Part shown: positions 1 to 64,000 of the stretch, in pieces | How positions within the stretch are numbered: the stretch's first letter is position 1 | Layout of the letters: each line of letters begins with the position of its first letter | From: Moniliella sp. 'wahieum' | Lineage: Eukaryota > Basidiomycota > Moniliellomycetes > Moniliellales > Moniliellaceae | Length of the DNA: 64,000 nucleotides | Direction: 5' to 3' | NCBI GenBank assembly: GCA_003971905.1 | Contig: RSEE01000064.1 | Coordinates: forward strand, 186,001-250,000 | The notes under the pieces: model-generated | The model's database searches: none | What the model saw: the letters and a program-made list of their open reading frames with translations, nothing else | Told to the model about the DNA's origin: nothing | Program-made: the position numbers and the translations under genes

Positions 1-233
1 CTGAGATTTGATGTGTAAATTTACCCCTCTGTTCCGTCCCTTTGCTCTCTAGCCACTGTAGTAGTCTGGAGTGAAAAGGCATCCCTCCCTCATGAATCTC
101 TTCACCTTAAGCTGTTGATCTGCCTCGGTCGAACCCACTAGGGGCGGTATCCCACTCAAAGAGACGAAGGAGAGGGGATCATTTGGGGTTAATTTAGGTA
201 ACCGTAGCATCGCATCCCCAACCAAAGCTGCGC

Positions 234-1120
234 TCAGGCTTGCGGGTAAGGAGGCAACCCCCACTCTGGTTTAAAGTCGAGCATGGAGGTGAGAGTTTGG
301 TGGGGCGCATCCGGGTCGGAAGGCGAGCCAGGCAGACGGTCATGGTGGATCTTAAGCAGCTCTGCATCTGGGATCCACACCACTTTCATTCCAGCCCTCC
401 GGCCGCCGTCACGCCCGGTCGGCCATCCTCAAAGACAGCAGCTCCTCCCCACCAAGGAGGGTACCGTCGTACTGCGCACCGGGCTGGCGTACGCGCGCTT
501 CCCACTCTGCTACTTCAGCCGGGGTAGAGCCCAACGCTTCGCGTGCAGCAACGAGGAAAATGTCCGGGTTGGGCTTGCGCGCTCCACACGTGCATCGTCC
601 CCCGTACATAATGCGTGCCAAACAGCTCAAACAGTTGCGCATTGGCCGCCTTTTGATCTCGAACGCTTTGCGCTGGCTGGACGTGGCAATCGCAAGGGCA
701 CCCCGCTGGCTTGAGGTGGAATCAACTTGATCACCCCAGGGAGCGGACGGACGTTGTGGAACTCTTCTTGGATCAACACCGCGCGTTGGGCTAGGAAACT
801 GTCAATCGTAAACGGGCAGGCATCCTGGTCGAACGCTCTTCTTTCCCCTCGCGAGGCGGCCAGATGCGCAAAGAGAATGGTCACAGCCACGCGGTCGGGG
901 GTACCCATCAGCTTGGCTTTGATCTCCCACGTTTGTTCCTTCCCATACGGACGCAGCAACTTGTTCACCACCACCGTGTAGGCGTCCTCGGAATTGAGCA
1001 GCAGCCCGTCCATCTGCGCGCTGGGTCAGCCTCGGCGCGGTCGCAGCAAGGGGGGAGGGGACGGACATCAAAGAGACACGCCTGAATGGGCGCCTTGACA
1101 GCGGGCAGATTGGAGGCCAT
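234..1120 (-). CDS. HAD-family phosphatase, pseudouridine-5'-phosphatase-like
   Basis: Haloacid-dehalogenase-superfamily hydrolase, closest in character to the HDHD1/pseudouridine-5'-phosphatase and GS1-like group that dephosphorylates small sugar phosphates in the cytosol. The start at 1120 begins MASNLPAVKAPIQACLFD. A 53-bp GT-AG intron (1014-1066) then joins it to MDGLLLNSED, which restores the LFDMDGLLLNSED nucleophile motif (the two Asp of DxD). Further on, KPNPDIFLVAAREALG around 550-590 is the motif III lysine region, and VVWIPDAELL at about 345-370 is the C-terminal HAD strand. The stop is at 234-236 after PEWGLPPYPQA. The intron junction is convincing because it rebuilds the catalytic motif exactly. 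The reading frame changes at least twice downstream of 640, so the protein is not open end to end. The exact substrate is an inference from the family. Confidence 0.8.
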
Positions 1121-1462
1121 GGGGGCGTTGGCGGTGCGTGTGGAGGGGGTGAGGGGGCCGAGTCACTAGTCAACCAGGCCTGGCGAGATCAACCCACGGG
1201 CAACCCTAGAGCGGTGGCAGCAACCCTACTGGAGGCAGCCCAGGCATGGACAAAAGTTTCAACTCGATCGTCTATTCTCTGTGGCTCTGTCTGTCGGTGG
1301 AGCTACGCCGCATCAGGTTCTGCGTCTGCTGCGCTGGGGCGCCATGGCATTGCATGGGATCGGCATCGCCGCGCCGGGTATCCTCCGCCTGGCTCCCCTC
1401 GGCCACCGGGCGGGGCCTTCGTCGTTCTTCGTAGCTCGCTCTCGCTCCGCCCCGCATGCTCC
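1121..1462. other. Intergenic gap upstream of the HAD gene
   Basis: About 340 bp between the 3' end of VPS9 and the start of the HAD gene, both on the minus strand. It must contain the HAD promoter and the VPS9 terminator. I see no RNA gene, repeat or conserved coding in it. Confidence 0.4.
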
Positions 1463-3887
1463 CTAGCCCATCGCGAGCAACTTGTCAATCGTGTCCTCCA
1501 AGTTGCCCGCACACGCCTCCAGCATCAGCTGACACACGTCCGCTCCATATTCGGGAACATGATCGTCAGCGTCTCGAGCTTGGCTTGGTGCTGCTGGTCC
1601 TCCGCCCAGGGATTCGGCACCTCCCCCCGCGGCGACAGCGGCAACGCAGACTAGTCGCTGGCCCCGCCGCGTCAGGCGCAAAGGAAAGGCTCGCCCCGTG
1701 GTGAAACCGGTTCGGCGGTTAGGCCCCTCGGAGAAGAGCGACAAGAGGCGATTGCGCTGGGCTGAGGAGGGTGCGGAAGCTGGTAGAAGGAGAGGGCATG
1801 GCGGCAACCTCTCTTCCCCACTACGCGCCGGACCCTTTCTCCCCCGCTCGCCCTGCTGGGGACTCCAGCTCAGAGGAAGAAGCAGGGGCAGGAGGGGCAG
1901 GAACGACCGTAGGCTCGACTGCTGTCGCCTCAGCCCACAACTTGTTCAATGCTCCAATCGGACGACCAATCCCCATCTTGGCCGCTTCGCCCGTACGCTG
2001 CAAAATTGACGCGTGTCCTCCGCAAGGGAGGCGGTGGCCAAGGGCGCGGTCAGTGCCCCAAACCCGCCACTGGGCCCCGCTGCGGGACGTCCCCTGCCTC
2101 GTGTTCGGTTCCGGACTGGGTAGTCTGGGTGGCTGCAGGGAGCTGGGGCAGTGCCCGGGGCGGATGAGGTGGCAGTGGAAGGTGGAGCGGCTCGTGTGTC
2201 GCTAGGACCAGCAAATACTTCTTTGAGCGATTGCACCCCGACCCGGCCATTTCTAGCAGCCCAAATTCTTGGTAGCACGGGAGGGCGTTTGCGCTCTGCT
2301 CGGCAGCCATATGAATCGCAGCTTGCTCCACGTTTTCTTCAAACTCATCCGAGGAGAGGTGGGAGAGGGAGGCAAAGTCCATTTGCTCAATGAACGTGAT
2401 CGCGCCCTGAGCGAGGTGAGGTAGTACCCGGCTTCCGAGTTGAGCCGTTCGGGACTCGAAGTTGGTGATGTACTCTACGTTGCTTACCAGATGCGGGCAC
2501 TTGGCTCGCAACACCACCAGTACCAGTAACGGCAAAAGGTGTCGGCGCTGGCGTCTTCCTTGAGGTGCCGGATCAAGCCAAAGATCACCTTGCACACGTT
2601 GAGGATACAGATGAGCTTGTCGCGGGGTGCTTTGTAGTGGTTGATCTTGAGCAATTCCTTGATGGCAAATTCGAGGAACCACTCGAAGCGCCCATCGTCG
2701 GCAGGTCCAAATGGCGTTCTTCCACCCAAGCAAACAAGGCAACTTTTTGATCCAGGACCGCGTCCCGTTCCAAGTCGTCCGTTTGGATGGGCCATTTGCC
2801 TGCGGCGGCGACAGCAGGGGAAAAGGTATAGTTGTACAGCCGGCTCATTACTAGTTTCTCCATGGCCTCCTTGGCATTGTCAAACTCACTGGCCGTCTGC
2901 TCGCTCCAGGGCAAGGTGCGGGTCATCAGGTCGGTGATGAACTTGAGAAAATCCATGACCAACTGTACCTGGCTCGGACGCGTGTGGGGACGACGGGCAA
3001 AGTTGCGGATAAAGCTATTGGGGCGAGTGGCAAAGTGAGTAGTATTCGCATTCACATTCCCATTCCTTTGCACCTGGGTTCAGTGCGCTGAGCAGAACGC
3101 ACCTTCGCACATATTCTCCCACAGGCACTGCGCTGCGCAGTTTCATCTGCTCGAGAAACTTGTTAAGTCGAATGGCACCTCGGGCGCACGTGTGTCGCTG
3201 TGCACATGCTCGAGGTGGGCGGGGGGGCTGAGCAATCGGTCGCCGAATAGGGGAGACCGACGTGGTCGACCGATCCGCCGGGACGGGGGGGAGCGCACTC
3301 GGATCCGGTGAGCTAGGGTCCTTATCGATGGGTGGGGGTGGGGCGCACCACCTCCATCTCCATCTGCATTCCCACCCCTTCTGCTTGTCCCTCTCCCTCT
3401 CCATCCCCACCCCCTTCTGCTTGTCCCTCTCCATCTCACCTCCATCTTCATCTCCATCTCCATCCCCCTCTCCATCTCCATCTGCTGGCCCTTGCCCATA
3501 TTTTCCTTGCAGCGGCGGATGTTGTGCAGGGGCAGTGTCCTTGGGGATGATGTCGCGCGGTGGAGAAGGGGAGGGCTGATACGCTGGCTGCGCCAAGAGC
3601 GAGTCGTCGGCTGCCGAGACACTCTGGTCGGCGGGTGACGGGGGAGGCATGTGTGTGGCGGCGGCGGAGGGTCGAGGGAAAGGCGTTGAACCAGCGGCTC
3701 GAGCGGTGGAGAGGGGCAGGGGGTCGGGGGGGCTCGCGGCGAGCGGCGGCTGCTGTTCTGCGGGCGGGGCGGAGGCGTGTCGGGCGGGTCGAGGCGCGGG
3801 GGCGGCATGGGCACAGCGGCGCGCGGGACGCAAGCGTGGTGGGGCGGGAGGGGCTGGTGGTGGCCTGGGCCGATCGCCGCCTGGCAT
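1463..3887 (-). CDS. VPS9: Vps9-type Rab5 guanine nucleotide exchange factor with C-terminal CUE domain
   Basis: Activates Rab5/Vps21 GTPases in endosomal and vacuolar sorting. The N-terminal third is Pro/Ser-rich and low-complexity. The helical bundle begins NKFLEQMKLRS (about 3140). An 88-bp intron (3015-3102) joins EYVRR to SFIRNFARRPHT and restores the bundle. The VPS9 domain proper is recognised from VMDFLKFITDLM, AIKELLKINHYKAPRDKL and LVSNVEYITNFES, the last being the conserved Rab-contact helix. The last 45 residues contain LETLTIMFPNME and MLEACAGNLEDTIDKLLAMG, a CUE ubiquitin-binding domain with the MFP motif. VPS9 domain followed by CUE is the architecture of yeast Vps9. Several single-base frame changes interrupt it. 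The start is uncertain because the N terminus is repetitive (CATCTC-type codons at 3345-3480), and starts at 3946 or 3808 are alternatives. Confidence 0.88.
3345..3485. repeat. Imperfect CATCTC/CCATCTC microsatellite inside VPS9
   Basis: Degenerate hexamer-like repeats (CATCTC, CCATCTC, TGTCCCTCTCC) run for about 140 bp in the N-terminal low-complexity part of VPS9. On the coding strand they give alternating acidic Met/Glu/Asp/Gly or Arg/Trp strings depending on frame. The array is therefore a likely site of length variation and of assembly error. Confidence 0.7.
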
Positions 3888-4125
3888 CGATCGCCGGCGA
3901 TGGATGGGCGACGCATCACACCCTCATCACCGCGTGCAAGGCGCATGCGTCACGTGATGCGCCGGCGTCTCTGATGGCGCGTGTCGGAGACACCAACACA
4001 AGCGTAGCAACGCCATCCATCCTCCGTTTCCGCCCTGCTACCACCCCCCCCCACCTCCCCCCACCACCTCCACCTCCACCTCCGCCGGCGATGGCCTCGT
4101 TCGGGACGCCATCGCGCAGCACCCC

Positions 4126-7100
4126 ATGCGCTCCAGCGACAGCCACCCGCCCGACAGCCCACCCGGCGCCCCTCTGCCCTCGGCGCCACCAGCAACAGCA
4201 AGCCCCCCCCCGTCCGAAGCGGCGTGCCCGTGCCCCGCACCCGAAAGCGCGCCGCCTCGCCTGCCCTCGAGCCCACCCCGCCCGCCACCCGCCGAGTCAG
4301 CGCCGTGTCGGCTGCTTCCTCCTCTTCCCGCTCCGCCATCCCCTCCCGGGCTCACACACCCATCCCACCAGAAAGCCCTCCCCGGCCCTTGCCCGCTCGG
4401 CCTTCAGCCCCCTACTGCCCCCAGGCCCAAGCCCACTCCCGCCGCCTCGGCTGCCTCCAAGCTTGCGGCGCCAACCAAGATTGGGGCCCCCGCCCATCCT
4501 CGCCCACAGCACGCCCCCTTCCCAACTCGCCCGTCCGCCTTCCCAGCTCGCCGCCCCGCTTCCGCCCTTTCCCGTCCCGGATCCGCCATGGGCAGCCGCA
4601 TCCCTTCTGCATCCAGGGCCCCATCCTCCGAGCCTACACCTACCTTGCCTGCCACGCCCAGCATGGCCAGTATGTCCCCCGGAGCCGAAACCGAAGTTGG
4701 AGCCGCAGCCGGGATCGACAACCCCTCCACCGACACATGGAGCGCCGAGCGGGACGAGCTCCAGGCCCAGATCGCTGCCCTGTCTTCCGAACGGGATGCA
4801 GCGGTGGCCGAACGGGATGCGTTACTGCAGCAGGACAAGATGGAGACTGATCTGCAGACCCAGCTTGCCCAGCTTACCCAGACACTTGCTCAGGCCCAAA
4901 CCCAGGCCGCGGAAAGCGAAGTGCAGCGTGCTGACCTGGTGGCCCAGGCCAAGGAGGGGAAACACTTCTTGCTTCTCTCCAGGAAGAGCATCAGTCCGCC
5001 CTTACGCAGTTGCAGGACGAATACCGTATTCTCCAATCAGCTCATGCCGACGCGGCTGAACCCTGGCGCGCACGTGTGCCGAGAAGGAGGGCGAGCACGC
5101 GGCGCATGTAAGCACGATGAAGACGTTGGAGGAGGAGTTGGCGTCGCTCCGTCGTGAAAACCAGGAGCTGCTTCCCCTCCGCTCACTAACGGAGGAGGTA
5201 GGCGATGCGTGCCGCCAAAGCCGACACGGAGAAACAGCTCGGCCTGCTCCAGGAAAGGTTTGACCAGGCAGAACAGGAGCATACCTCGTACCTTGTCTCC
5301 CTTCGTGCCGAGCACGAAGAAGCTCTTCATGCCCAGCGTGACACTCTTGCTCTTGCTACCAACGACAAGCAGCAGACCGAACAAGCACCACGCACTCACA
5401 GAGCAGGTGGAACGGTTGACTTCTTCCCTCGGCCAAGTCACCCAAGACCGGGACCAGATGAACACGCTCCTGGATCAGGTGCGGAACGAGAAATCGACGC
5501 TGGCACAGGAGGTAGAAAGACTCGGCACTGAGCTTTCGGAGGCCCAACGTGCCCTTGACACGGCGCACCGGGACCACGAAACGCGCGCTGAAGAGCACCA
5601 GATCGCCCTGGAGGACTTGCAGCGTCAGTTGGCGGCTGACTCGCGCGCGCCGACGAGCGAGACACGCTCCGTTCCGAGCTCGATGCGGCCAGGCCCAGTT
5701 ACTTCAACACAAAGACGATGCACAAAGGCTCCAAGCGCTGCAGGAGGAAAAGACAACCAACCTGGACCACCGCCCGGATGCAAGAGCAAGTAGAAACCAA
5801 GGAGAAGGAGAATGAGACGTTGCGCCAGGAGGTGGCGTCGTTGGCGCTGGTCCAGGCCGAGTTGGAATCCCCAAGGCGTCCCTCTCGCAGCTCGAGACGG
5901 TGCTGGCAAATGGGGAGGAGGGCACGGCTCAGCTCACCGCTCGTCTGGATGAGATGAAAGCGTCGCAGGCCTTGCTTGTGGCCAACTGGAAGCACGCAAT
6001 CTCTGAGCTCGGTGCAGGAGGAGCTGAAGGGGGAGAAGGGCGAAGCGGAGGCTCTTCGCACCACCCTGCAGGAGTGGCAGGATAAGTACGCCGATGCCCT
6101 GCACCAGGGCGAGACGTACCTCCACGACCTCACTTCCGTACGTGGGGAATTGGACGCGGCACAGCGCGACCTGCTGGACGAGCGACAAGCGAGCCAACAG
6201 GCAAAAGAAGCGTTGGATTCGGCGTTGCAGCAAAAGGAAGAGGCTCACCAAGCTGCTTTAGCAGAGAAGACCGAGACGCACCACGCCGCCCTTCAGGCCG
6301 CTGAGGAGGCTCACCAGACTTCACTGAAGAACAGCAGGAGGCCCATGCGGATACCCTCGCCTCGGTCCAGGCCAAGTTGACTCAAGCGCGACAATCTGTT
6401 GGCGCGGCAGGGCGAGCTGGATAACCTGCGGACCGAATTTGATGCCCTCTCGGCCGATCGGCGCAGATGACAGAACGACTGGCGCAGAAAGACGCGACGC
6501 TTGAGCAGCTTACAACTGAGCATGAAGCACGCACACCAAGCTAGTCGAGGTCCAAGACGCGTTGCGCCAGGCCAACGTTGTCCAGGAGGAGACACAAGCG
6601 GCGCGGGCAAAGGAGAGTGAAGCCCTGCGTACCCTCCAGGCAGAGCACGACGAGGTCCAACAAACTCTGCTGGGGCGGACAAAAGATCTTACGGCTGCCC
6701 AAAAGAATGTGCTGCTATGTCCAAGGCGGCGGAAGAACACGACTTGGTCCTACAGCAGCTGAGGCACCAACTCACTACCGCTCAGGAAAACGAGGCGGAG
6801 AGCCAAAAGGCTAGGGCGCAGCTCACGGAAGAGCATGAGGTCGTTCAAAAGGAAGCAGAAACCTTGCGCACGAAACTGGCAGCGGCAGAGATGCAGCACC
6901 ACGACTTGGAGGAGCAGCATGCGACTCTGTGTTCGTCCAAGGAGCAGGTGGAAGCCCAATTGAGCTTGGCGCAGGAGGCTGTCGCAACGGCCGTGTCCGC
7001 AAAGGAGGCGTTGGAGCGAGATCTAGTGGCCGTACGGCAAACCCTGTCCGAGGGAGGGGACGAGGTGCAACTGCTCCGGTCGCAATTGCACAGGCGAGGG

Positions 7101-8556
7101 AGGCCCAAGCGCAGGAGCAGACGAAAACTGGTTCAGTTGGAGACCCGGATCAGCGAGCTAGCCACGTCGAAGCTGAGGGGAACAGTTGCAAAAGGACCTC
7201 AAACAGCTCGAAACCGACCGCACCTCAGTTGCCACTCAGCTATCGCAGGTTCAGACCCAAGCGGAACAGGCTCAAGAAGAACTGACCAAGTTGACAGACG
7301 ACCGCGTCCCTCTGCGCCCAACTACAGCAAGCCGAGACTACGAATGCGTCCCTAGAGAGGGCAAATGCGCAGTTGAAAACGAACGTCTGAGCTCCAAACC
7401 AAGTTGGCCGACACTGAGAAACAAGTGGAGTCAGTCCAGGCGGAGCTTACGGCCATCAAAGCTCATTGCACAGACGTTGAAGCCGAGCTGGACCAGGTCA
7501 AGCAGCAGCACCTCCCTCCAAGCTGGAGCAGGCAGAAGGGCAAGCGAAGCAAGTGCAGGCAGAGCATGCGACGCCCAAGCCGAGTTGGCAACGGTCCAGC
7601 GGACCATGCGGAGCTTCAGTCGAGACTGGCCGAGGCCGAGTCTTTGGCTCGCACGGTGGAGCAGGAGCACCCCTTGTCCTGCAAGAAAAAGATGCACAGC
7701 TGGCCCGGTTGAGGAAGCACGTGCTGCGCATGCCAACGACCTGTCCCAGTTGGGAAGGAGCTTGCAGAGCTGCGGCAAACCCAAACTGACCGCGTCTGGT
7801 CTTGCCAGCCTGGAGGTGTGAAGGAGAAAGCCGCTCAGGTCGAACAAGAGCTCGCTTTGGTCCGGAACGAGCTTTCCTCTGTGCAGGCAAAGCTCGACGT
7901 TGCCTGACCGAGAAGCAGCGCAAACTCAGTTGGCTCAGAACCACACGGAGCACATGACTGCACTGCAGACGGTGCAAACTAGGGCAACGCAATTGGAGGC
8001 CGAACTCCACTCTGTGCAGAACAAGTACGAAGCGGCAGAGGCGGCACAAGAGACCCCAAGAAGGAGCTTGAGGCGGCACGGCAAACTCACCAAGCCCCCT
8101 TGGCCCTGCGTGCCGAGCTCCAGGCAAAGGAGCAGAGCTGGAAAAGGCGGTTTCTGAAAAGGAGCGCATGCCACGGTCCCCCTCGCAGAACGCACGGCAC
8201 CGCAGGTTTCTGCTGCCGACAAGGAACACATGGTACGTAGTCCCCCCCCCCCGCGCGCGCCTCTGCCTTCATCCTCTTGCGAGTTGGAACTAACGTATAT
8301 ACAGCACTCTTTGCAAGCCCAACACGAGCAGTTGGCTCTGCTCCGGCGGCAGAAGCAAGCTTCCGACCGGGAGATGGAAGCGTTACGATCTGCTTTGGCC
8401 CAGGAGGTTGCCACCAAGGTTGCGCTGGAGGTGAGGCTGGGCACGTCCGTGCCCCTCCAGGAAGAGGGTCCAGGTGACTTGGCGCAAGAGGCTGCCCGAC
8501 TGCAACAGGAGATTGGGCGGCTGAAGCAACAGTATGCGGCGTTGGACGAACTTTGA
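4126..8556 (+). CDS. Very long coiled-coil protein (golgin/tropomyosin-like architecture)
   Basis: The N-terminal 200 residues are Pro/Ser/Ala-rich and basic (MRSSDSHPPDSPPG, then RTRKRAASPALEP). From about 4730 to 8550 the translation is almost pure heptad repeat rich in Gln, Glu, Leu and Ala, for example ERDELQAQIAALSSERD and ENEAESQKARAQLTEEHE. A 72-bp intron (8233-8304, with a CTAAC branch-like element) joins KEHM to HSLQAQHEQLALLRR. The stop is at 8554-8556 after QYAALDEL. The expected length is about 1,450 residues. The coding signal jumps frame about a dozen times, so no single ORF covers it. No specific membrane anchor, GRIP or motor domain is visible, so candidates include a golgin, spindle-pole or nuclear-basket type filament protein. 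The start shares a 238-bp divergent promoter with VPS9. An alternative ATG lies at 4091. Confidence 0.75.
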
Positions 8557-8714
8557 TCAAGTGTTTGTTCTCTTCCTATCAGCTCCTCCATCTCTGTCTT
8601 GGAGTTGACCTTCGTTTTCGCCTTCCCCTCTTTGCTCTTGTTCTTTTACTCAAACTATGGCTGTGACCCAATGGCCCATTCAAATTCAACAATGGGGAGC
8701 GTATAGGGATGCAA

Positions 8715-9843
8715 TTAACTAGACCACCTCACCCAGGTCGTCGTCAAAGGCAAAGGGGTGGATGGTGGTACTAGGTAGCGGTGGGAAGGGAGTTCTGGGG
8801 TGCCTGAACCGTCTCCGGCTGCTGGGTAAAAGAGGGCAGAGGGGAAGAAAGACAAAGATCGGCCAGCCAGGCACACCTCCCGTGGCCAGCATGCTCTCTG
8901 CTCCCACAGACAGAGAAGAGGGCAAGCCTTCCACAGTCGTGTCGGTAACGCTGGCAGAAGCAACGGATGAAGCTGGTCAACGACCGCAGAGGACAACGTA
9001 GGTTCCCCACGCAACGCACATACAAGCGCATACACATCCAGCTTCTGCGCCAGCTGCGTTGCAAAAGGGGCAAGCGCAATAGAGAGACAAGGCCCTGGCT
9101 CGGCTCGCTTCCTACCACAGGCAGGGGGGGGACTTGCCCAGCAGGATTTCCCGCGTGGCCATGTGGACCGGGCGGTGACGGCGAGGAGGGAGAGCGCATT
9201 GGGAACAAAGGTGGGTGCGGGAGGCGTGCGTATGTGGAGGGAAATGGTGCGAAAGGCAGATTGGCAGCGGTCGAGGAGGGCAACCAGTTGGACGCTGGCT
9301 TGCAATGGCCAGGCAGGCGGCGCGGGCGGCCGCGGGGGAAGGCGGTTTGTTGGGCATGCCACTGAGTTTGGGAGGGACGAGACCGGTCTTCTTCTTACGC
9401 GTGGGAGGGTAGATGGATACGACGGCGCGCGTGCCCTGGAGGAAGGCAGTGCGCAGCACGCACGGCGCGAGCGGGCGCTTGGCGTCTTCCTCCGAGGGGA
9501 CAGCGGGGAAATGCGTGCGGCGCCCGCCCCGGGGACGGGAAGAACGGGGAGGCTACGCGCCTGCGGCGTATCCGCTTGACGGAGGAAGGATCAGGATGAA
9601 CGTCACCGAGAAGGCCGGGAGCGAGCGCAGGACGCCTTCGGCTGACTGGTAGAACTTGGCGGCGCGCAGAGAAGCGTGGGAGCGGTACTGGATCTGGGAC
9701 AAGAGAGCCAGCTCGACTGCAGCACAGGCACGGCGGCATAGGCGCGGCGCAGGATGGTTCGGGCATTGTTGGCGAGAGGAGGGAGGGGGTGGTGGGACGG
9801 CGCGGGGCGGCGCGAGCTTGCGCTTCCTGCTGGTGGTGTCCAT
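8715..9843 (-). CDS. Unidentified protein, faint resemblance to RNase MRP/Nepro N-terminal family
   Basis: Starts MDTTSRKRKLAPPRA and runs to a stop at 8715. Readable pieces in order are NNARTILRRAYAAV, LLSQIQYRSHASLRAAKFYQS, a basic TRKKKTGLVPPKL segment, LVALLDRCQSAFRTISLHIRTP followed by FVPNALSLLAVTARVHMATREIL, and QKLDVYALVCALRG. The order of an N-terminal helix with an 'xQYRSHxxxR' core and a later hydrophobic 'LLAxxARV' helix loosely recalls the Rmp1/Nepro family of nucleolar RNase-MRP-associated proteins. I cannot support that firmly, and the function should be treated as unknown. Several frame changes interrupt it. It diverges from ARPC4 across a 265-bp promoter that contains a TATA-like TATATTATT near 9862. 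Confidence 0.5.
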
Positions 9844-10108
9844 GGTGGGTGGTGGTGGCCGTGGTATATTATTTTGACGGCGGTCCGAGAAAAGTGGGAA
9901 GTTTCAATGTGCAATGCCCACTGTCCACATTCACCTGTTCAACTTCAACGTTCACTGTTCGCGGCTGACCTAAGCCGGCCCGACGTGGCCACAGCGTCGC
10001 AGCGCTCCGCTATCGTCGGCGCTCAGCCGCTCAGCCACGCGCAGCGCGCAGGCGTTGGCTCGCGACGCCGGCCCGCCCCAGCTCCACCATCCCCGCCGCC
10101 CTCGCGCC

Positions 10109-10714
10109 ATGTCCAACACGCTGCGCCCGTACCTCGCATGCGTCCGCTCCTCCCTCACGGCGGCGCTCATGCTCGAGAACTTTGCGTCCCAGACCGTTGA
10201 GCGCCACAATGCCCCCGAGATCGAGACCCAGCGCACCCCGAGGTGCTCTTGCAGCCGCTCGAGATCTGCCGCAACGAGAGCGAGCGGGTGCTGATTGAGC
10301 CCTCGATCAACTCGGTCCGCCTCAGCATCAAGATCAAGCAGGCCGACGACATTGAGCACATCCTCTGCTCCAAGTTCACCCGCTTCATGATGCAGCGCGC
10401 AGAGAACTTTGTGGTCCTGCGCCGCAAACCCGTCAAGGGCTACGACATCTCTTTCCTCATCACACAACGTGCACACCGAGTCCATGCTCAAGCACAAGCT
10501 CGTCGACTTCATCATCCAGTTCATGGAGGAGGTCGACAAGGAAATCTCAGAATGAAACTCTCGCTCAACGCTCGTGCTCGGATCGTGGCCGAGTCCTACC
10601 TGGCCCAAGTACGTCTTTGCATCCCACATCTCGCACCTCGTCCTCATTTGCGTGCTACTCGCTATTAACTACCACATGCCCTTCCTCTCTTTCGGTTCTT
10701 AGTTTGCCTATTGA
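10109..10714 (+). CDS. ARC19: Arp2/3 complex 20-kDa subunit (ARPC4)
   Basis: Structural subunit of the Arp2/3 actin-nucleation complex, acting at cortical patches and endocytic sites. The start [20 protein letters not shown] is typical of ARPC4. It continues [57 protein letters not shown] and [10 protein letters not shown]. The C terminus reads [11 protein letters not shown], then [19 protein letters not shown], then a 94-bp intron (10609-10702), then FAY and a TGA at 10712. The KEISE/MKLS join needs one extra base near 10552, and two further single-base shifts lie at about 10240 and 10465. The ungapped length matches the family (about 168 residues). This is one of the most conserved actin-complex subunits, so the shifts are more likely sequence error than decay. 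Confidence 0.93.
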
Positions 10715-10817
10715 TTCGCCAAGCAGGAAAGAGGCGAGCGCGCATGCAATTCAATTCCATTGAGTCTGTACCTGCGGGGTAGGGGCGGGGGCGGGGGGGG
10801 GGACGGGGCGAAGGACA

Positions 10818-12183
10818 TTACGCCCGCTTGACACGCTGCAACCGCAGAGGCATTCCCGCTGGGTCCAACAGTCCCGTCAGCCCATTGTCCTGTACCGGCG
10901 CTGGCTTCTGCTCTGGCACCTGCTCCACCACTTGCGGTCCTGGGCCGACTTGGGTGTGGATCAGTCGGCTGACAGCGCCGACAGCCTGGACCGGGATGAC
11001 CTGCGGGTTGAACCCCTTGGGCAGCCCGGTGGGAAGCGGGACCTCCTCTTGGGGACCACGGAAGGAGGCACCGGCGCCCTTGCCGAGCAAATTGAACGTG
11101 TCGTCCAACGCGGCTGAGGGGAAGTAGTGGCGGATAAGATTGAGGAGGGAGGCATTTTCCTTTTCGTGGTAGAGCACCGCGTTGGGCCCGGCATCGTATG
11201 TGTATCCCGCCAGACGCTTGCCACCCTCAGCGAGAGAGGCGCGGTTGAGCTCCTCGATCAGCTGGATCACAGCCCGCGAGGTATCGTTGAGGTAAAGATG
11301 GGGGGCTGGGTGTCGAGGCAGCAGGCATGGAAGTTGTTCGAGTCGGCCATGGTGAGAGCAGCAAAGGCATCAAAGTCCTTGGCCTGAATCGCGGTGCGCA
11401 TGTCTTGCATCCGCTTGGGAACCACATGCTCCACACGCGCCTGCAGGAAGGGAGAGGTAGCGACGGTGCGCTGCATCCCGGCCGTGGAAGGGGTGCCCTT
11501 CTTGGCGTCCGAGACGACACAGATCAGCGCCTGAAGCGTGGGCCAGTGCGCTTGCTCGGCCACACTGACCGCAAGGCTGTCCTTCCCATCCTCCTCTGTA
11601 CCCATCTGCCACGCCACAAAGCCGCCCATGAGCGAGCGGCAGGCCGAGCCACTTCCCTGCCGCGCGACACGCGTCAGCTCCGACATCTATAGCGCCTCCT
11701 TGAGGGAGAAGAGGGTGGCCAGAGCATAGGTCAGCGCGGCAAAGCCCGAAGCGACGAAGCCAGGCCAGCAGCAGTGGGGAAGTTGTTTTCAGACACAACG
11801 TGCAGGCCCCATTCGGACAGCTGGGGAAAGGGTCAGCCATCCATGCGTATGCGATTCGAGAAGATGAGAAGCAGAGGCGGAGCGTACCTTGGGCAGGGAC
11901 GGGTCCTTGTCTTCCAGGCTCTTGCGCATGGTGCGGATTTCGGAAATGCATTTGTCCAGTCGTCCACCAGGCTGGATCTGTTCCTCGACGCCATTGAGCC
12001 AGAGGCGGTCCTCGCTCCATGCCGCGTCGGCCCGGGCGGAGGTCTTGCTCTGGAGCTGGGCCTGGTCGAGGGTGACACTGAGCGAGTCGTTGGTGGGGAG
12101 GATGAGGGCGGTGTTGCGCTTGCCCCAGTACTTGACCACGGCGATGTGACCGGGGCACTGACGGTGGCTTGGTAGACGGTCAT
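10818..12183 (-). CDS. MVD1: Diphosphomevalonate decarboxylase
   Basis: GHMP-family enzyme converting mevalonate diphosphate to isopentenyl diphosphate, the last step of the mevalonate pathway (yeast ERG19/MVD1). The start is [11 protein letters not shown], immediately followed in the next frame by [12 protein letters not shown], the substrate-binding N-terminal motif (one base missing near 12147). Further motifs are [13 protein letters not shown], an intron of 67 bp (11821-11887) joining DPSLPK to [19 protein letters not shown], and the phosphate loop [19 protein letters not shown]. Then follow [20 protein letters not shown] and [14 protein letters not shown]. The C-terminal part ([16 protein letters not shown], then [13 protein letters not shown]) is complete to RVKRA and the stop at 10818. 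Length is about 400 residues, usual for fungi. It is transcribed divergently from the TM9 gene over about 630 bp. Confidence 0.95.
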
Positions 12184-12813
12184 GGCGCTGGAGAGCGGGG
12201 AGGGGCGGAGGGGGCCCGGTGGTGGTGTGGTGGTGGTGGTGGAAGGGCCATGGACCAGCGCGTCGCATATGGCCCGAGGAGGGGCGCGAGCAGGCCAGGC
12301 CATGGGACTGGCCCAGGCCCTGGAGAAGCAGGCCGGAGCAGGGGGGCAGTGTGGGAGCTGAGACCCCCCGGCCGGCGCGTGGCAGCGCGTGGGTTGGGCA
12401 GGCTGGAGGCTGGAGCTGGAGCAGCGCAGCCAGCCGCCTACATCCCGCCGTGCGCCGCGCGCGCCCGCAGCCGCATCCCAGCATCCCAGCACGCCGCCGC
12501 CGCCCTCGACACCCACCACACCCACACCCACACCCACCCCTCCCGCATGTCTGCCGCCGCCATGGGAGGTCGCTGATGGGGACGGATGGTGATAATCCGT
12601 GGCCGATGTTCGATGGGGCGCGATGGATGATGCATGATGTGCCGCGGCAGCGCAGGAGGCGCAGGTGCAAGCAGCCGTGGGGCATGCTGACCTAAGCGCC
12701 CTCCCCCCGTCCGGCACGTCTTGACGTGGAGCCAAGTGGAGTCGCATCCAGCCAGCGCCTCCACCTCCACTCCTCATCCACCCCACCTCTCGTCTTCCGC
12801 GCAATGTGCGCGG
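12184..12813. promoter_or_regulatory. Shared divergent promoter of MVD1 and the TM9 gene
   Basis: About 630 bp separate the two opposite start codons. It contains a CACCC/CCACAC-rich simple stretch (12505-12545) and several GATGG/GATGATGC repeats (12580-12635). Long open frames cross this region on both strands, but they are GC-driven and match no family. No TATA box is evident. Confidence 0.45.
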
Positions 12814-14755
12814 ATGCGTGTGGGCGTGCTGCTGGCCCTAGCTCGGCGCTCCGCTCGCCATGCATGGTACCTGCCCGGCTCGGCGCCCCGCTCCTACACC
12901 GCCGGCGAACAGGTCCCTTGGTGTCAACTCATCCAGCCCAAAGCCCAGGCCGACAAGGCTGGCGTCCACGGGCTGGTCGCCTACGACTACTACGACCCCC
13001 GCTTCACTTCTGCCGTCCACGCCAGCCAATCGAGGCCGCATCGAGGGCTTGGGCAGTGCCCTGTTCGGCGACCGCATCTCAACTCCCCGCTCCAAGCCCA
13101 CATGCTCAGAACGAGTCTTGCGTCAAGCTCTGCGACTTGGTTCCTGCCAAGGACATGCAGTTCGTCAACGACCGTATCCGCCAGGGAATGCCTCTCGATG
13201 GCTCGTCGATGGCTCCCAGAGCCAGAAGCAGATTCTCGAATCTACTCACGAACTCCTCTACTCCATCGGCTTCCCCCTTGGCCAGCTTATTTCCATCACG
13301 GGCCAGGAACTTGACCCCGCCATCACTATACAACCACTTCGACATCTATATCGACTACCATCAACGCGGTCCTAATGAGTACCGCGTTGTGGGTGCTCTG
13401 TCTGGCCTTACTCGCGGCAAACCCTCTCGGGATCCCCTCCCACTGGCCCAGTGATCGACTGCAATGCGGCGGATCCCGTCCAGCTCAACCCCAAAGGTAA
13501 AGATATGCCCATTGCCTACACTTACAACACGTACTGGCTGGAGTCTCCTACGCCTTGGGCTACCGCTGGGACCATTACCTCAAAATTGATGATCCTCAGA
13601 TCCACTGGTTCTCGCTCCTCAACGGATCGTTCTCGCCGGGTGCCCATGCATGATGGTGATTGCCATCCTTTATCGCTCTACCAACCGGGACATCAACCGC
13701 TATCAAGCCATTGACTCTCCGAGGACGTGCAAGAGGAGTCCGGATGGAAACTGGTACATGGCGAGGTCTTCCGTTCTCCGTCCTCGCCGTCCTTGTTGAG
13801 TGTCATGCTGGGTTCGGGTGCCCAATTAGCAGCCATGGCGACGGTCACGCTCTTCTTTGCAGCCGTAGGCTTCTTGAGCCCTTCCCGCCGTGGTTCCCTG
13901 GGAGTGAGTATGATCATGAACTGGATGATCTTTGGCGTGCTAGCTGGATACGTTTCCCGCGCATGTACACATCCTTGGGTGGAGAACGGTGGAAGCGCAA
14001 CATTTTCCTTACGGCCACCTTGTTCCCTGTCTCATCTTTGCCATTATCAAGTGTGTCTCTTTCTCTGTCCCCTCCCCCAACCCCCATTGTTGTAGACACT
14101 AACAAAACGCAGTTTCCTTAACTTCTTCCTCCTCATCTCGCGCTCTTCGGGTGCTGTGCCCTTTGGCACACTCCTCGCCCTCGTCACCATCTGGTTCCTA
14201 GTCAATGTCCCGCTTACCTTGCTGGGCTCCTGGCTTGGTCTCCCGGCATGGCGCTTTCCGCACCTCTGCTCGCGTCAACACCATCCCCCGGCAAATCCCA
14301 CCTGTGCCGTGGTACCTAACACACTACCCCCGCGCTCTTGGGTGGCTTCTTCCCTTTTGCCGCTGCATTGCTGGAGATTTTCTTTGTGCTAAGCTCCTGT
14401 TTGGGACGAAGATCTACTATATGCGTTTGGGTTTATGGCGCTCACCTACCTCGTTAGCGCACTAACCACGGCCGCGGTTGCGGTGCTGATGTGCTACTTC
14501 TCTCTCTCGCACGAGGACTATCGATGGCACTGGCGTGCGTTTGCCGTGGGCGGAGGGTCGGCGTTCTGGCTGTTCGTGTATGGGTTGGTATTTTGGGCCT
14601 CTTCGCTCTCCCTGCCTGGAGTAGCGAATAAGGTGTTGTATTTGGGCTACTTGGGCCTTCTCTCCCTGGTGGATTTCCTGCTGTTTGGCCCGATTGGCTA
14701 TGCAGCGTGCTACCTCTACGTCCGCCACATCTACGCTGCCATCCGAGTGGACTGA
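12814..14755 (+). CDS. TM9SF/EMP70 nonaspanin, endomembrane protein
   Basis: Nine-transmembrane Golgi/endosomal protein involved in cargo sorting, adhesion and copper homeostasis in fungi (Emp70/Tmn family). A short hydrophobic signal (MRVGVLLALARR) precedes WYLPGSAPRSYTAGEQVP, the family's luminal hallmark. The ectodomain includes YDYYDPRF, then FDIYIDYHQRGPNEYRVVG and YTYNTYWLES. The membrane half shows serial hydrophobic segments (about 13790-14750) including MIMNWMIFGVLAGYVS, the RVNTIPRQIPPVPWYL loop, and FWLFVYGLVFWASSLSLPG. A 60-bp intron sits at about 14051-14110. The protein ends YVRHIYAAIRVD, where the family usually carries a KxD/E COPI-binding tail (IKID). Here the lysine position is Arg. 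Multiple single-base frame shifts occur. The stop is at 14753-14755. Confidence 0.9.
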
Positions 14756-14830
14756 GGGATCCCCGCACCGGCCCTGTGCGCCATTGCGCCATTGCGCCAT
14801 ATGATGCCTGTGCGTAGCAGCAGCATTCGT

Positions 14831-16119
14831 TTAGTCCAAATACGCCAACAACATCTCCCTCGTCCTAGGTGCCGGAAGCGCTTCGCTCCGCGCCCCATCT
14901 CGTCCCACTGTGCCGAACCCAAGTAGATCTGATAGACCAAACGTTTCCCCGCCCATCCCACCTTGCTCTGGAGGATCAAAGGCGCGATTGACAGTTGAAC
15001 TTGCCACGCCTCGTCTCGTCAGTCCACTGCGTTCCATCGGATTCCGGCGTGGACCTTGGCCATGTGTGTGCGAGGGCCCAGGCCAGCTCGGCCCTTTCCC
15101 GCTCCCCCCGTGGCCGGGCAGACGTCGAACGCACCCCCGAGTGTGGAGGCGGCAAGACAGAGGAAGGCCGGGCACGTCGGCTTCTTCCCGTGCTAGGGGG
15201 TACACTAAGGTGGTGGGAAGGAGGGTCCGGGATCATGTCGGCGTCAAATGGCGACACCAGTTGCGCTTGCGACCTCCACTCTTCCTTTGGGCCGGAAAAG
15301 GAGGCGAGCACCTCGTCCATGGTCTGGTCCGTACCCATTGTGCTTGCTCTTCCGCTTGTGGTCATGCCGGACTGCTCTCTGCGTGAAGTCAACCGCTCCA
15401 TCGCCAGCGCTCGGTCCGCTTCGGCGCTGGCCTCGAGACAGGCAGCCCGGGCCAGGGTACTAAACCCATCTCGTTTTCCTAGAAACGGGGTAGGACGCTT
15501 AAACACGTCGGCGAGTGCTTGTTCCCAGTGTCGTGGGTCCGAGGAAGGGAGTCCCTGGGGCCTCCGATTCTGGCGGCGCATTCGTGCATTCGTCCTAGGC
15601 GGCGAGTGCGGGTTTGTTCCCGCACCCCCGGGGGGGCGGAAGATGTTCATCCAACTCCCATAGGCTGGGCCGGTCCCACAGGCTTTCGCGCCAACTTTTG
15701 CGTAGCTCGTACTAGTGAGGACGTGCCCCGCTCAACAGGGTAGGACACCCACTCCTCCAGGCCAATGTCAAACCGACAAATCGCAGCAATCTTACCGGCT
15801 CGGTGGGGAGGTAGATGGAATACTCCTCTTGCTCGGCTTCCTCGTGGGGCTCAGCTTCCTCTTCGTCGGTCCACGATACATGGCATTGTCGACTGGCTGG
15901 GGACTCGATCGGCGGGCCGAGGCGAGGTCAGGTCCTCGTCAAAGGAGACTTCCCACTCAGGTAGGATGGGAGGCGGCAGACGCGCAGGACTTCGTCGCGG
16001 AGGCGTCGATGCGCGTTGCGGCGGTTCGATGCTTTCTGGGCGGGTGAGATCGACGGCGGTGATGGCGGAGGCAGGCGGCCATCGGTCGAGGCCGAGTCGG
16101 TGCGGGACAGGCTGGGCAT
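14831..16119 (-). CDS. Hypothetical protein, disordered, no recognised family
   Basis: Starts MPSLSRTDSASTDGRLPPP at 16119 and reads through NRRNAHRRLRDEVLRV, a Glu-rich EEAEQEEYSIYLPTEP segment and KSWRESLWDRPSLWELDE. A helical region follows, with HWEQALADVFKRPTPFLGKRD and ARAACLEASAEADRALAMER, then TMDEVLASFSGPKEEWRSQ. The tail is FDPPEQGGMGGETFGLSDLLGFG, then REMLLAYLD, with a stop at 14831. Charged, Pro/Ser-rich and helix-prone, with a possible short intron near 15810. I recognise no domain. Conservation of the last helix and the tryptophans suggests a real protein. It shares a 236-bp divergent promoter with SDHAF2. Confidence 0.5.
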
Positions 16120-16355
16120 GGTGGGGAGCACAGGCGAGCGAGGTAAACAGTAACCGCACCCCCAACCGTAGATAATGCACACAGAGGGCGGAATTTGCCA
16201 CTCCCCCACACGACGCGTGACACACGAAGTGTGGTGCGTGATGCTTCGCTGGCCATTCCGCCGGAACAACCAATCCACCGCCTGCGCCGCCGAGGCCGCT
16301 GGCCAGCTACTGCTGCTTCTGCTGTTCGGCTGCCGCCACCCACCGCCTCGCTCCC

Positions 16356-16980
16356 ATGCCCACCATGCTTGCTCGTGTCCTATCCCGGCCCTTGCACGCC
16401 CTTCCGCTCCACCAGGTACGTGTGCGTGCCTTTACCGCCTCGGCGCTGGCCAGGAGCGACAAACCCACCACCGCCGACGACCCCTTTATCCTACCCTTCC
16501 ACCCGGCCGTCGACCCCCAAAACAAGCCCCCCACGGCACCTTCCCAACCGCACACGACGGACGAGCTGAACGAGGCGCTCTCGTCAGCATACCAAACCGA
16601 GGGCCTGGGAACGTGGGCTCCCATTCGTGTCCCAGGGCGTACGAGAGAGGACGAGTCACGTCCGAAGCGGATTGCGCGGCTGATTTACCAGACCCGCAAG
16701 CGCGGCATCCTCGAAACGACCTCATTCTTTCCACCTGGGCCAAGAGCAACCTGCACTCGCTCACGGATGACGAACTGGACGAGTTCGATCGGCTGCTGGA
16801 CGAACCGGACTGGGACATTTTCTACTGGTGCACCGAGCGAAAACCCCCACCGGAACGGTGGACTGCGTCGTTACCACCGAGGGAAGGGTAGGACACCGCC
16901 TCGTCGTCCACACTCGCAATGAGGACCGCGTCATTCGCCGCATGCCCGAGGTGCCGCCGAGTGTTGATCCGGAGGCATGA
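16356..16980 (+). CDS. SDHAF2: Succinate dehydrogenase assembly factor 2, mitochondrial
   Basis: Required for covalent FAD attachment to the flavoprotein subunit of succinate dehydrogenase in the mitochondrial matrix (yeast Sdh5/Emi5). The N terminus MPTMLARVLSRPLHALPLHQ is a basic amphipathic mitochondrial presequence. The core RPKRIARLIYQTRKRGILET is followed, one frame over, by LILSTWAKSNLHSL, then LTDDELDEFDRLLDEPDWDIFYW, the hallmark SdhE-fold helices. The C terminus continues in a third frame, with VVHTRNEDRVIRRMPEV matching the fungal family end, to a TGA at 16978. Two single-base shifts (near 16725 and 16858) must be assumed. The total of about 207 residues fits the family. Confidence 0.92.
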
Positions 16981-17615
16981 GCGTGCCGCACGACCGGGGG
17001 GGGGGGCGGACAAGAAGCCACAGAAAGGGTGCGAGACGTGGCGCTCGCGGCGTGCTTGTGAGCGGCAGCCGGATCTGGGAAGGCCTGTCCAGGCGGACGC
17101 ATCGAGTTGGGTGCTCCGATTGTTGTCCCTCAGCGTTGGAGGTACACTGCTTTTGCTATGACTGTCCTGCGCATCCATTAGGAAGGGGGAACAAGTAACA
17201 GAATAGGACGCGTGGGACTAGAGTCCTCTGAGTATGTGGAGGAGGCAGGAGGTGCTAGATATAAGCCCCAATGTCGTGCCCATCCAGCGCATCCAGCTCG
17301 TCTCGATCTCATGCTCCATGGGGACTCACCGAGCACACGCTGACCATGTCACGTGCGGATGGGCGGAAGCGGAAGTCAGTAACCCCTGCCCTGATTTGGC
17401 CGCCAGACAGGGCCGAGCGGATTGCGGGTTGAGCCAGTTGAGCGTCGGGCCCGGAAACAGAAACGATGCAACCCCGTGACTCACGCCTCAGGCCACTCGA
17501 CCCAGCCCTCCCAAGTCAGCCAACGTCCACACTGTCTCTGTGCTGAGGCTCGCATGGCTCTCGTTTTCTCTCCCATCTTGCCCATCTGTCCCCCTCCACC
17601 ATTCACTCGCACGCC
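16981..17615. other. Intergenic, promoter side of the PNPOx gene
   Basis: About 635 bp between SDHAF2 and the oxidase gene. It contains a G10 homopolymer at about 16997-17007 and no supported gene. Open frames here on the minus strand are antisense to SDHAF2 or match nothing I recognise. Confidence 0.4.
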
Positions 17616-18426
17616 ATGACCAGCGCCTCCGTCACCCGCGTCGCCGGACACACCCAATACGTCACCCACGGCATCGAGGAAGCTGAGTTGCTCCCCACGC
17701 CCATGGCCCAGTTCCAGGCCTGGTTCGCCCACGCCCAGGCCGACGACCGTGTCGAGGAGCCCGAGGCCATGACAGTGTCTACCTGTCGCCTCACTACCGA
17801 TGAGCAAGGCAATACGACCGCCACTCCATCCTCGCGGACTGTGCTGCTGAAGCAGGCCGACCCCCAGGGGTTTGTCTTTTTCACTAACTACAACAGTCGC
17901 AAAGGCCAAGACATTGCTTCCAACCCGCGCGTCGGACTAACTTTTACTGGCGCGCGATGCACCGTCAAGTGCGCGTCGTTGGTATCGCCAACAAGCTCTC
18001 TGGCGAAGAGAGCGAAGAGTACTTCCACTCCCGTCCTTTGGGTTCCCAAGTGGGCGCCTGGGCCTCCCCACAATCTGAAATCATCCCTTCGAGGGAGACG
18101 TTGGTAGAGAGGTCAAGGCACAAGAGACGCATTTCGCTGTCCCTGGGGCTAGTGGGATTGACCCTACTTTCGTCCCCTCCGAGGCAGACACCCAAGCTTG
18201 GAAGACAGCAGAGGTGCCGCGCCACCTTTCTGGGGGGGGTACCGTATTGAGCCACTCGAGGTCGAGTTTTGGGCCGGCCGGCCAACCGGCTGCATGACCG
18301 TCTGCGGTATGTTCACGTCCTCTGTCCAGGTGCGGCAGTACTGACTCTTACTGTAGCTATGTGCGCGCGACGACCGACTTGCCTGCCAACGAAGCCAAGT
18401 GGACCGTGGAGCGTCTGGGTCCGTAA
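17616..18426 (+). CDS. PDX3: Pyridoxamine/pyridoxine 5'-phosphate oxidase
   Basis: FMN-dependent enzyme making pyridoxal 5'-phosphate (vitamin B6 salvage), cytosolic. It starts [16 protein letters not shown]. The FMN/substrate-binding block [20 protein letters not shown] plus [18 protein letters not shown] is textbook. The next frame carries [21 protein letters not shown], then [20 protein letters not shown]. Late motifs are [18 protein letters not shown] and LHDRLR. A 50-bp intron (18307-18356) then completes [18 protein letters not shown], ending WTVERLGP and TAA at 18424-18426, the typical RLxP C terminus. Three single-base frame changes interrupt the gene (about 17955, 18085, 18215). Length is about 250 residues, as expected. 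Confidence 0.92.
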
Positions 18427-18549
18427 GCATGCATGCCCTTTTTTCGCACAACACAGGCCTGTCGCCGCTCCTCGTAGCTGCCATCTCGAGGGGCGGGACA
18501 ACAGTAGTATGACTAGGAGTACAATTCATTGCGTTATGCATAGAGGCAG

Positions 18550-19200
18550 CTAGGACGCCATTCCTTGGTCGGGCAACCTCTCCACAGCATACCGGTGTTT
18601 TGGATGTTAATCAGCGGTACACCTGGGACTTGGCGCAGACGCCGCCTCAGTTCTCGGTCACAGGTGGCAACGAGATAGCACTTGTGGGTTTGCACACGAT
18701 GGACAATGCAGTCGTCGGCATAGGTGCCCTTGTGGGAGCAGGGCAGGCGCTCAAAGCGTGGGTCTCTGGCGACACGCAATGCCACACGGTACTTGGACCC
18801 CAACTTTTCCAGCTCAGCCAAGACACAGTCAGTCACACAGGGGATGGCGCGGCATAGAGCGTCCATCAGGCCCTGCACCACCTCGATTTTGTTTTGCAGC
18901 GAAAAGTTGATAAAGTTGGTGTCAATAATAACCCGATAGGGGGGCCAAGCTGGGTGTTGGCTTGCAGAACATTGACGATGGCAACTGGGTCACATGCTGG
19001 ATCTTTTTGCCCTCAGGCGTGGTGGCGGCCTTCTTGCCCTCGCGCTCAAGCCTGGCTTGGCTCGATTTGCTGATCAGGTGTGTGATCAGTTAGTAATGGT
19101 TGCCCAACGGCAATCGGGAGGGGGCATACAGCCTGGGGTCGGTGGTGCTCAGCAGCCTCTTGCGGTCGGCAAACTTTTTCGTCTTCTTGGCCTTGCCCAT
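18550..19200 (-). CDS. FCF1: FCF1, PIN-domain SSU processome protein
   Basis: Nucleolar PIN-domain protein needed for early 18S pre-rRNA processing. The start MGKAKKTKKFADRKRLLS is the characteristic basic N terminus. An intron follows at about 19075-19132, ending TGATCAG. The PIN domain includes YRVIIDTNFINFSLQNKIE, then VVQGLMDALC, AIPCVTDCVLAELEKLG, DPRFERLPCSHKGTYADDC and TCDRELRRRLRQVPGVPL. The acidic residues (IDTN, ELEK, YADD) are present. The true C terminus RYAVERLPDQGMAS lies one frame over, with a TAG at 18550-18552. Without that shift the frame runs on to 18534 with unrelated residues. FCF1 is almost invariant in eukaryotes, so the shifts are probably sequence errors. It diverges from the AT-hook gene across 203 bp. 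Confidence 0.94.
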
Positions 19201-19403
19201 GGTGGTGGTGGTTGCCGGGAACGGAGGTGGTGGAGGGGCACCGCCACTGCTGGTTGCTGCTCTGGGGGAAAATAAAAAGAAGAGCGGAATTGGATTCCGC
19301 CGCTGCTCTCCGCATTTCGCCAGGTGGGCACGCGCCGCCACGGCTTGCTCAGGTCTCAGGCGGCCAAGCGTGTCGGCGCGAGACGCAACCACCACCAACT
19401 CCC

Positions 19404-21261
19404 ATGTCTCGGCCCAGACGCTGGCCATCCCACCCTAGCCCACCCGCCCGCGACAACGCTTCGGAGGGACGAGGCATGGCCGTCTGACGAGGAAAGCGAT
19501 GGCAACTACTCGGACGGTAACCCTTCTTCGTACTCCTCCCATTCCCGCCCCCTCCAGCGACGACCATCGTTCCAGCGAGGAGGACCAAGACGCGTCGAAC
19601 GCGTCCGAATATGCCAGTGAGGACGAGTATGACAGCGAAAGCGGGGAGAAGAAGAGTTGGATGGGTCAGAGTCGACTCACTTAAGGCGCACACACCCTCT
19701 CTCCCTCTCGCATCGTCTCCTGTCCGTCCGTCCGCACCCCCCGCTCCCGCAGCCGATTTGAGCAGCGTTATCGCTTTTCTCACGCAAGTCCTAGGAAGCC
19801 CACACCAACTCGCTCCAGAGGAACACGCATCCCTCTATCGATTCTGGCTCGCTTTGGTTCAGAGATTAGACGCGCAGCAGGCCCAGTCCGCCTCAACCCC
19901 GACCCCTACCTCAACTCCAACCCCAACTCCTGCTTCTGCTGTCCCACATCCCGACCAAGCTCCCACACCGCCAAAACGCCTTCCTAACACCAGCGACCCA
20001 GCATCACGCGCGTCCTCCCAGTCGCGCTCCCGGCAGCGAGAAGTTTTACTTCCCCCTCCCACTCAGATGCCGTCCCCATACCCTCTGACGTGCACCTGAC
20101 ATCGCTGTTGCAGAGACTGTTGGAACAACAGCCTATACCCCCCACCGCATCTACAGCCACAGCCTCTCCTGCCCCCGCGCCCGTTCCTGCCCGCGCGTCT
20201 TCCCATCCCCCTAATCCCGCCCCAGCTCTTGCCCACGCTCCTGCGTCTGACAACGACAAACCAGACCAAAACGCCGGCGAGACACTCCCTTCTTCCTTCT
20301 CCATTTTACCTGACTTTCCCATAACCTTGCCCCGCACCAACCTTGCCAACGCACCTCCTATCCATTCCCTTCTCCCCTCCGTCCATCCCCCGGGCGCAGC
20401 ACCAGGAGCAGCACCGGGGACATCGGCAGGAGTAGCGTTTGCCCTGATGGATCTCGAGTCCGATGATGAAGCCGATCCGGACTTTGACCCGTTGCAGGTC
20501 GACCCCCACTTTGACCAGGCCAACGCACCCGAAGATGAGTGGTGGTGGGACCCACAGATTTGATCCAAGACCTCGCCGGACTGGGAGTGGAGCCGCAGTT
20601 GGCCCAGGCCACCAGTGAGATGACACGCGTCTTGGCCATGGCAAACACGTCCCAGCCGTCTCAACCTGCACCCCCACCCCCACCCGCACCTGCACCCGCT
20701 CCCGCTCCCGCACCTACACCAGCATCTACACCCTCATCTGCACCTGCGCCTGCGCGCTTGTCCCCAGCCCAGTGGCGACACCTCCCGTCCATCTGGAGAT
20801 GGGGCGGTAGTCAAACGCCCACCTGGTCGTCCAAGGAAATATGCCACGGCTGCCGAGCAGGTGGCCGCGAACCGGCGTATGACGCGGGAACGTCGTAGTG
20901 GCGCCAAAACTGAGCTGCCAAACTGAAGGAAGATTTGGCCGAGACCAAAGTGCAGTTGGCCCAGAGCCAAGCCGAGGTCGCCCAACATCGTGCCCATATC
21001 GAACGTTTGACACGTGATAAGGCCCAGTTGCGAAGCCAATTGGATAGCATGCATGAGTACATTGCTACCCTCCCACCGCCGCCTGCGGTTACCTCCAGAA
21101 ATGCCGTTGCCACCAAGACTGTCGGCCTCGCCACGGGTCACCCGCGCGAAGCGGCAGCGGACCTAATGCGTGGAGAGCGTTCTTACCTTGTCACCCCTAC
21201 TACCCTTCGGTCGGTCACAGAGACCAGTCTAACCGTCTCCCCCCCACGTTCATCGGTATGA
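19404..21261 (+). CDS. AT-hook protein with acidic N terminus, Pro/Ala-rich middle and basic coiled coil
   Basis: Not a family I can name. It starts MSRPRRWPSHPSPPARD. Residues about 30-90 are acidic and Ser-rich (EESDGNYSDGNPSS, then SEEDQDASNASEYASEDEYD). A helical segment SVIAFLTQVLGSPHQLAPEE follows, then long Thr/Pro and Ala/Pro repeats (19880-19960, 20660-20750). An acidic patch is at LESDDEADPDFDPL (20455). Near 20810-20850 the frame VKRPPGRPRKYATAAEQVA contains the AT-hook core GRPRK, followed directly by NRRMTRERRSGAKTEL and a leucine-heptad helix (LAETKVQLAQSQAEVAQ, then HRAHIERLTRDKAQLRS). Basic region plus heptads resembles a bZIP-like dimeriser. This suggests a chromatin or transcription factor, which is an inference. 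About five frame changes interrupt it, and a small intron is possible near 19675-19750. Confidence 0.6.
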
Positions 21262-21956
21262 TCTAGGGAGGGGTTTGTATCTTATAGTTCTGCAGGAAAT
21301 GCTGTAGTTCTTCCCAGGAAGATAGCAGGTGGCGGTCGACAAGGACCATAGGGGAGAGTATAGGGTGGAAACTAGCACCACATCGGCCGAGTTGAAACAA
21401 AAATATAGTAGCTCCCCCTGAGGCCTGATCCCCAGTGGCTGCGTGGGTACTGACCTCGTCTGCCCTGCCATATGGGAATGGACCTGGCCAATTCTCGTCG
21501 GACAGACGTGGCCAGTGGGGTTAGAGGTCGTCAGATCTCAGAAAAGGGGCGGCAGACACAGCCAGTCGGAGAACGGAAGATGCATGGGGTAAATCCAACT
21601 TCTGGCAAATACAAGCCTGCGTGGTGGCAACTTGAAACCAGCAGCAGCCTATTTAATTCGACGCACGTCGACGTCCCACGTGCAATTGAACATTGAACAC
21701 TCGGCCACCTCATTCGATGCTTAGGTCAGCAGAGGGGGCCACGTTGGAGAAGGAAAGGCTGCCCCCATGCCGCGCACGGGGGGGAAGCGCGAGCGGCTGC
21801 GGGCACAGCGCCAGTGTGCCACCCCCATATGGGTGGCTGGCTGGCGATTTCTCCGCATGGCGTCGATCCTCGATAAGTGCGTCAGCCCGCCCGGACCAGG
21901 CCAGCGTCGCCAGCAGACCTTCGCTGCCTCCCACCACCCACCCCGTTCTGCACGCC
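21262..21956. promoter_or_regulatory. Promoter region of inorganic pyrophosphatase
   Basis: About 695 bp without a supported gene. It contains TATTTAA near 21651 and a CACGTG E-box (21677-21682) next to a palindromic ACGCACGTCGACGT, about 280 bp upstream of the IPP1 start. These are plausible bHLH-type or core promoter elements, judged by sequence only. Confidence 0.4.
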
Positions 21957-22851
21957 ATGTCCGACTACACCGTCCACCAGGTTGGCGCTGCCAACACGCT
22001 TGGTACGTCCCCTTCTCCCCGTGTCCGCCCCGTCTGACACGCCCCCGCAGACTACCGCGTCTACATCGAGAAGCAGGGCAAGGTCGTCTCCCCCTTCCAC
22101 GACATTCCCCTCTACGCCAATGAGGACAAGACTGTCCTCAACATGGTCGTCGAGATCCCGCGCTGGTCCAATGCCAAGCAGGAGATCAGCAAGGAGGAGA
22201 CCCTCAACCCCATCAAGCAGGACACCAAGAAGGGCAAGCTGCGCTTTGTGCGCAACTGCTTCCCCCACAAGGGCTACATTTGGAACTACGGAGCCTTCCC
22301 TCAGACGTTTGAGGACCCGGAGCAAGTCCACCCGACACGAAGGCCAAGGGCGACAACGACCCTCTGGATGTGTGCGAAATGGTGAGCAGGTGGGGTACAC
22401 GGGCCAGGTCAAGCAGGTCAAGGTGCGGGTGTGATGGCCCTGTTGGACGAGGGGGAGACCGACTGGAAGATCATTGCGATTGACGTCAATGACCGCTTGC
22501 GCCCAAATTGAACGACATTGAGGACGTTGAGACTCACCTCCCGGGCCTCATCCGTGCCACCAACGAGTGGTTCCGCATCTACAAATTCCCGACGGCAAGC
22601 CGAGAACCAGTTTGCCTTTTCGGGCGAGGCAAAGAACCGCCGCTACGCCACGGGCATTGTCCACGAGTGCCACGAGGCCTGGAATGGTCTGGTTAGCGGA
22701 CAGGCGGATGGCAACACGGCCATCACCAACGTCAGCCTCCAGGGCACCAAGGGATTCACCCCGGACGCCCAGGCGCCCGCTGCCAACCCGCTGCCCCGGC
22801 CCCCATGACCCTTCGGTCGACAAGTGGTTCTACATCTCCTCGGCCAACTAA
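21957..22851 (+). CDS. IPP1: Inorganic pyrophosphatase
   Basis: Family I soluble pyrophosphatase, essential for hydrolysing PPi made in biosynthesis. [15 protein letters not shown] is split by a 48-bp intron (22003-22050) from [20 protein letters not shown]. Conserved blocks are [35 protein letters not shown], the metal-binding DNDPLDV (second frame, about 22355), [28 protein letters not shown], and [15 protein letters not shown]. The stop at 22849-22851 follows [10 protein letters not shown]. Single-base shifts, mostly consistent with one lost base each, occur around 22337, 22381, 22427, 22505, 22600 and 22800. Length is about 285-290 residues, as in yeast. The enzyme is indispensable, so this locus is the best internal evidence that frame breaks here are technical. 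Confidence 0.95.
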
Positions 22852-23377
22852 GTCTCGAGCGTTGCTCTTGCTGTTCACATGCATTTGGCCTTGGTTCGCA
22901 CTTGACATTGTATTGAATTACAATCCATCGCGTCAAGCCAAACATTTTCATCCTGACCTGACAGCTGCAACATGGTAGAGCGTCGGCCATAGGCAGTGCA
23001 TGTATGTTAGTACACGCGTCCCCTAGGACTGAACGGAAAGATGGCATAGATCCAAATCGGGTCGCGTGTTCATAGAGCTGTTGCGCCAGACCGGACTGAA
23101 GGTCAGACCGGAGCCAAAAAGGGGTGGAAAGTGCGACATCCAGATACACATTGTCCAGCTTTGTACAGAATTGCTTCCCCCTCTGAACTAGTGAAGGATC
23201 TACCACAAGGATACGTGATAAGTCAATGAAATCGTGAGTAGTTCCTGACTTGAGGTGTCTCTGCAAACCATTGGCCCCCAAATAAGGTCCCAGCTTTGTT
23301 GCGTGATGAGGAACGCATGATGGGACTCTTGCAAGGGAGTTTCTCCAAGCTTGTGTGCTTCTTCTCTTCGCTGGCAC
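22643..23377 (-). CDS. Doubtful hypothetical ORF
   Basis: A 244-codon open frame on the minus strand ([18 protein letters not shown] onward) covers the 3' flank of IPP1 and overlaps its last 200 bp in antisense. Pieces such as [21 protein letters not shown] and [18 protein letters not shown] have protein-like composition, but I recognise no family. A further open frame upstream (23223-23501) could be a first exon. It may be a real small gene ending before 22900, or chance. Low confidence. Confidence 0.2.
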
Positions 23378-23379
23378 TT

Positions 23380-23998
23380 TCTGGAGATGGCACTATCCGC
23401 ATCTCACTCTGCTCCCGCAGCAAGTTGCAGCCCTTTTGGATCGTAGTATGCAACATTGTGTGCGGTATAGGGTATGATGTTGAAGAGAGTTTGCTTGTCA
23501 CGAAAATGAGAATGAGCAGGCAAAGACGAGATAGGTAGAAAGAGCGTCAAAACGTTGGTACTAAACGGGTTTCGTCCTGCCTCTGCAAGGGTCAGGTTTA
23601 GCGTATTAGAAAGGAGGATATCGGTAACAAGTGCTGTCGGGCAGATGTCTGTATACTTGTACTAATGTGTACTACGAAGGCAAAAGTGAGTTCTTACCTA
23701 TTTGCACCCAAATTAAGCACCCAAATGTACTACTCGTGAGTATAAAGGAAAGTCATTTTAACTGACAGAGGTGACGATGTTATTCAGAGTATTCGAAGGA
23801 AAGTGTAGGAACGACCACGATCTCTTGGATGAGAGATCCCTCCCGAAGAGGGGGAACGGGTGAACCAATGAAGGAGAGTATCATCAGGATAAGAGGCCCC
23901 AAGGCGTTGCTGAAAACAAAACGCCGGGCTTGCAGACCTGGGGAAGGTACGGACACTGGTACAGGCAACGACACAAGAAAAGAATCAAGGGTAAAGAA
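23380..23998. other. Gap 3' of the repeat-protein gene
   Basis: Lower-GC DNA with short unrelated open frames and no recognised gene, RNA or mobile element. Confidence 0.35.
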
Positions 23999-25200
23999 TT
24001 AGTTGAAGTTGTTGTGGTCTCTCCACCAGAGGCCACGTTGAGCACACCATCGAGATGTTGGTCTGAGGCTTGCTGGGAGCCGGTGCCTGCGGGCCTGGAA
24101 GTTGTTGGTGGTCTCGCCGAAGGGCGTCAACGTTGAGCACGCCATCGAGGATGTTAGTCTGAGGCTTGCTGGGAGCGGTGCCTTGCGGGCCTGGAAATTG
24201 TTCTCAATGTCCCCGCCCAGCACCCACGTTCACCAGGCCATCGAGGATGTTGTCGCGCTTCGACTGCTGGAAGTGTGTTTCACCTCCCCCCCCAGAGCAC
24301 CCACGTTGGCCACGCCATCAGGATTTGACGGCGGAGGGTTGGAAGTTGTTGTTGATCTCTCTCCAAGGGCACCCACGTTCAGCAAGCCATCGAGGATGTT
24401 GTCGCGCTTGGACTGCTGGAAGTTGTTGTTGATCTCCCCATCCAGAGCACCCACGTTGGCCACGCCATCAAGGATGTTGTCGCGCTTGGATTGCTGGAAG
24501 TTGTTGTTCACCTCTCCCTTCAGCGCACCGACATTGACCACGCCATCGAGGATTTGACGGCGGGAGGGTTGGAAGTTGTTGTTGATCTCTCCTTCCAGTG
24601 CACCCACGTTCAGCACGCCATCGAGAATGTTGTCGCGCTTGGATTGCTGGAAGTTGTTGTTCACCTCCCCGCCCAGAGCACCGACATTGACCACGCCATC
24701 GAGGATTTGACGGCGGGAGGGTTGGAAGTTGTTGTTGATCTCTCCTTCCAGTGCACCCACGTTCAGCACGCCATCGAGAATGTTGTCGCGCTTGGATTGC
24801 TGGAAGTTGTTGTTCACCTCCCCGCCCAGAGCACCGACATTGACCACGCCATCGAGGATTTGACGGCGGAGGGTTGGAAGTTGTTGTTGATCTCCCCGCC
24901 CAGAGCACCAACGTTCACTAGGCCATCGAGGATGTTGTCGCGCTTGGATTGCTGGAAGTTGTTGTTCACCTCCCCTTCAGGGCACCGACATTGGCCACGC
25001 CGTCGAGGATATTGTCACCCTTGGATTGTTGGAAGTTGTTATTGATCTCTCCTCCCAGGAGACCGGCGTTGATCAAACCGTCAAGGATGTTCTGACGACG
25101 GAGGTGAGCAGGACGTTGGTTGCGGACAGGCTCGGCCTCAACGGAAATTGCCAGAGTAAGGACGGCGGCCAGGGGTAGCGAACGTAGTGGTGAACTTCAT
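23999..25200 (-). CDS. Secreted tandem-repeat protein with dibasic sites, candidate kexin-processed peptide precursor
   Basis: The N terminus MKFTTTFAT, continuing LAAVLTLAISVEA one frame over, is a clear signal peptide. It is followed by EPVRNQRPAHLRRQ and then about 14 copies of a 25-26-residue unit with core NILDGVxNVGALxGE and NNNFQ(Q/P)S. Units are joined by KRD or RRQ (KGD once), so almost every N-terminal unit is bounded by a dibasic KR or RR, the consensus for Kex2. The last three units have a different linker (QARKAPAPSKPQT-like) and degenerate further. The stop at 23999 follows HNNFN. No transmembrane segment, cysteine or known domain is seen. The layout matches fungal KEP precursors such as Ustilago Rep1-type proteins, but the sequence family is not one I recognise. 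A TATA box lies 150 bp upstream. A few frame shifts occur (about 24990, 24870, 24375, 24300). Confidence 0.82.
24010..25100 (-). repeat. Coding tandem array, 75/78-bp units, about 14 copies
   Basis: Units alternate between 78 bp (linker KRDN) and 75 bp (linker RRQ, one Asn codon fewer). In the middle of the array the real period is therefore a 153-bp dimer. Unit starts can be followed by the repeated CGCCATCGAGGA/AATGTTGTC string on the plus strand, for example at 24541, 24616, 24694, 24769 and 24847. Outer units are more diverged than central ones. Confidence 0.93.
24541..24846 (-). repeat. Exact tandem duplication of a 153-bp dimer
   Basis: By eye, 24541-24693 and 24694-24846 are identical over all 153 bases. 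The rest of the array differs by several substitutions per unit. This indicates a recent duplication or local gene conversion in the centre of the array. Alternatively it could be an assembly artefact of the repeat. Confidence 0.85.
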
Positions 25201-25350
25201 TACGAAAAGAGTGTTGTAAGGAAGGGATTGAAAGGTCGGTGGGGGAGGAGAAAGCTTGGTATAGGCGGATGTGAGGAAGAGCGGAGGGAAAGAGGGAAAG
25301 AGAGAGGGTATGGTGAGAGAGAAAAGAGGGGGGCACCATCCGTTTTCGAC

Positions 25351-25358
25351 TTTATATA
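25351..25358 (-). promoter_or_regulatory. TATA box of the repeat-protein gene
   Basis: TATATAAA on the minus strand, about 150 bp upstream of the ATG at 25200. A pyrimidine-rich coding-strand tract (25230-25330) follows it, typical of fungal transcription start regions. Most other genes here lack so clean a TATA. Confidence 0.6.
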
Positions 25359-26130
25359 CTTCCTTGTGGACACCCTTTCGTCTACCATACCCCTCTCTCC
25401 CCCTCATCCAGTGTCGTTGCTAGAGAAGTCTGTAATCAAAATACAGTCTAAGGCTCAGGGACGGACAAAAAGGCCCCATCCCGCCAGTGTGCACGTCCTC
25501 TCCATCAATCATCCTTTTCATTCAGACCTGGGCAACGCAGGGTCCACCATAAAATATACAGGGTTACAGCCCAACTCACGTAGTCCATTGTGACATGTGA
25601 GGCCTCAGCGCCTCAGCCTGAGGCATCATCGAGATCATCCTCGGTTTGACCTCATCGACACTGAATATGGATGGCTGCGTATGCCATTATGGCCATTGTT
25701 TTCCATAATCCGGGCGGTGGTGCCTCCCAGTGGTCGGGCACTAAGATAATGTAACGGAGGAATGTACAGACCAGGGTCCGCGGTGCATCAATAACATGTA
25801 ACAGTGAAAAAAGGGGGCATGATATGGTGAGAGGCTGAGGCCCTGAGGAGCTAACGCTAAAGCAGCAACCAATGAACGTGATCGCGTGGAGAGGGAAACA
25901 AAGGAGACCGAAATGTCGTAAAGATTGCAGAAGCTGGTCTTTGTTGCTACAGATCATACTCAGACTGTACTCACTAGCTACACACTGTGCTCAGTGACGA
26001 TATACAAACTATAGCGAGTCTGGTGAGGTGAGGCCTGTGTGAGTGCGTGAGCGGTGCGTGCGGTAGTAAAAGCATGTAAGTGTTATCGTGATTTTTGTTG
26101 GCAACAGATTATGTCGATTATAAGTATACA

Positions 26131-26176
26131 CGCGTTTCTTTTTGTCCCAGCCTTAAGCTCGGTCTGTCAATGATAT
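26131..26176 (+). repeat. Copy A of a short dispersed repeat
   Basis: Contains GCGTTTCTTTTTGTCCCAG, then CCTTAAGC and TGTCAATGATAT. Two further copies lie at 55641-55698 and 56117-56181, about 30 kb away, in another gene-poor block. Confidence 0.7.
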
Positions 26177-27035
26177 TATAGTTACAGGATGAACAACACT
26201 TAAAGTCTTCGAACTGTTCTACACTCAGATCTCAGATACAGGCTGGAAGTCTTTTGTGTGTTGATCAGATCGATCAAGGGGAGAAGAGCAAGAGGTAGTA
26301 GAACGATGCACGATGGCGGAGCAGCCTAGTGTAACATGTAACTAGTGAATCCCGTGATCCGTGATTCACAGGAGGCCTCTCTCGCCCTAGCCCTCTGAGA
26401 GATCTGAGATCTGAAGAGAGGTCCATAAAAGCGATGCTGTATTGGAGCCAGAGGAGAGAGTGAGACAAACATTTTTTCGACTATGCGCTCCCATGCGTTG
26501 GTAGGTGTTTCATTTGCATGGTCTCAAAGTCGGTGATGAGATGCTGGTGGGATGCAGGATATGGGCCAATACTAAGACCATCCTTTACTGTCTCCTCCAC
26601 GGCTTAGTTGACGCAGTTGATGGGTGGGTGATAGGGTGGCGACATGTCAAGCTTCAAGATTCAAGCTCAAGCTTCAAGCTTCAAGCGTCTAGTTACTAGC
26701 TTTACTATTTGAGAGTGATACGTGGCAAATGCTGGCTACGCCATCGGAATGCGAGCATCAATGGCGACGACAAAAGCAATTTACCGACCTTCAGAATTCT
26801 CAGAACATTATCTTCTTTTCGACCGCGTGCAGTGCGGTCCTATGCATCCCGGCCTAACACGTTGCTGTGTCGAGTGGGTGGCCGAAAATGATCGACAGGG
26901 CTCTTCGAACCGGCTTATCCTGAGCACCTCAGCACCCTTTCAACGCCCAAGCGCCCGAGAGTGCTGTCAGTGGGCGCGGTTGTTTTATAACAGGAACAAA
27001 TGTTGGGTTGCTCCGTAGTGATGATCGATGAATGA

Positions 27036-27065
27036 TGACATGTGACATGTGACATGTGACACCTG
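27036..27065 (+). repeat. Tandem TGACATG microsatellite
   Basis: Three head-to-tail copies of TGACATG followed by TGACACC. Single copies of TGACATGTGA recur at 25591 and 27665, and the complement-like GTCACATGTCAC at 56461. Confidence 0.75.
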
Positions 27066-28110
27066 TGGGACAACTATTATACTAGGGGCCGCGGTAGGCC
27101 CTCGCGGCTGTCAAAAATGTTATCAAGCTGTTATGCATGCCATTGTTTGGGCCCACCCCAGCTACGTATCCTCTGTGTTGTCGATCATGCCGGGTTGGGC
27201 TGTTTTGTCCTGGAGGCTTTTTGTTTCCGGATCGAATCCGCCCGATGTTGGGTTTACAACGTACGCGATTATTACACGCGTGTGGCATCATGCATCTGAT
27301 CTGGGTGTTAATTGATTGCGATAATCGATAAGTACTAAGTGTTGATCATCCATCGCAGTAGGTCATTCATGTCTCACACCATATACTCCCTTCTCCCGCT
27401 CCTTTCCTTTTTGTACTCTTTATTTTGGCAAGGAAGCCATCTTCGCTAAAACCCCCTTTTCACAGCACCCCGGGCTAGGTCGTCTCAGCATACGCTGAGC
27501 GCGCTGAGCCTGCCCTGTGAGGCAGGTGCCCCTATGTAAGAGTCGGGCGATACACGAGTGAGACCAAGTACCAAAAGGGAAGTAAAGGATGCACTGGTAG
27601 GAGAGAAGGGAGAACAGGATCGGCGGGAAGAGCGGTAAAAGACGATTTTCCTGATTAGCTACCGTGACATGTGACGCCTAATACCTCATTTCTTACGGGC
27701 GAGATGCCAGTGAGTGGTCGAGGCCGCTGCCGAAAAGGTATATAGAGCGCGTAGATCGCGACGAAGCCAAAAAAGGGCCGTTACGCGTTACCCCGTGATG
27801 CGGGTAACAGAGGAGGTTGTACTCGAACAGCGGCGTGGGGCATACTTGTTTTGCGACCGGTCTCTGGGCCCAAGAAATGACATGACGGGGGGAGCTGAGG
27901 ATGCAAGAGATGTTGGTGTGTGGGGGACATGAACGCGAAACGCAAAATGTGTACGCTACGGGGAACTGCGGCGCGAGTAGGGGCAGCCCCGTTAGGGATG
28001 TTCGTCGGTGCGCAGTCCACTAGCTACTGTTGATATATTTATCAACATGGTTGGAGCCTCGACACACCTCTCGCGATTTCAGTAGGCCAACACACCCCCT
28101 CCGACAGCCA

Positions 28111-28712
28111 ATGCCGCGCCACAAAAGACCGTACGACCTGAATTCCTCTGGCCCTGCCGGCTATAAGATTTCCGGGGGGCCGTTTATGGCGCGAACGATT
28201 CCAGTGCCGGAAGATTTGCCGTGGCACCAATTTCGGATTTGACTTGTGAAGACTGTCACACCTCAAAAGCAGCAACCAACACAAACACATGAAGCGAAGC
28301 CTTGCAGCGATGGTTCCTCAACAGACGATAGCTGGTCTTTCCGGTGCCTCTCCCAATCAAGAGACTGAATTGGATGGCAACCGCCCTGGCCCATAAAGCG
28401 CGAGAGGCGGAGGATGAGGGCACCGCACCGTTGACACTGCAATTACTAAACACTACTACTTCGCCCTCCGCCCGCCGACAGAAACGATTATGGGGGGTCA
28501 CCTTCCAAGCGCCCGCACCGTGCCAGGTCTTCCGTGAACGCTTCGGATTAGGACGCCGAATGTTTGGAACCCAAGCTCAAGAGGTTCTTCGGGAAGACGT
28601 TCTTCGGAGAGATGTGTCCGAGAGGAGTGATAATACATCGGACGATGATGGTTCGGAGGAAGATGAACCTGATGCTACGTTATTGACAGGCTATATTAAG
28701 TGTCCCACATGA
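28111..28712 (+). CDS. Weak hypothetical ORF with acidic tail
   Basis: Two adjoining frames read MPRHKRPYDLNSSGPAGY (28111-28242) and, after a gap, a 122-codon ORF (28344-28712) with REAEDEGTAPLTLQLLN, RRQKRLWGVTFQAPAP and an acidic tail DNTSDDDGSEEDEPDATL. The composition looks protein-like and unlike the surrounding low-GC DNA. No family is recognised. It could be an orphan gene or a remnant of a mobile-element protein. Confidence 0.3.
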
Positions 28713-31693
28713 CCCGACGAATCTGAGATCCAGTTATCGGAAGGGATGAAAGGCAAGAGCACATGCGTCCGAACTCACTATCAAGAACCTCGAACAGCCT
28801 CTAATTTCTTAAAACCCCACCCACACTACAAAACGGGAAGAAGCGGGTGTCTTTAGATCCACACTCTATTATAATGTGCCTACCCACTGATGATATGCAT
28901 CCCATTCACTTCTGACCTCATGTCTTCCTCTCCACACTCCTGCTAAATTCAGTAAATTCTGAAAGTGTTTCATTACACTCTCCCATATTTTGCATCCTTT
29001 CTCTTGCTGCCAGGAAAGAGCTACTCTTGCTCCGCATGAAGCTTGCTGGTAAGCTTGGAGAGCATCAAATTCCCACCTGGTATACACTTAACAAAATCCG
29101 CCAAGAAATCAAAAGGGGAGAAGCAACAGGACGTGCCCAGCTACATATGGGTTCAACTGTTTCTCAGAATACTATCAATCTTTGTCAGGCATGCCAGTAC
29201 GCTAGTATTACTTTCGAGAACAACTGAGTCTGCGGACAATGATACAGGACCTTCCTGTCAAGCGCAACGGTGTCCGAAATCTTTCTGATGAGACGTGTTC
29301 TGCAGTGTTATGTCAGGTTAACCCTCTGTCGTTTCTTCCAAAGGGAAACTCATCTGGCAGTGACTGACGTCTACTACATACATATATGTGGTCGCTAGAA
29401 CTAAACGGGCGTAGTTATAGCTGTGTAAACAGCTCCTATTATACAGAAGGTAAATATAGAAGTCGTTCGGGTTCAAGGACTGATTGAAGTGATGGCCCGC
29501 CAAGGGAAAACATTCCGGTTCAAGGGGTTTGCAACCAGGATCTATAGAAAAGAAGGGAATAGACTCAACGCAAAAAATATGGGAGTAAATGAACCATTAA
29601 CCAACAGTGGTAATTAGTACGGCCCTCTACTGAAGGAACAAGGATGAAGGGCGAGGATAATATTGTTGGACCGAAGCTTCAGGTTGCAGTGACCTGAACC
29701 TCTTGGGGATCTCTGGAGAGTGCTGTGATCCCTGTGTACAGTTTACACCGCTTGTTTCGTTGTGCATAATAGGGGCGCTCTGCGTGATATACGCCAGGTG
29801 TACCGTGTGGACCTGTGTTGATCCATTTACCCGGGGCGCTGAGCACTGACCTCAGCGTTGACCGCCGGTGACCACAAAGGTTAAAGGCAACTAAGAGGTG
29901 GAGTTCCCTGTGTACCGTAAGATTTGACGAAAGTGGAGCCGATTAATCTGGCCAATTTAATCAGGGGATAGGTGAAGATAGAAGGTGAGGTTTTTTTTGA
30001 AGAAGCCAAAAATGGATGGTGGGGAAGAAAATCCACGGACCACATTTATTGGTTACACAGGCAGGGACACGACGCAGTGAAGGGAGAACGGGGGATAAAC
30101 AAGGTGCCAGTGGGGAGCAGTGAAGTCTCGCTACAGTGGAGATATAATTCCTGGCCGAGGAACAAAGAACAACTGGATCCGCAGCGCTCTGTCCGCAATA
30201 GGGACGAGACGTTGTATAGTGCGGGTAATAACAGAAACCAATATAAAGAGGCAAGGGGCGACTGTCGTCGTCAAGGATATACATAGGTCGATGGCTGCTC
30301 GGAACCCCAGACAGGGCTAGAAAGCTTTACCCCTGAACTTTGGGCTTGAGAGCGAGAGCTCTGTTAAACGTTAATAAGGCCCGTTGCGGACAAAGCACCG
30401 GACCTTAATACTAGGACTTAGGACACAAGCATAATATGCGTACATGGCCCCGTAGCAGAGGTACTGGTTCCTGTTGGATTAAGCGCTAAACGTGATGACA
30501 TCTTGGCTTCCCTATAATAGCGAGGTTGCATATGGGCAGTTGTGCGCAATGTGGCAGTGGCGAGAAGCAGAGGGGCAGAGGTCGAGCCTACTAAAACTGT
30601 TGAGGGTTAGGATCTAGGATCGGATGGGAGAATAAGAGGAGTGGGAAGTGGCACCACAGATAAGACTCTGCGCTTTGAGAGGGAGGGGCAAACTGCATGG
30701 CTTTTTTGGTGTACTGCTTGAGAGCTTGAAGCTTGAAGTTGATATAGTTTGAAGCTTTTGGAGAAGAGAATCGAGGATACATTTTTTAAAGTCTCAGTAA
30801 ACTCAGTGTACCTGTTGTGGAGAGTGGTGGCTGGCCCAGCTTGCTGTTCCTGATGCTGCCCCCCTCTGACACGTGGATCAGCTGACGAGTAGTGGCCTAG
30901 CTATATAGCTAGCTAGTTGTCGTTTTGGGGCACGTGGGCGACGCATCGCATCAGCAACCTACTCCAGCCAGCCACACGCCCCGAACAACTCGCACAGGGA
31001 CGATACCCACAGATAAGGCATCAGGCCAGTCACAGCCACCTACCAGCTGTTCGGGCTCGCCCCTCAAGCTCAGCCCAAGCGCTCAGCCTCTTTTGGGGAA
31101 ATTGGCGGAGGGGCGGAGGCATAGGGACAGTGTACCCAGGCTTTCCTCCAACCACGCCGGCCAAATTGAGCACTCAGCGCCCCAGGCGCTCCAAGGCTAT
31201 ACTCATACTCAGTTCACTCCCCAGTACAGTTAGTACCCGTCTGTGTATACTCCGTGTGCTCAAGCCCCAAGCGAGCATCGTTCATCATGCATGCATCACC
31301 GTTTCTCTATCCGGCGTGTGCCTGGCGTTCGTTCTTGTGGGCGCTCGGTAATTGATAATCGATAATCGCCTCGCAGTTGTCGGTCGCAGTCTTCACTGGG
31401 CTGCGCTGTGGCACTCTTCAGCCTGAGCGCCTACAGGCGCCTACAGGCGCCTACCTGAGCAGCAGATGCTGGGCCCAGCTGCCCCACCACGCCGCACTGT
31501 ATACGTGTGCGTCGACAAAGAAGGAGCGGTAACCGATGATCGATCGCTCAGGCTGGGCGCTGTGCTGATCGATCAATAATCGCGGTTACCACCAGGGTCA
31601 TCACCACCACACAACATCTGCACGTCCCCCCCACTCTGTGCCACACACGAACGCCTTCTAGCACTCGACGATTACTGTTCCTTTTCGTCTGAT

Positions 31694-33164
31694 ATGGCCG
31701 TGAATTCACGGCGCATCATCTCAGTTCTGATCGGTTGTATCGTCCTCGTCTTGCTCGGCACCTGCGTTGTCCTAGGCTCTGTCTGGAGTTTGTATCATGT
31801 CGACAAGCGCGCCATGATTACCCCCGAGGAGGTGCAGATGATCGTCTCTTCCTGGGATCAGGCACCTACTACACCCCCCAGCAACTCCTCCTCTTCCCGG
31901 ACTTTGCCTTGTACGGTGGTCACTTCACCCCGGGCGTGGGGCCCAAGAAGACTCGCCCTGGCGAGAAGATTCCTCGGCTAATCCACCAGACGTGGAAGAC
32001 AGATACTCTGCCCGATAAGTGGGTCCCAGTGCGGGAAGAGTGCCGGGAGATGCATCCTGACTAGTACGTTTCCTACTTTTCCTTGCTCGGAGGAGGGAAC
32101 AGGTACTTCACCTCCTTCCTTTTCCCGCATCCGCTCTCAGGCCCTGACTTTGTGAGATCACTCAGTGACTACATTCTCTGGACGGACGAGAGCTCGCGCG
32201 CGTTTATTGAGGAGCACTACCACTGGTTTCTCTCGACCTTTGATGCCTATCCTTACCCATCCAGCGTGCCGATGCAATCCGCTACTTTGTCCTGCATCAC
32301 TTTGGCGGCGTGTACATGGACTTGGATATGGGCTGTCTCAAGCCCATGGACCCACTTCTGAGCTTTGACGCCATCTTGCCTCAGACGATACCGGTCGGGG
32401 TATCGAACGACTTGATCTTCATCACGCCCAGGCACCCATTTATGGAACGACTTTTGATCCACCTCCTCCTCTTCAACCACAACTACTTGCTCAACTACCC
32501 CACTGTCATGTTCTCCACCGGACCGATGCTCGTCAGTGCTAGTTACGCGCTTTGGGTCGATGCCAACGGCGTCACCCTCCCTTCCGACACGGAGCACCCG
32601 CACCGCGGGTTGAACGGAATCCGCGTCCTTCCTAAATCCTTGTACGGCAAAAACCTTCCGCCTGAGGTGGCTCGGCAAACTGCGTTCTTCAAACACTTTT
32701 ACGGCTCTTCTTGGCACGCCAACGATGCCGGATGGATCAAAGCGTTGGGCCGGGGGGGGAAGTACCTCTTCCTCCTGGGCCTTGGCGTGGTCATCTACGG
32801 ACTACTGCAACGGGCCAAGCTGGTGCCTTCGGTGGGACGAGTGGCGCACATCGTCCGCTGTGGTCGGGCGGGGGACAGACGACCGAGACCGCCCTTGGAC
32901 ATCCACCCTGAAGAGGACGAGGAGGAAGAAACGCTGTTGTCGAACCAGGCGGAAACTTACCCGCTCACTCCGACCCACTTTTCTATACGCACTGAGCGGC
33001 AGCAGCATGAGCACGAGGCAATGTTGTCCGCCCCGTCTCAGCGTACCGCAACCGATACCGCTCGCACACCCTCACCGAGCGAGGGACTTGGCTTTCTCCC
33101 TCTCCTGAATCGTTCCCCTACGTCGTCGCACACGGACTTGCATGGACATCATGATGACGCTTAA
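31694..33164 (+). CDS. SUR1: GT32 glycosyltransferase, MIPC synthase (Sur1/Csh1)-like
   Basis: Golgi enzyme family that adds mannose to inositol-phosphoceramide, or related alpha-mannosyltransferases. A type II membrane anchor (ISVLIGCIVLVLLGTCVVLG) follows the start MAVNSRR. Then come KIPRLIHQTWKTDTLPDKW and the join of MHPDY to DYILWTDESSRAF across a 102-bp intron (32064-32165). RADAIRYFVLHHFGGVYMD is the donor-site region, and its DXD motif is in YMDLDMGC. Later blocks are PVGVSNDLIFITPRHPF, then STGPMLVSASYALW, and HFYGSSWHANDAGW. A second TM (YLFLLGLGVVIYGLLQ) precedes a disordered Ser/Thr tail of about 100 residues. Two single-base shifts lie before 32310. The stop is at 33162-33164. 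Sur1 versus another GT32 member is an inference from the second TM and size. Confidence 0.85.
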
Positions 33165-34463
33165 AAGTCTCCAGTGCTCCAGTGGACAGTTTCCCCCTAT
33201 TTCCCTTGCCTTTCCCCTCTCATTTTGCGTGATCCTTGTGACGCTCACTGCATTCTGGACAGTAGAATAACGTTGCTCATCTTCCCTTGCTGGCCAGGCC
33301 ATTCATCGGTCGACTTGTAGCTTCAATCATGGTACTACGCTGTTATTGTCGAGAGACTACTACTGAGACTGCCACATCCCTAGTGCAAACCACAGGCGTA
33401 TCGAAAGAATAGTGAGACTGCTGCCTGTCAAGAGCACTGAGTACTGACTGCGCATAGTTCATATGGCGGCGATTCTGGAGAGACTCTGGCTGTCTGGCCG
33501 ATGCGACATGGGAACTAAGGAGCGAAGCGGGTGGGCGACAGCCTTCGGAACACATTGCCACAGGGACGAACATTCAAGTAGAATGGGCAGGATGAGGTCC
33601 CGAGGAGCAGCTGGTTAGTATGCATTAAGGATGACCAGACGAGATGGACATGCTGGCGCAGTCGTTGATGGCCATGTCATTTTCAAATCAAGCGGTTGGT
33701 GTTGGTGTGTGGACATGACTATGACTGATCTTGTCCAGATTGGCCCCTGGCCTTGCAGGGGCGGAGCGGATTGAGCCAGGGCGGAATGCGGGAGCGGCTG
33801 AGTGCGGTGCTGGTTGCTTGCTGGTTGCTGGGCATCGAATCATTAATCAGCGCGCTTGGCGGGCTGAGTTGCGCTGACGTACGCAACCCCGTCCCTCGCC
33901 CCACCTGCCCGCAGCACCGGGCTGGCGGGCCACACACAGGCGCCGTGCGGCTGCTGCCTGACGCCGAGGCCGGGGGCGTGAGGCGTGAGGCGGCAGTCAC
34001 GCGTCACGCGTGACTCGGCCTGAGCGTCCGCCTGGCCGTGCGGCACACTGCCTCCGTGCGGCTCCAGCCCCTCCCGGCGCCCGCAGCAGCCCAGTGTCTG
34101 CTCCGCCTCTCCCGCGCCGGCTTGAGCGAACGATACTGTGGATGCTGCATGCCCCCTCGCTCATTAAACGTGCCGCCCGCCTCGCCTCGACAGCCAGAAC
34201 GCTATAAAAGCAGCCGCCTCCCCTGCCCCGTCCTCGCCGTCGTTCTTCTTCATCCCACCCCCCGGTGTGTGGCCTGCTCTGTCCCTATCGCCACCCCAAC
34301 GCCCAGCGCCCCACCCTCCTCCAACCGCACGACCAAGACGTAACGTGCATGGCATCGTGCATTGCCTTACAGGGCCTGCCCACCCGGGCCACGCCCCCTC
34401 CAGCCCCCTGATCCAGTCGGCCTGTGCCTCTGTCTCGGGGCGCTCCTCTCCAGCTAGTACTGC
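33165..34463. other. Intergenic, about 1.3 kb
   Basis: No recognised gene. A TATAAAAG box at 34203-34210 (plus) lies upstream of the small ORF that follows. A GAGTACTGA-type motif is at 33438. The stretch 33870-34200 is very GC-rich. Confidence 0.4.
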
Positions 34464-35072
34464 ATGTACCAGTCTCCCCCCCCGAGCGCCCGGTCGAGGA
34501 GACGAGCCAAGCGCGTGCGCGCGCATCGGCCTTTGTTCCGCGACGCAGGCGAACCGACCTGGCTACGCCTACGCTCGAACGCAAACTCGCCCAACTACGC
34601 GCGCTACTGCTCCAACCTTTACCCCCGCGCTGTCGTGCCCATTTCGTCGCCTTGGCCACATCCTTGGAACGAACTGGACCAACGCAAACTCCATGCGCTC
34701 ACACAGCACATGGCAAGCACCTCCCTCGCCTCCCCTCCTCCTTGCCCTTGCTCTTGTCCTTGTCCCCTACTTCCCCCTTCCCGTACTTCCCCTACTTCCC
34801 CTACTCCCCATACTCCCCCTTTGCCTTTGCCCAGCGCAGACGACCGTGCTTGCATGCGCTCCCCCCCTTCCGCACAGCCACCCCGCAACTTGCATCGACC
34901 CATGACGATCAAACCCCTGCCCGAAGCAGATGTGGCTCGGGTACAGCCTCAGGTCGTGCGTGCCGAACGGGACGAGGTAGAGCTCCCGGCTGATGGCCCG
35001 TTGGCGGCGGAAGACGAGGCCAAGGAGTGGGGGTTTGATGAGGTCCTAGCACGCTTGGAGGCCGGCGGATAG
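34464..35072 (+). CDS. Hypothetical small protein
   Basis: A 202-codon open frame beginning MYQSPPPSARSRRRAKRV, with a readable middle (NLYPRAVVPISSPWPHPWNE, then LDQRKLHALTQHM) and a coherent acidic C terminus (MTIKPLPEADVARVQPQ, then AKEWGFDEVLARLEAGG). Between them, 34713-34890 is pyrimidine-rich (CTTCCCCTACTCC repeats) and may be an intron or low-complexity insert. A short upstream exon near 34349 (MASCIALQGLP) is possible. The basic N terminus could be a mitochondrial presequence. No family is recognised. Confidence 0.4.
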   Translation: MYQSPPPSARSRRRAKRVRAHRPLFRDAGEPTWLRLRSNANSPNYARYCSNLYPRAVVPISSPWPHPWNELDQRKLHALTQHMASTSLASPPPCPCSCPCPLLPPSRTSPTSPTPHTPPLPLPSADDRACMRSPPSAQPPRNLHRPMTIKPLPEADVARVQPQVVRAERDEVELPADGPLAAEDEAKEWGFDEVLARLEAGG

Positions 35073-35508
35073 CCCCCCCCCTCCCTTCCTTCCCTCCTAT
35101 CTTTTCCCCCTTCCCCCCTACTCCCCCTCCACCACCCCTCTACTACCCTACCCCCGCTCCTACACGGTTTTTCACGCCCAACGACGCCAAGCTAACTCCG
35201 CGTACCGAGCCGAGCAACGAGATCCGGTTGTTGTATTTACTCTTTGACCACGATGGGCTTGGTGGTTGCAGGCTGGGAAGTAGGTGCACAGAGCCAAGGG
35301 TGGTGACTAGTGACTGCGCGGCGGTAGTTGAAAATCGGCGATCTCGGGCAGGTTACGCGGTACGGGGATGGTCTAACCCATGATCGGTGATTATCGCAAC
35401 GCAGTGATAGTGAGGCCTGAGGATGGAGAGGCCGCCGAGCCAATATGGGAACGGGTGATGCTGAAGCACTCTAGCCAAAGAAGGCTACGCGGCGCGAGGA
35501 CACATCGA

Positions 35509-35593
35509 GGGTTCGTGGTGTAGTGGTATCATGCCTCTTTAGGGTTTCTCCAACTCGTAGAGGTGGTCCTCGGTTCGATCCCGGGCGGACCCC
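35509..35593 (+). tRNA. tRNA-Pro (AGG) with a 13-nt intron
   Basis: The acceptor stem GGGTTCG pairs with CGGACCC. The D-arm is TGGTGTAGTGGTA. The anticodon stem is CCTCT/AGAGG with loop TTAGGG...T, giving anticodon AGG after removal of an intron in the canonical place (after position 37). The T-arm is CTCGG TTCGATC CCGGG, and the last base C is the discriminator. A T-rich Pol III terminator follows within 5-10 nt. The sequence closely matches eukaryotic tRNA-Pro(AGG). Confidence 0.92.
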
Positions 35594-36025
35594 TTAATTT
35601 TTTCTCTTCTTCCCCCAGGGTCGTCCTCCCTGTGGAACGTGGAACCAGCAGGACCGAATTTGGGGGGGGAGACGGATGGTAGGCGGCGGCCTTTCAAGAC
35701 GTTCAAGAGGGCGTGAGCGCGGGAGACTGAGCGCTGATGCATCGTGTGCGCTGGCATGGGAGACGCGAGGCGACGATCATGATGTGTGACGACGGCTAGT
35801 GGCTGGGTGACTGGAGTGGACCAGTGGGAGCCAGTCAGTGTGGATGACGGGGCTGCTTACGTGCGCCCTGGAAGCGCACCAGGCAGGCCAGATCATCGAT
35901 CAAGCTTCAAGCTCCAAGCATCTCCCCAGCCAGGCCCAGGCAAACGAGCGCGCCGCGCTTCCGCCCCAAGAAAACCCACTCAGCTGCCCTGTGGTGTCGC
36001 TAGCCAGCCTCTGCCTGCCCCCACC
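35594..36025. other. Intergenic gap upstream of the four-TM gene
   Basis: About 430 bp with no supported gene. A CAAGCTTCAAGCTCCAAGC string lies at 35900-35918 and resembles tracts in the 26 and 30 kb gene-poor DNA. Confidence 0.35.
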
Positions 36026-36997
36026 ATGTCCACCCTTCGTGCCCGCCCTGCTCCCCGGCCCGACTATGCCGACGGCACCGCAGACGACCCCCTCGCCGTG
36101 CTGGACGAAGTGCCGATGGGCACCAGCGGCATCGACCCCGCTGGTACGTCGGCTGTCTCCTCTGTCTCTGGCTCTGCCTGCCTCGGCGCCCCCCCGGCCC
36201 ATGCATGCCCCGCGTACTGACGGTCCCCTCCCTCTCTTCTTCCTCATCACCAGCCCAGCACGCCACCGTCCAGCGCCTCAGTGCCCGCAGCCGCAAGATC
36301 GCCTACCGCTACCGCTTCGTCTCGCTCGTCTTGCTCCTGGGCACAGGCGTGCTCTACTTGACCCCGATTCCTTCCTACATCCTCGGCACCCACTCCCAGA
36401 TGCACTACACCATGTTCCATGGCAAGCACATCGGCACCCTCGACGATCTGCTCTACCTTCCCGCCCTACCCTTCTACCTCTTCTTCCTCTGTGTGCAAGG
36501 CACCCTTCTGTACGCCATGGCATGGGAGATTGCCGACGCGATGGGTGTGCGCTTCGTCGTGAACCGGAGGAAAAAGTTTGCCTTCCCGGCCCAGCCTCAT
36601 GCGTTTGGCACGGCCCCCGATTTTGTGGTGGAAGTCTTGTCGACAATGAAGTGGGCGCCGGGCAAGGCCGGTCCCGATGGGATCCGCCCACCGCAGGAAC
36701 TGGTGGTCAAGACGGTGGCGCCGCGTGTGATGTATACCTTTTTCCTTTGGATCCTCATGCTTCCCTTGCCGCTCATGGTCTTTGGCGCGGGTAGCAACAA
36801 CAATGCTGCTTGGTGGTCCATTTCGGCCGGCGCGGGACTCATCACGTTCCTCTCGGAACGCTCGATTGCTTCCTCGGAGCGCCAGATTCGCGAATTGGGA
36901 GGTACGTCGCTTGGTTGCCCCCCTCGTCCTGGGTTCCCTTGCATGCATGTAAATGTACTAACGTTGCTTCCCCTGCTCCCTTCCAGCACGCAACTAA
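36026..36997 (+). CDS. Hypothetical integral membrane protein, four predicted TM segments
   Basis: Starts MSTLRARPAPRPDYADGTAD. A 110-bp intron (36144-36253) leads to QHATVQRLSARSRKIAYRYR. TM1 is FVSLVLLLGTGVLYLTPI, TM2 is LLYLPALPFYLFFLCVQG, TM3 is MYTFFLWILMLPLPLMVFG, and TM4 is ISAGAGLITFLSERSI. A soluble loop of about 90 residues between TM2 and TM3 is basic (NRRKKFAFPAQPH). A second 85-bp intron (36902-36986) leaves the ending RELGARN and a TAA at 36995-36997. This is one of the few genes here open without frame breaks. It is a real gene judging by clean introns, but I recognise no family. Likely endomembrane. Confidence 0.7.
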
Positions 36998-37096
36998 CTG
37001 CGTCTTCCCCCTTCCCTTCTCCATGGATCCCTCCTACATGTATCCCTCTTCCACAATCTTGATACGTGCTCCTAGTCGCATTTCTTCCTTGCCCTT

Positions 37097-39346
37097 TTAC
37101 AGGTGTGCCTTTGCCCGCAGCGCATGCTGCAAGCGCTGGGCAATGACAGCATACTGAGGCAGCGCTTCTGGGTTCTGCAGCGTCGCTGGACTAACAATGC
37201 TGATTGGCTGGCCATTGAGGATCTTCTTGATTGGCACCTCGACCTTCTTGCCATTCAACGTCTTGCACACCCCGCCCGCTCAGGCGCACAACGAACCGGG
37301 GCACGTGGCGCGCACTGCGCCGCGCTCGAATCAACTCTTTCACTTCATGCACCAACTTGCACCACGTCGCTTCGTCCTTCACCACCGCCCCATCCACCTC
37401 CACCAACAACACCACCACCTCATCGTCCCCCCGGGCACACGTACTCCCCGCCACCGAATCCTGGATCGCCGCTACCAACCCTGTACCCGCCTCGATCACC
37501 TCGTACAAGTCCGACGATCCAAACCGGATCCCGCTCGGATTCAACACGCCATCCGACCGGCCCCGCATGACCAAGCCCCCATGGCACGTAAGCAAGATAA
37601 AGTCGCCGTGGTGCCAGCTGCCGGGCGTCTGAGCATAGTACGCATCAAAGTACCGTTGCCACGGCTGGTTCCAAAATCCCAGCGGCTGCGAGGGAAATAC
37701 GGTACGACAAACCAAGTCGCCCTCGGTCTCTGTCGGCAAGCTCCTGCCCGCTCCATCGTCCACTTCGACGTGCATGCCCAATGCGCGGCACTGCACTTCC
37801 CCGCGTACACTGGCAGCGCCGTACAGTGCCCGCCCAACGCCCCACACAGATCCGTCCCACCGGAAATCGAACCAATCAGCACATCCCCAATCGCGTCTTG
37901 GATAAACGGGTACAGGTCGGCCCGGAGCGGACTGGCGGTAGAGAGGACAGTGTGGACTTTCAAATTGGGATAAACTTTGCGCGGAACGTACCCGCTCCCA
38001 GCAAGGAAGGAGAGGTACGCTGCCGACGTACCAAACACAGTTACGCCCCATCGGTTGGCCAAGTCCCATAGCACCCCCACCGGCGACAACGGTGCCCCAT
38101 TGTACAGCACCACTGTGGCCCCCGAAAGAAGCGCGCTGATGCTCCAGTTCCACATCATCCAACCCACCGAAGTGTAGTAGAAAATACATCGTCCTCATTC
38201 AGGTCGCCCTGGATCAAATGTTCCTTGGCAGCTTGCAACAGCATCCCTCCACTCCGGTGCACGATCGCCTTGGGCACCCCGGTCGTCCCACTCGAAAACA
38301 ATATCCACAAAGGAAAGTTGAACTCGACAGGCGTAAATTGGATCGGGTGTGCTGGTCAAACGAGCTCGGGCTCAGAAGCGCGTCCCACCCCACATACTGC
38401 ACCCCGTCCCGCCCATCCCGCTCTTGGACCAACGTAGTAAGCGGCACCGAACTGCGCACATCTTCCATCAGCACCACCGTTTGCAATTTGTCTTGGGGCG
38501 AACAGCACAGGCCGGGCGGAACGTCCTCGAGGCCGTGGCCTTGCTGGGCCTCCTGCACAGGCGGGAGCGCCACCAGGCGGCTTACTACATCGTCCACCTT
38601 GGCCAGGTGGTCATGAACTTTGCCCGCGTACGGCGCTGACGTGACGGCAAACAAGACCTTGGGACGAACGGTGGCCAAACGGTCGAGTACCGCGTCGGGC
38701 GCCAAATCAGCAGCGGCCGACACCCAAATCGCACCCAGCGCCGAGGCGGCAAGAAAGGCAATCAAGTTACTTGCAATGTTGATGGCATAACTTGCTACCC
38801 TGTCGCCCGGTCGGACGCCCATTGCGTCCAGTGCGTCCTTCACTTTGCCCACTTGCTCCCACAACTCGGCACGGGTAAAGCACTGGTCACCTTGGCGCCC
38901 AGCACGGCCCTCACTTGCAGATACCAGCGCCAACTTGTCCCGCCCCGCCTGCCCGGGCGAGCAGTACCGCAGCAAATTCTCAGCAAAGTTCAGCTCGCTT
39001 CCGCTGAACCAGCGTGGCGGGGGGAAGAGCGGTGGACGCGGATCGATCGGGTCAGTCATGCCTTCCCCAGGCTGGACCAGGCCACGCCCAGATCCCCCCA
39101 CAGCACTGTCCCAGCGCCGCGAGGACAAAATGCCCACATGGTCCCATACACCCCAGAACAGAGCTGGCTGCGCAACGGACCAGCGCCACAACTCGTCGTA
39201 CGACGAAAGTTGGATCCCATGCTGCTGCTGGATGTAGCGGAGTAGACGCCCGGTGCCCGTTTGGGCCAGCGGCTTGGGGGTCCACACTAGCGCACCTTGC
39301 TCGGCGCGCGCGGCTCCTGTTGCGCGGGGGCGTTGCTCGTGCTCAT
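37097..39346 (-). CDS. AACS: Acetoacetyl-CoA synthetase
   Basis: Cytosolic adenylate-forming (ANL) enzyme that activates acetoacetate for sterol and fatty-acid synthesis. It starts MSTSNAPAQQEPRAPS, then LVWTPKPLAQTGTGRLLRYI. The family N-terminal domain includes WVSAAADLAPDAVLDRL (near 38740). The AMP-binding P-loop FSSGTTGVPKAIVHRSGG lies at about 38265-38300. It is followed by YTSVGWMMWNWSISALLSG, the ATP-contact SGGTDLCGAL, SWHHGDFILLT and MRGRSDGVLNPSGIRFGSS. The catalytic-lysine tail reads KTLNGKKVEVPIKKIL, ending RLQHALRAKAHL with a TAA at 37097-37099. Length is about 690-700 residues, as in the family. Frame shifts occur near 39290, 38330, 38185, 37790 and 37270. Bacterial and animal homologues share this motif order. 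Confidence 0.93.
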
Positions 39347-39843
39347 GCTTATGCTTGTGGTGCCGGCGGAGATGCCAGTGGGGACGGAGGGGGGAGGCGA
39401 GGGCAAGCAGGGAAAAGCGGGGGAAGCAGAGGGGATGTATTTCGGGTGGAGACGGCAAGGGGGACCCGGTAGCCGGAGTGTGGCTGGGCCGGTGGGGGAC
39501 TGAGTACTGGGGTAATCGATAACCAGTGGCTGGTTGGGGGGCTGGGGCGCACGCATTGACAATGTCCTGGATCGGTGCAACCGAGGGGACTGAGTAACTG
39601 TGTACTGAGGTTGGGGCGCTGTGGCTACTGCGGGGCTCCGCGCTCCTCCTCGGCTATGGGCGGTGGCTGGGCTGGGGTATACTTCTACGGTCGGGATGCT
39701 TTCCCCCCATCCCCACTCTCGTACTCAGCCTGAGTCCTCTCCGTCGCTTCGCCCCGGCGACTATCCATTGCATGTTACACAGTAGATTCAATGTCCCAGA
39801 GCGGTCGTATATAGATAGCCTGGGGTGCGCGATCGGCCAGCAC
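39347..39843. other. Intergenic gap between AACS and MET2
   Basis: About 500 bp holding the AACS promoter and the MET2 terminator. GAGTACTG/TGTACTGAG motifs lie at 39500 and 39602 and GGTAATCGATAA at 39511. No gene is supported. Confidence 0.35.
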
Positions 39844-41757
39844 TCACCCCAAGAAACCACGCACAGTCGTGCCAACAGAAGCCACGTCGAGACTAGAAAC
39901 CCCACGGTCAGCATACGAGCACACAGAGCAACAAGACAGGCGCCGTGTCCAACTCGTCAGGCATGGCCAGAGAGAGAGAGGTACATACAGAAAAACTATC
40001 GTGGCCATAGGGGCGTCCAGCTCGTAGTAGCTCACCCTGTCGTTGCCGATCATGCGGAGACATTCGGCCAGCTCACGTTGCTGTCCAACGGGGAAGAGCA
40101 CGTCGGACTGGACGCCAATGACAAGCGTTGGCGTGGCGCGCAAGTTGGCCAGGCCGCGGGCCAAGGCGGGCACATACGCATGCGCAGCAGGGGAGGTGAG
40201 GGTAGAGATATGTTGACGACGGTGGCGCGAGGGGGAGGAGGAAGACAGAGCAAAGTCCTGCTCTTGCTCTTCTTCCCCGTCTTCCTCCTGGGCTTGCCGT
40301 TGCATCTCTGCTACCGCTTGCTCCGATGGCATGCCCTCTTCGATTTTGCGCCGCATCTCTTTTCGTCGATCGAGGTCGCGCAGCGCATAATCGCTCATGT
40401 CAAACAAGTCCATTGCCTTGCTCACATAGATCAGCGAGTTGGCATCGTACTTTAAGCAAAACGATTCTCCCTGGTGGTCGAGGTAGGTCTCAATCAAGAA
40501 ATCAGGGCACAACGCCGGGTCCGATTCAAACGGTGCCTCCTGCTCGGCCAAGCGCGCCGCATCGGTCGCTGGCGTAGTCGAGTGGGTAGGCAACGTCGCG
40601 GGCGCGGCCACGTCCCTTTGGGTAGCTGCTCTTCGACGACGCCGTCCAAATCGCTGCTCCCACTCTGGCCCACTGCGATAAGTAATCGTCGCGATTTGCC
40701 GCGCCAACTTCATCCCCGTGTGCGGGGGGATCTGACCCGGACCATAGTAAAAGCCTTGGTTCCAATTGGGATCGGCCATAAGCACACTTCGTTGCGCGTA
40801 CCGCAGCGCCACGCTCGCCGGCCCCGAACGCGCACAACCACTATACTACCACTCACCACTCGTTCTACCCGCTCAGGAAACAAGTGGGCCGCCGCAATAC
40901 GCTGCATCCCACCCATGCTGCTGCCCACACTGGCGTACACCTGCTTGATGCCCAACGAGTCGAGGAGGAGAAATTGGGCTCGCACCATATCGAACAGACT
41001 GAGGATGGGGAAGCGCGTGCCCCAGGCACCGGATTCAGTGAGCCAGCTGGCGCAGGGTAGGGCGAAGAAGGTCCGGTACTTCCATAACATCCACCTAGGA
41101 CGTTAGTACAAATGACAAAGTACTTGGTCGTGTCCACCGCCTTGCCTGGGCCTAAAAAATCCTCCCACCAGCCCCGCGAAGGATTGGCCTCGGACGAAGC
41201 GGCATGCGAACTGGCACTTAAGCCTGTATGCAGAAGCACCACATTGTCCCGCGCCTCATTTAGCTGCCCCCACGTCTCGTACGCAAGTTGGAACTGCGGA
41301 AGAACGCCGCCATAGTCCAGTCGATACGGTTGGGTATGGAGGTAAGTTTGGTACCCCGAATGGTTGGACGTGTAGCTGGGTTCCTTGTTGGGTGTCTGGG
41401 TCGTCGCATTGTCTCCTAGAACCGGGTCGCTGTCCCCCGGACCAGCACGCGCACTGGCAAACAGTACAGGACCTTGGGACGCAGCCGCGCTTCCCGTTCG
41501 GCATTGGCGTCCACACAGGGGAACGACGGCGAGGAAGTACCCACCGAACAGACGCCCAGAGGCGAGGGGACCGCAGGTGTAAAGCCTACGTTGCTCTGCG
41601 CGCTGTGCCGCGGGGAGTGGTGGCCGCCAATGTGGCTGTCATGGAGTGTACTGGGCGAGCTGGGGGGACCCACAGAGGCGAGTCCGCGATGGAGCAGCGA
41701 GAGGGCACACCTGGGCTCGCAGCGGAAGCGGACCGCGCGTGCCAAGGGAAGGGACAT
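39844..41757 (-). CDS. MET2: Homoserine O-acetyltransferase
   Basis: Alpha/beta-hydrolase fold enzyme acetylating homoserine, the first committed step of fungal methionine synthesis. From an ATG at 41757 ([17 protein letters not shown], possibly a presequence) the chain continues [17 protein letters not shown], then [20 protein letters not shown] and [17 protein letters not shown]. The nucleophile elbow is [19 protein letters not shown] (about 40905). Later blocks are [20 protein letters not shown], then [18 protein letters not shown] and [17 protein letters not shown] (catalytic Asp region). ELDAPYGHDSF carries the catalytic His across a single-base shift, and an intron (about 39882-39990) precedes the end [14 protein letters not shown]. 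An acidic Gln-rich insert ([12 protein letters not shown], about 40270) is typical of fungal Met2. Several frame shifts occur. Confidence 0.93.
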
Positions 41758-42400
41758 GGTGGAGGTGGTAGAGGCAGAGGTGTGGCGCGCAAGATAGAGG
41801 ACACGATGGCTAGCTCTCCATGCCTCCAGCACTCTGAACCTGCCCATCTCGACGCCCATCGGGTCCGAGAGGCGAGGAGGGGTGGCCGGTGGCTGTCGGA
41901 TGGCGTGCTAGCGAGCAGCGGACTTAACATGCAGCAGCAAGTACTCAAAATATCCTTTCGGCCGAGGCTACCAAGTTGCAAACATTCATCACATGATCAC
42001 AGGCTATCGCATATCACACCACCGGCAATCACTCAGCTCACCGGTCTCGGGGTACTCAATCGGGTACTTTACAGCAAATTTTTCCACTGCAAACTTTTGT
42101 AGAAGGAAGAGGTTATGATGCTGCGTACTAGCCTAGATATCTATGGTGGCCTCAACCGCTTCCAACAGCGTGCCTGGCTTAGCTTCCCCCACGCTGCGAC
42201 GCCAATCCCATCACCTGGGCGGGATTTGACCTCCTGTCCCCAGTCCTCGCTCCTTCTTTGGGCTCGCGGCATGGTGAAGTAGTACAGCCCACACGCTACT
42301 GTCGCTTGGCCCCCATATTGTGGATTGCCCATCTCTATTGCCAAAACAGATTGCGTTGTTGGTGGACTAGGGAGGGGTCATGTCGGTCGGTTAGCCGCTT
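41758..42400. other. Intergenic between MET2 and the FMO gene
   Basis: About 640 bp containing the MET2 promoter. No recognised gene. A tRNA-like string (GGTCAAATCCCGCC on the minus strand, near 42215) does not fold into a cloverleaf. Confidence 0.35.
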
Positions 42401-42475
42401 AAAATGTGTCGGTTGATTGCTCTCGCCCCCTTCTGCAACAGGAGACTTGCCAGAGGAGACGTACACGCGTGGTCG

Positions 42476-44633
42476 CTACTTCGGAGGGCCTGATTGGTCA
42501 AACAGCTGGTGGTACTCGGCGCTGGAGGCAAAGCCGAGCGTATGGAACCCACCCTCCCTCAGCGTCTGCTGTCGCGCAGGAGAGATAGGCTTGGCCAGGC
42601 CGCCCTCGTCCCAAGCGCGCCACGAGCCCGCCCACTGGCTCAACCGTAGTTCCACCTCTCGACCGACTCGACTAGCCCCAGTTGCACCGCCAGACGCACC
42701 AGTCCTTCCACCACCAGCGCCAGTAGATTCACCAGTGCGTAGAAGCACATGGGGATCACCCCATCACCACGTTTCCCACCCACCCGCGCCGACCAATCGA
42801 CGATGCCAGCTCCGTGTTGGCTACCTTGGCTGCCCCTTCCCACTCGTACGGCCCCGTAAGACGGTAGAGCGTAGGAAACGTGGCAGCGAGACAAAACACC
42901 CCGTCGTATACAGTCCAAATCGCCGGAGTAGCTCCGCTACACTCGGTACTGCCCCCATATCGTTGGCCAATGTCACCGAGTAGGCCGAATGGTCCACCCG
43001 TGGGTGATCCGCGCTTGCGCATCCGGCACAATCAACTCGTACTGCCCAGCCACCCTTGCAGGCGGTCCCACCCTTGCGCCGACAGCTGCCCACGCACAAT
43101 CAAGGTCCAAAGTGCGCCTGCAGTTCGCTAGCGGCGGGATCGCGCCCACCCCGGGCCGGACAAGCCAATAAAGGCCACCGTGGGATCGGTGGCGCTAAAC
43201 AAATCCTCACAAATCCCTTGGCATCCATAGGATTGGTCGGCACAGCGTAGCTGGCGCTCAAAAAGTCAAACTGGTGCTGGTATCCCGTCGCATACAACAC
43301 CACCTCGGGTCGAAACGCAGTATAATGCTCCCGCATAAACGTGCCTCTTCCCGTCCCGTGTCACGCCAGACCACCGAACCATCGGCGCTGATACGCGCAG
43401 GAAGAAGAAAGTGCGACGCCGCTCACTCGCCGCGTACGAAGTGGGTCGAGATAGCTGGCAATGCTCTCCATCAGCTTGCTCCTGTGCTTCCATCCGCGAT
43501 TGATGTAGGGCATCGCTCGGGCCGACTTGTTGAGAAAGGTGTACGCCCGCCCGAGCCGCTCGGGGGGGAGCGAGCCGACCCATTGGTTGCACCCGGCTTG
43601 GGTGCCCGTCAAAAACCAGAGCACAAACCGGATCATAAATTCGCTCACAAAACCAACGCAACCGACTTGCCCGCACAAACCGGTGCACCAACACCGCTTC
43701 AACAGCGCTGTGATCAGCGTATCAATCGGCAACGCACCATCAAACGTTACCCCCAGCACGCGAAAATCTTGTAGTACCGCAGGAAAGAGAGGAAACCTCC
43801 TCGGGTACAGAGGACAATCTCCTTGGCTGGCGCCTTAACAGCCGCATACGCCAGTCCATTCCTGTCTCCCCTGTACCCAGGATCATCACCCGCTTTCCTG
43901 GAGCACCTTGCCGTCCTTGTACGCGCTCGAGTGAATCGCTACAATGTCCGTTTGGGCAGGGCTCAGGGTCTGCTCCACCCATACCCGCGAATGCGCAAGT
44001 TCCGCCCCCGCATCGTCCAAGCACAGGCGCGTCTTTCACCTCGCACCCAGGCGGCACGGGCAGCCCCGGAATGGATGGGGCAGAGGGCGTCACGTGCAAG
44101 CCCGAGCAGATGGCAAGGTGGGTAAACTCTTCTGTCCGTTCTTCGCCCGTGTGGGTATCCCGCGAGGTAAGCCGGTGAAGGTGTCCACCTGTATCGGACT
44201 TTGTCCACGCTGACCACACGGGTGTGGGTCCGGACATCGCTCTTGTCACGAAGGTGAAAGTGCTCGACATACGCTTCGAGGTACGCCACATACTCTTCCA
44301 TCGTCATATGGTCCGGACTGTGCCGCTCCCACTCCCCGGCTGGAGGGAGGATGGGACTGATGGCCAGACGAACGCCAGTGCCGAAAGTCGAGAAACAGGT
44401 AAGAAAGTTGCTGGATACGAGCGTCCCATTTTCGTACTGCCGGTAGCGAAACGTTCCCCCCAACTCGTCCTCTGCCTCAAACAGAACGGCTTCCACCGCG
44501 GGAGAAGCACGTTGGCTAGAGGCTTGCTGGGGCCTTCGAGTAGCGTCTTAGCGCGACAATGCCAGCAGGGCCGCCGCCGATACGGCCACCTTGATCGTCT
44601 TTGGCACAGGGGGCGGGTGAGCGAGGGAGGCAT
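42476..44633 (-). CDS. Flavin-containing monooxygenase (FMO/dimethylaniline monooxygenase-like)
   Basis: FAD/NADPH-dependent oxygenase family. It starts MPPSLTRPLCQRRS. Near 44590 the FAD-binding motif GGGPAGIVALRR appears in the next frame. Then come AVLFEAEDELGGTFRYRQY, ENGTLVSSNFLTCFST, DHMTMEEYVAYLEAYVEHF and EFTHLAICSGLHVTPSAPSI. The NADPH-binding motif VMILGTGETGMD follows, then FVSEFMIRFVLWFLTG, and LYATGYQHQFDFLS, the FATGY-type motif. A late segment is LANDMGAVPSVAELL. A frame ends at 42640 (SVERWNYG). Another frame continues coherently to 42476 (GFHTLGFASSAEYHQLF), so the C terminus is uncertain. About seven frame shifts occur. The hydrophobic stretch ALVNLLALVVEGLVRLAV near the end may be a C-terminal membrane anchor as in microsomal FMOs. 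The substrate is unknown. Confidence 0.85.
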
Positions 44634-44814
44634 GGACGTGGTGGGGTTAGGCCTTAGGCGCGTCGGGGACTAACTGCCGTGGTGACCGTCAGCTGAGGGG
44701 CAGATCGGTGGGTTGTGGCAGCGATGATCGATCGATCACATGATGATCAAGCACACCCTTATCGAGCCAGGACAAAGGCACTTGAATACTCAAAAAACCA
44801 TGGAACATCAACGC

Positions 44815-44903
44815 GGCTTCGTGGTGTAGTGGTATCATGCCTCTTTAGGGTTTATTTGTTCAACTCGTAGAGGTGGTCCTCGGTTCGATCCCGGGCGGAC
44901 CCC
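44815..44903 (+). tRNA. tRNA-Pro (AGG) with a 17-nt intron and an acceptor mismatch
   Basis: Mature part nearly identical to the tRNA at 35509, with the same anticodon AGG and T-arm. The intron is 17 nt instead of 13 and differs in sequence at its 5' side. The 5' acceptor strand is GGCTTCG, so position 3 forms a C:C mismatch against CGGACCC, where the other copy has G:C. A run of six T follows directly as terminator. Confidence 0.85.
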
Positions 44904-45692
44904 CTTTTTTGGCGTTCCCGCCCCAGGCCCTGCCTTTTATTCCCACCGCTTCCAACTCAGCATGCCACCTCGTCGACCAGATGGCCCGCCGCCCATCTTC
45001 CTTGCTCTTGGAATCTCCCACAACGATCGAAGCCCACAACCTAATTCTGGTCCATGTGGATGACCTTCCCCCCCATCTCCAACAGAACTCCTTCCCTCTC
45101 ATCCGCAGCGTCCCCCGCCGTGCCGGACGAGTGGGAACGATGCAACTCGATCCACTCGCTGAGGCACCAGGCCTCAGACGCCAACTGACCTTCACTGTGC
45201 CCCGCAGGGTGTGCACCTCCTGCCCTTGACGTGTAACCTCAATGCGAGGCTTGAGGAGATCGATGAATCTAAGAGTGGGTTAGACCACAACGCGCTACAG
45301 ATGCCCTCACCTCCTAGTTTCTACAGCGCTTCTCCACGCCCGGGCTCGCACTATAGCATCGTAAGCCGCAGAGTATGGCAGCGTAATTGGCTGGTTGGTT
45401 GGATGGGTAGGCCAGTCCATAGTTCGAAGCTGCCAGCACCCAGCTATGTCAAGGTAGGGTAGTAACGCGGAACGTTGCAACAGGGTCGCATGGCATGTCC
45501 ACCATCCACGGGGTCGTATCTCCGCCCGGGCGACACATCCGCCACAAGCAAGAGAGAAAAGGGTACATGGTACAAACAAAAGAGCTTCGGGCTGAAAGGA
45601 AGGCGGAAAAGGGGTAAGCACAGCCTTGGGGCGCATGCCCAACAGGGACCAAAGGACAGGCGAGACATCTGTCAGATCCTGGTTAGCCCACC
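44904..45692. other. Unassigned stretch between tRNA-Pro and ATG8
   Basis: Open frames exist on both strands (for example 44873-45229 plus, 44860-45216 minus). On the minus strand the pieces KVSWRL, EWIELHRSHSSGTAGDA, LLEMGGKVIHMDQ and ASIVVGDSKSKEDGRRA could belong to a small frameshifted gene. I cannot assign a family or even be sure of the strand. The rest is the 3' flank of ATG8. Confidence 0.3.
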
Positions 45693-46411
<719 letters not shown>

Positions 46412-46629
46412 TCAGCGCACGCACGTGACGCACTGGTAACATGCTGAGCTCAGCACTGCGCTGGTGACGTCATTTGGCCGCCGGCGCTCATTAACACGTA
46501 ATTCCGGCGCTGCGTTCCGAAGGGCGGGGAGATTCCCAACACCAAGACACCCAGCCCAGAGCAGGCGGTGGATCGGCGGCTGTTGCGTCCCGCCTGCCGT
46601 CCTTTGCCTCCGCGGCCCCCTCGCTCTCC

Positions 46630-47752
46630 ATGGCATCTGCCCCTCCGCCTCCGCTCCGCCTCGCCCCCCCTCTCCCCGCCCACCGTCTCTGCGGCCTCGG
46701 CCTCGACACGCCAAGCTCGCTACCGGCGCCCTCTCGGCCTCGTGGCCTGCGTCACGCTCCAGCCCGCCGACTTGCTCAAGACGCGCTTGCAAGAAGATGC
46801 GCGCCGCGCCGTGCGCTCCTCCGCGGGCCCCCCCACGCCTCGAGGGACGCACCGCCCGAATTGTGCGCGTGACAGGGGAGATTGTACGGACCGACGGACT
46901 GCGTGGGCTGTGGCGCGGGACAGCACCGACGATCGTGCGCAACGTGCCTGGCGTCGCGCTCTACCTCACCTCGGTGGCTGAGGTGCGACGCGCAATCGGT
47001 CATGGTCACCTCCCGCTGCTTTCCTTTCTCAAGCGCCCGGGAGGGGGGTTGACGACACAAGGTGACTTGCTCACGGGGGGGGCGATGCGGGTAGCAGTGG
47101 GCTTTGTCTTGGCCCCCTTCACAGTGGCCAAGACGCGAATGGAAAGCGCCCACTTTGGTGGCCACAATTCAGCCTACCGTACCGTCTGGGGATCCTCCGT
47201 GCCATCTACACCACCCAAGGAATCCGTGGCTGTGGCAAGGGTTTGGCGCGACAGCAGTGCGTGACGCACCCTATGCTGGACTTACCTCGCCCTGTACCAA
47301 CATACCAAACGCCTTCTTGCCTCGGCCGCGTCCCATGCCCAACACAGCCATTCCGGTCTCGCTGCCGTATCACACCAAGCTCTCGCTTGGCAGTCAGCCT
47401 CGGCCGGCGTCGTAGCAGGCACCTTGGCCACCATCCTCACTCACCCCTTTGACGTGCTCAAAACCCGCGCCCAGACGTACCGTCCCCCTGGGCCCTCGGG
47501 CGCGGTAGCAACTGGCTCTGTACCCCAATACCGAGCACGGGCATGGTCCAAACAGCTCGCGCTATGCTCGCATCGGAACCAGGCGCCTTCCTTGATGGCA
47601 TTGGATTGCGCTGCGCACGCAAGGCCGCTTCCTCCGCCATTGCTTGGTGTCTCTTTGAAGTAGGCAGTTCCGCCTGGGCCGTCCGCACTGCCACCTCAGC
47701 CTCGGCCCCTCGGACACCGGAAACAGTCCAAGGCGTAACGTCTAAGGCCTAA
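46630..47752 (+). CDS. HEM25: Mitochondrial glycine carrier Hem25 (SLC25A38)
   Basis: Inner-membrane carrier importing glycine for 5-aminolevulinate synthesis, needed for haem. Three mitochondrial-carrier repeats are visible with their PxxxxxK/R signatures: LQPADLLKTRLQ (about 46770), LAPFTVAKTRMES (about 47115) and THPFDVLKTRAQTY (about 47445). Other pieces are IVRTDGLRGLWRGTAPTIVR, NVPGVALYLTSV and GFGATAVRDAPYAGL. The end reads SAIAWCLFEVGSSAW, then a short tail and a TAA at 47750-47752. The second-repeat sequence and the conserved 'RDAPYAGL' favour SLC25A38 over other carriers. Frame shifts occur near 46720, 46835, 47190, 47290 and 47540. The start MASAPPPPLRL is chosen as the first ATG leading into repeat 1. 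Confidence 0.9.
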
Positions 47753-47820
47753 CACCTACCACCTACCGCCTAACACTAACACCCTACCTCCTACTTCCTA
47801 CCTCCTTCCCCAACCCTCTC
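47745..47820 (+). repeat. Degenerate CCTAAC/CCTACC repeat 3' of HEM25
   Basis: A run of imperfect hexamers (GCCTAAC, ACCTACC, GCCTAAC, CCCTACC, TCCTAC) directly after the stop codon. It is a distant relative of the CCCTAA telomere unit or a plain CTA microsatellite. Confidence 0.55.
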
Positions 47821-48406
47821 AGCTGCAACGTCCCTTTCCATTCTCTCCTCTGCTCGAGGCACTCTTGACCTCAAACAAAATGTGTAGGCAATGCCTTGCT
47901 GGTTCCCTTGCCATGATGCCGGGTTACCATCAGCACGCACTCTTCTCCCACATCCTACCCTCTCTTAGCTCTGATCACGCCCCATCCCAATGCACCACTT
48001 GACGCTGTCGCAGCCATAGAGTCTGTGAGCTTGTCCCCGGCGCGGGCACGTTCAAGTCCACATGGTATCTGTCCTGCAAAATGCTCCTTAGAACGGAGAA
48101 CGCTGCTATCATTTTTACGAACCATATATTGGGAACCATGGCAAGCCACTTGGCCAAAAACAGAGCGAACAAAGGACTTGGAGAGAGAAGAAAGAACGGG
48201 TAGAAAAAAGAAGAGAGACCCCAACAAGGAAAAAAAGAGTCGAGAGTGTATCTTCGTGGACATCCCAAAGGCACTAACACCGCTCAGACAATCTCTCGTG
48301 TAATATAGTCGTATCCCATAAGTCCTTTTCTGTGGTAGCCAAAAAAGAAACCGTTGTGTGCCAGAATTGCCATCTTTTGACTACCGTCAGCGAATTTGTA
48401 ACCAAA
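47821..48406. other. Intergenic, convergent 3' flanks
   Basis: About 590 bp between the convergent HEM25 and glyoxal oxidase genes. A minus-strand frame (47955-48263) has a hydrophobic start but matches nothing. Confidence 0.35.
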
Positions 48407-50689
48407 TCAGAAACCGAAACCCCCGTTGTCTACCTCGATCTCCATCAGACCCAAGCCAGGAGGAGCGACGGTGGTGGGAACGATGACGACTGACTTTGGG
48501 GGGTGATGGTCCATGTCCATGTCCATCCGCTTTTTTGGATTGGGTGCAATGGTGCTGTTTCATCAACGACCATGACGTGCGAGCCAATGGTGGGCACCCC
48601 ATTGACTACCACAAACGCCAATGCAGGACCGGGAGGGAATATGTTGTTGTCGTTCGCCTCCAGTGGTTTTACGTCCAGTCGTCCTCTGTTCGAGGAGAGA
48701 GGTGAAAGAGCGTTGGCCCATGTTCATCCCATGGGTCGAGAACCCTGTCCGAATCAACTTGACCTCAGCATGCATCGCCTGGTAGGCCGAATCAAATGTC
48801 AAGGTGAATTCCCCGTTCGCTAAGCCGTAGCCAAACCGTTTGGGCAACGTCCCTTCAAACGTAGGTCGTTCCTGATTGTACCAGGATGGGTACCAGCGCT
48901 CAACCGAACGAACCGTAGCCCAGTGCACGTCCGATTGGTCCGCATTCGGGTTGGATCCAGACACGAGCACCGAACCATCAGCCAACAGCGTAGCTGAGGA
49001 ATGATACATTCTTCCCGTCGTCAAACGCCGCTGGCGTAAACCGCTCGCCCAGGGGAGCAGAGGGATCGTATACATGCACCTCATGCTCTGGGTCATCACC
49101 ATAGCTTTGTCCCACAGGCTGTACCGTCCCCATCCCATAGTAGATCCGTCAGCCCATACGCCCCCATGCCAAGAACACATCGTTCAGGCGCCAAAGACAA
49201 GAGCAGGAGACAGGCACTATTTATGATGATAAAGCAAGAAACGGAAAGAAAACGTACCTTGCCAATGGAGTTGGGATCAGTATTGTACCCGCGGTACCTT
49301 TGGTAACGCCATTGCCAAACCAGATCTTGCCGTCCGGGAGGAGGATGAGTTGGCCCATGCTGCGGGCTAGGAAGCGGGTCGGTTCGTTCCCACTGCGGCT
49401 TGCGGGTTAGGGGAGAAATTTGCTCGCACACCGTACTTGCTGAAGTGGTAGTGATGGAGGTGTTGACCCCACTTTCGTTCCCCCACTCACTCTCCGACGC
49501 CAGCTCCATCCCTCCACAGAACAACACCGTCTCCTGGTAGGAATTTTCGGGCGTGAGGGGAAGGAGTACCATCGCCCCTGAGGCAGGGTAGACGCGAGGC
49601 ACACTCGCACGGGGAAGTGGGTACTCTTTCTGGGATCTTAGGCTGAATACAATAGCTTCGTATCCCGCCTGGACCAAAAGCATACCATTGGACAAGAGCG
49701 TTGTGAGTGGGTAGAGCGATAGGGGCACGGTCCGATTCAGTAGATCCATGTATTGTGCCTTGCCCCCATTACGGGGCGGGAAGAATTCGTACGTTGGCTC
49801 GTTGGAGGTACGAGAAGGAACGTAGCCTCCGCTGTTGAGATCACATGAATGGATTTGTTTGGGTCAGTCTCGTTTTCCTTCTCTCCTCTCCCTCCTCTCG
49901 TCGTCACCGTTGCATTTAATTGGGGTCTCCTCAACCACTCACTCGCGCATCCCACCCAATATAACCACCGATCCGTCCCCCAGCGTCTCGACCGAGGGGT
50001 ACCACCGTTCCTTGTCCAACCCCGTACTATTCTGTGTCCATTCGGGCACCCCGTCTCCAGACCCACTCTGACCGTTGGGATGGAGAAAGCGAATGGCATG
50101 ACCACCGTTGTAGTCATCATAGGCGCAGTACCCTCGGGCACGGCATCTCCGTGGTACCCACCGCCTTGTTCCCGCCCGTAACGATCCAACGGCCGTCACC
50201 CATCGCGGCCCCGCCCGCGCAAAAGGGATTGGCACGAACAGCCATGGTGGTATAGTTGTTGGTGACTGTGTTGTATTGGGTGGCCCAGGCGGGATGGCCA
50301 TTGATTTGGGCAGGGTTGTTTTCGGCCTTGTCCAGCATGTAGACCTTGTCGTCGCCTGCAAGGATGGAAACAAAGGAGAGTTGCATTCGTCAGGCATTCG
50401 TAGTACTATATACTGAAAAAGAGCATGAACAAAAGAGGGTCGTGCGCAGCCGGATCGGGGGTCGAGACATGATTCTCCTCGTATGATGTGGCAAAAGTTG
50501 GGCTCCAATTGGAGTAAAGACTAGTAGCGAGCCAGCAGGGAAACACGTACCTAGAAACATCATCTGAGCAGAAATGCCGGCGTTGGGGTTGACGACGGTC
50601 ATGTGCTGGGCATGGACATGGGCGGGGTAGGCAAGGAGGGTGGCCGCAAGGAGCGGGGCGAGGGAGAGGAGGGTTGTATGCGGCAGCAT
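48407..50689 (-). CDS. Secreted glyoxal oxidase (AA5_1 copper radical oxidase)
   Basis: Extracellular copper radical enzyme oxidising aldehydes such as glyoxal and making H2O2. The signal peptide is MLPHTTLLSLAPLLAATLLA, ending AHVHAQH. After MTVVNPNAGISAQMMFL, intron(s) in 50380-50550 lead to DDKVYMLDKAENNPAQINGH. Kelch-like blades follow: RWIVTGGNKAV, then ERWYPSVETLGDGSVVILGG, YEFFPPRNGG, PLTTLLSNGMLLVQAGY and ETVLFCGGMELA. The C-terminal domain shows RMYHSSATLLADGSVLVSGS, SNPNADQSDV and ERWYPSWYNQERP, the Tyr/His copper-site region of glyoxal oxidases. PPGPALAFVVVNGVPTIGS ends the fold, and a short tail reaches a stop at 48407. A second intron lies near 49150-49260 and a third near 49850-49950. 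Several frame shifts occur. A TATATA element on the minus strand at 50846-50853 lies about 160 bp upstream. Confidence 0.88.
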
Positions 50690-51499
50690 ACTTGCTGGCT
50701 GACGCGGAGTGCAGGAGAGAAATTGGGGGATAGAGATGATGGTGGAGCAAAAGAGCGAAGAAAAGCAGCTGAGGGGGAGGAGGTGGTCGGGGGGGGGCGA
50801 AGGTACGAGGCCTGAATGCGCGGAGGCATGTATGGCCAATGTGGCATATATAACGCAGTGTCCACCACTTGCGCACTCGATCAGACAGCCCCCGTGCCAG
50901 CTGTGGTGTTTACACAGTCAGCCCGTGCTGGCGCGCAGCTGCTGCAAGGGCGAGTGGGGTGGAAGAAAGCCTATCGAGGAGTATTTGTATAGCGCTTTGT
51001 TCGGATGCTGTCTCGCCCCAATTAACCACCCATCTCATCTCAAGTAACCCACATGGATCAACCCTTGCCTTGTGCCCCTCCGCACCAGCGCACCAACTGG
51101 CACGTGACTGGCTCCCTCGGCGCATTTGTATTTTTCGCGGGGTGGCCGACACCAGTAGTCGCTAGCCCCCGTAGCGCGCGGATGCACAGACTGCACTTGC
51201 CCTACCACCTGCTCGCGCTCTGGCCTCTCCCCAATGTACGCTACTTACCCGCTTCGCCTGTCTATTCCGCAGTACACGCTTTCAACCCCACCCCAGTCAT
51301 CACGAGCGTCACCCGTCCCACCCACTCTCCCCCAACGAAGAGAAGTGCAAAAGTGGGGCTGGCATGCCAGGCAGATACGACGAAATATAGATTTTGGGCT
51401 CTGGCAGGTGCATGGGCACACGTTTAACGTTCAACGGTCCGGGATGATAGGGGAAAGAGTAGGCAAGGTGGTTGGAGCAGCCCCCGACCAGGCTCACGC
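50690..51499. other. Promoter of the glyoxal oxidase gene and 3' flank of RDI1
   Basis: About 810 bp. Only the TATATA at 50846 and a GTTCAACG at 51427 are noted. Open frames here match nothing. Confidence 0.4.
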
Positions 51500-52093
51500 T
51501 TACTTCCAATCCTTGGCGATTTTGAACGACCAAGTAAAGTCCGTGTAGACATTGCCGTCATCGTCAATGATCCTGCTGCGGAACGTTGGTGCCCGAACGG
51601 GCAAGCATACCGGAAGGTGCCTCCTCGGTGATGAAGCGCTTGGTATACGGTTCGGCGCGCGGACCATACGACCCAATCATTTCCTCCAACTTGTCCACCG
51701 TCACACCCGCCCGCTTGACCACGTGCAAATACTTCAGTCCCGATAGCACCGTCGCCCCACGGAGAAGGTGATGGCAATGTTGTACTCGACGCCTTCCTTG
51801 ATGGTCAGCGGGTTCTTGCGCAGCGCCTCCAACGCCTCGGGAGAGCCATCGAGCCGGATCTGCACGCTCCCACCGGGGGCGGTGGCAGACTCAAACGCCA
51901 GGGTGTGGACAGTGAGCTTGGGGCCTCCCACCGCCTTGGCATCGCCAGTAATGCCCAGCGAAGCTTTCCACTTGTTCAACGACTCGTCGTTGGCGTCCAG
52001 CTGCGTGTACTCGTCCAGCGTCTTCTTCTCCCCGAGCTTGAAGCCGGCGGTCTGGGAAGGCTGGAGCTCCTCGTCGCGGATGTGGTCGCCCAT
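51500..52093 (-). CDS. RDI1: Rho GDP-dissociation inhibitor
   Basis: Cytosolic chaperone that extracts prenylated Rho/Cdc42 GTPases from membranes. The start is MGDHIRDEELQPSQTAGFKL (52093). Then GEKKTLDEYTQLDANDESLN, KWKASLGITGDAKAV and PKLTVHTLAFESA. KEGVEYNIAITFSV leads into the immunoglobulin-like fold, and after a one-base shift LSGLKYLHVVKRAGVTVDKL. EEMIGSYGPRAEPYTKRF is the family signature. After another shift the end is IDDDGNVYTDFTWSFKIAKDWK with a TAA at 51500-51502. The total of about 197 residues is usual. An upstream in-frame ATG at 52192 would add a Pro/Ala-rich leader unlikely to be translated. Confidence 0.94.
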
Positions 52094-52915
52094 GGTACGG
52101 GGTGAGGGTGGTGGGGAGGCAGCGGCAGGGGCAGAAGCGCAGGCAGAGGGGCACGGGCGATGGTGGAGAGAAGGCAGCGTGGGCAAGCGCAAGGGCTTGG
52201 ACGGGGTGCGTGTCGGCTGGCTGCGCTGCTGCTGCTGCGGCTGCGGGCAGGCCTTGGGTGCCGGTCAAGGTTGACGGTTGACGCGTGAGCCTGGCCTGGA
52301 GCGTGGTGGATGATCGACCCATCGCCGCGCGGCTGCTCGGGGGGCCATCTGCGCCACGCCTGGGCTGGCCACGTGTCGGGCGGACCGTCTCATCCGCCTC
52401 GCGCACCGCGCCAGTGTGTCGGCCGACCCGCGCGCCGCGCCGCTGACGTAACCGTGCGTGCACGGACGCGCTCTCGCCGGGTGGGCGACTTGGCTACGCG
52501 AGCGGTCTCAGACCTTAGCCTCAGCCTGCTCGGCGGATCGGATCGGCTGATCGGCTGGGCGGTCGGCTGGGCGGCGGGTGGGATGATCGTCATCCGTCGG
52601 TCGTCGAATGGCCCAGCGGAGGGTCTTTTAGTCGTTCTGGTACCAAATAAGCATCCTGGCACCGCCACGCGCCACGCGCCACGGCCATGGCAGGGCAGGT
52701 TAGGGTAGGGTAGGGTAGGGCCGGTAGCCAGACGCCGCACTCGATCCTCAGCACGCCGCCCACCGCCCATCTGCTGCCACTGCTGCATTCCCGCCCGAGC
52801 CACGAATGTGTCGGCAGGTCAGCGTCGTGCTCGGCATCCTACCACCTCCACCTACCAAGCGCAGTCAAAAGCCTCTCTCTCTCTCTCTCTCTTCCCAGTT
52901 GCCTCCGCCAGATCT
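52094..52915. other. Intergenic between RDI1 and the prenyl synthase gene
   Basis: About 820 bp, GC-rich near RDI1. It contains the telomere-like (TAGGG) run at 52699-52720 and a CT dinucleotide microsatellite (about 52874-52894). No gene is supported. Confidence 0.45.
52699..52720 (+). repeat. Interstitial telomere-like TTAGGG/TAGGG run
   Basis: Reads GTTAGGG followed by three TAGGG units. Short but uninterrupted, and the only G-rich telomere-type string in the window. Confidence 0.65.
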
Positions 52916-54678
52916 TCAACATGGCATGATGGATAGCGCATAGGCAATAGATACCGTAGATGCCCCCCCCCATTCGGCATGAAAGTGAGAGGGGGGAGAG
53001 AGCAAGAGGATGCTCCGCCTAGGCATGCATCTTTCTTTTGTCGTTGCCACCGAGGCGAGGGGGACCGTTTTGTCGGTCGCCGGCACCAGCGCATCCAATG
53101 CCTCGACCGACCGCTCTGCCATCCTGTCCAGCGCCCGACACGCATCTGACACAGGAAGCATAGCAAGCAACGCACGTGCTTGTTCGGCATGGCTGCGCGC
53201 CAACGTGGCCATGCGCGTCAGTGCCGAGGTGGAGGCCAGTGCAGAGAAAAGCTAGGGTGGGCGAATGGTGTCAGTGGTACGGCACAAAAAAAAACATGAA
53301 AAAACAGATACACCATCCACCAACACGATACCAAAGGGAACGACGTACCACTTGTACGTCATTTTCATGGGTTAGGTTGCGCTGCAGTGCCTCGCGTACT
53401 GTTGCCCCAGCTTCGTCCGCAGCAAAGAGAGCGGGGATGGAAGCGTACCCGCCCGGAGCCAGGGCGAGGCGGAAGGACTGGGCTAGTTCGGGCGTCAGCC
53501 TCGGTGGAGAAGTGCCAAACAGACGCGACCAGACCGACGTTGTCGCTCGAGGGCGACCAACAAACCGCCCCATCCGTTCTTGCACCCGTAACGCATCGTC
53601 CGTCAGTTGAACCGCGAGGCCCAAATGCGCCCCATACCGGTACGCAGCATCTCGCATCTCGCCTGCCTCCCCATCCGCCTCGGAGCTGCCAAACCCACCG
53701 AGCACCGTGGCAGCTCGTGCGGATTTGGCAAAGAGCGAGCCTGTTCGGAGATAGGCCTGGGCCAGGGCGTTTTCTAAGCTCTCCTCCACCCAAGGATGAC
53801 AGGACAAGGGTGCGGACGAAGACGTCCTACCCAGCGAGGCCAAAATCGCAGGCACAGGCAACACAGTCGGCGTGAACCGGTCCCCCCGTTCTTCAACCAA
53901 AGCGGGCTCAGGCAGCACGCCTGGCGACGGCGACGAAGCCATCTGCCGCATACCTCCCTCGCCCATATTCGCAATCACAGCCGCGATCAGTTCCAAACCT
54001 CGGGATCTCGTAGCGAAGCCAGTAGGACCGATGTCCGTCCCAATAGGAAGTCCCCCCGAGAATCGCAACTTTATTGTAGATACCCACATTGACCTCTTTC
54101 TCAGATTCGGGCGTGCTGCCCTCGGGGGGAGGCGGTAGGTCGGTAATGCGATTGTGCAGGACGGAGGCCACATGGATCATTTCCACAATTTGAGCCAGCC
54201 GTTGCTGCGAGGGCAAGATGGGTGCCCAGTCTGGCTCTTGCTCCTCCACACTCACTTGCGGAGGATAGACATACGCCCCGCCATTCTCCATCGATCGCAA
54301 TCGCTCACTCCACCCAGGCCCAACTCCATTCGTCGCGCGCGCCATCAAGAGTACCATCTGCGCACGCGCTTGCTGCAGCGTATGCCAGTGCCGTGGATTG
54401 GCAAGGAGAGAACGGCGTTGGGACCAGAGCTGAGCAGCGGAGCTCCCGGACGAAGAGGGGGTGGGAGCCCCAGTCAAAAGTGCAGTAACGTGCCGGCGCA
54501 AGGTGAAGAGTTCATTCGACAACATCTCCATCGGGTCGTGGATCGAGGGAAGGCCCGTGGCAGGGCGGGCAAAGGTGCAAGAGCGGGGGGCGGCACTGGT
54601 GGCCATGGTGCGGAAGGTGACGGGCCGCCGTGGAAGTGGACCTAGAGCTGTCGCCAGCGCAGCAACGCCGGGCGCCAT
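52916..54678 (-). CDS. Polyprenyl diphosphate synthase subunit 2-like (PDSS2/Dlp1), ubiquinone pathway
   Basis: Isoprenyl-synthase fold, mitochondrial side-chain synthesis for ubiquinone. The start MAPGVAALATALGPLPRRPV is presequence-like. Then HDPMEMLSNELFTLRRHVTA, QQRLAQIVEMIHVASVLHNR and KEVNVGIYNKVAILGG. The next frame gives DFLLGRTSVLLASLRDPEVW, then IAAVIANMGEGGMRQM. The second half has ENALAQAYLRTGSLFAKSAR, then YGAHLGLAVQLTDDALRV. At the first Asp-rich site the family's catalytic DDxxD is replaced by HNRITD, and the second site is TDDALRV, not DDILD. Loss of these motifs is the hallmark of the non-catalytic partner (human PDSS2, fission yeast Dlp1), which works with Coq1/Dps1. A 97-bp intron (53252-53348) joins NDVQV to LFSALASTSALTRMATLARS. 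The exact C terminus is uncertain. Confidence 0.82.
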
Positions 54679-55640
54679 GGCCCCTGGGCTGGCTCGCCTG
54701 ATCCGCACCAGCATGATGGAGCAGACCAGCTGGCAAGGCGTGGATGTTTGCGTCTTCTTGGCCGGCCAGAATGATTCGGACAAAGCGAAGTTACTCGGCA
54801 GGCTGGGCCGATTGCAATGTTGCACTGCAAACGGAAATTTCATTTGCACTTCCAATTGCAACATTCAAGATTTCACGGTTCCGTCTCGACCTAATTTAAC
54901 GTTTAACCTCCTCCGCTTTCAATCGCTGCACTTCTCCTTCCGCCCCGTTCCTCTTCCCTCCGTATCAGGGGCGGGCCCCGCGAGGGGGCTAGCCAAAGGG
55001 GGCAGCCACAAATGTGCACCCAGACGGAGGGGAAGCGGCCAAGAGAGAGCGACCAGGACCGACGGAACCCGTGTCTGCGGCGACGGCGGCTTCTGATCAA
55101 TGGGGGTCAATTCCCCTGTGGTCAAGGTGGCGACGACGAAACAGTTCCTGCGGTGGCTGCGATTAACTGGCATCAAGGGCAGACAATGGAACGATGGTGA
55201 AGATCTCCCCGCCGGACCGAAGGGGCTGTGGTTCCGCTGGCCCTTAAAAGTGTAGCCACGAAGGAGCACCCCGGCGGGGCGGGAGCCAAGAGGCAGCGGC
55301 CACTCGTCCACCCCGGCCTCCCTCTACGCGATCCTCTGGGTGTCACATGCGGACCATGCTTCCCTGCTACTGCCTACCGGATGGTGTACTATGCCACGAT
55401 GAATATTATGGGGCGTTAACCTATGCTGCATGCTGGATTCAAGGTCTCTGGGGATGGGCGGGAACGGTGGACTGCGTGACGATTGAAAATAAGGGGGGCC
55501 TATGGAAAGGTGGACCAAGCGGAACGGTGGACCAGAGGGGAAAGGTGCCTGTGCACTGTTGCCGTCAGTACAAGGATAGGCTGGGGCGAAGCCCCATGAC
55601 CGGGCCGTACGGCCGGTGGCCCCCTCGTTTTTTCATACTG

Positions 55641-55698
55641 AACGGGTCGGTTTAAGCGCAGCGTTTCTTGTCCCAGCCTTAATCCATGTCAATGATAT
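55641..55698 (+). repeat. Copy B of the dispersed repeat
   Basis: Shares ACGGGTCGGTTTAAGCGC-type sequence with copy C and GTCCCAGCCTTA...TGTCAATGATAT with copies A and C. It lies directly upstream of the retroelement-like fragment. Confidence 0.7.
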
Positions 55699-55769
55699 GG
55701 TTTGGGCACAGCGCACTGACAACAGCGTGATGGGGCCTGGAGCAATCGGAGCATATGGAATGGAGTTAG

Positions 55770-56040
55770 GAACTCCCGGAGAAGGAGCTGCTTCGGCTGC
55801 TGGAACAATCAGAATGCGACAAGAATGCCAAGTACCAGGGACGCACTCAAGAGCCGTTTTTCCCGCTGGTTTTGACGACGCGAGGATACTACGGCACCAA
55901 GACAGCGGGCAAGATGCTTGCCCACTGGAAGGATTTGACTACTGAATCTCAATGGAAATGGTTCCTCCCTCGGATGTCTACCACGTTCATTCGTGTCCAT
56001 ACGCGCTGCCTCGGCTACGGGAACTTAAGGATGGCGGGAA
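55770..56040 (+). mobile_element. Relic coding fragment, probably of a non-LTR retroelement or similar
   Basis: One frame reads LLEQSECDKNAKYQGRTQEP, then FFPLVLTTRGYYGTKTAGKM and LAHWKDLTTESQWKWFLPR, a pattern (KYxxR...FxPLVxTTxG) seen in the region downstream of reverse transcriptase in many LINE-type elements. Nothing resembling the reverse transcriptase itself is nearby, so only a fragment remains. The assignment is by recall of the pattern and is tentative. Confidence 0.4.
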
Positions 56041-56116
56041 CCAGAGGGTCCTGATATCCTGGGGATCCCCCTGGTTCCGTAGCAGCGGTGGCGCTACTAA
56101 GCAACACACGCAAGAT

Positions 56117-56181
56117 GAATGGGTTGGTTTACGCGTAGCGTTTCCCTGTCCCAGCCTTTTACTAAGCTCTGTCAATGATAT
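56117..56181 (+). repeat. Copy C of the dispersed repeat
   Basis: ATGGGTTGGTTTACGCGTAG, then TTTCCCTGTCCCAGCCTTTT and TGTCAATGATATGG. It is 476 bp downstream of copy B in the same orientation, so B and C bracket the retroelement-like fragment. Confidence 0.7.
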
Positions 56182-56566
56182 GGATGCAGTATAGTATAGA
56201 GACCTGCCTTGAACTTGGGCGAGTTTTGCGCGCGGATTATGCATGGCCAACACTCAACAAAGCGACGCCGGCGTATACATGGTTTAACCAACCATCGTCG
56301 ATCATCAAACTTGGTTGGACTTACTGACCGCGCTCTCCTGTGCACGGCCTTATATTGGAACAGGGCCATCTCAGATCCAACCCGGCCGTAACCCTCCTCT
56401 TGCTGGCCATCTTTTCCTGCCAAGACGACGTCAAAAAGTGGAGCCACAGCCACATGGGATGTCACATGTCACACGCGTATAATGGGTGTTGTCTGGCCAG
56501 TGGATTGACTTTTTCTTGGCGCGGGGCACCACACACAGGGGATGTCATTCGCTTACCAATGACAAC

Positions 56567-56654
56567 AGCTCCACTCGTTCTGGCCTGCGATATTGGGGAC
56601 GATACTGACCAGCTCTACTCGTTCTGGCCTGCGATATTGGGGGCGACACTGAGT
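56567..56654 (+). repeat. 44-bp tandem duplication
   Basis: The string ACTCGTTCTGGCCTGCGATA begins at 56573 and again at 56617, with near-identical flanks (ATTGGGGACGATACT versus ATTGGGGGCGACACT). Confidence 0.8.
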
Positions 56655-57068
56655 AGTACTGAGTACTGACAGAGGTTAGTGTTAAGGTTGACTTGCACTC
56701 TCTCCCATGGATCGGTGACGCTCGCTGGTTCGGGTGATTCGCCCCTTGCGCGCTGCACCTTCCCTTCAGCTTGCGTGAAGGACTTGTGGCTAACTAGTGA
56801 CTGCCCTGCCTTCTTGCACGCCTTGAAGCTCATCTCTTGTGCTGCCCATAGCGTTCCCTTGCCGCACTCTAGCAGACACGGCCTGACAAATTATGTTGTT
56901 CTGAGGTTTTTTGAGGTCTGATTGAGTGAAGCCTGGCCTGAGGCAAGACGGCCAAGGCGCCAAGGAAATGCCAGATTAGCGACTGAGGCCGGAGAGCTAG
57001 GGTTATCTTGGCGCTCTGCAACAGTGTTATGAGAGGAGTGAGTCAGGGGACTCAGACTCATTTGACCA

Positions 57069-57108
57069 ACTCAGTATACTCAGTACTCAGTAACCCAGTA
57101 CTCAGTCT
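57069..57108 (+). repeat. ACTCAGTA microsatellite-like cluster
   Basis: Repeated ACTCAGTA/CTCAGTACTCAGTAAC units about 190 bp upstream of the iron permease gene. The complementary form TACTGAGTACTGAC is at 56650-56670 and 33438. Confidence 0.65.
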
Positions 57109-57234
57109 GTTGTTCCGTCTGACAGTCTGAGTCCTCAGACACAATGCAGCCGACAAGGTCCCCACGCGAAATTTTTTACTCGCTCCCTTGTCTTTGTAAT
57201 GCAGGTAGCATATTGCGATGGAAGACAAACAAAG

Positions 57235-57242
57235 ATTTATAA
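57235..57242 (+). promoter_or_regulatory. TATA-like element upstream of the iron permease gene
   Basis: TTTATAAA about 56 bp upstream of the ATG at 57298, followed by a pyrimidine-rich tract. Confidence 0.4.
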
Positions 57243-57297
57243 ACAACACCCCTCTTTCCCCCCACCTCTCTCCTCTCCTACATCCCATCCGAGATCG

Positions 57298-59774
57298 ATG
57301 AACCCCACCCTTCGTCGCTTTTCCATCCTCACCAGCCCCCGCCACGCTTCCCTTGATGGCCAGCCCTTGCCTCTTTCCACCTCTACACTTGCCACGACTG
57401 CCGCGATGCCGCCTCCTGCTCTGAACACATTTCCAACTCCGTCCTCTCGCCCAAGAGCGACACCAAGATGGACGTTAACCCTCCCTCTCCTGCCCCCGCT
57501 CGCTCCGGCTGGGCCCGCTGGCTCACATCCAGCCCGAGGTGCAGACGGTCGCCGAGACGCTCTACCCGTCCAATGGGCTCTGAACAAGAAGGCTCCCTTT
57601 TCAGCTACCGAGCAGGACAAGACATCGGAGCTGAAAGATGCCCCTCGGACACTTACAATCCAACAAGGAGCAGGATGCGGCTCTCATGCAGCAGAAAGAC
57701 AAGTTCGCCGTCACGTTGGACAAGGTGGTGGCCGCGTCGGGAAGTGTGCCGATGTTTTTCGTGACGCAGAGCCTCCTTTGGGCGTGGGCCTTGTTGGCGA
57801 TTGGCTTCCACAGCCAAGATTGGTGGCAGGTGGTGATTTCGGACGCACAAGCCATCTACTCCTATGCGCTCGATTCTGTCTTGATGCACCACAACTCTCT
57901 GAACTCGAGGCGTCGCGCGCCATGTACGGTCAGCTCACCTCGAGGAAGCCTCCAAACTGCGCATGCTCAATACCGTTGCGCGCAGTACCCTTCCTTGCTT
58001 CCCTCGGCCTCCTCCGACCACAAAAGCACACTTCGACCGACGTCGTGCCAGCGTGCGCCAAGTCTCGTCAGGGAAAGGAAGCCGGTGGTTGGGGGGGAAA
58101 CCAGGCCACCCCGCGTCAACACCTTCCTCTTCCCCCCGCCTAGCTTGGCCGACAACCAAATGGGTGAATTGCCCAGGAAGGCAGACTGGTCAAGGGGATT
58201 CGCAAAGCGTCGTTGGTCATGGGCCACTTGGGTGCCGTGATGGTCTTTTGGGCTGGCTTTGTGGGTGTGGATCGCAATGGGCGGACAAACCAGTGGTCGG
58301 ACACATGGCAGTTGTATTACAATGCTGCTTGCTCAGGTTACATGGTCCTTCTCTTTCGCTCTTGGCTGTAACGGGCGAGACGTACGCTGCCTACCGTCGC
58401 GCTTGCCTTGCCTCGATCACCAAGATGGACCGTGAGATCGAACTGGAACTGCGTACGTACCCTTTTCTCCCCCTTCCCTCTGTGTGGTGCTAGGTTTGCT
58501 CGTGCTGTGTTTTGTGTTCGACTGATGGATGATGGGGCTAACTCTTTGGATATTCTGGCGTGTTTTTGCGGTTCCGTTTCTACTGCAGCTTGATGACGGG
58601 TGACCAGGCTCCCAACCCGGTCGTGAACCTGGCCTTGACGCCTTCGACGGGCTGGAGAGCGCGATCGCCTGCTACGCGTATATCGTAGGCACCCTGGTGG
58701 GCATTGTTGTCCTGATCCTTGTGATTACCATTTGGATCGCCATTGGACCCGTGATGCACTTTGATGCCAACTGGTGGCTGATCATTGGCACCTACGCCGG
58801 TATCATTGGCTTGCACGATAGCTTTGTGCTCCGGCACATGAAGATGCGCTGTGGCCGTGGGCGGATCGGTGGAGCCAAGAGGTGGTGGACATGGACGAGC
58901 AAGTGTTTGGCTTGACGGATCCAGACCGTTGGGCCGAGGAGAAAGAGAACGACGCCCGTGCCGCTTTGGACCCAACTCGGTTGGCTCAACGTTCCTTCCT
59001 CACCCGTTGGACTCACACCGTTTCGATGTGCTGTTGGCCGTGTGTGCACACAAGTACGCTGTCGTGGCGGATATGGTGTTGATTTTGGGTTTGGTGGCTG
59101 CTGCCTCGGGCCTCAAGTGGTCCGTGACGGGCCAACTGATCTGCAACAACCCGCCTGGCGTCCTGGAATCGTTCTTGATGCAGATCCTCATCACCGGTCT
59201 CAACGCCGCCGACGCAGAGGGTCAAGCGCAACTTATGCGCATGCGCGAACGTCGTTGTGCGCTCCTCACTTTGGTACGCCAGTGGCGTGCTCAGGTGGGT
59301 GTAGTGGAGGGCTTGGGAGACGACGAGGAAAAACCGTCGACTTTGGGGAACACAAAGTCGGGTTGGGACGGTGCCAAGCCCGAGGATGATGCGTCCTCGG
59401 AGGACAATGACGCAATCGCTGTCGTACCCAACCTTCCGCGGCGTGGAGTACTACCCCCGACGAACTTCACCAGGAGGCGTAACGTTCTCTTTTTTTTGGT
59501 CTTCCCTTTCAAACGCCTGCTCTGTCACGGGGCGGGCGTCAAGGCGCCTTGGGTAGCCTTCTCTCCGCTTCTCGGTGTCTCCTCCTATATCACTACTCGG
59601 ATCATTCTCTCTCCCTCTGGCTCACTCGTGATCTCGACTCGGCTTACTGCTTCTTCTCTCTGTTTCGCTCTCCGTCTAAAAAACTTCAAAACTCTACAAA
59701 TGGTTCGACTCGGTTTCTCGCCTCGTTCTCTCTCCTCGTGCTTTTCGTGCTTGGTTCTCGTTTCCTGCCCTTAG
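57298..59774 (+). CDS. FET4: Low-affinity iron/zinc permease (Fet4 family)
   Basis: Plasma-membrane transporter for Fe(II) and other divalent metals, Pfam low-affinity iron permease family. The N-terminal 90 residues are poorly conserved (MNPTLRRFSILTSPRH). The family core begins DKFAVTLDKVVAASGSVPMF, then FVTQSLLWAWALLAIGFH, and VVISDAQAIYSYALDSVLM, the signature block. Later come KASLVMGHLGAVMVFWAGF, a TM with YNAACSGYMVLL and ITKMDREIELELR. An intron (58457-58588) joins this to LMTGDQAPNPVVNLALTPST. Then YAYIVGTLVGIVVLILVI, FDANWWLIIGTYAGIIGLHD and KYAVVADMVLILGLVAAASG. NPPGVLESFLMQILITGLN is near the C terminus, followed by an acidic cytosolic tail (DDASSEDNDAIAVV). The true stop may lie before 59560. 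Several frame shifts occur. Iron-responsive control is known for the family, but no GATA site was established here. Confidence 0.9.
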
Positions 59775-61028
59775 ACTCGTTTCCCCTTCCCTGTTTTTCT
59801 CGTCCTCTCCTGGGCCCTCTCCCTTCTCGTCTTTTCTTCTATAAAATTTCTGCTCTTGCATCTCAATTGTGATGGTTGGCAAGCTGCCCACCGTTTCTTT
59901 CCCCCTTTCCACTTATTCTAGGAACATCTCCCTCTAGAAGAACCACACTTTAGATCAAGCTCACCTGCCCTCCCCCTATACCTCCTTTCACGCGGGACCT
60001 CATAAACCCACCTTTCAACCACTGCCTGGTTCGCGCAACAACTAGTAGCACTGCTTAAAGCACTACTACTCGCCACCCTCCATGTCATGCCGCTGGTGTG
60101 CCTTGAACTTTGGATATGAGAACCATCACGTACTTCAATTAGCACCATGACTCATGACCGCATCTGCTGTCTCCCTATGCCGCACCCACATCCGACCACA
60201 GCTACCAAACGCACGAAGAACCACTGAATCATACTAGTATGGCCTCAGCGCGAGGGGTACCAACAGCGCGAGGGATGCAAAGAGAGAGAGGGTGGGAAGA
60301 GGAAAGAAGGGGTAGAGGAGGAAAGGAGAAGAATGAGAGAGGATGAGAGAGGAGGGGAGAGGAGAGGAGAGAACACAATCAAAACAAACAGAAACGAACG
60401 TAATGTGTGGATAAAGAAAGCAGCGCAAGACACTAAACTGTACGAACGACCAACGAGCGACAAAAAACCCCATCTCTGTTGTCTGTGAGAGTTGTGGGAG
60501 GGCTTCGAGACGACTTCGATCTCGCAAGCCTCCTTTCCCCCCAGAAAAAAGCAACGGTAGTCTCCCCCACTCCAGAAAAAAAATGTGCACCAGAGCGGGA
60601 AAAGAGTAGGGGAGAGAGAGATGAATAACCCCATTCATGTTTCACAGCGCGGTCGATATCTACAGAAGGGTGCACAGGCCATCAACAAAAGAAGGGGTGA
60701 GAGAAAGGTCTCATGGAATCGAAACAGGACATGGAAAGGGTGCGATGAGTGTACAGGGTCAAACTTATGTGAGGAAGGAGGAGACACAGAACATGGGTGC
60801 ATAGCAGAGCGATGAGAGCGGGAACGAGAGCGAGACCTGGAAAATGAACCGAGGACAACAGAACAGTAGCGGGACTGGGATCCGGGAGAGGAAGGGTGGG
60901 GGGGGGGGGGGGGTAGACGCGATGCAACAAGGCCTGAAAAGAGGCAGGAAATGCGATGATGAAAGGTGCACAGACGAGAGCGATAAGTGCACAAAAGAAA
61001 GACAGGATGCTGTACCGTAGCAAACCCA
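59775..61028. other. Purine/pyrimidine-biased intergenic region
   Basis: About 1.25 kb between the convergent FET4 and RRM genes. 60275-60370 is almost pure purine on the plus strand (GAGAGG, GGAAAGAAGG). A 16-base G homopolymer is at 60898-60913. Long frames on the minus strand here (LLLSHPLP-type) arise from this bias, and no gene is supported. Confidence 0.5.
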
Positions 61029-63702
61029 TCAATCAAAAGCATAGAGCGAGCGGGCATAGGGAAAGTTATCAATGTTAGCTTGGCGCTGCAACCGCTGGGA
61101 CAGAGCGGATCCGTGTCTAGGCTCATTCGGTTGGGAAGGGAGGGACGTGAGGCAGAGGGCGAGAAACAACCCTCCTCCGTCGTGACCATGAGGATCGGGC
61201 TCGGCAGGACGCGGCCCCACAGGGGCACGTCCAAGGAAGTCACGTTCCGCTCTGCTCCAATCGGCGCCAATGTGCCCTCCCCCGAGGAGCGCAGGGGCAA
61301 CGGACGAGAGGGCTGGGCGCGCCGCGAGACCCGCCACACTCACCGAGTGCCTGCCCAACTGCGATCGATTAGCACCAGCACTTCCAACAGTAGGGTTTGT
61401 CACGACCGAATCCATCCACCCCAGCGACGACGATGAGGTGGGCCAAGGAAACCGGCCCGTGTTGTTGGCCAAGTGGGTGTCAGCCCAAGCAGCGGCAGTA
61501 GGCCGCGCCTCAAGTGCAGTCAAGGAGCCGGTCCGCTGAACGGTGTGGGAACGGGGTGAAACGGGGCAGCATGAGCAGAGATGGTGGTCTTGTTGGAAGC
61601 TTTCCAGACTGCCACTGGGAGGAGGCATGCGGTTCCCGCTGCCAGCCATTGCCTGTTGTCCAGAAGGGTTGATATTGGACGGCCACATATTACCACCGTG
61701 ACCACGGTCGAGAAGGAAGAAGTCATTCATCGGAGTGCTGGGGAGAGCTTCTGCGCTTGAACGACGGCTTGAGCCCGGCGACGGAAGACCAATGTGGTCG
61801 AGCAAAGAGGGCTCGAATTGCAACGCAGAAGACGTGCTTGACATGGCTGGCGCCAGCGGATTCAGCGACCCCTTCGCAGAGTTAAATGGCTTCCACGGGT
61901 CGGGGTGTAGGGCAGTCAGGGATCCAGTGCGGTGTAGGGATTGGGTTGGGGTTGCGGGCTCCAGGCAGGCATGCCGTGGCTGGCTTGGGTGGGGGTGCTC
62001 TTGGGGGCCATGTTTGCCCGTGAAGAAGGGTAACGGGGGGGCATGAATAATGATTGTCCATGTGCTTGACCGAATTGGTCTGATCCAGTAGCTCTCGACG
62101 GGTGCACGCCCGTAGCAGGGGCACCAGTGTCCTCGCCCACCAGGCCCGTAGCCATCACTTGCGGGGACATGTTCCAGTTCAGCGAGCCCGTGGGCACCAT
62201 GCGACTAAGCGAGGGGCAGTGCCAATCTGGGCCAACATACACACGCACGACGGCACTCTCTGTTTGGTTGGGTGCCGAGACCAATTGGCCATCCAATTGC
62301 TGTGTGGCGTGCCTGGCATCGATGCTCCGAGCATAGGTAAAAGAAGCAACGCGATCATGCGACGGATTGTCACCATGAAAGCCAGCGGCAGTCATATGGC
62401 CAAACTGGGATCCCAGCTGCCAGAGCATCACCTCGTCAAACCCGAGTGAGTAGAGGCCGTCAATGAATATTGTTTCAGGTTGCTCGACAGGAGGACCATG
62501 GTCGTACAAGGGTCAATGGTTTCTTCCCCGGGAATTAAGGACAGACTGGGGCAAGCCGGCCCTGGTGCAACATTGGGATTCAAGCCAGCTGGCATCGACG
62601 AAGCAAAGAGATCATGCAGCCAGTTAGAATAGGTTGTGGCGTCCGACGACGAACGGGGACGATCGTGGGCCATCCGTTCACAGAGATAGGCATTCTCTCT
62701 GACATTATTGACCGGGTCCGACTCGCGACGGTAGCGAGAATTTTGCATGTGGCCCTCCTGTTGGGCCCAGGCAGGGGCGCGGGTCTCCTTATCGGACGGT
62801 GCGACTGATGCGGGGCTGCGCTGGACAATGGCGTACGACACATCCAGTGTGTAACCAGCCCAGACATACTGGTTCAACTTCTTGATCACCTGGCGCGCCT
62901 CATCTGGCGTCGCCATATCGATAAACCCGCGACGACGGGCTTGGGCATCAAGCATGGCTAGAATCATGCAGTGGGTCACACGGCCAAACTGAGAAACCAG
63001 CGCTTCGAGGTCCTCAGTGGCCACCTCGATGGGCAAGTTGAGCACATACAGGTTTGTGTCGTGCTCATGGCTGTCAAGATCATGGTTGCAGGTGGCCGTC
63101 GAGGAAGAAAGCAGTAGTGGCAGCTGGAGTATAGTTCGTCTTGGACCGGGCATCGAGAGTGTGAGAAGAGGCAGGTGGTGGGCGTTGGTGCGGCTTGCTC
63201 GCGTGGCCCGGAGATGAAGAGGAGGTAGAAGAGAGGGGGGGTGGGGGGGTGCCAACAAGCTCGACCGACATGGGCTCGCCAAACATGACCAAGCCCGAGA
63301 GACGGCGGGTAGCAGCGAGGGCTTCGTCGGCTGTGGCGAAGCCAATCTCGGCCACGGAGGAGGTGGCGGGGGAGCGGGGTCCTGGGGAGAGTGGATGAAC
63401 TGGAACGAGACAACCTGGCCGCACTGGCCAAAGAGGAGGCGGAGCTGCTTCTCGCATGCTGTGTGTGGGGGAGGGGGGGGGCAGAGGGAGACGGGTCAGC
63501 ATGAGGAAGGCGCATGGGTTGGTCGAAGAGAGGAGGACTGACCACTAGAGCCAATGTGGGAGACGATAACGGTGCGGGGGCGGGCAGGGCGGGGGGTGGC
63601 GGTGGCGATGGAGGGGCGGTGGCGGGGGCGGGGGGCAGTGGGACGGGCAGCGGTGGAGGCGAGGGGCGGCGGGCGCTGCGCAGAGGAGCGGGGGGCGGGC
63701 AT
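61029..63702 (-). CDS. RNA-binding protein with two RRM domains
   Basis: Starts MPAPRSSAQRPPPLASTAAR. RRM1 begins RTVIVSHIGSS near 63570. After a GT...AG intron in 63440-63540 it continues FGQCGQVVSFQFIHS and SVAEIGFATADEALAATRRL, ending FGEPMSVELVG. RRM2 has RNP2 NLYVLNLP and RNP1 RRRGFIDM (about 62920-63060), with EVATEDLEALVSQFGRVTHC between them and DVSYAIVQRSP at its end. A long Ser/Pro/Gly-rich tail follows (SDPVNNVRENAYLCERM, then PNVAPGPACPSLSLIPG and GLVGEDTGAPATGV). The last 270 residues form an open frame ending FPYARSLYAFD at 61029. Length is about 850 residues. It may regulate mRNA, as basidiomycete Rrm-type factors do, but no orthologue is named. Five or more frame shifts occur. 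Confidence 0.75.
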
Positions 63703-64000
63703 GGTGGGCGTGCTTGGGAGGGGGGTGGCGGGCGGAGAGAGGAGAGAGAGGAGGAGAAGAGAGAGGAGAAGAGAGGACGGCAGAGACAGAGGAGGGAGAG
63801 AGGATGGGTGGATGGATGGATGCGGGGCGGCGGCCGGAGGAAGCGTTATATGCGCGGCTTAAATTGGCGCAGGACGGATGATGGGGGTGGGTGACGCAGG
63901 GCCCATGCACGCGTGCCGCACCAGGGCAGTGTGGCGTGCTGCTCGGGTGGCAATGCTAATGCAGCTGCGTCCCAAGCAAACGCCGCTGCACCCTGGCGGC
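63703..64000. promoter_or_regulatory. Promoter/5' leader of the RRM gene
   Basis: On the minus (coding) strand this is a CT-rich leader: 63735-63805 is GAGAGGAGAGAGAGG-type purine on plus. Such polypyrimidine leaders are common upstream of fungal start codons. No other gene is seen up to the window end. Confidence 0.45.

Follow-up and report, generated by a model that had tools for sequence, protein, structure and literature searches.

The question raised by this locus is what a fungus would make from a gene that encodes a signal peptide, a run of short repeats joined mostly by dibasic linkers and nothing beyond the last repeat, after which the stop follows directly. The gene (gene A) lies on the minus strand, from 25200 to 23999, of what we call the window: the whole stretch of 64,000 nucleotides analysed here (C64:186001-250000, from an assembly of 69.5 Mb in 223 contigs). 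A sequence-only reading had described a signal peptide and about 14 units with the core NILDG...NVGAL.GE.NNNFQ, and 14 units, with the core ILDGxxNVGALxGExNNNF, were indeed located within 25088-24005 by a nucleotide profile that is blind to frame and was built from 27 in-frame units of gene A and its paralogue B, eight of them from the window copy itself. The array scores 918-1035 in Tandem Repeats Finder, far from chance. Its features are as follows.

25353..25358, minus strand: TATATA, the TATA box of gene A, 158 nt before the ATG
25198-25200, minus strand: ATG of gene A
25134..25200, minus strand: signal peptide, MKFTTTFAT... and then, in another frame, ...LAAVLTLAISVEA; a frame change lies within it, and it is intact in the copy on contig C90
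25095..25100, minus strand: RR preceding unit 1, at the end of the short propeptide EPVRNQRPAHLRR
24194..25088, minus strand: units 1-12, with KR or RR in 10 of 11 linkers and KG after unit 1
25088, 25010, 24933, 24859, 24781, 24706, minus strand: core starts of units 1-6
24628, 24553, 24475, 24397, 24322, 24248, minus strand: core starts of units 7-12
24005..24152, minus strand: units 13 and 14, whose cores start at 24152 and 24054; RKAP...PSKPQTN-type linkers from unit 12 on
23999..24007, minus strand: F-N-stop closing the last unit (NNNFN, then the stop at 23999-24001)
24233..24976, minus strand: P0001, the longest unbroken frame of the array (248 aa), with both ends outside the gene frame; used as search query
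24362-24868, minus strand: the folded stretch of P0001, used as AlphaFold2 input

With all three frames read, 10 of the 13 linkers in the window are KR or RR, one is KG (the matching linker of C90 has KR) and two, the last ones, are of the RKAP...PSKPQTN type; the final one begins ARRH in the window, where the frame breaks, and ARKAP in C90. The statement that KR or RR stands between nearly all N-terminal units holds. On the plus strand, opposite the array, a frame of 229 aa with a regular repeat is open from 24356 to 25045, probably as a by-product of the repetition and not as a gene.

The surroundings of the array include a tRNA-Lys at 35509-35593 (plus strand), an AMP-binding, acyl-CoA-synthetase-like gene at 38217-39653 (minus), a glyoxal-oxidase-like gene at 49099-49863 (minus), an RRM protein gene at 62431-63495 (minus) and an exon resembling mannosyl phosphorylinositol ceramide synthase (GT32) at 32244-33161 (plus), whose top database matches are only about 56-64% identical, so that this fungus lies far from its sequenced relatives. 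GC content is lower around and beyond gene A (0.47-0.52 in seven of the eight kilobases of 23000-31000). Elsewhere in the genome, contigs C104 and C111 carry matches to STE3-type pheromone receptors, which are expected in the basidiomycete mating system.

Is such a gene intact? We took the contig pairs C64/C90, C39/C15 and C7/C55 as two haplotypes each of genes A, B and C, respectively; the pairing was aligned for A and B, and the 600 bp before the ATG, aligned for all three genes, are 93-98% identical between paired contigs. The frame-broken pieces of the genes were read separately, with no repair of the sequence. The window copy of gene A changes frame many times, and its signal peptide, which is present, is spread together with the array over all three frames. 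On C90, the other haplotype, the gene has eight units and a single frameshift: one frame holds the signal peptide with the first three units, a second frame the remaining five; five of its seven linkers are KR or RR. Failure of the signal peptide once the reads were corrected had been named beforehand as a refutation of the precursor reading; C90 answers it, being the copy of gene A in which the signal peptide is intact, with a mean h-region hydropathy of 2.6 and VEA at -3..-1 (by inspection and hydropathy). Between the haplotypes the aligned piece 24647-30265 shows 89.7% identity and the sequence to its left 95.6%, the lower value being due in part to the inclusion of the repeat array.

If the frame changes were real, the locus would be a decayed gene, and the many breaks of the window copy are what a pseudogene would look like. 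Over 21.6 kb of flanking sequence, however, comparison of the window with C90 shows 339 mismatches but 403 gap openings, an excess of gaps that points to an indel-rich raw sequence; with the gaps split between the two copies, about 10.7 gap openings would be expected per copy per 1.15 kb, which is the order seen in gene A. Since the C90 copy has but one break and dN/dS among the units is well below 1, decay is extremely improbable. The evidence supports assembly error as the source of the window breaks rather than proving it, because some of the gaps will be true differences between the haplotypes. Unit number also varies between haplotypes (14 and 8 in gene A, 13 on C39 and 10 on C15 in gene B), a difference that may itself be due to assembly collapse.

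A whole-genome protein search returned at least three genes that share the unit (A, B and C), each on two contigs, and a search with gene C units returned the same set of at least three. The signal peptides of B (C39) and C (C7) show, by inspection and hydropathy, a hydrophobic core and a VEA cleavage motif. Gene B has KR after roughly every second unit: on C39 the 12 linkers comprise six KR, four KG or NG and two RK, and on C15 four of nine are KR. A Pfam hit of gene B to MAX_effector (15.1 bits against a cut-off of 27, E 0.023) was sub-threshold and was set aside as noise. Gene C (C7, C55) is organised otherwise: a signal peptide and three units near the start are followed by a Ser-rich stretch, and a single last unit adjoins the stop; KR stands only between its second and third units. 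Its frames are interrupted too, we read its first exon as joined by an intron, and no anchor was visible in the sequence of the protein as read. The gene C protein (L012 on C7, L013 on C55) is rich in Ser, His and Lys.

Comparison of the A and B units (12 and 9 distinct in-frame sequences, 108 pairs) gave dS 1.07, dN 0.199 and dN/dS 0.19, with ratios of 0.15 within A and 0.33 within B, figures drawn from pairs that are not independent and that gene conversion between units would shape as well. Mismatch rates between A and B at codon positions 1, 2 and 3 were 0.22, 0.15 and 0.44. On this comparison the units are under amino-acid constraint. The TATA box that had been remarked upstream of gene A recurs in all six loci (A, B and C, both haplotypes), 141-158 nt before the ATG; for three independent genes at the local frequency, the probability of such placement by chance is about 1.6e-5 for a 41-nt span that was picked after the positions had been seen.

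Would these proteins be cut? A kexin P domain was found on C165 (E 6.6e-27), and the catalytic part, which adjoins it and is read in a different frame there, matches a solved kexin (E 1.3e-115); the genome encodes a kexin. Kexin-processed repeat proteins (KEPs) are defined by a signal peptide together with three or more similar repeats, each no shorter than 8 aa, that lie between the dibasic sites KR or RR (PMC6339444, section 24; PMC7329392, section 13). With its signal peptide and its repeats, well over three, between KR or RR, gene A answers to this in-silico definition, and we are confident that it has KEP architecture, as the sequence-only reading had proposed, with cleavage as a prediction.

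Cutting the unbroken stretches of gene A in silico gave peptides of 23 and 24 residues, as had been foreseen, without Cys, rich in Gly and Asn and with a net charge of -1 to -4; those in clean stretches begin with DN or Q. One further piece, of 25 residues, was rejected as no true product, since it starts at the frameshift of C90. The window copy would yield nine single units (units 3-11), one KG-joined double (units 1-2) and a tail of three units (12-14) that is probably left uncut; the C90 copy would yield five singles and a tail, unbroken there, of 88 residues, and paralogue B has a similar tail. The clean stretches of gene B gave pieces of 26, 52, 52, 24 and 50 residues, cut-off ends aside.

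Peptides of this size from a layout shared with alpha-factor-type and other linear KEPs could be soluble signals or effectors, directed at the fungus's own receptor, at a host or at a competitor. Against this, the cores vary within a single precursor (six distinct among the eight in-frame units of the window copy, seven among seven on C90), though some gene B cores are identical to each other; no Ste13 dipeptide (XA or XP) follows KR or RR in the clean stretches; and gene B leaves many units paired and gene C holds its units on a Ser-rich chain. The difference in unit number between haplotypes points the same way, since it would be tolerable in a material and need not be in a hormone. We regard a soluble role as unlikely.

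The shape of the units was approached with AlphaFold2, run on 169 residues of a window frame as a single sequence with no alignment. The best of five models (pLDDT 80, pTM 0.75) is all-beta with no helix; the others have pLDDT 78, 78, 63 and 56, so that two of the five are poor. In the best model the first two units have three strands each (QILD or NILD, VNVGAL-like and VNNNFQ-like), units three to six have a short strand and one 14-residue strand run, and seven units, the last partial, are joined into one regular beta structure in which all six inner dibasic pairs (positions hand-counted) fall between strands. From the strand pattern, and from structural matches headed by beta-helices, we infer that the chain may close into a solenoid with one coil per unit; Foldseek gave no significant match to the model (best E 0.065), and its list holds, likewise without significance, FapC at rank 3 (E 0.15) and CsgA at rank 34 (E 4.1). 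AlphaFold2 may fold any regular repeat in this manner, and we treat the beta model of gene A as a lead.

A single beta structure running through seven units would also suit a repetitive wall protein that is never cut, its KR and RR being an unused feature of a duplicated linker; gene B, with units that have no dibasic pair between them, and gene C, with its one KR, could be cited to the same effect. What speaks for cutting is that the KR linker of gene A is 21 nt long and the RR linker 18 nt, with different codons, and yet both keep the dibasic pair, and that KR persists in gene B linkers despite change of the other residues. The position of the dibasic pairs between the predicted strands and the kexin in the genome count in the same direction; one window linker is KG where C90 has KR. 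An uncut protein seems unlikely, slightly less probable than a soluble peptide.

Hydrophobic moments tell against the beta shape that we prefer. In 9 of the 20 distinct A and B cores and in two of the four C cores, fewer than 5% of shuffles attained the helical moment; for the strand moment this was so in none of the 20 and one of the four, with no correction for multiple tests. A membrane-active helix suits these moments better than one strand does. The earlier description of the peptides as amphipathic is thus weakly borne out if they are helices and not at all for the A and B cores as strands. Amphipathic helical peptides with a defensive or lytic role would account for these moments, but the predicted peptides are negatively charged and rich in Gly and Asn, the other two C cores have no helical moment and the model has no helix, and we give a membrane-active peptide very little credence.

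Our preferred explanation, which we hold to be somewhat more probable than all others together, is that gene A encodes a kexin-processed repeat precursor whose peptides form a self-assembling surface layer. A transcript driven from the TATA element would be read, the signal peptide would route the protein into the secretory pathway, a Golgi kexin would cut it after KR or RR and a Kex1-type carboxypeptidase would trim the basic residues from the peptides. Since each single unit is one repeat of the predicted regular beta fold, the released units could stack again once outside the cell, forming fibres or a layer on the wall, as with the smut repellents. Most products of paralogue B would be double units of 50-52 residues, and protein C, with units at both ends of its Ser-rich stretch, could fasten this layer to the wall, a tethering role that is a guess. 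The sequence-only reading had left the choice among signalling, surface and effector peptides open; the evidence now leans towards the surface, short of proof. In all of this the signal peptides, repeats, dibasic linkers, paralogues, kexin gene and amino-acid constraint are read directly from the DNA, and cleavage, trimming, assembly and surface role are what we infer from them.

We further entertain, as a speculative and rather unlikely extension, a functional-amyloid kit in which one 19-residue coil is issued singly (A), doubly (B) and borne on a stalk at both ends (C). If this were true, proteolysis would set the number of coils per subunit, the gene C coils on their Ser-rich stalk could seed and tether the fibre, and the whole would be a eukaryotic counterpart of curli or chaplins, arrived at by convergence. 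One unit occurs in one genome in three forms (predicted to be mostly cut, half cut and stalk-borne) with the putative cut sites between predicted strands, which gives a testable case for wall material that assembles itself from KEP products; the gene A units offer short synthetic peptides on which self-assembly could be tried.

How do these genes compare with known systems? The family had been called unfamiliar, and we agree at the sensitivity reached: no homologue was found in a database that contains smut proteins, with a length filter that excludes proteins as long as Rep1 (652 aa) or Hum3. The unit is not among the conserved motifs named in one section of a survey of 250 secretomes, which may already list a relative. 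Dikaritin RiPPs of the ustiloxin type combine a Tyr-containing core with a UstYa (DUF3328) partner; Tyr is absent from the in-frame A and B units, and a search for UstYa gave no matches, as did its control. Pfam scans gave no curlin or chaplin match up to E 10 for P0001 and up to E 1 for four more pieces, with HMMER filters that drop most weak matches, and hydrophobins were likewise absent from the matches of the five pieces scanned from A, B and C. Curli CsgA, Pseudomonas FapC and the streptomycete chaplins are functional amyloids with short repeats, and none of these systems is known to use kexin cutting. Alpha-type pheromone KEPs have Ste13 dipeptides after the Kex2 site, whereas the gene A peptides start with DN or Q.

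Among the smut proteins, Rsp1 of Ustilago maydis, a protein of 260 aa whose eleven repeats measure 18 or 21 aa and have putative Kex2 sites, is closest in size to gene A, but its repeats are described as hydrophilic (PMC4617103) and the gene A cores are mixed hydrophobic and Asn-Gly; its length lies within the filter, and no match came up in that database, which may or may not include Rsp1 itself. Hum3 of the same species, with 17 Kex2-separated repeats of 31-36 aa (PMC4617103), resembles gene A in carrying such repeats inside a larger secreted protein, but a hydrophobin domain follows them, whereas in gene A the last unit closes the protein. The layout of the Rep1 repellent precursor of U. 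maydis is, by description, like that of gene A: a signal peptide and about a dozen Kex2-cut repeats that give small peptides and a larger piece, with no Ste13 signature in either. The 12 repeats of Rep1 measure 34-55 aa, longer than the 23-24 aa of the gene A units, though the gene B doubles come within that range, and Kex2 cutting yields 10 small peptides together with a 228-aa one (PMC4617103); a putative orthologue has been assigned in Tilletia by a loose tblastn rule (PMC9172201). The Rep1 peptides form surface-active amyloid-like fibrils (PMC4617103), and these Kex2-cut repeats are the precedent for reading the products of gene A as a surface material. On our best reading, which draws on likeness of description and claims no kinship, the gene A peptides would work as the smut repellents do.
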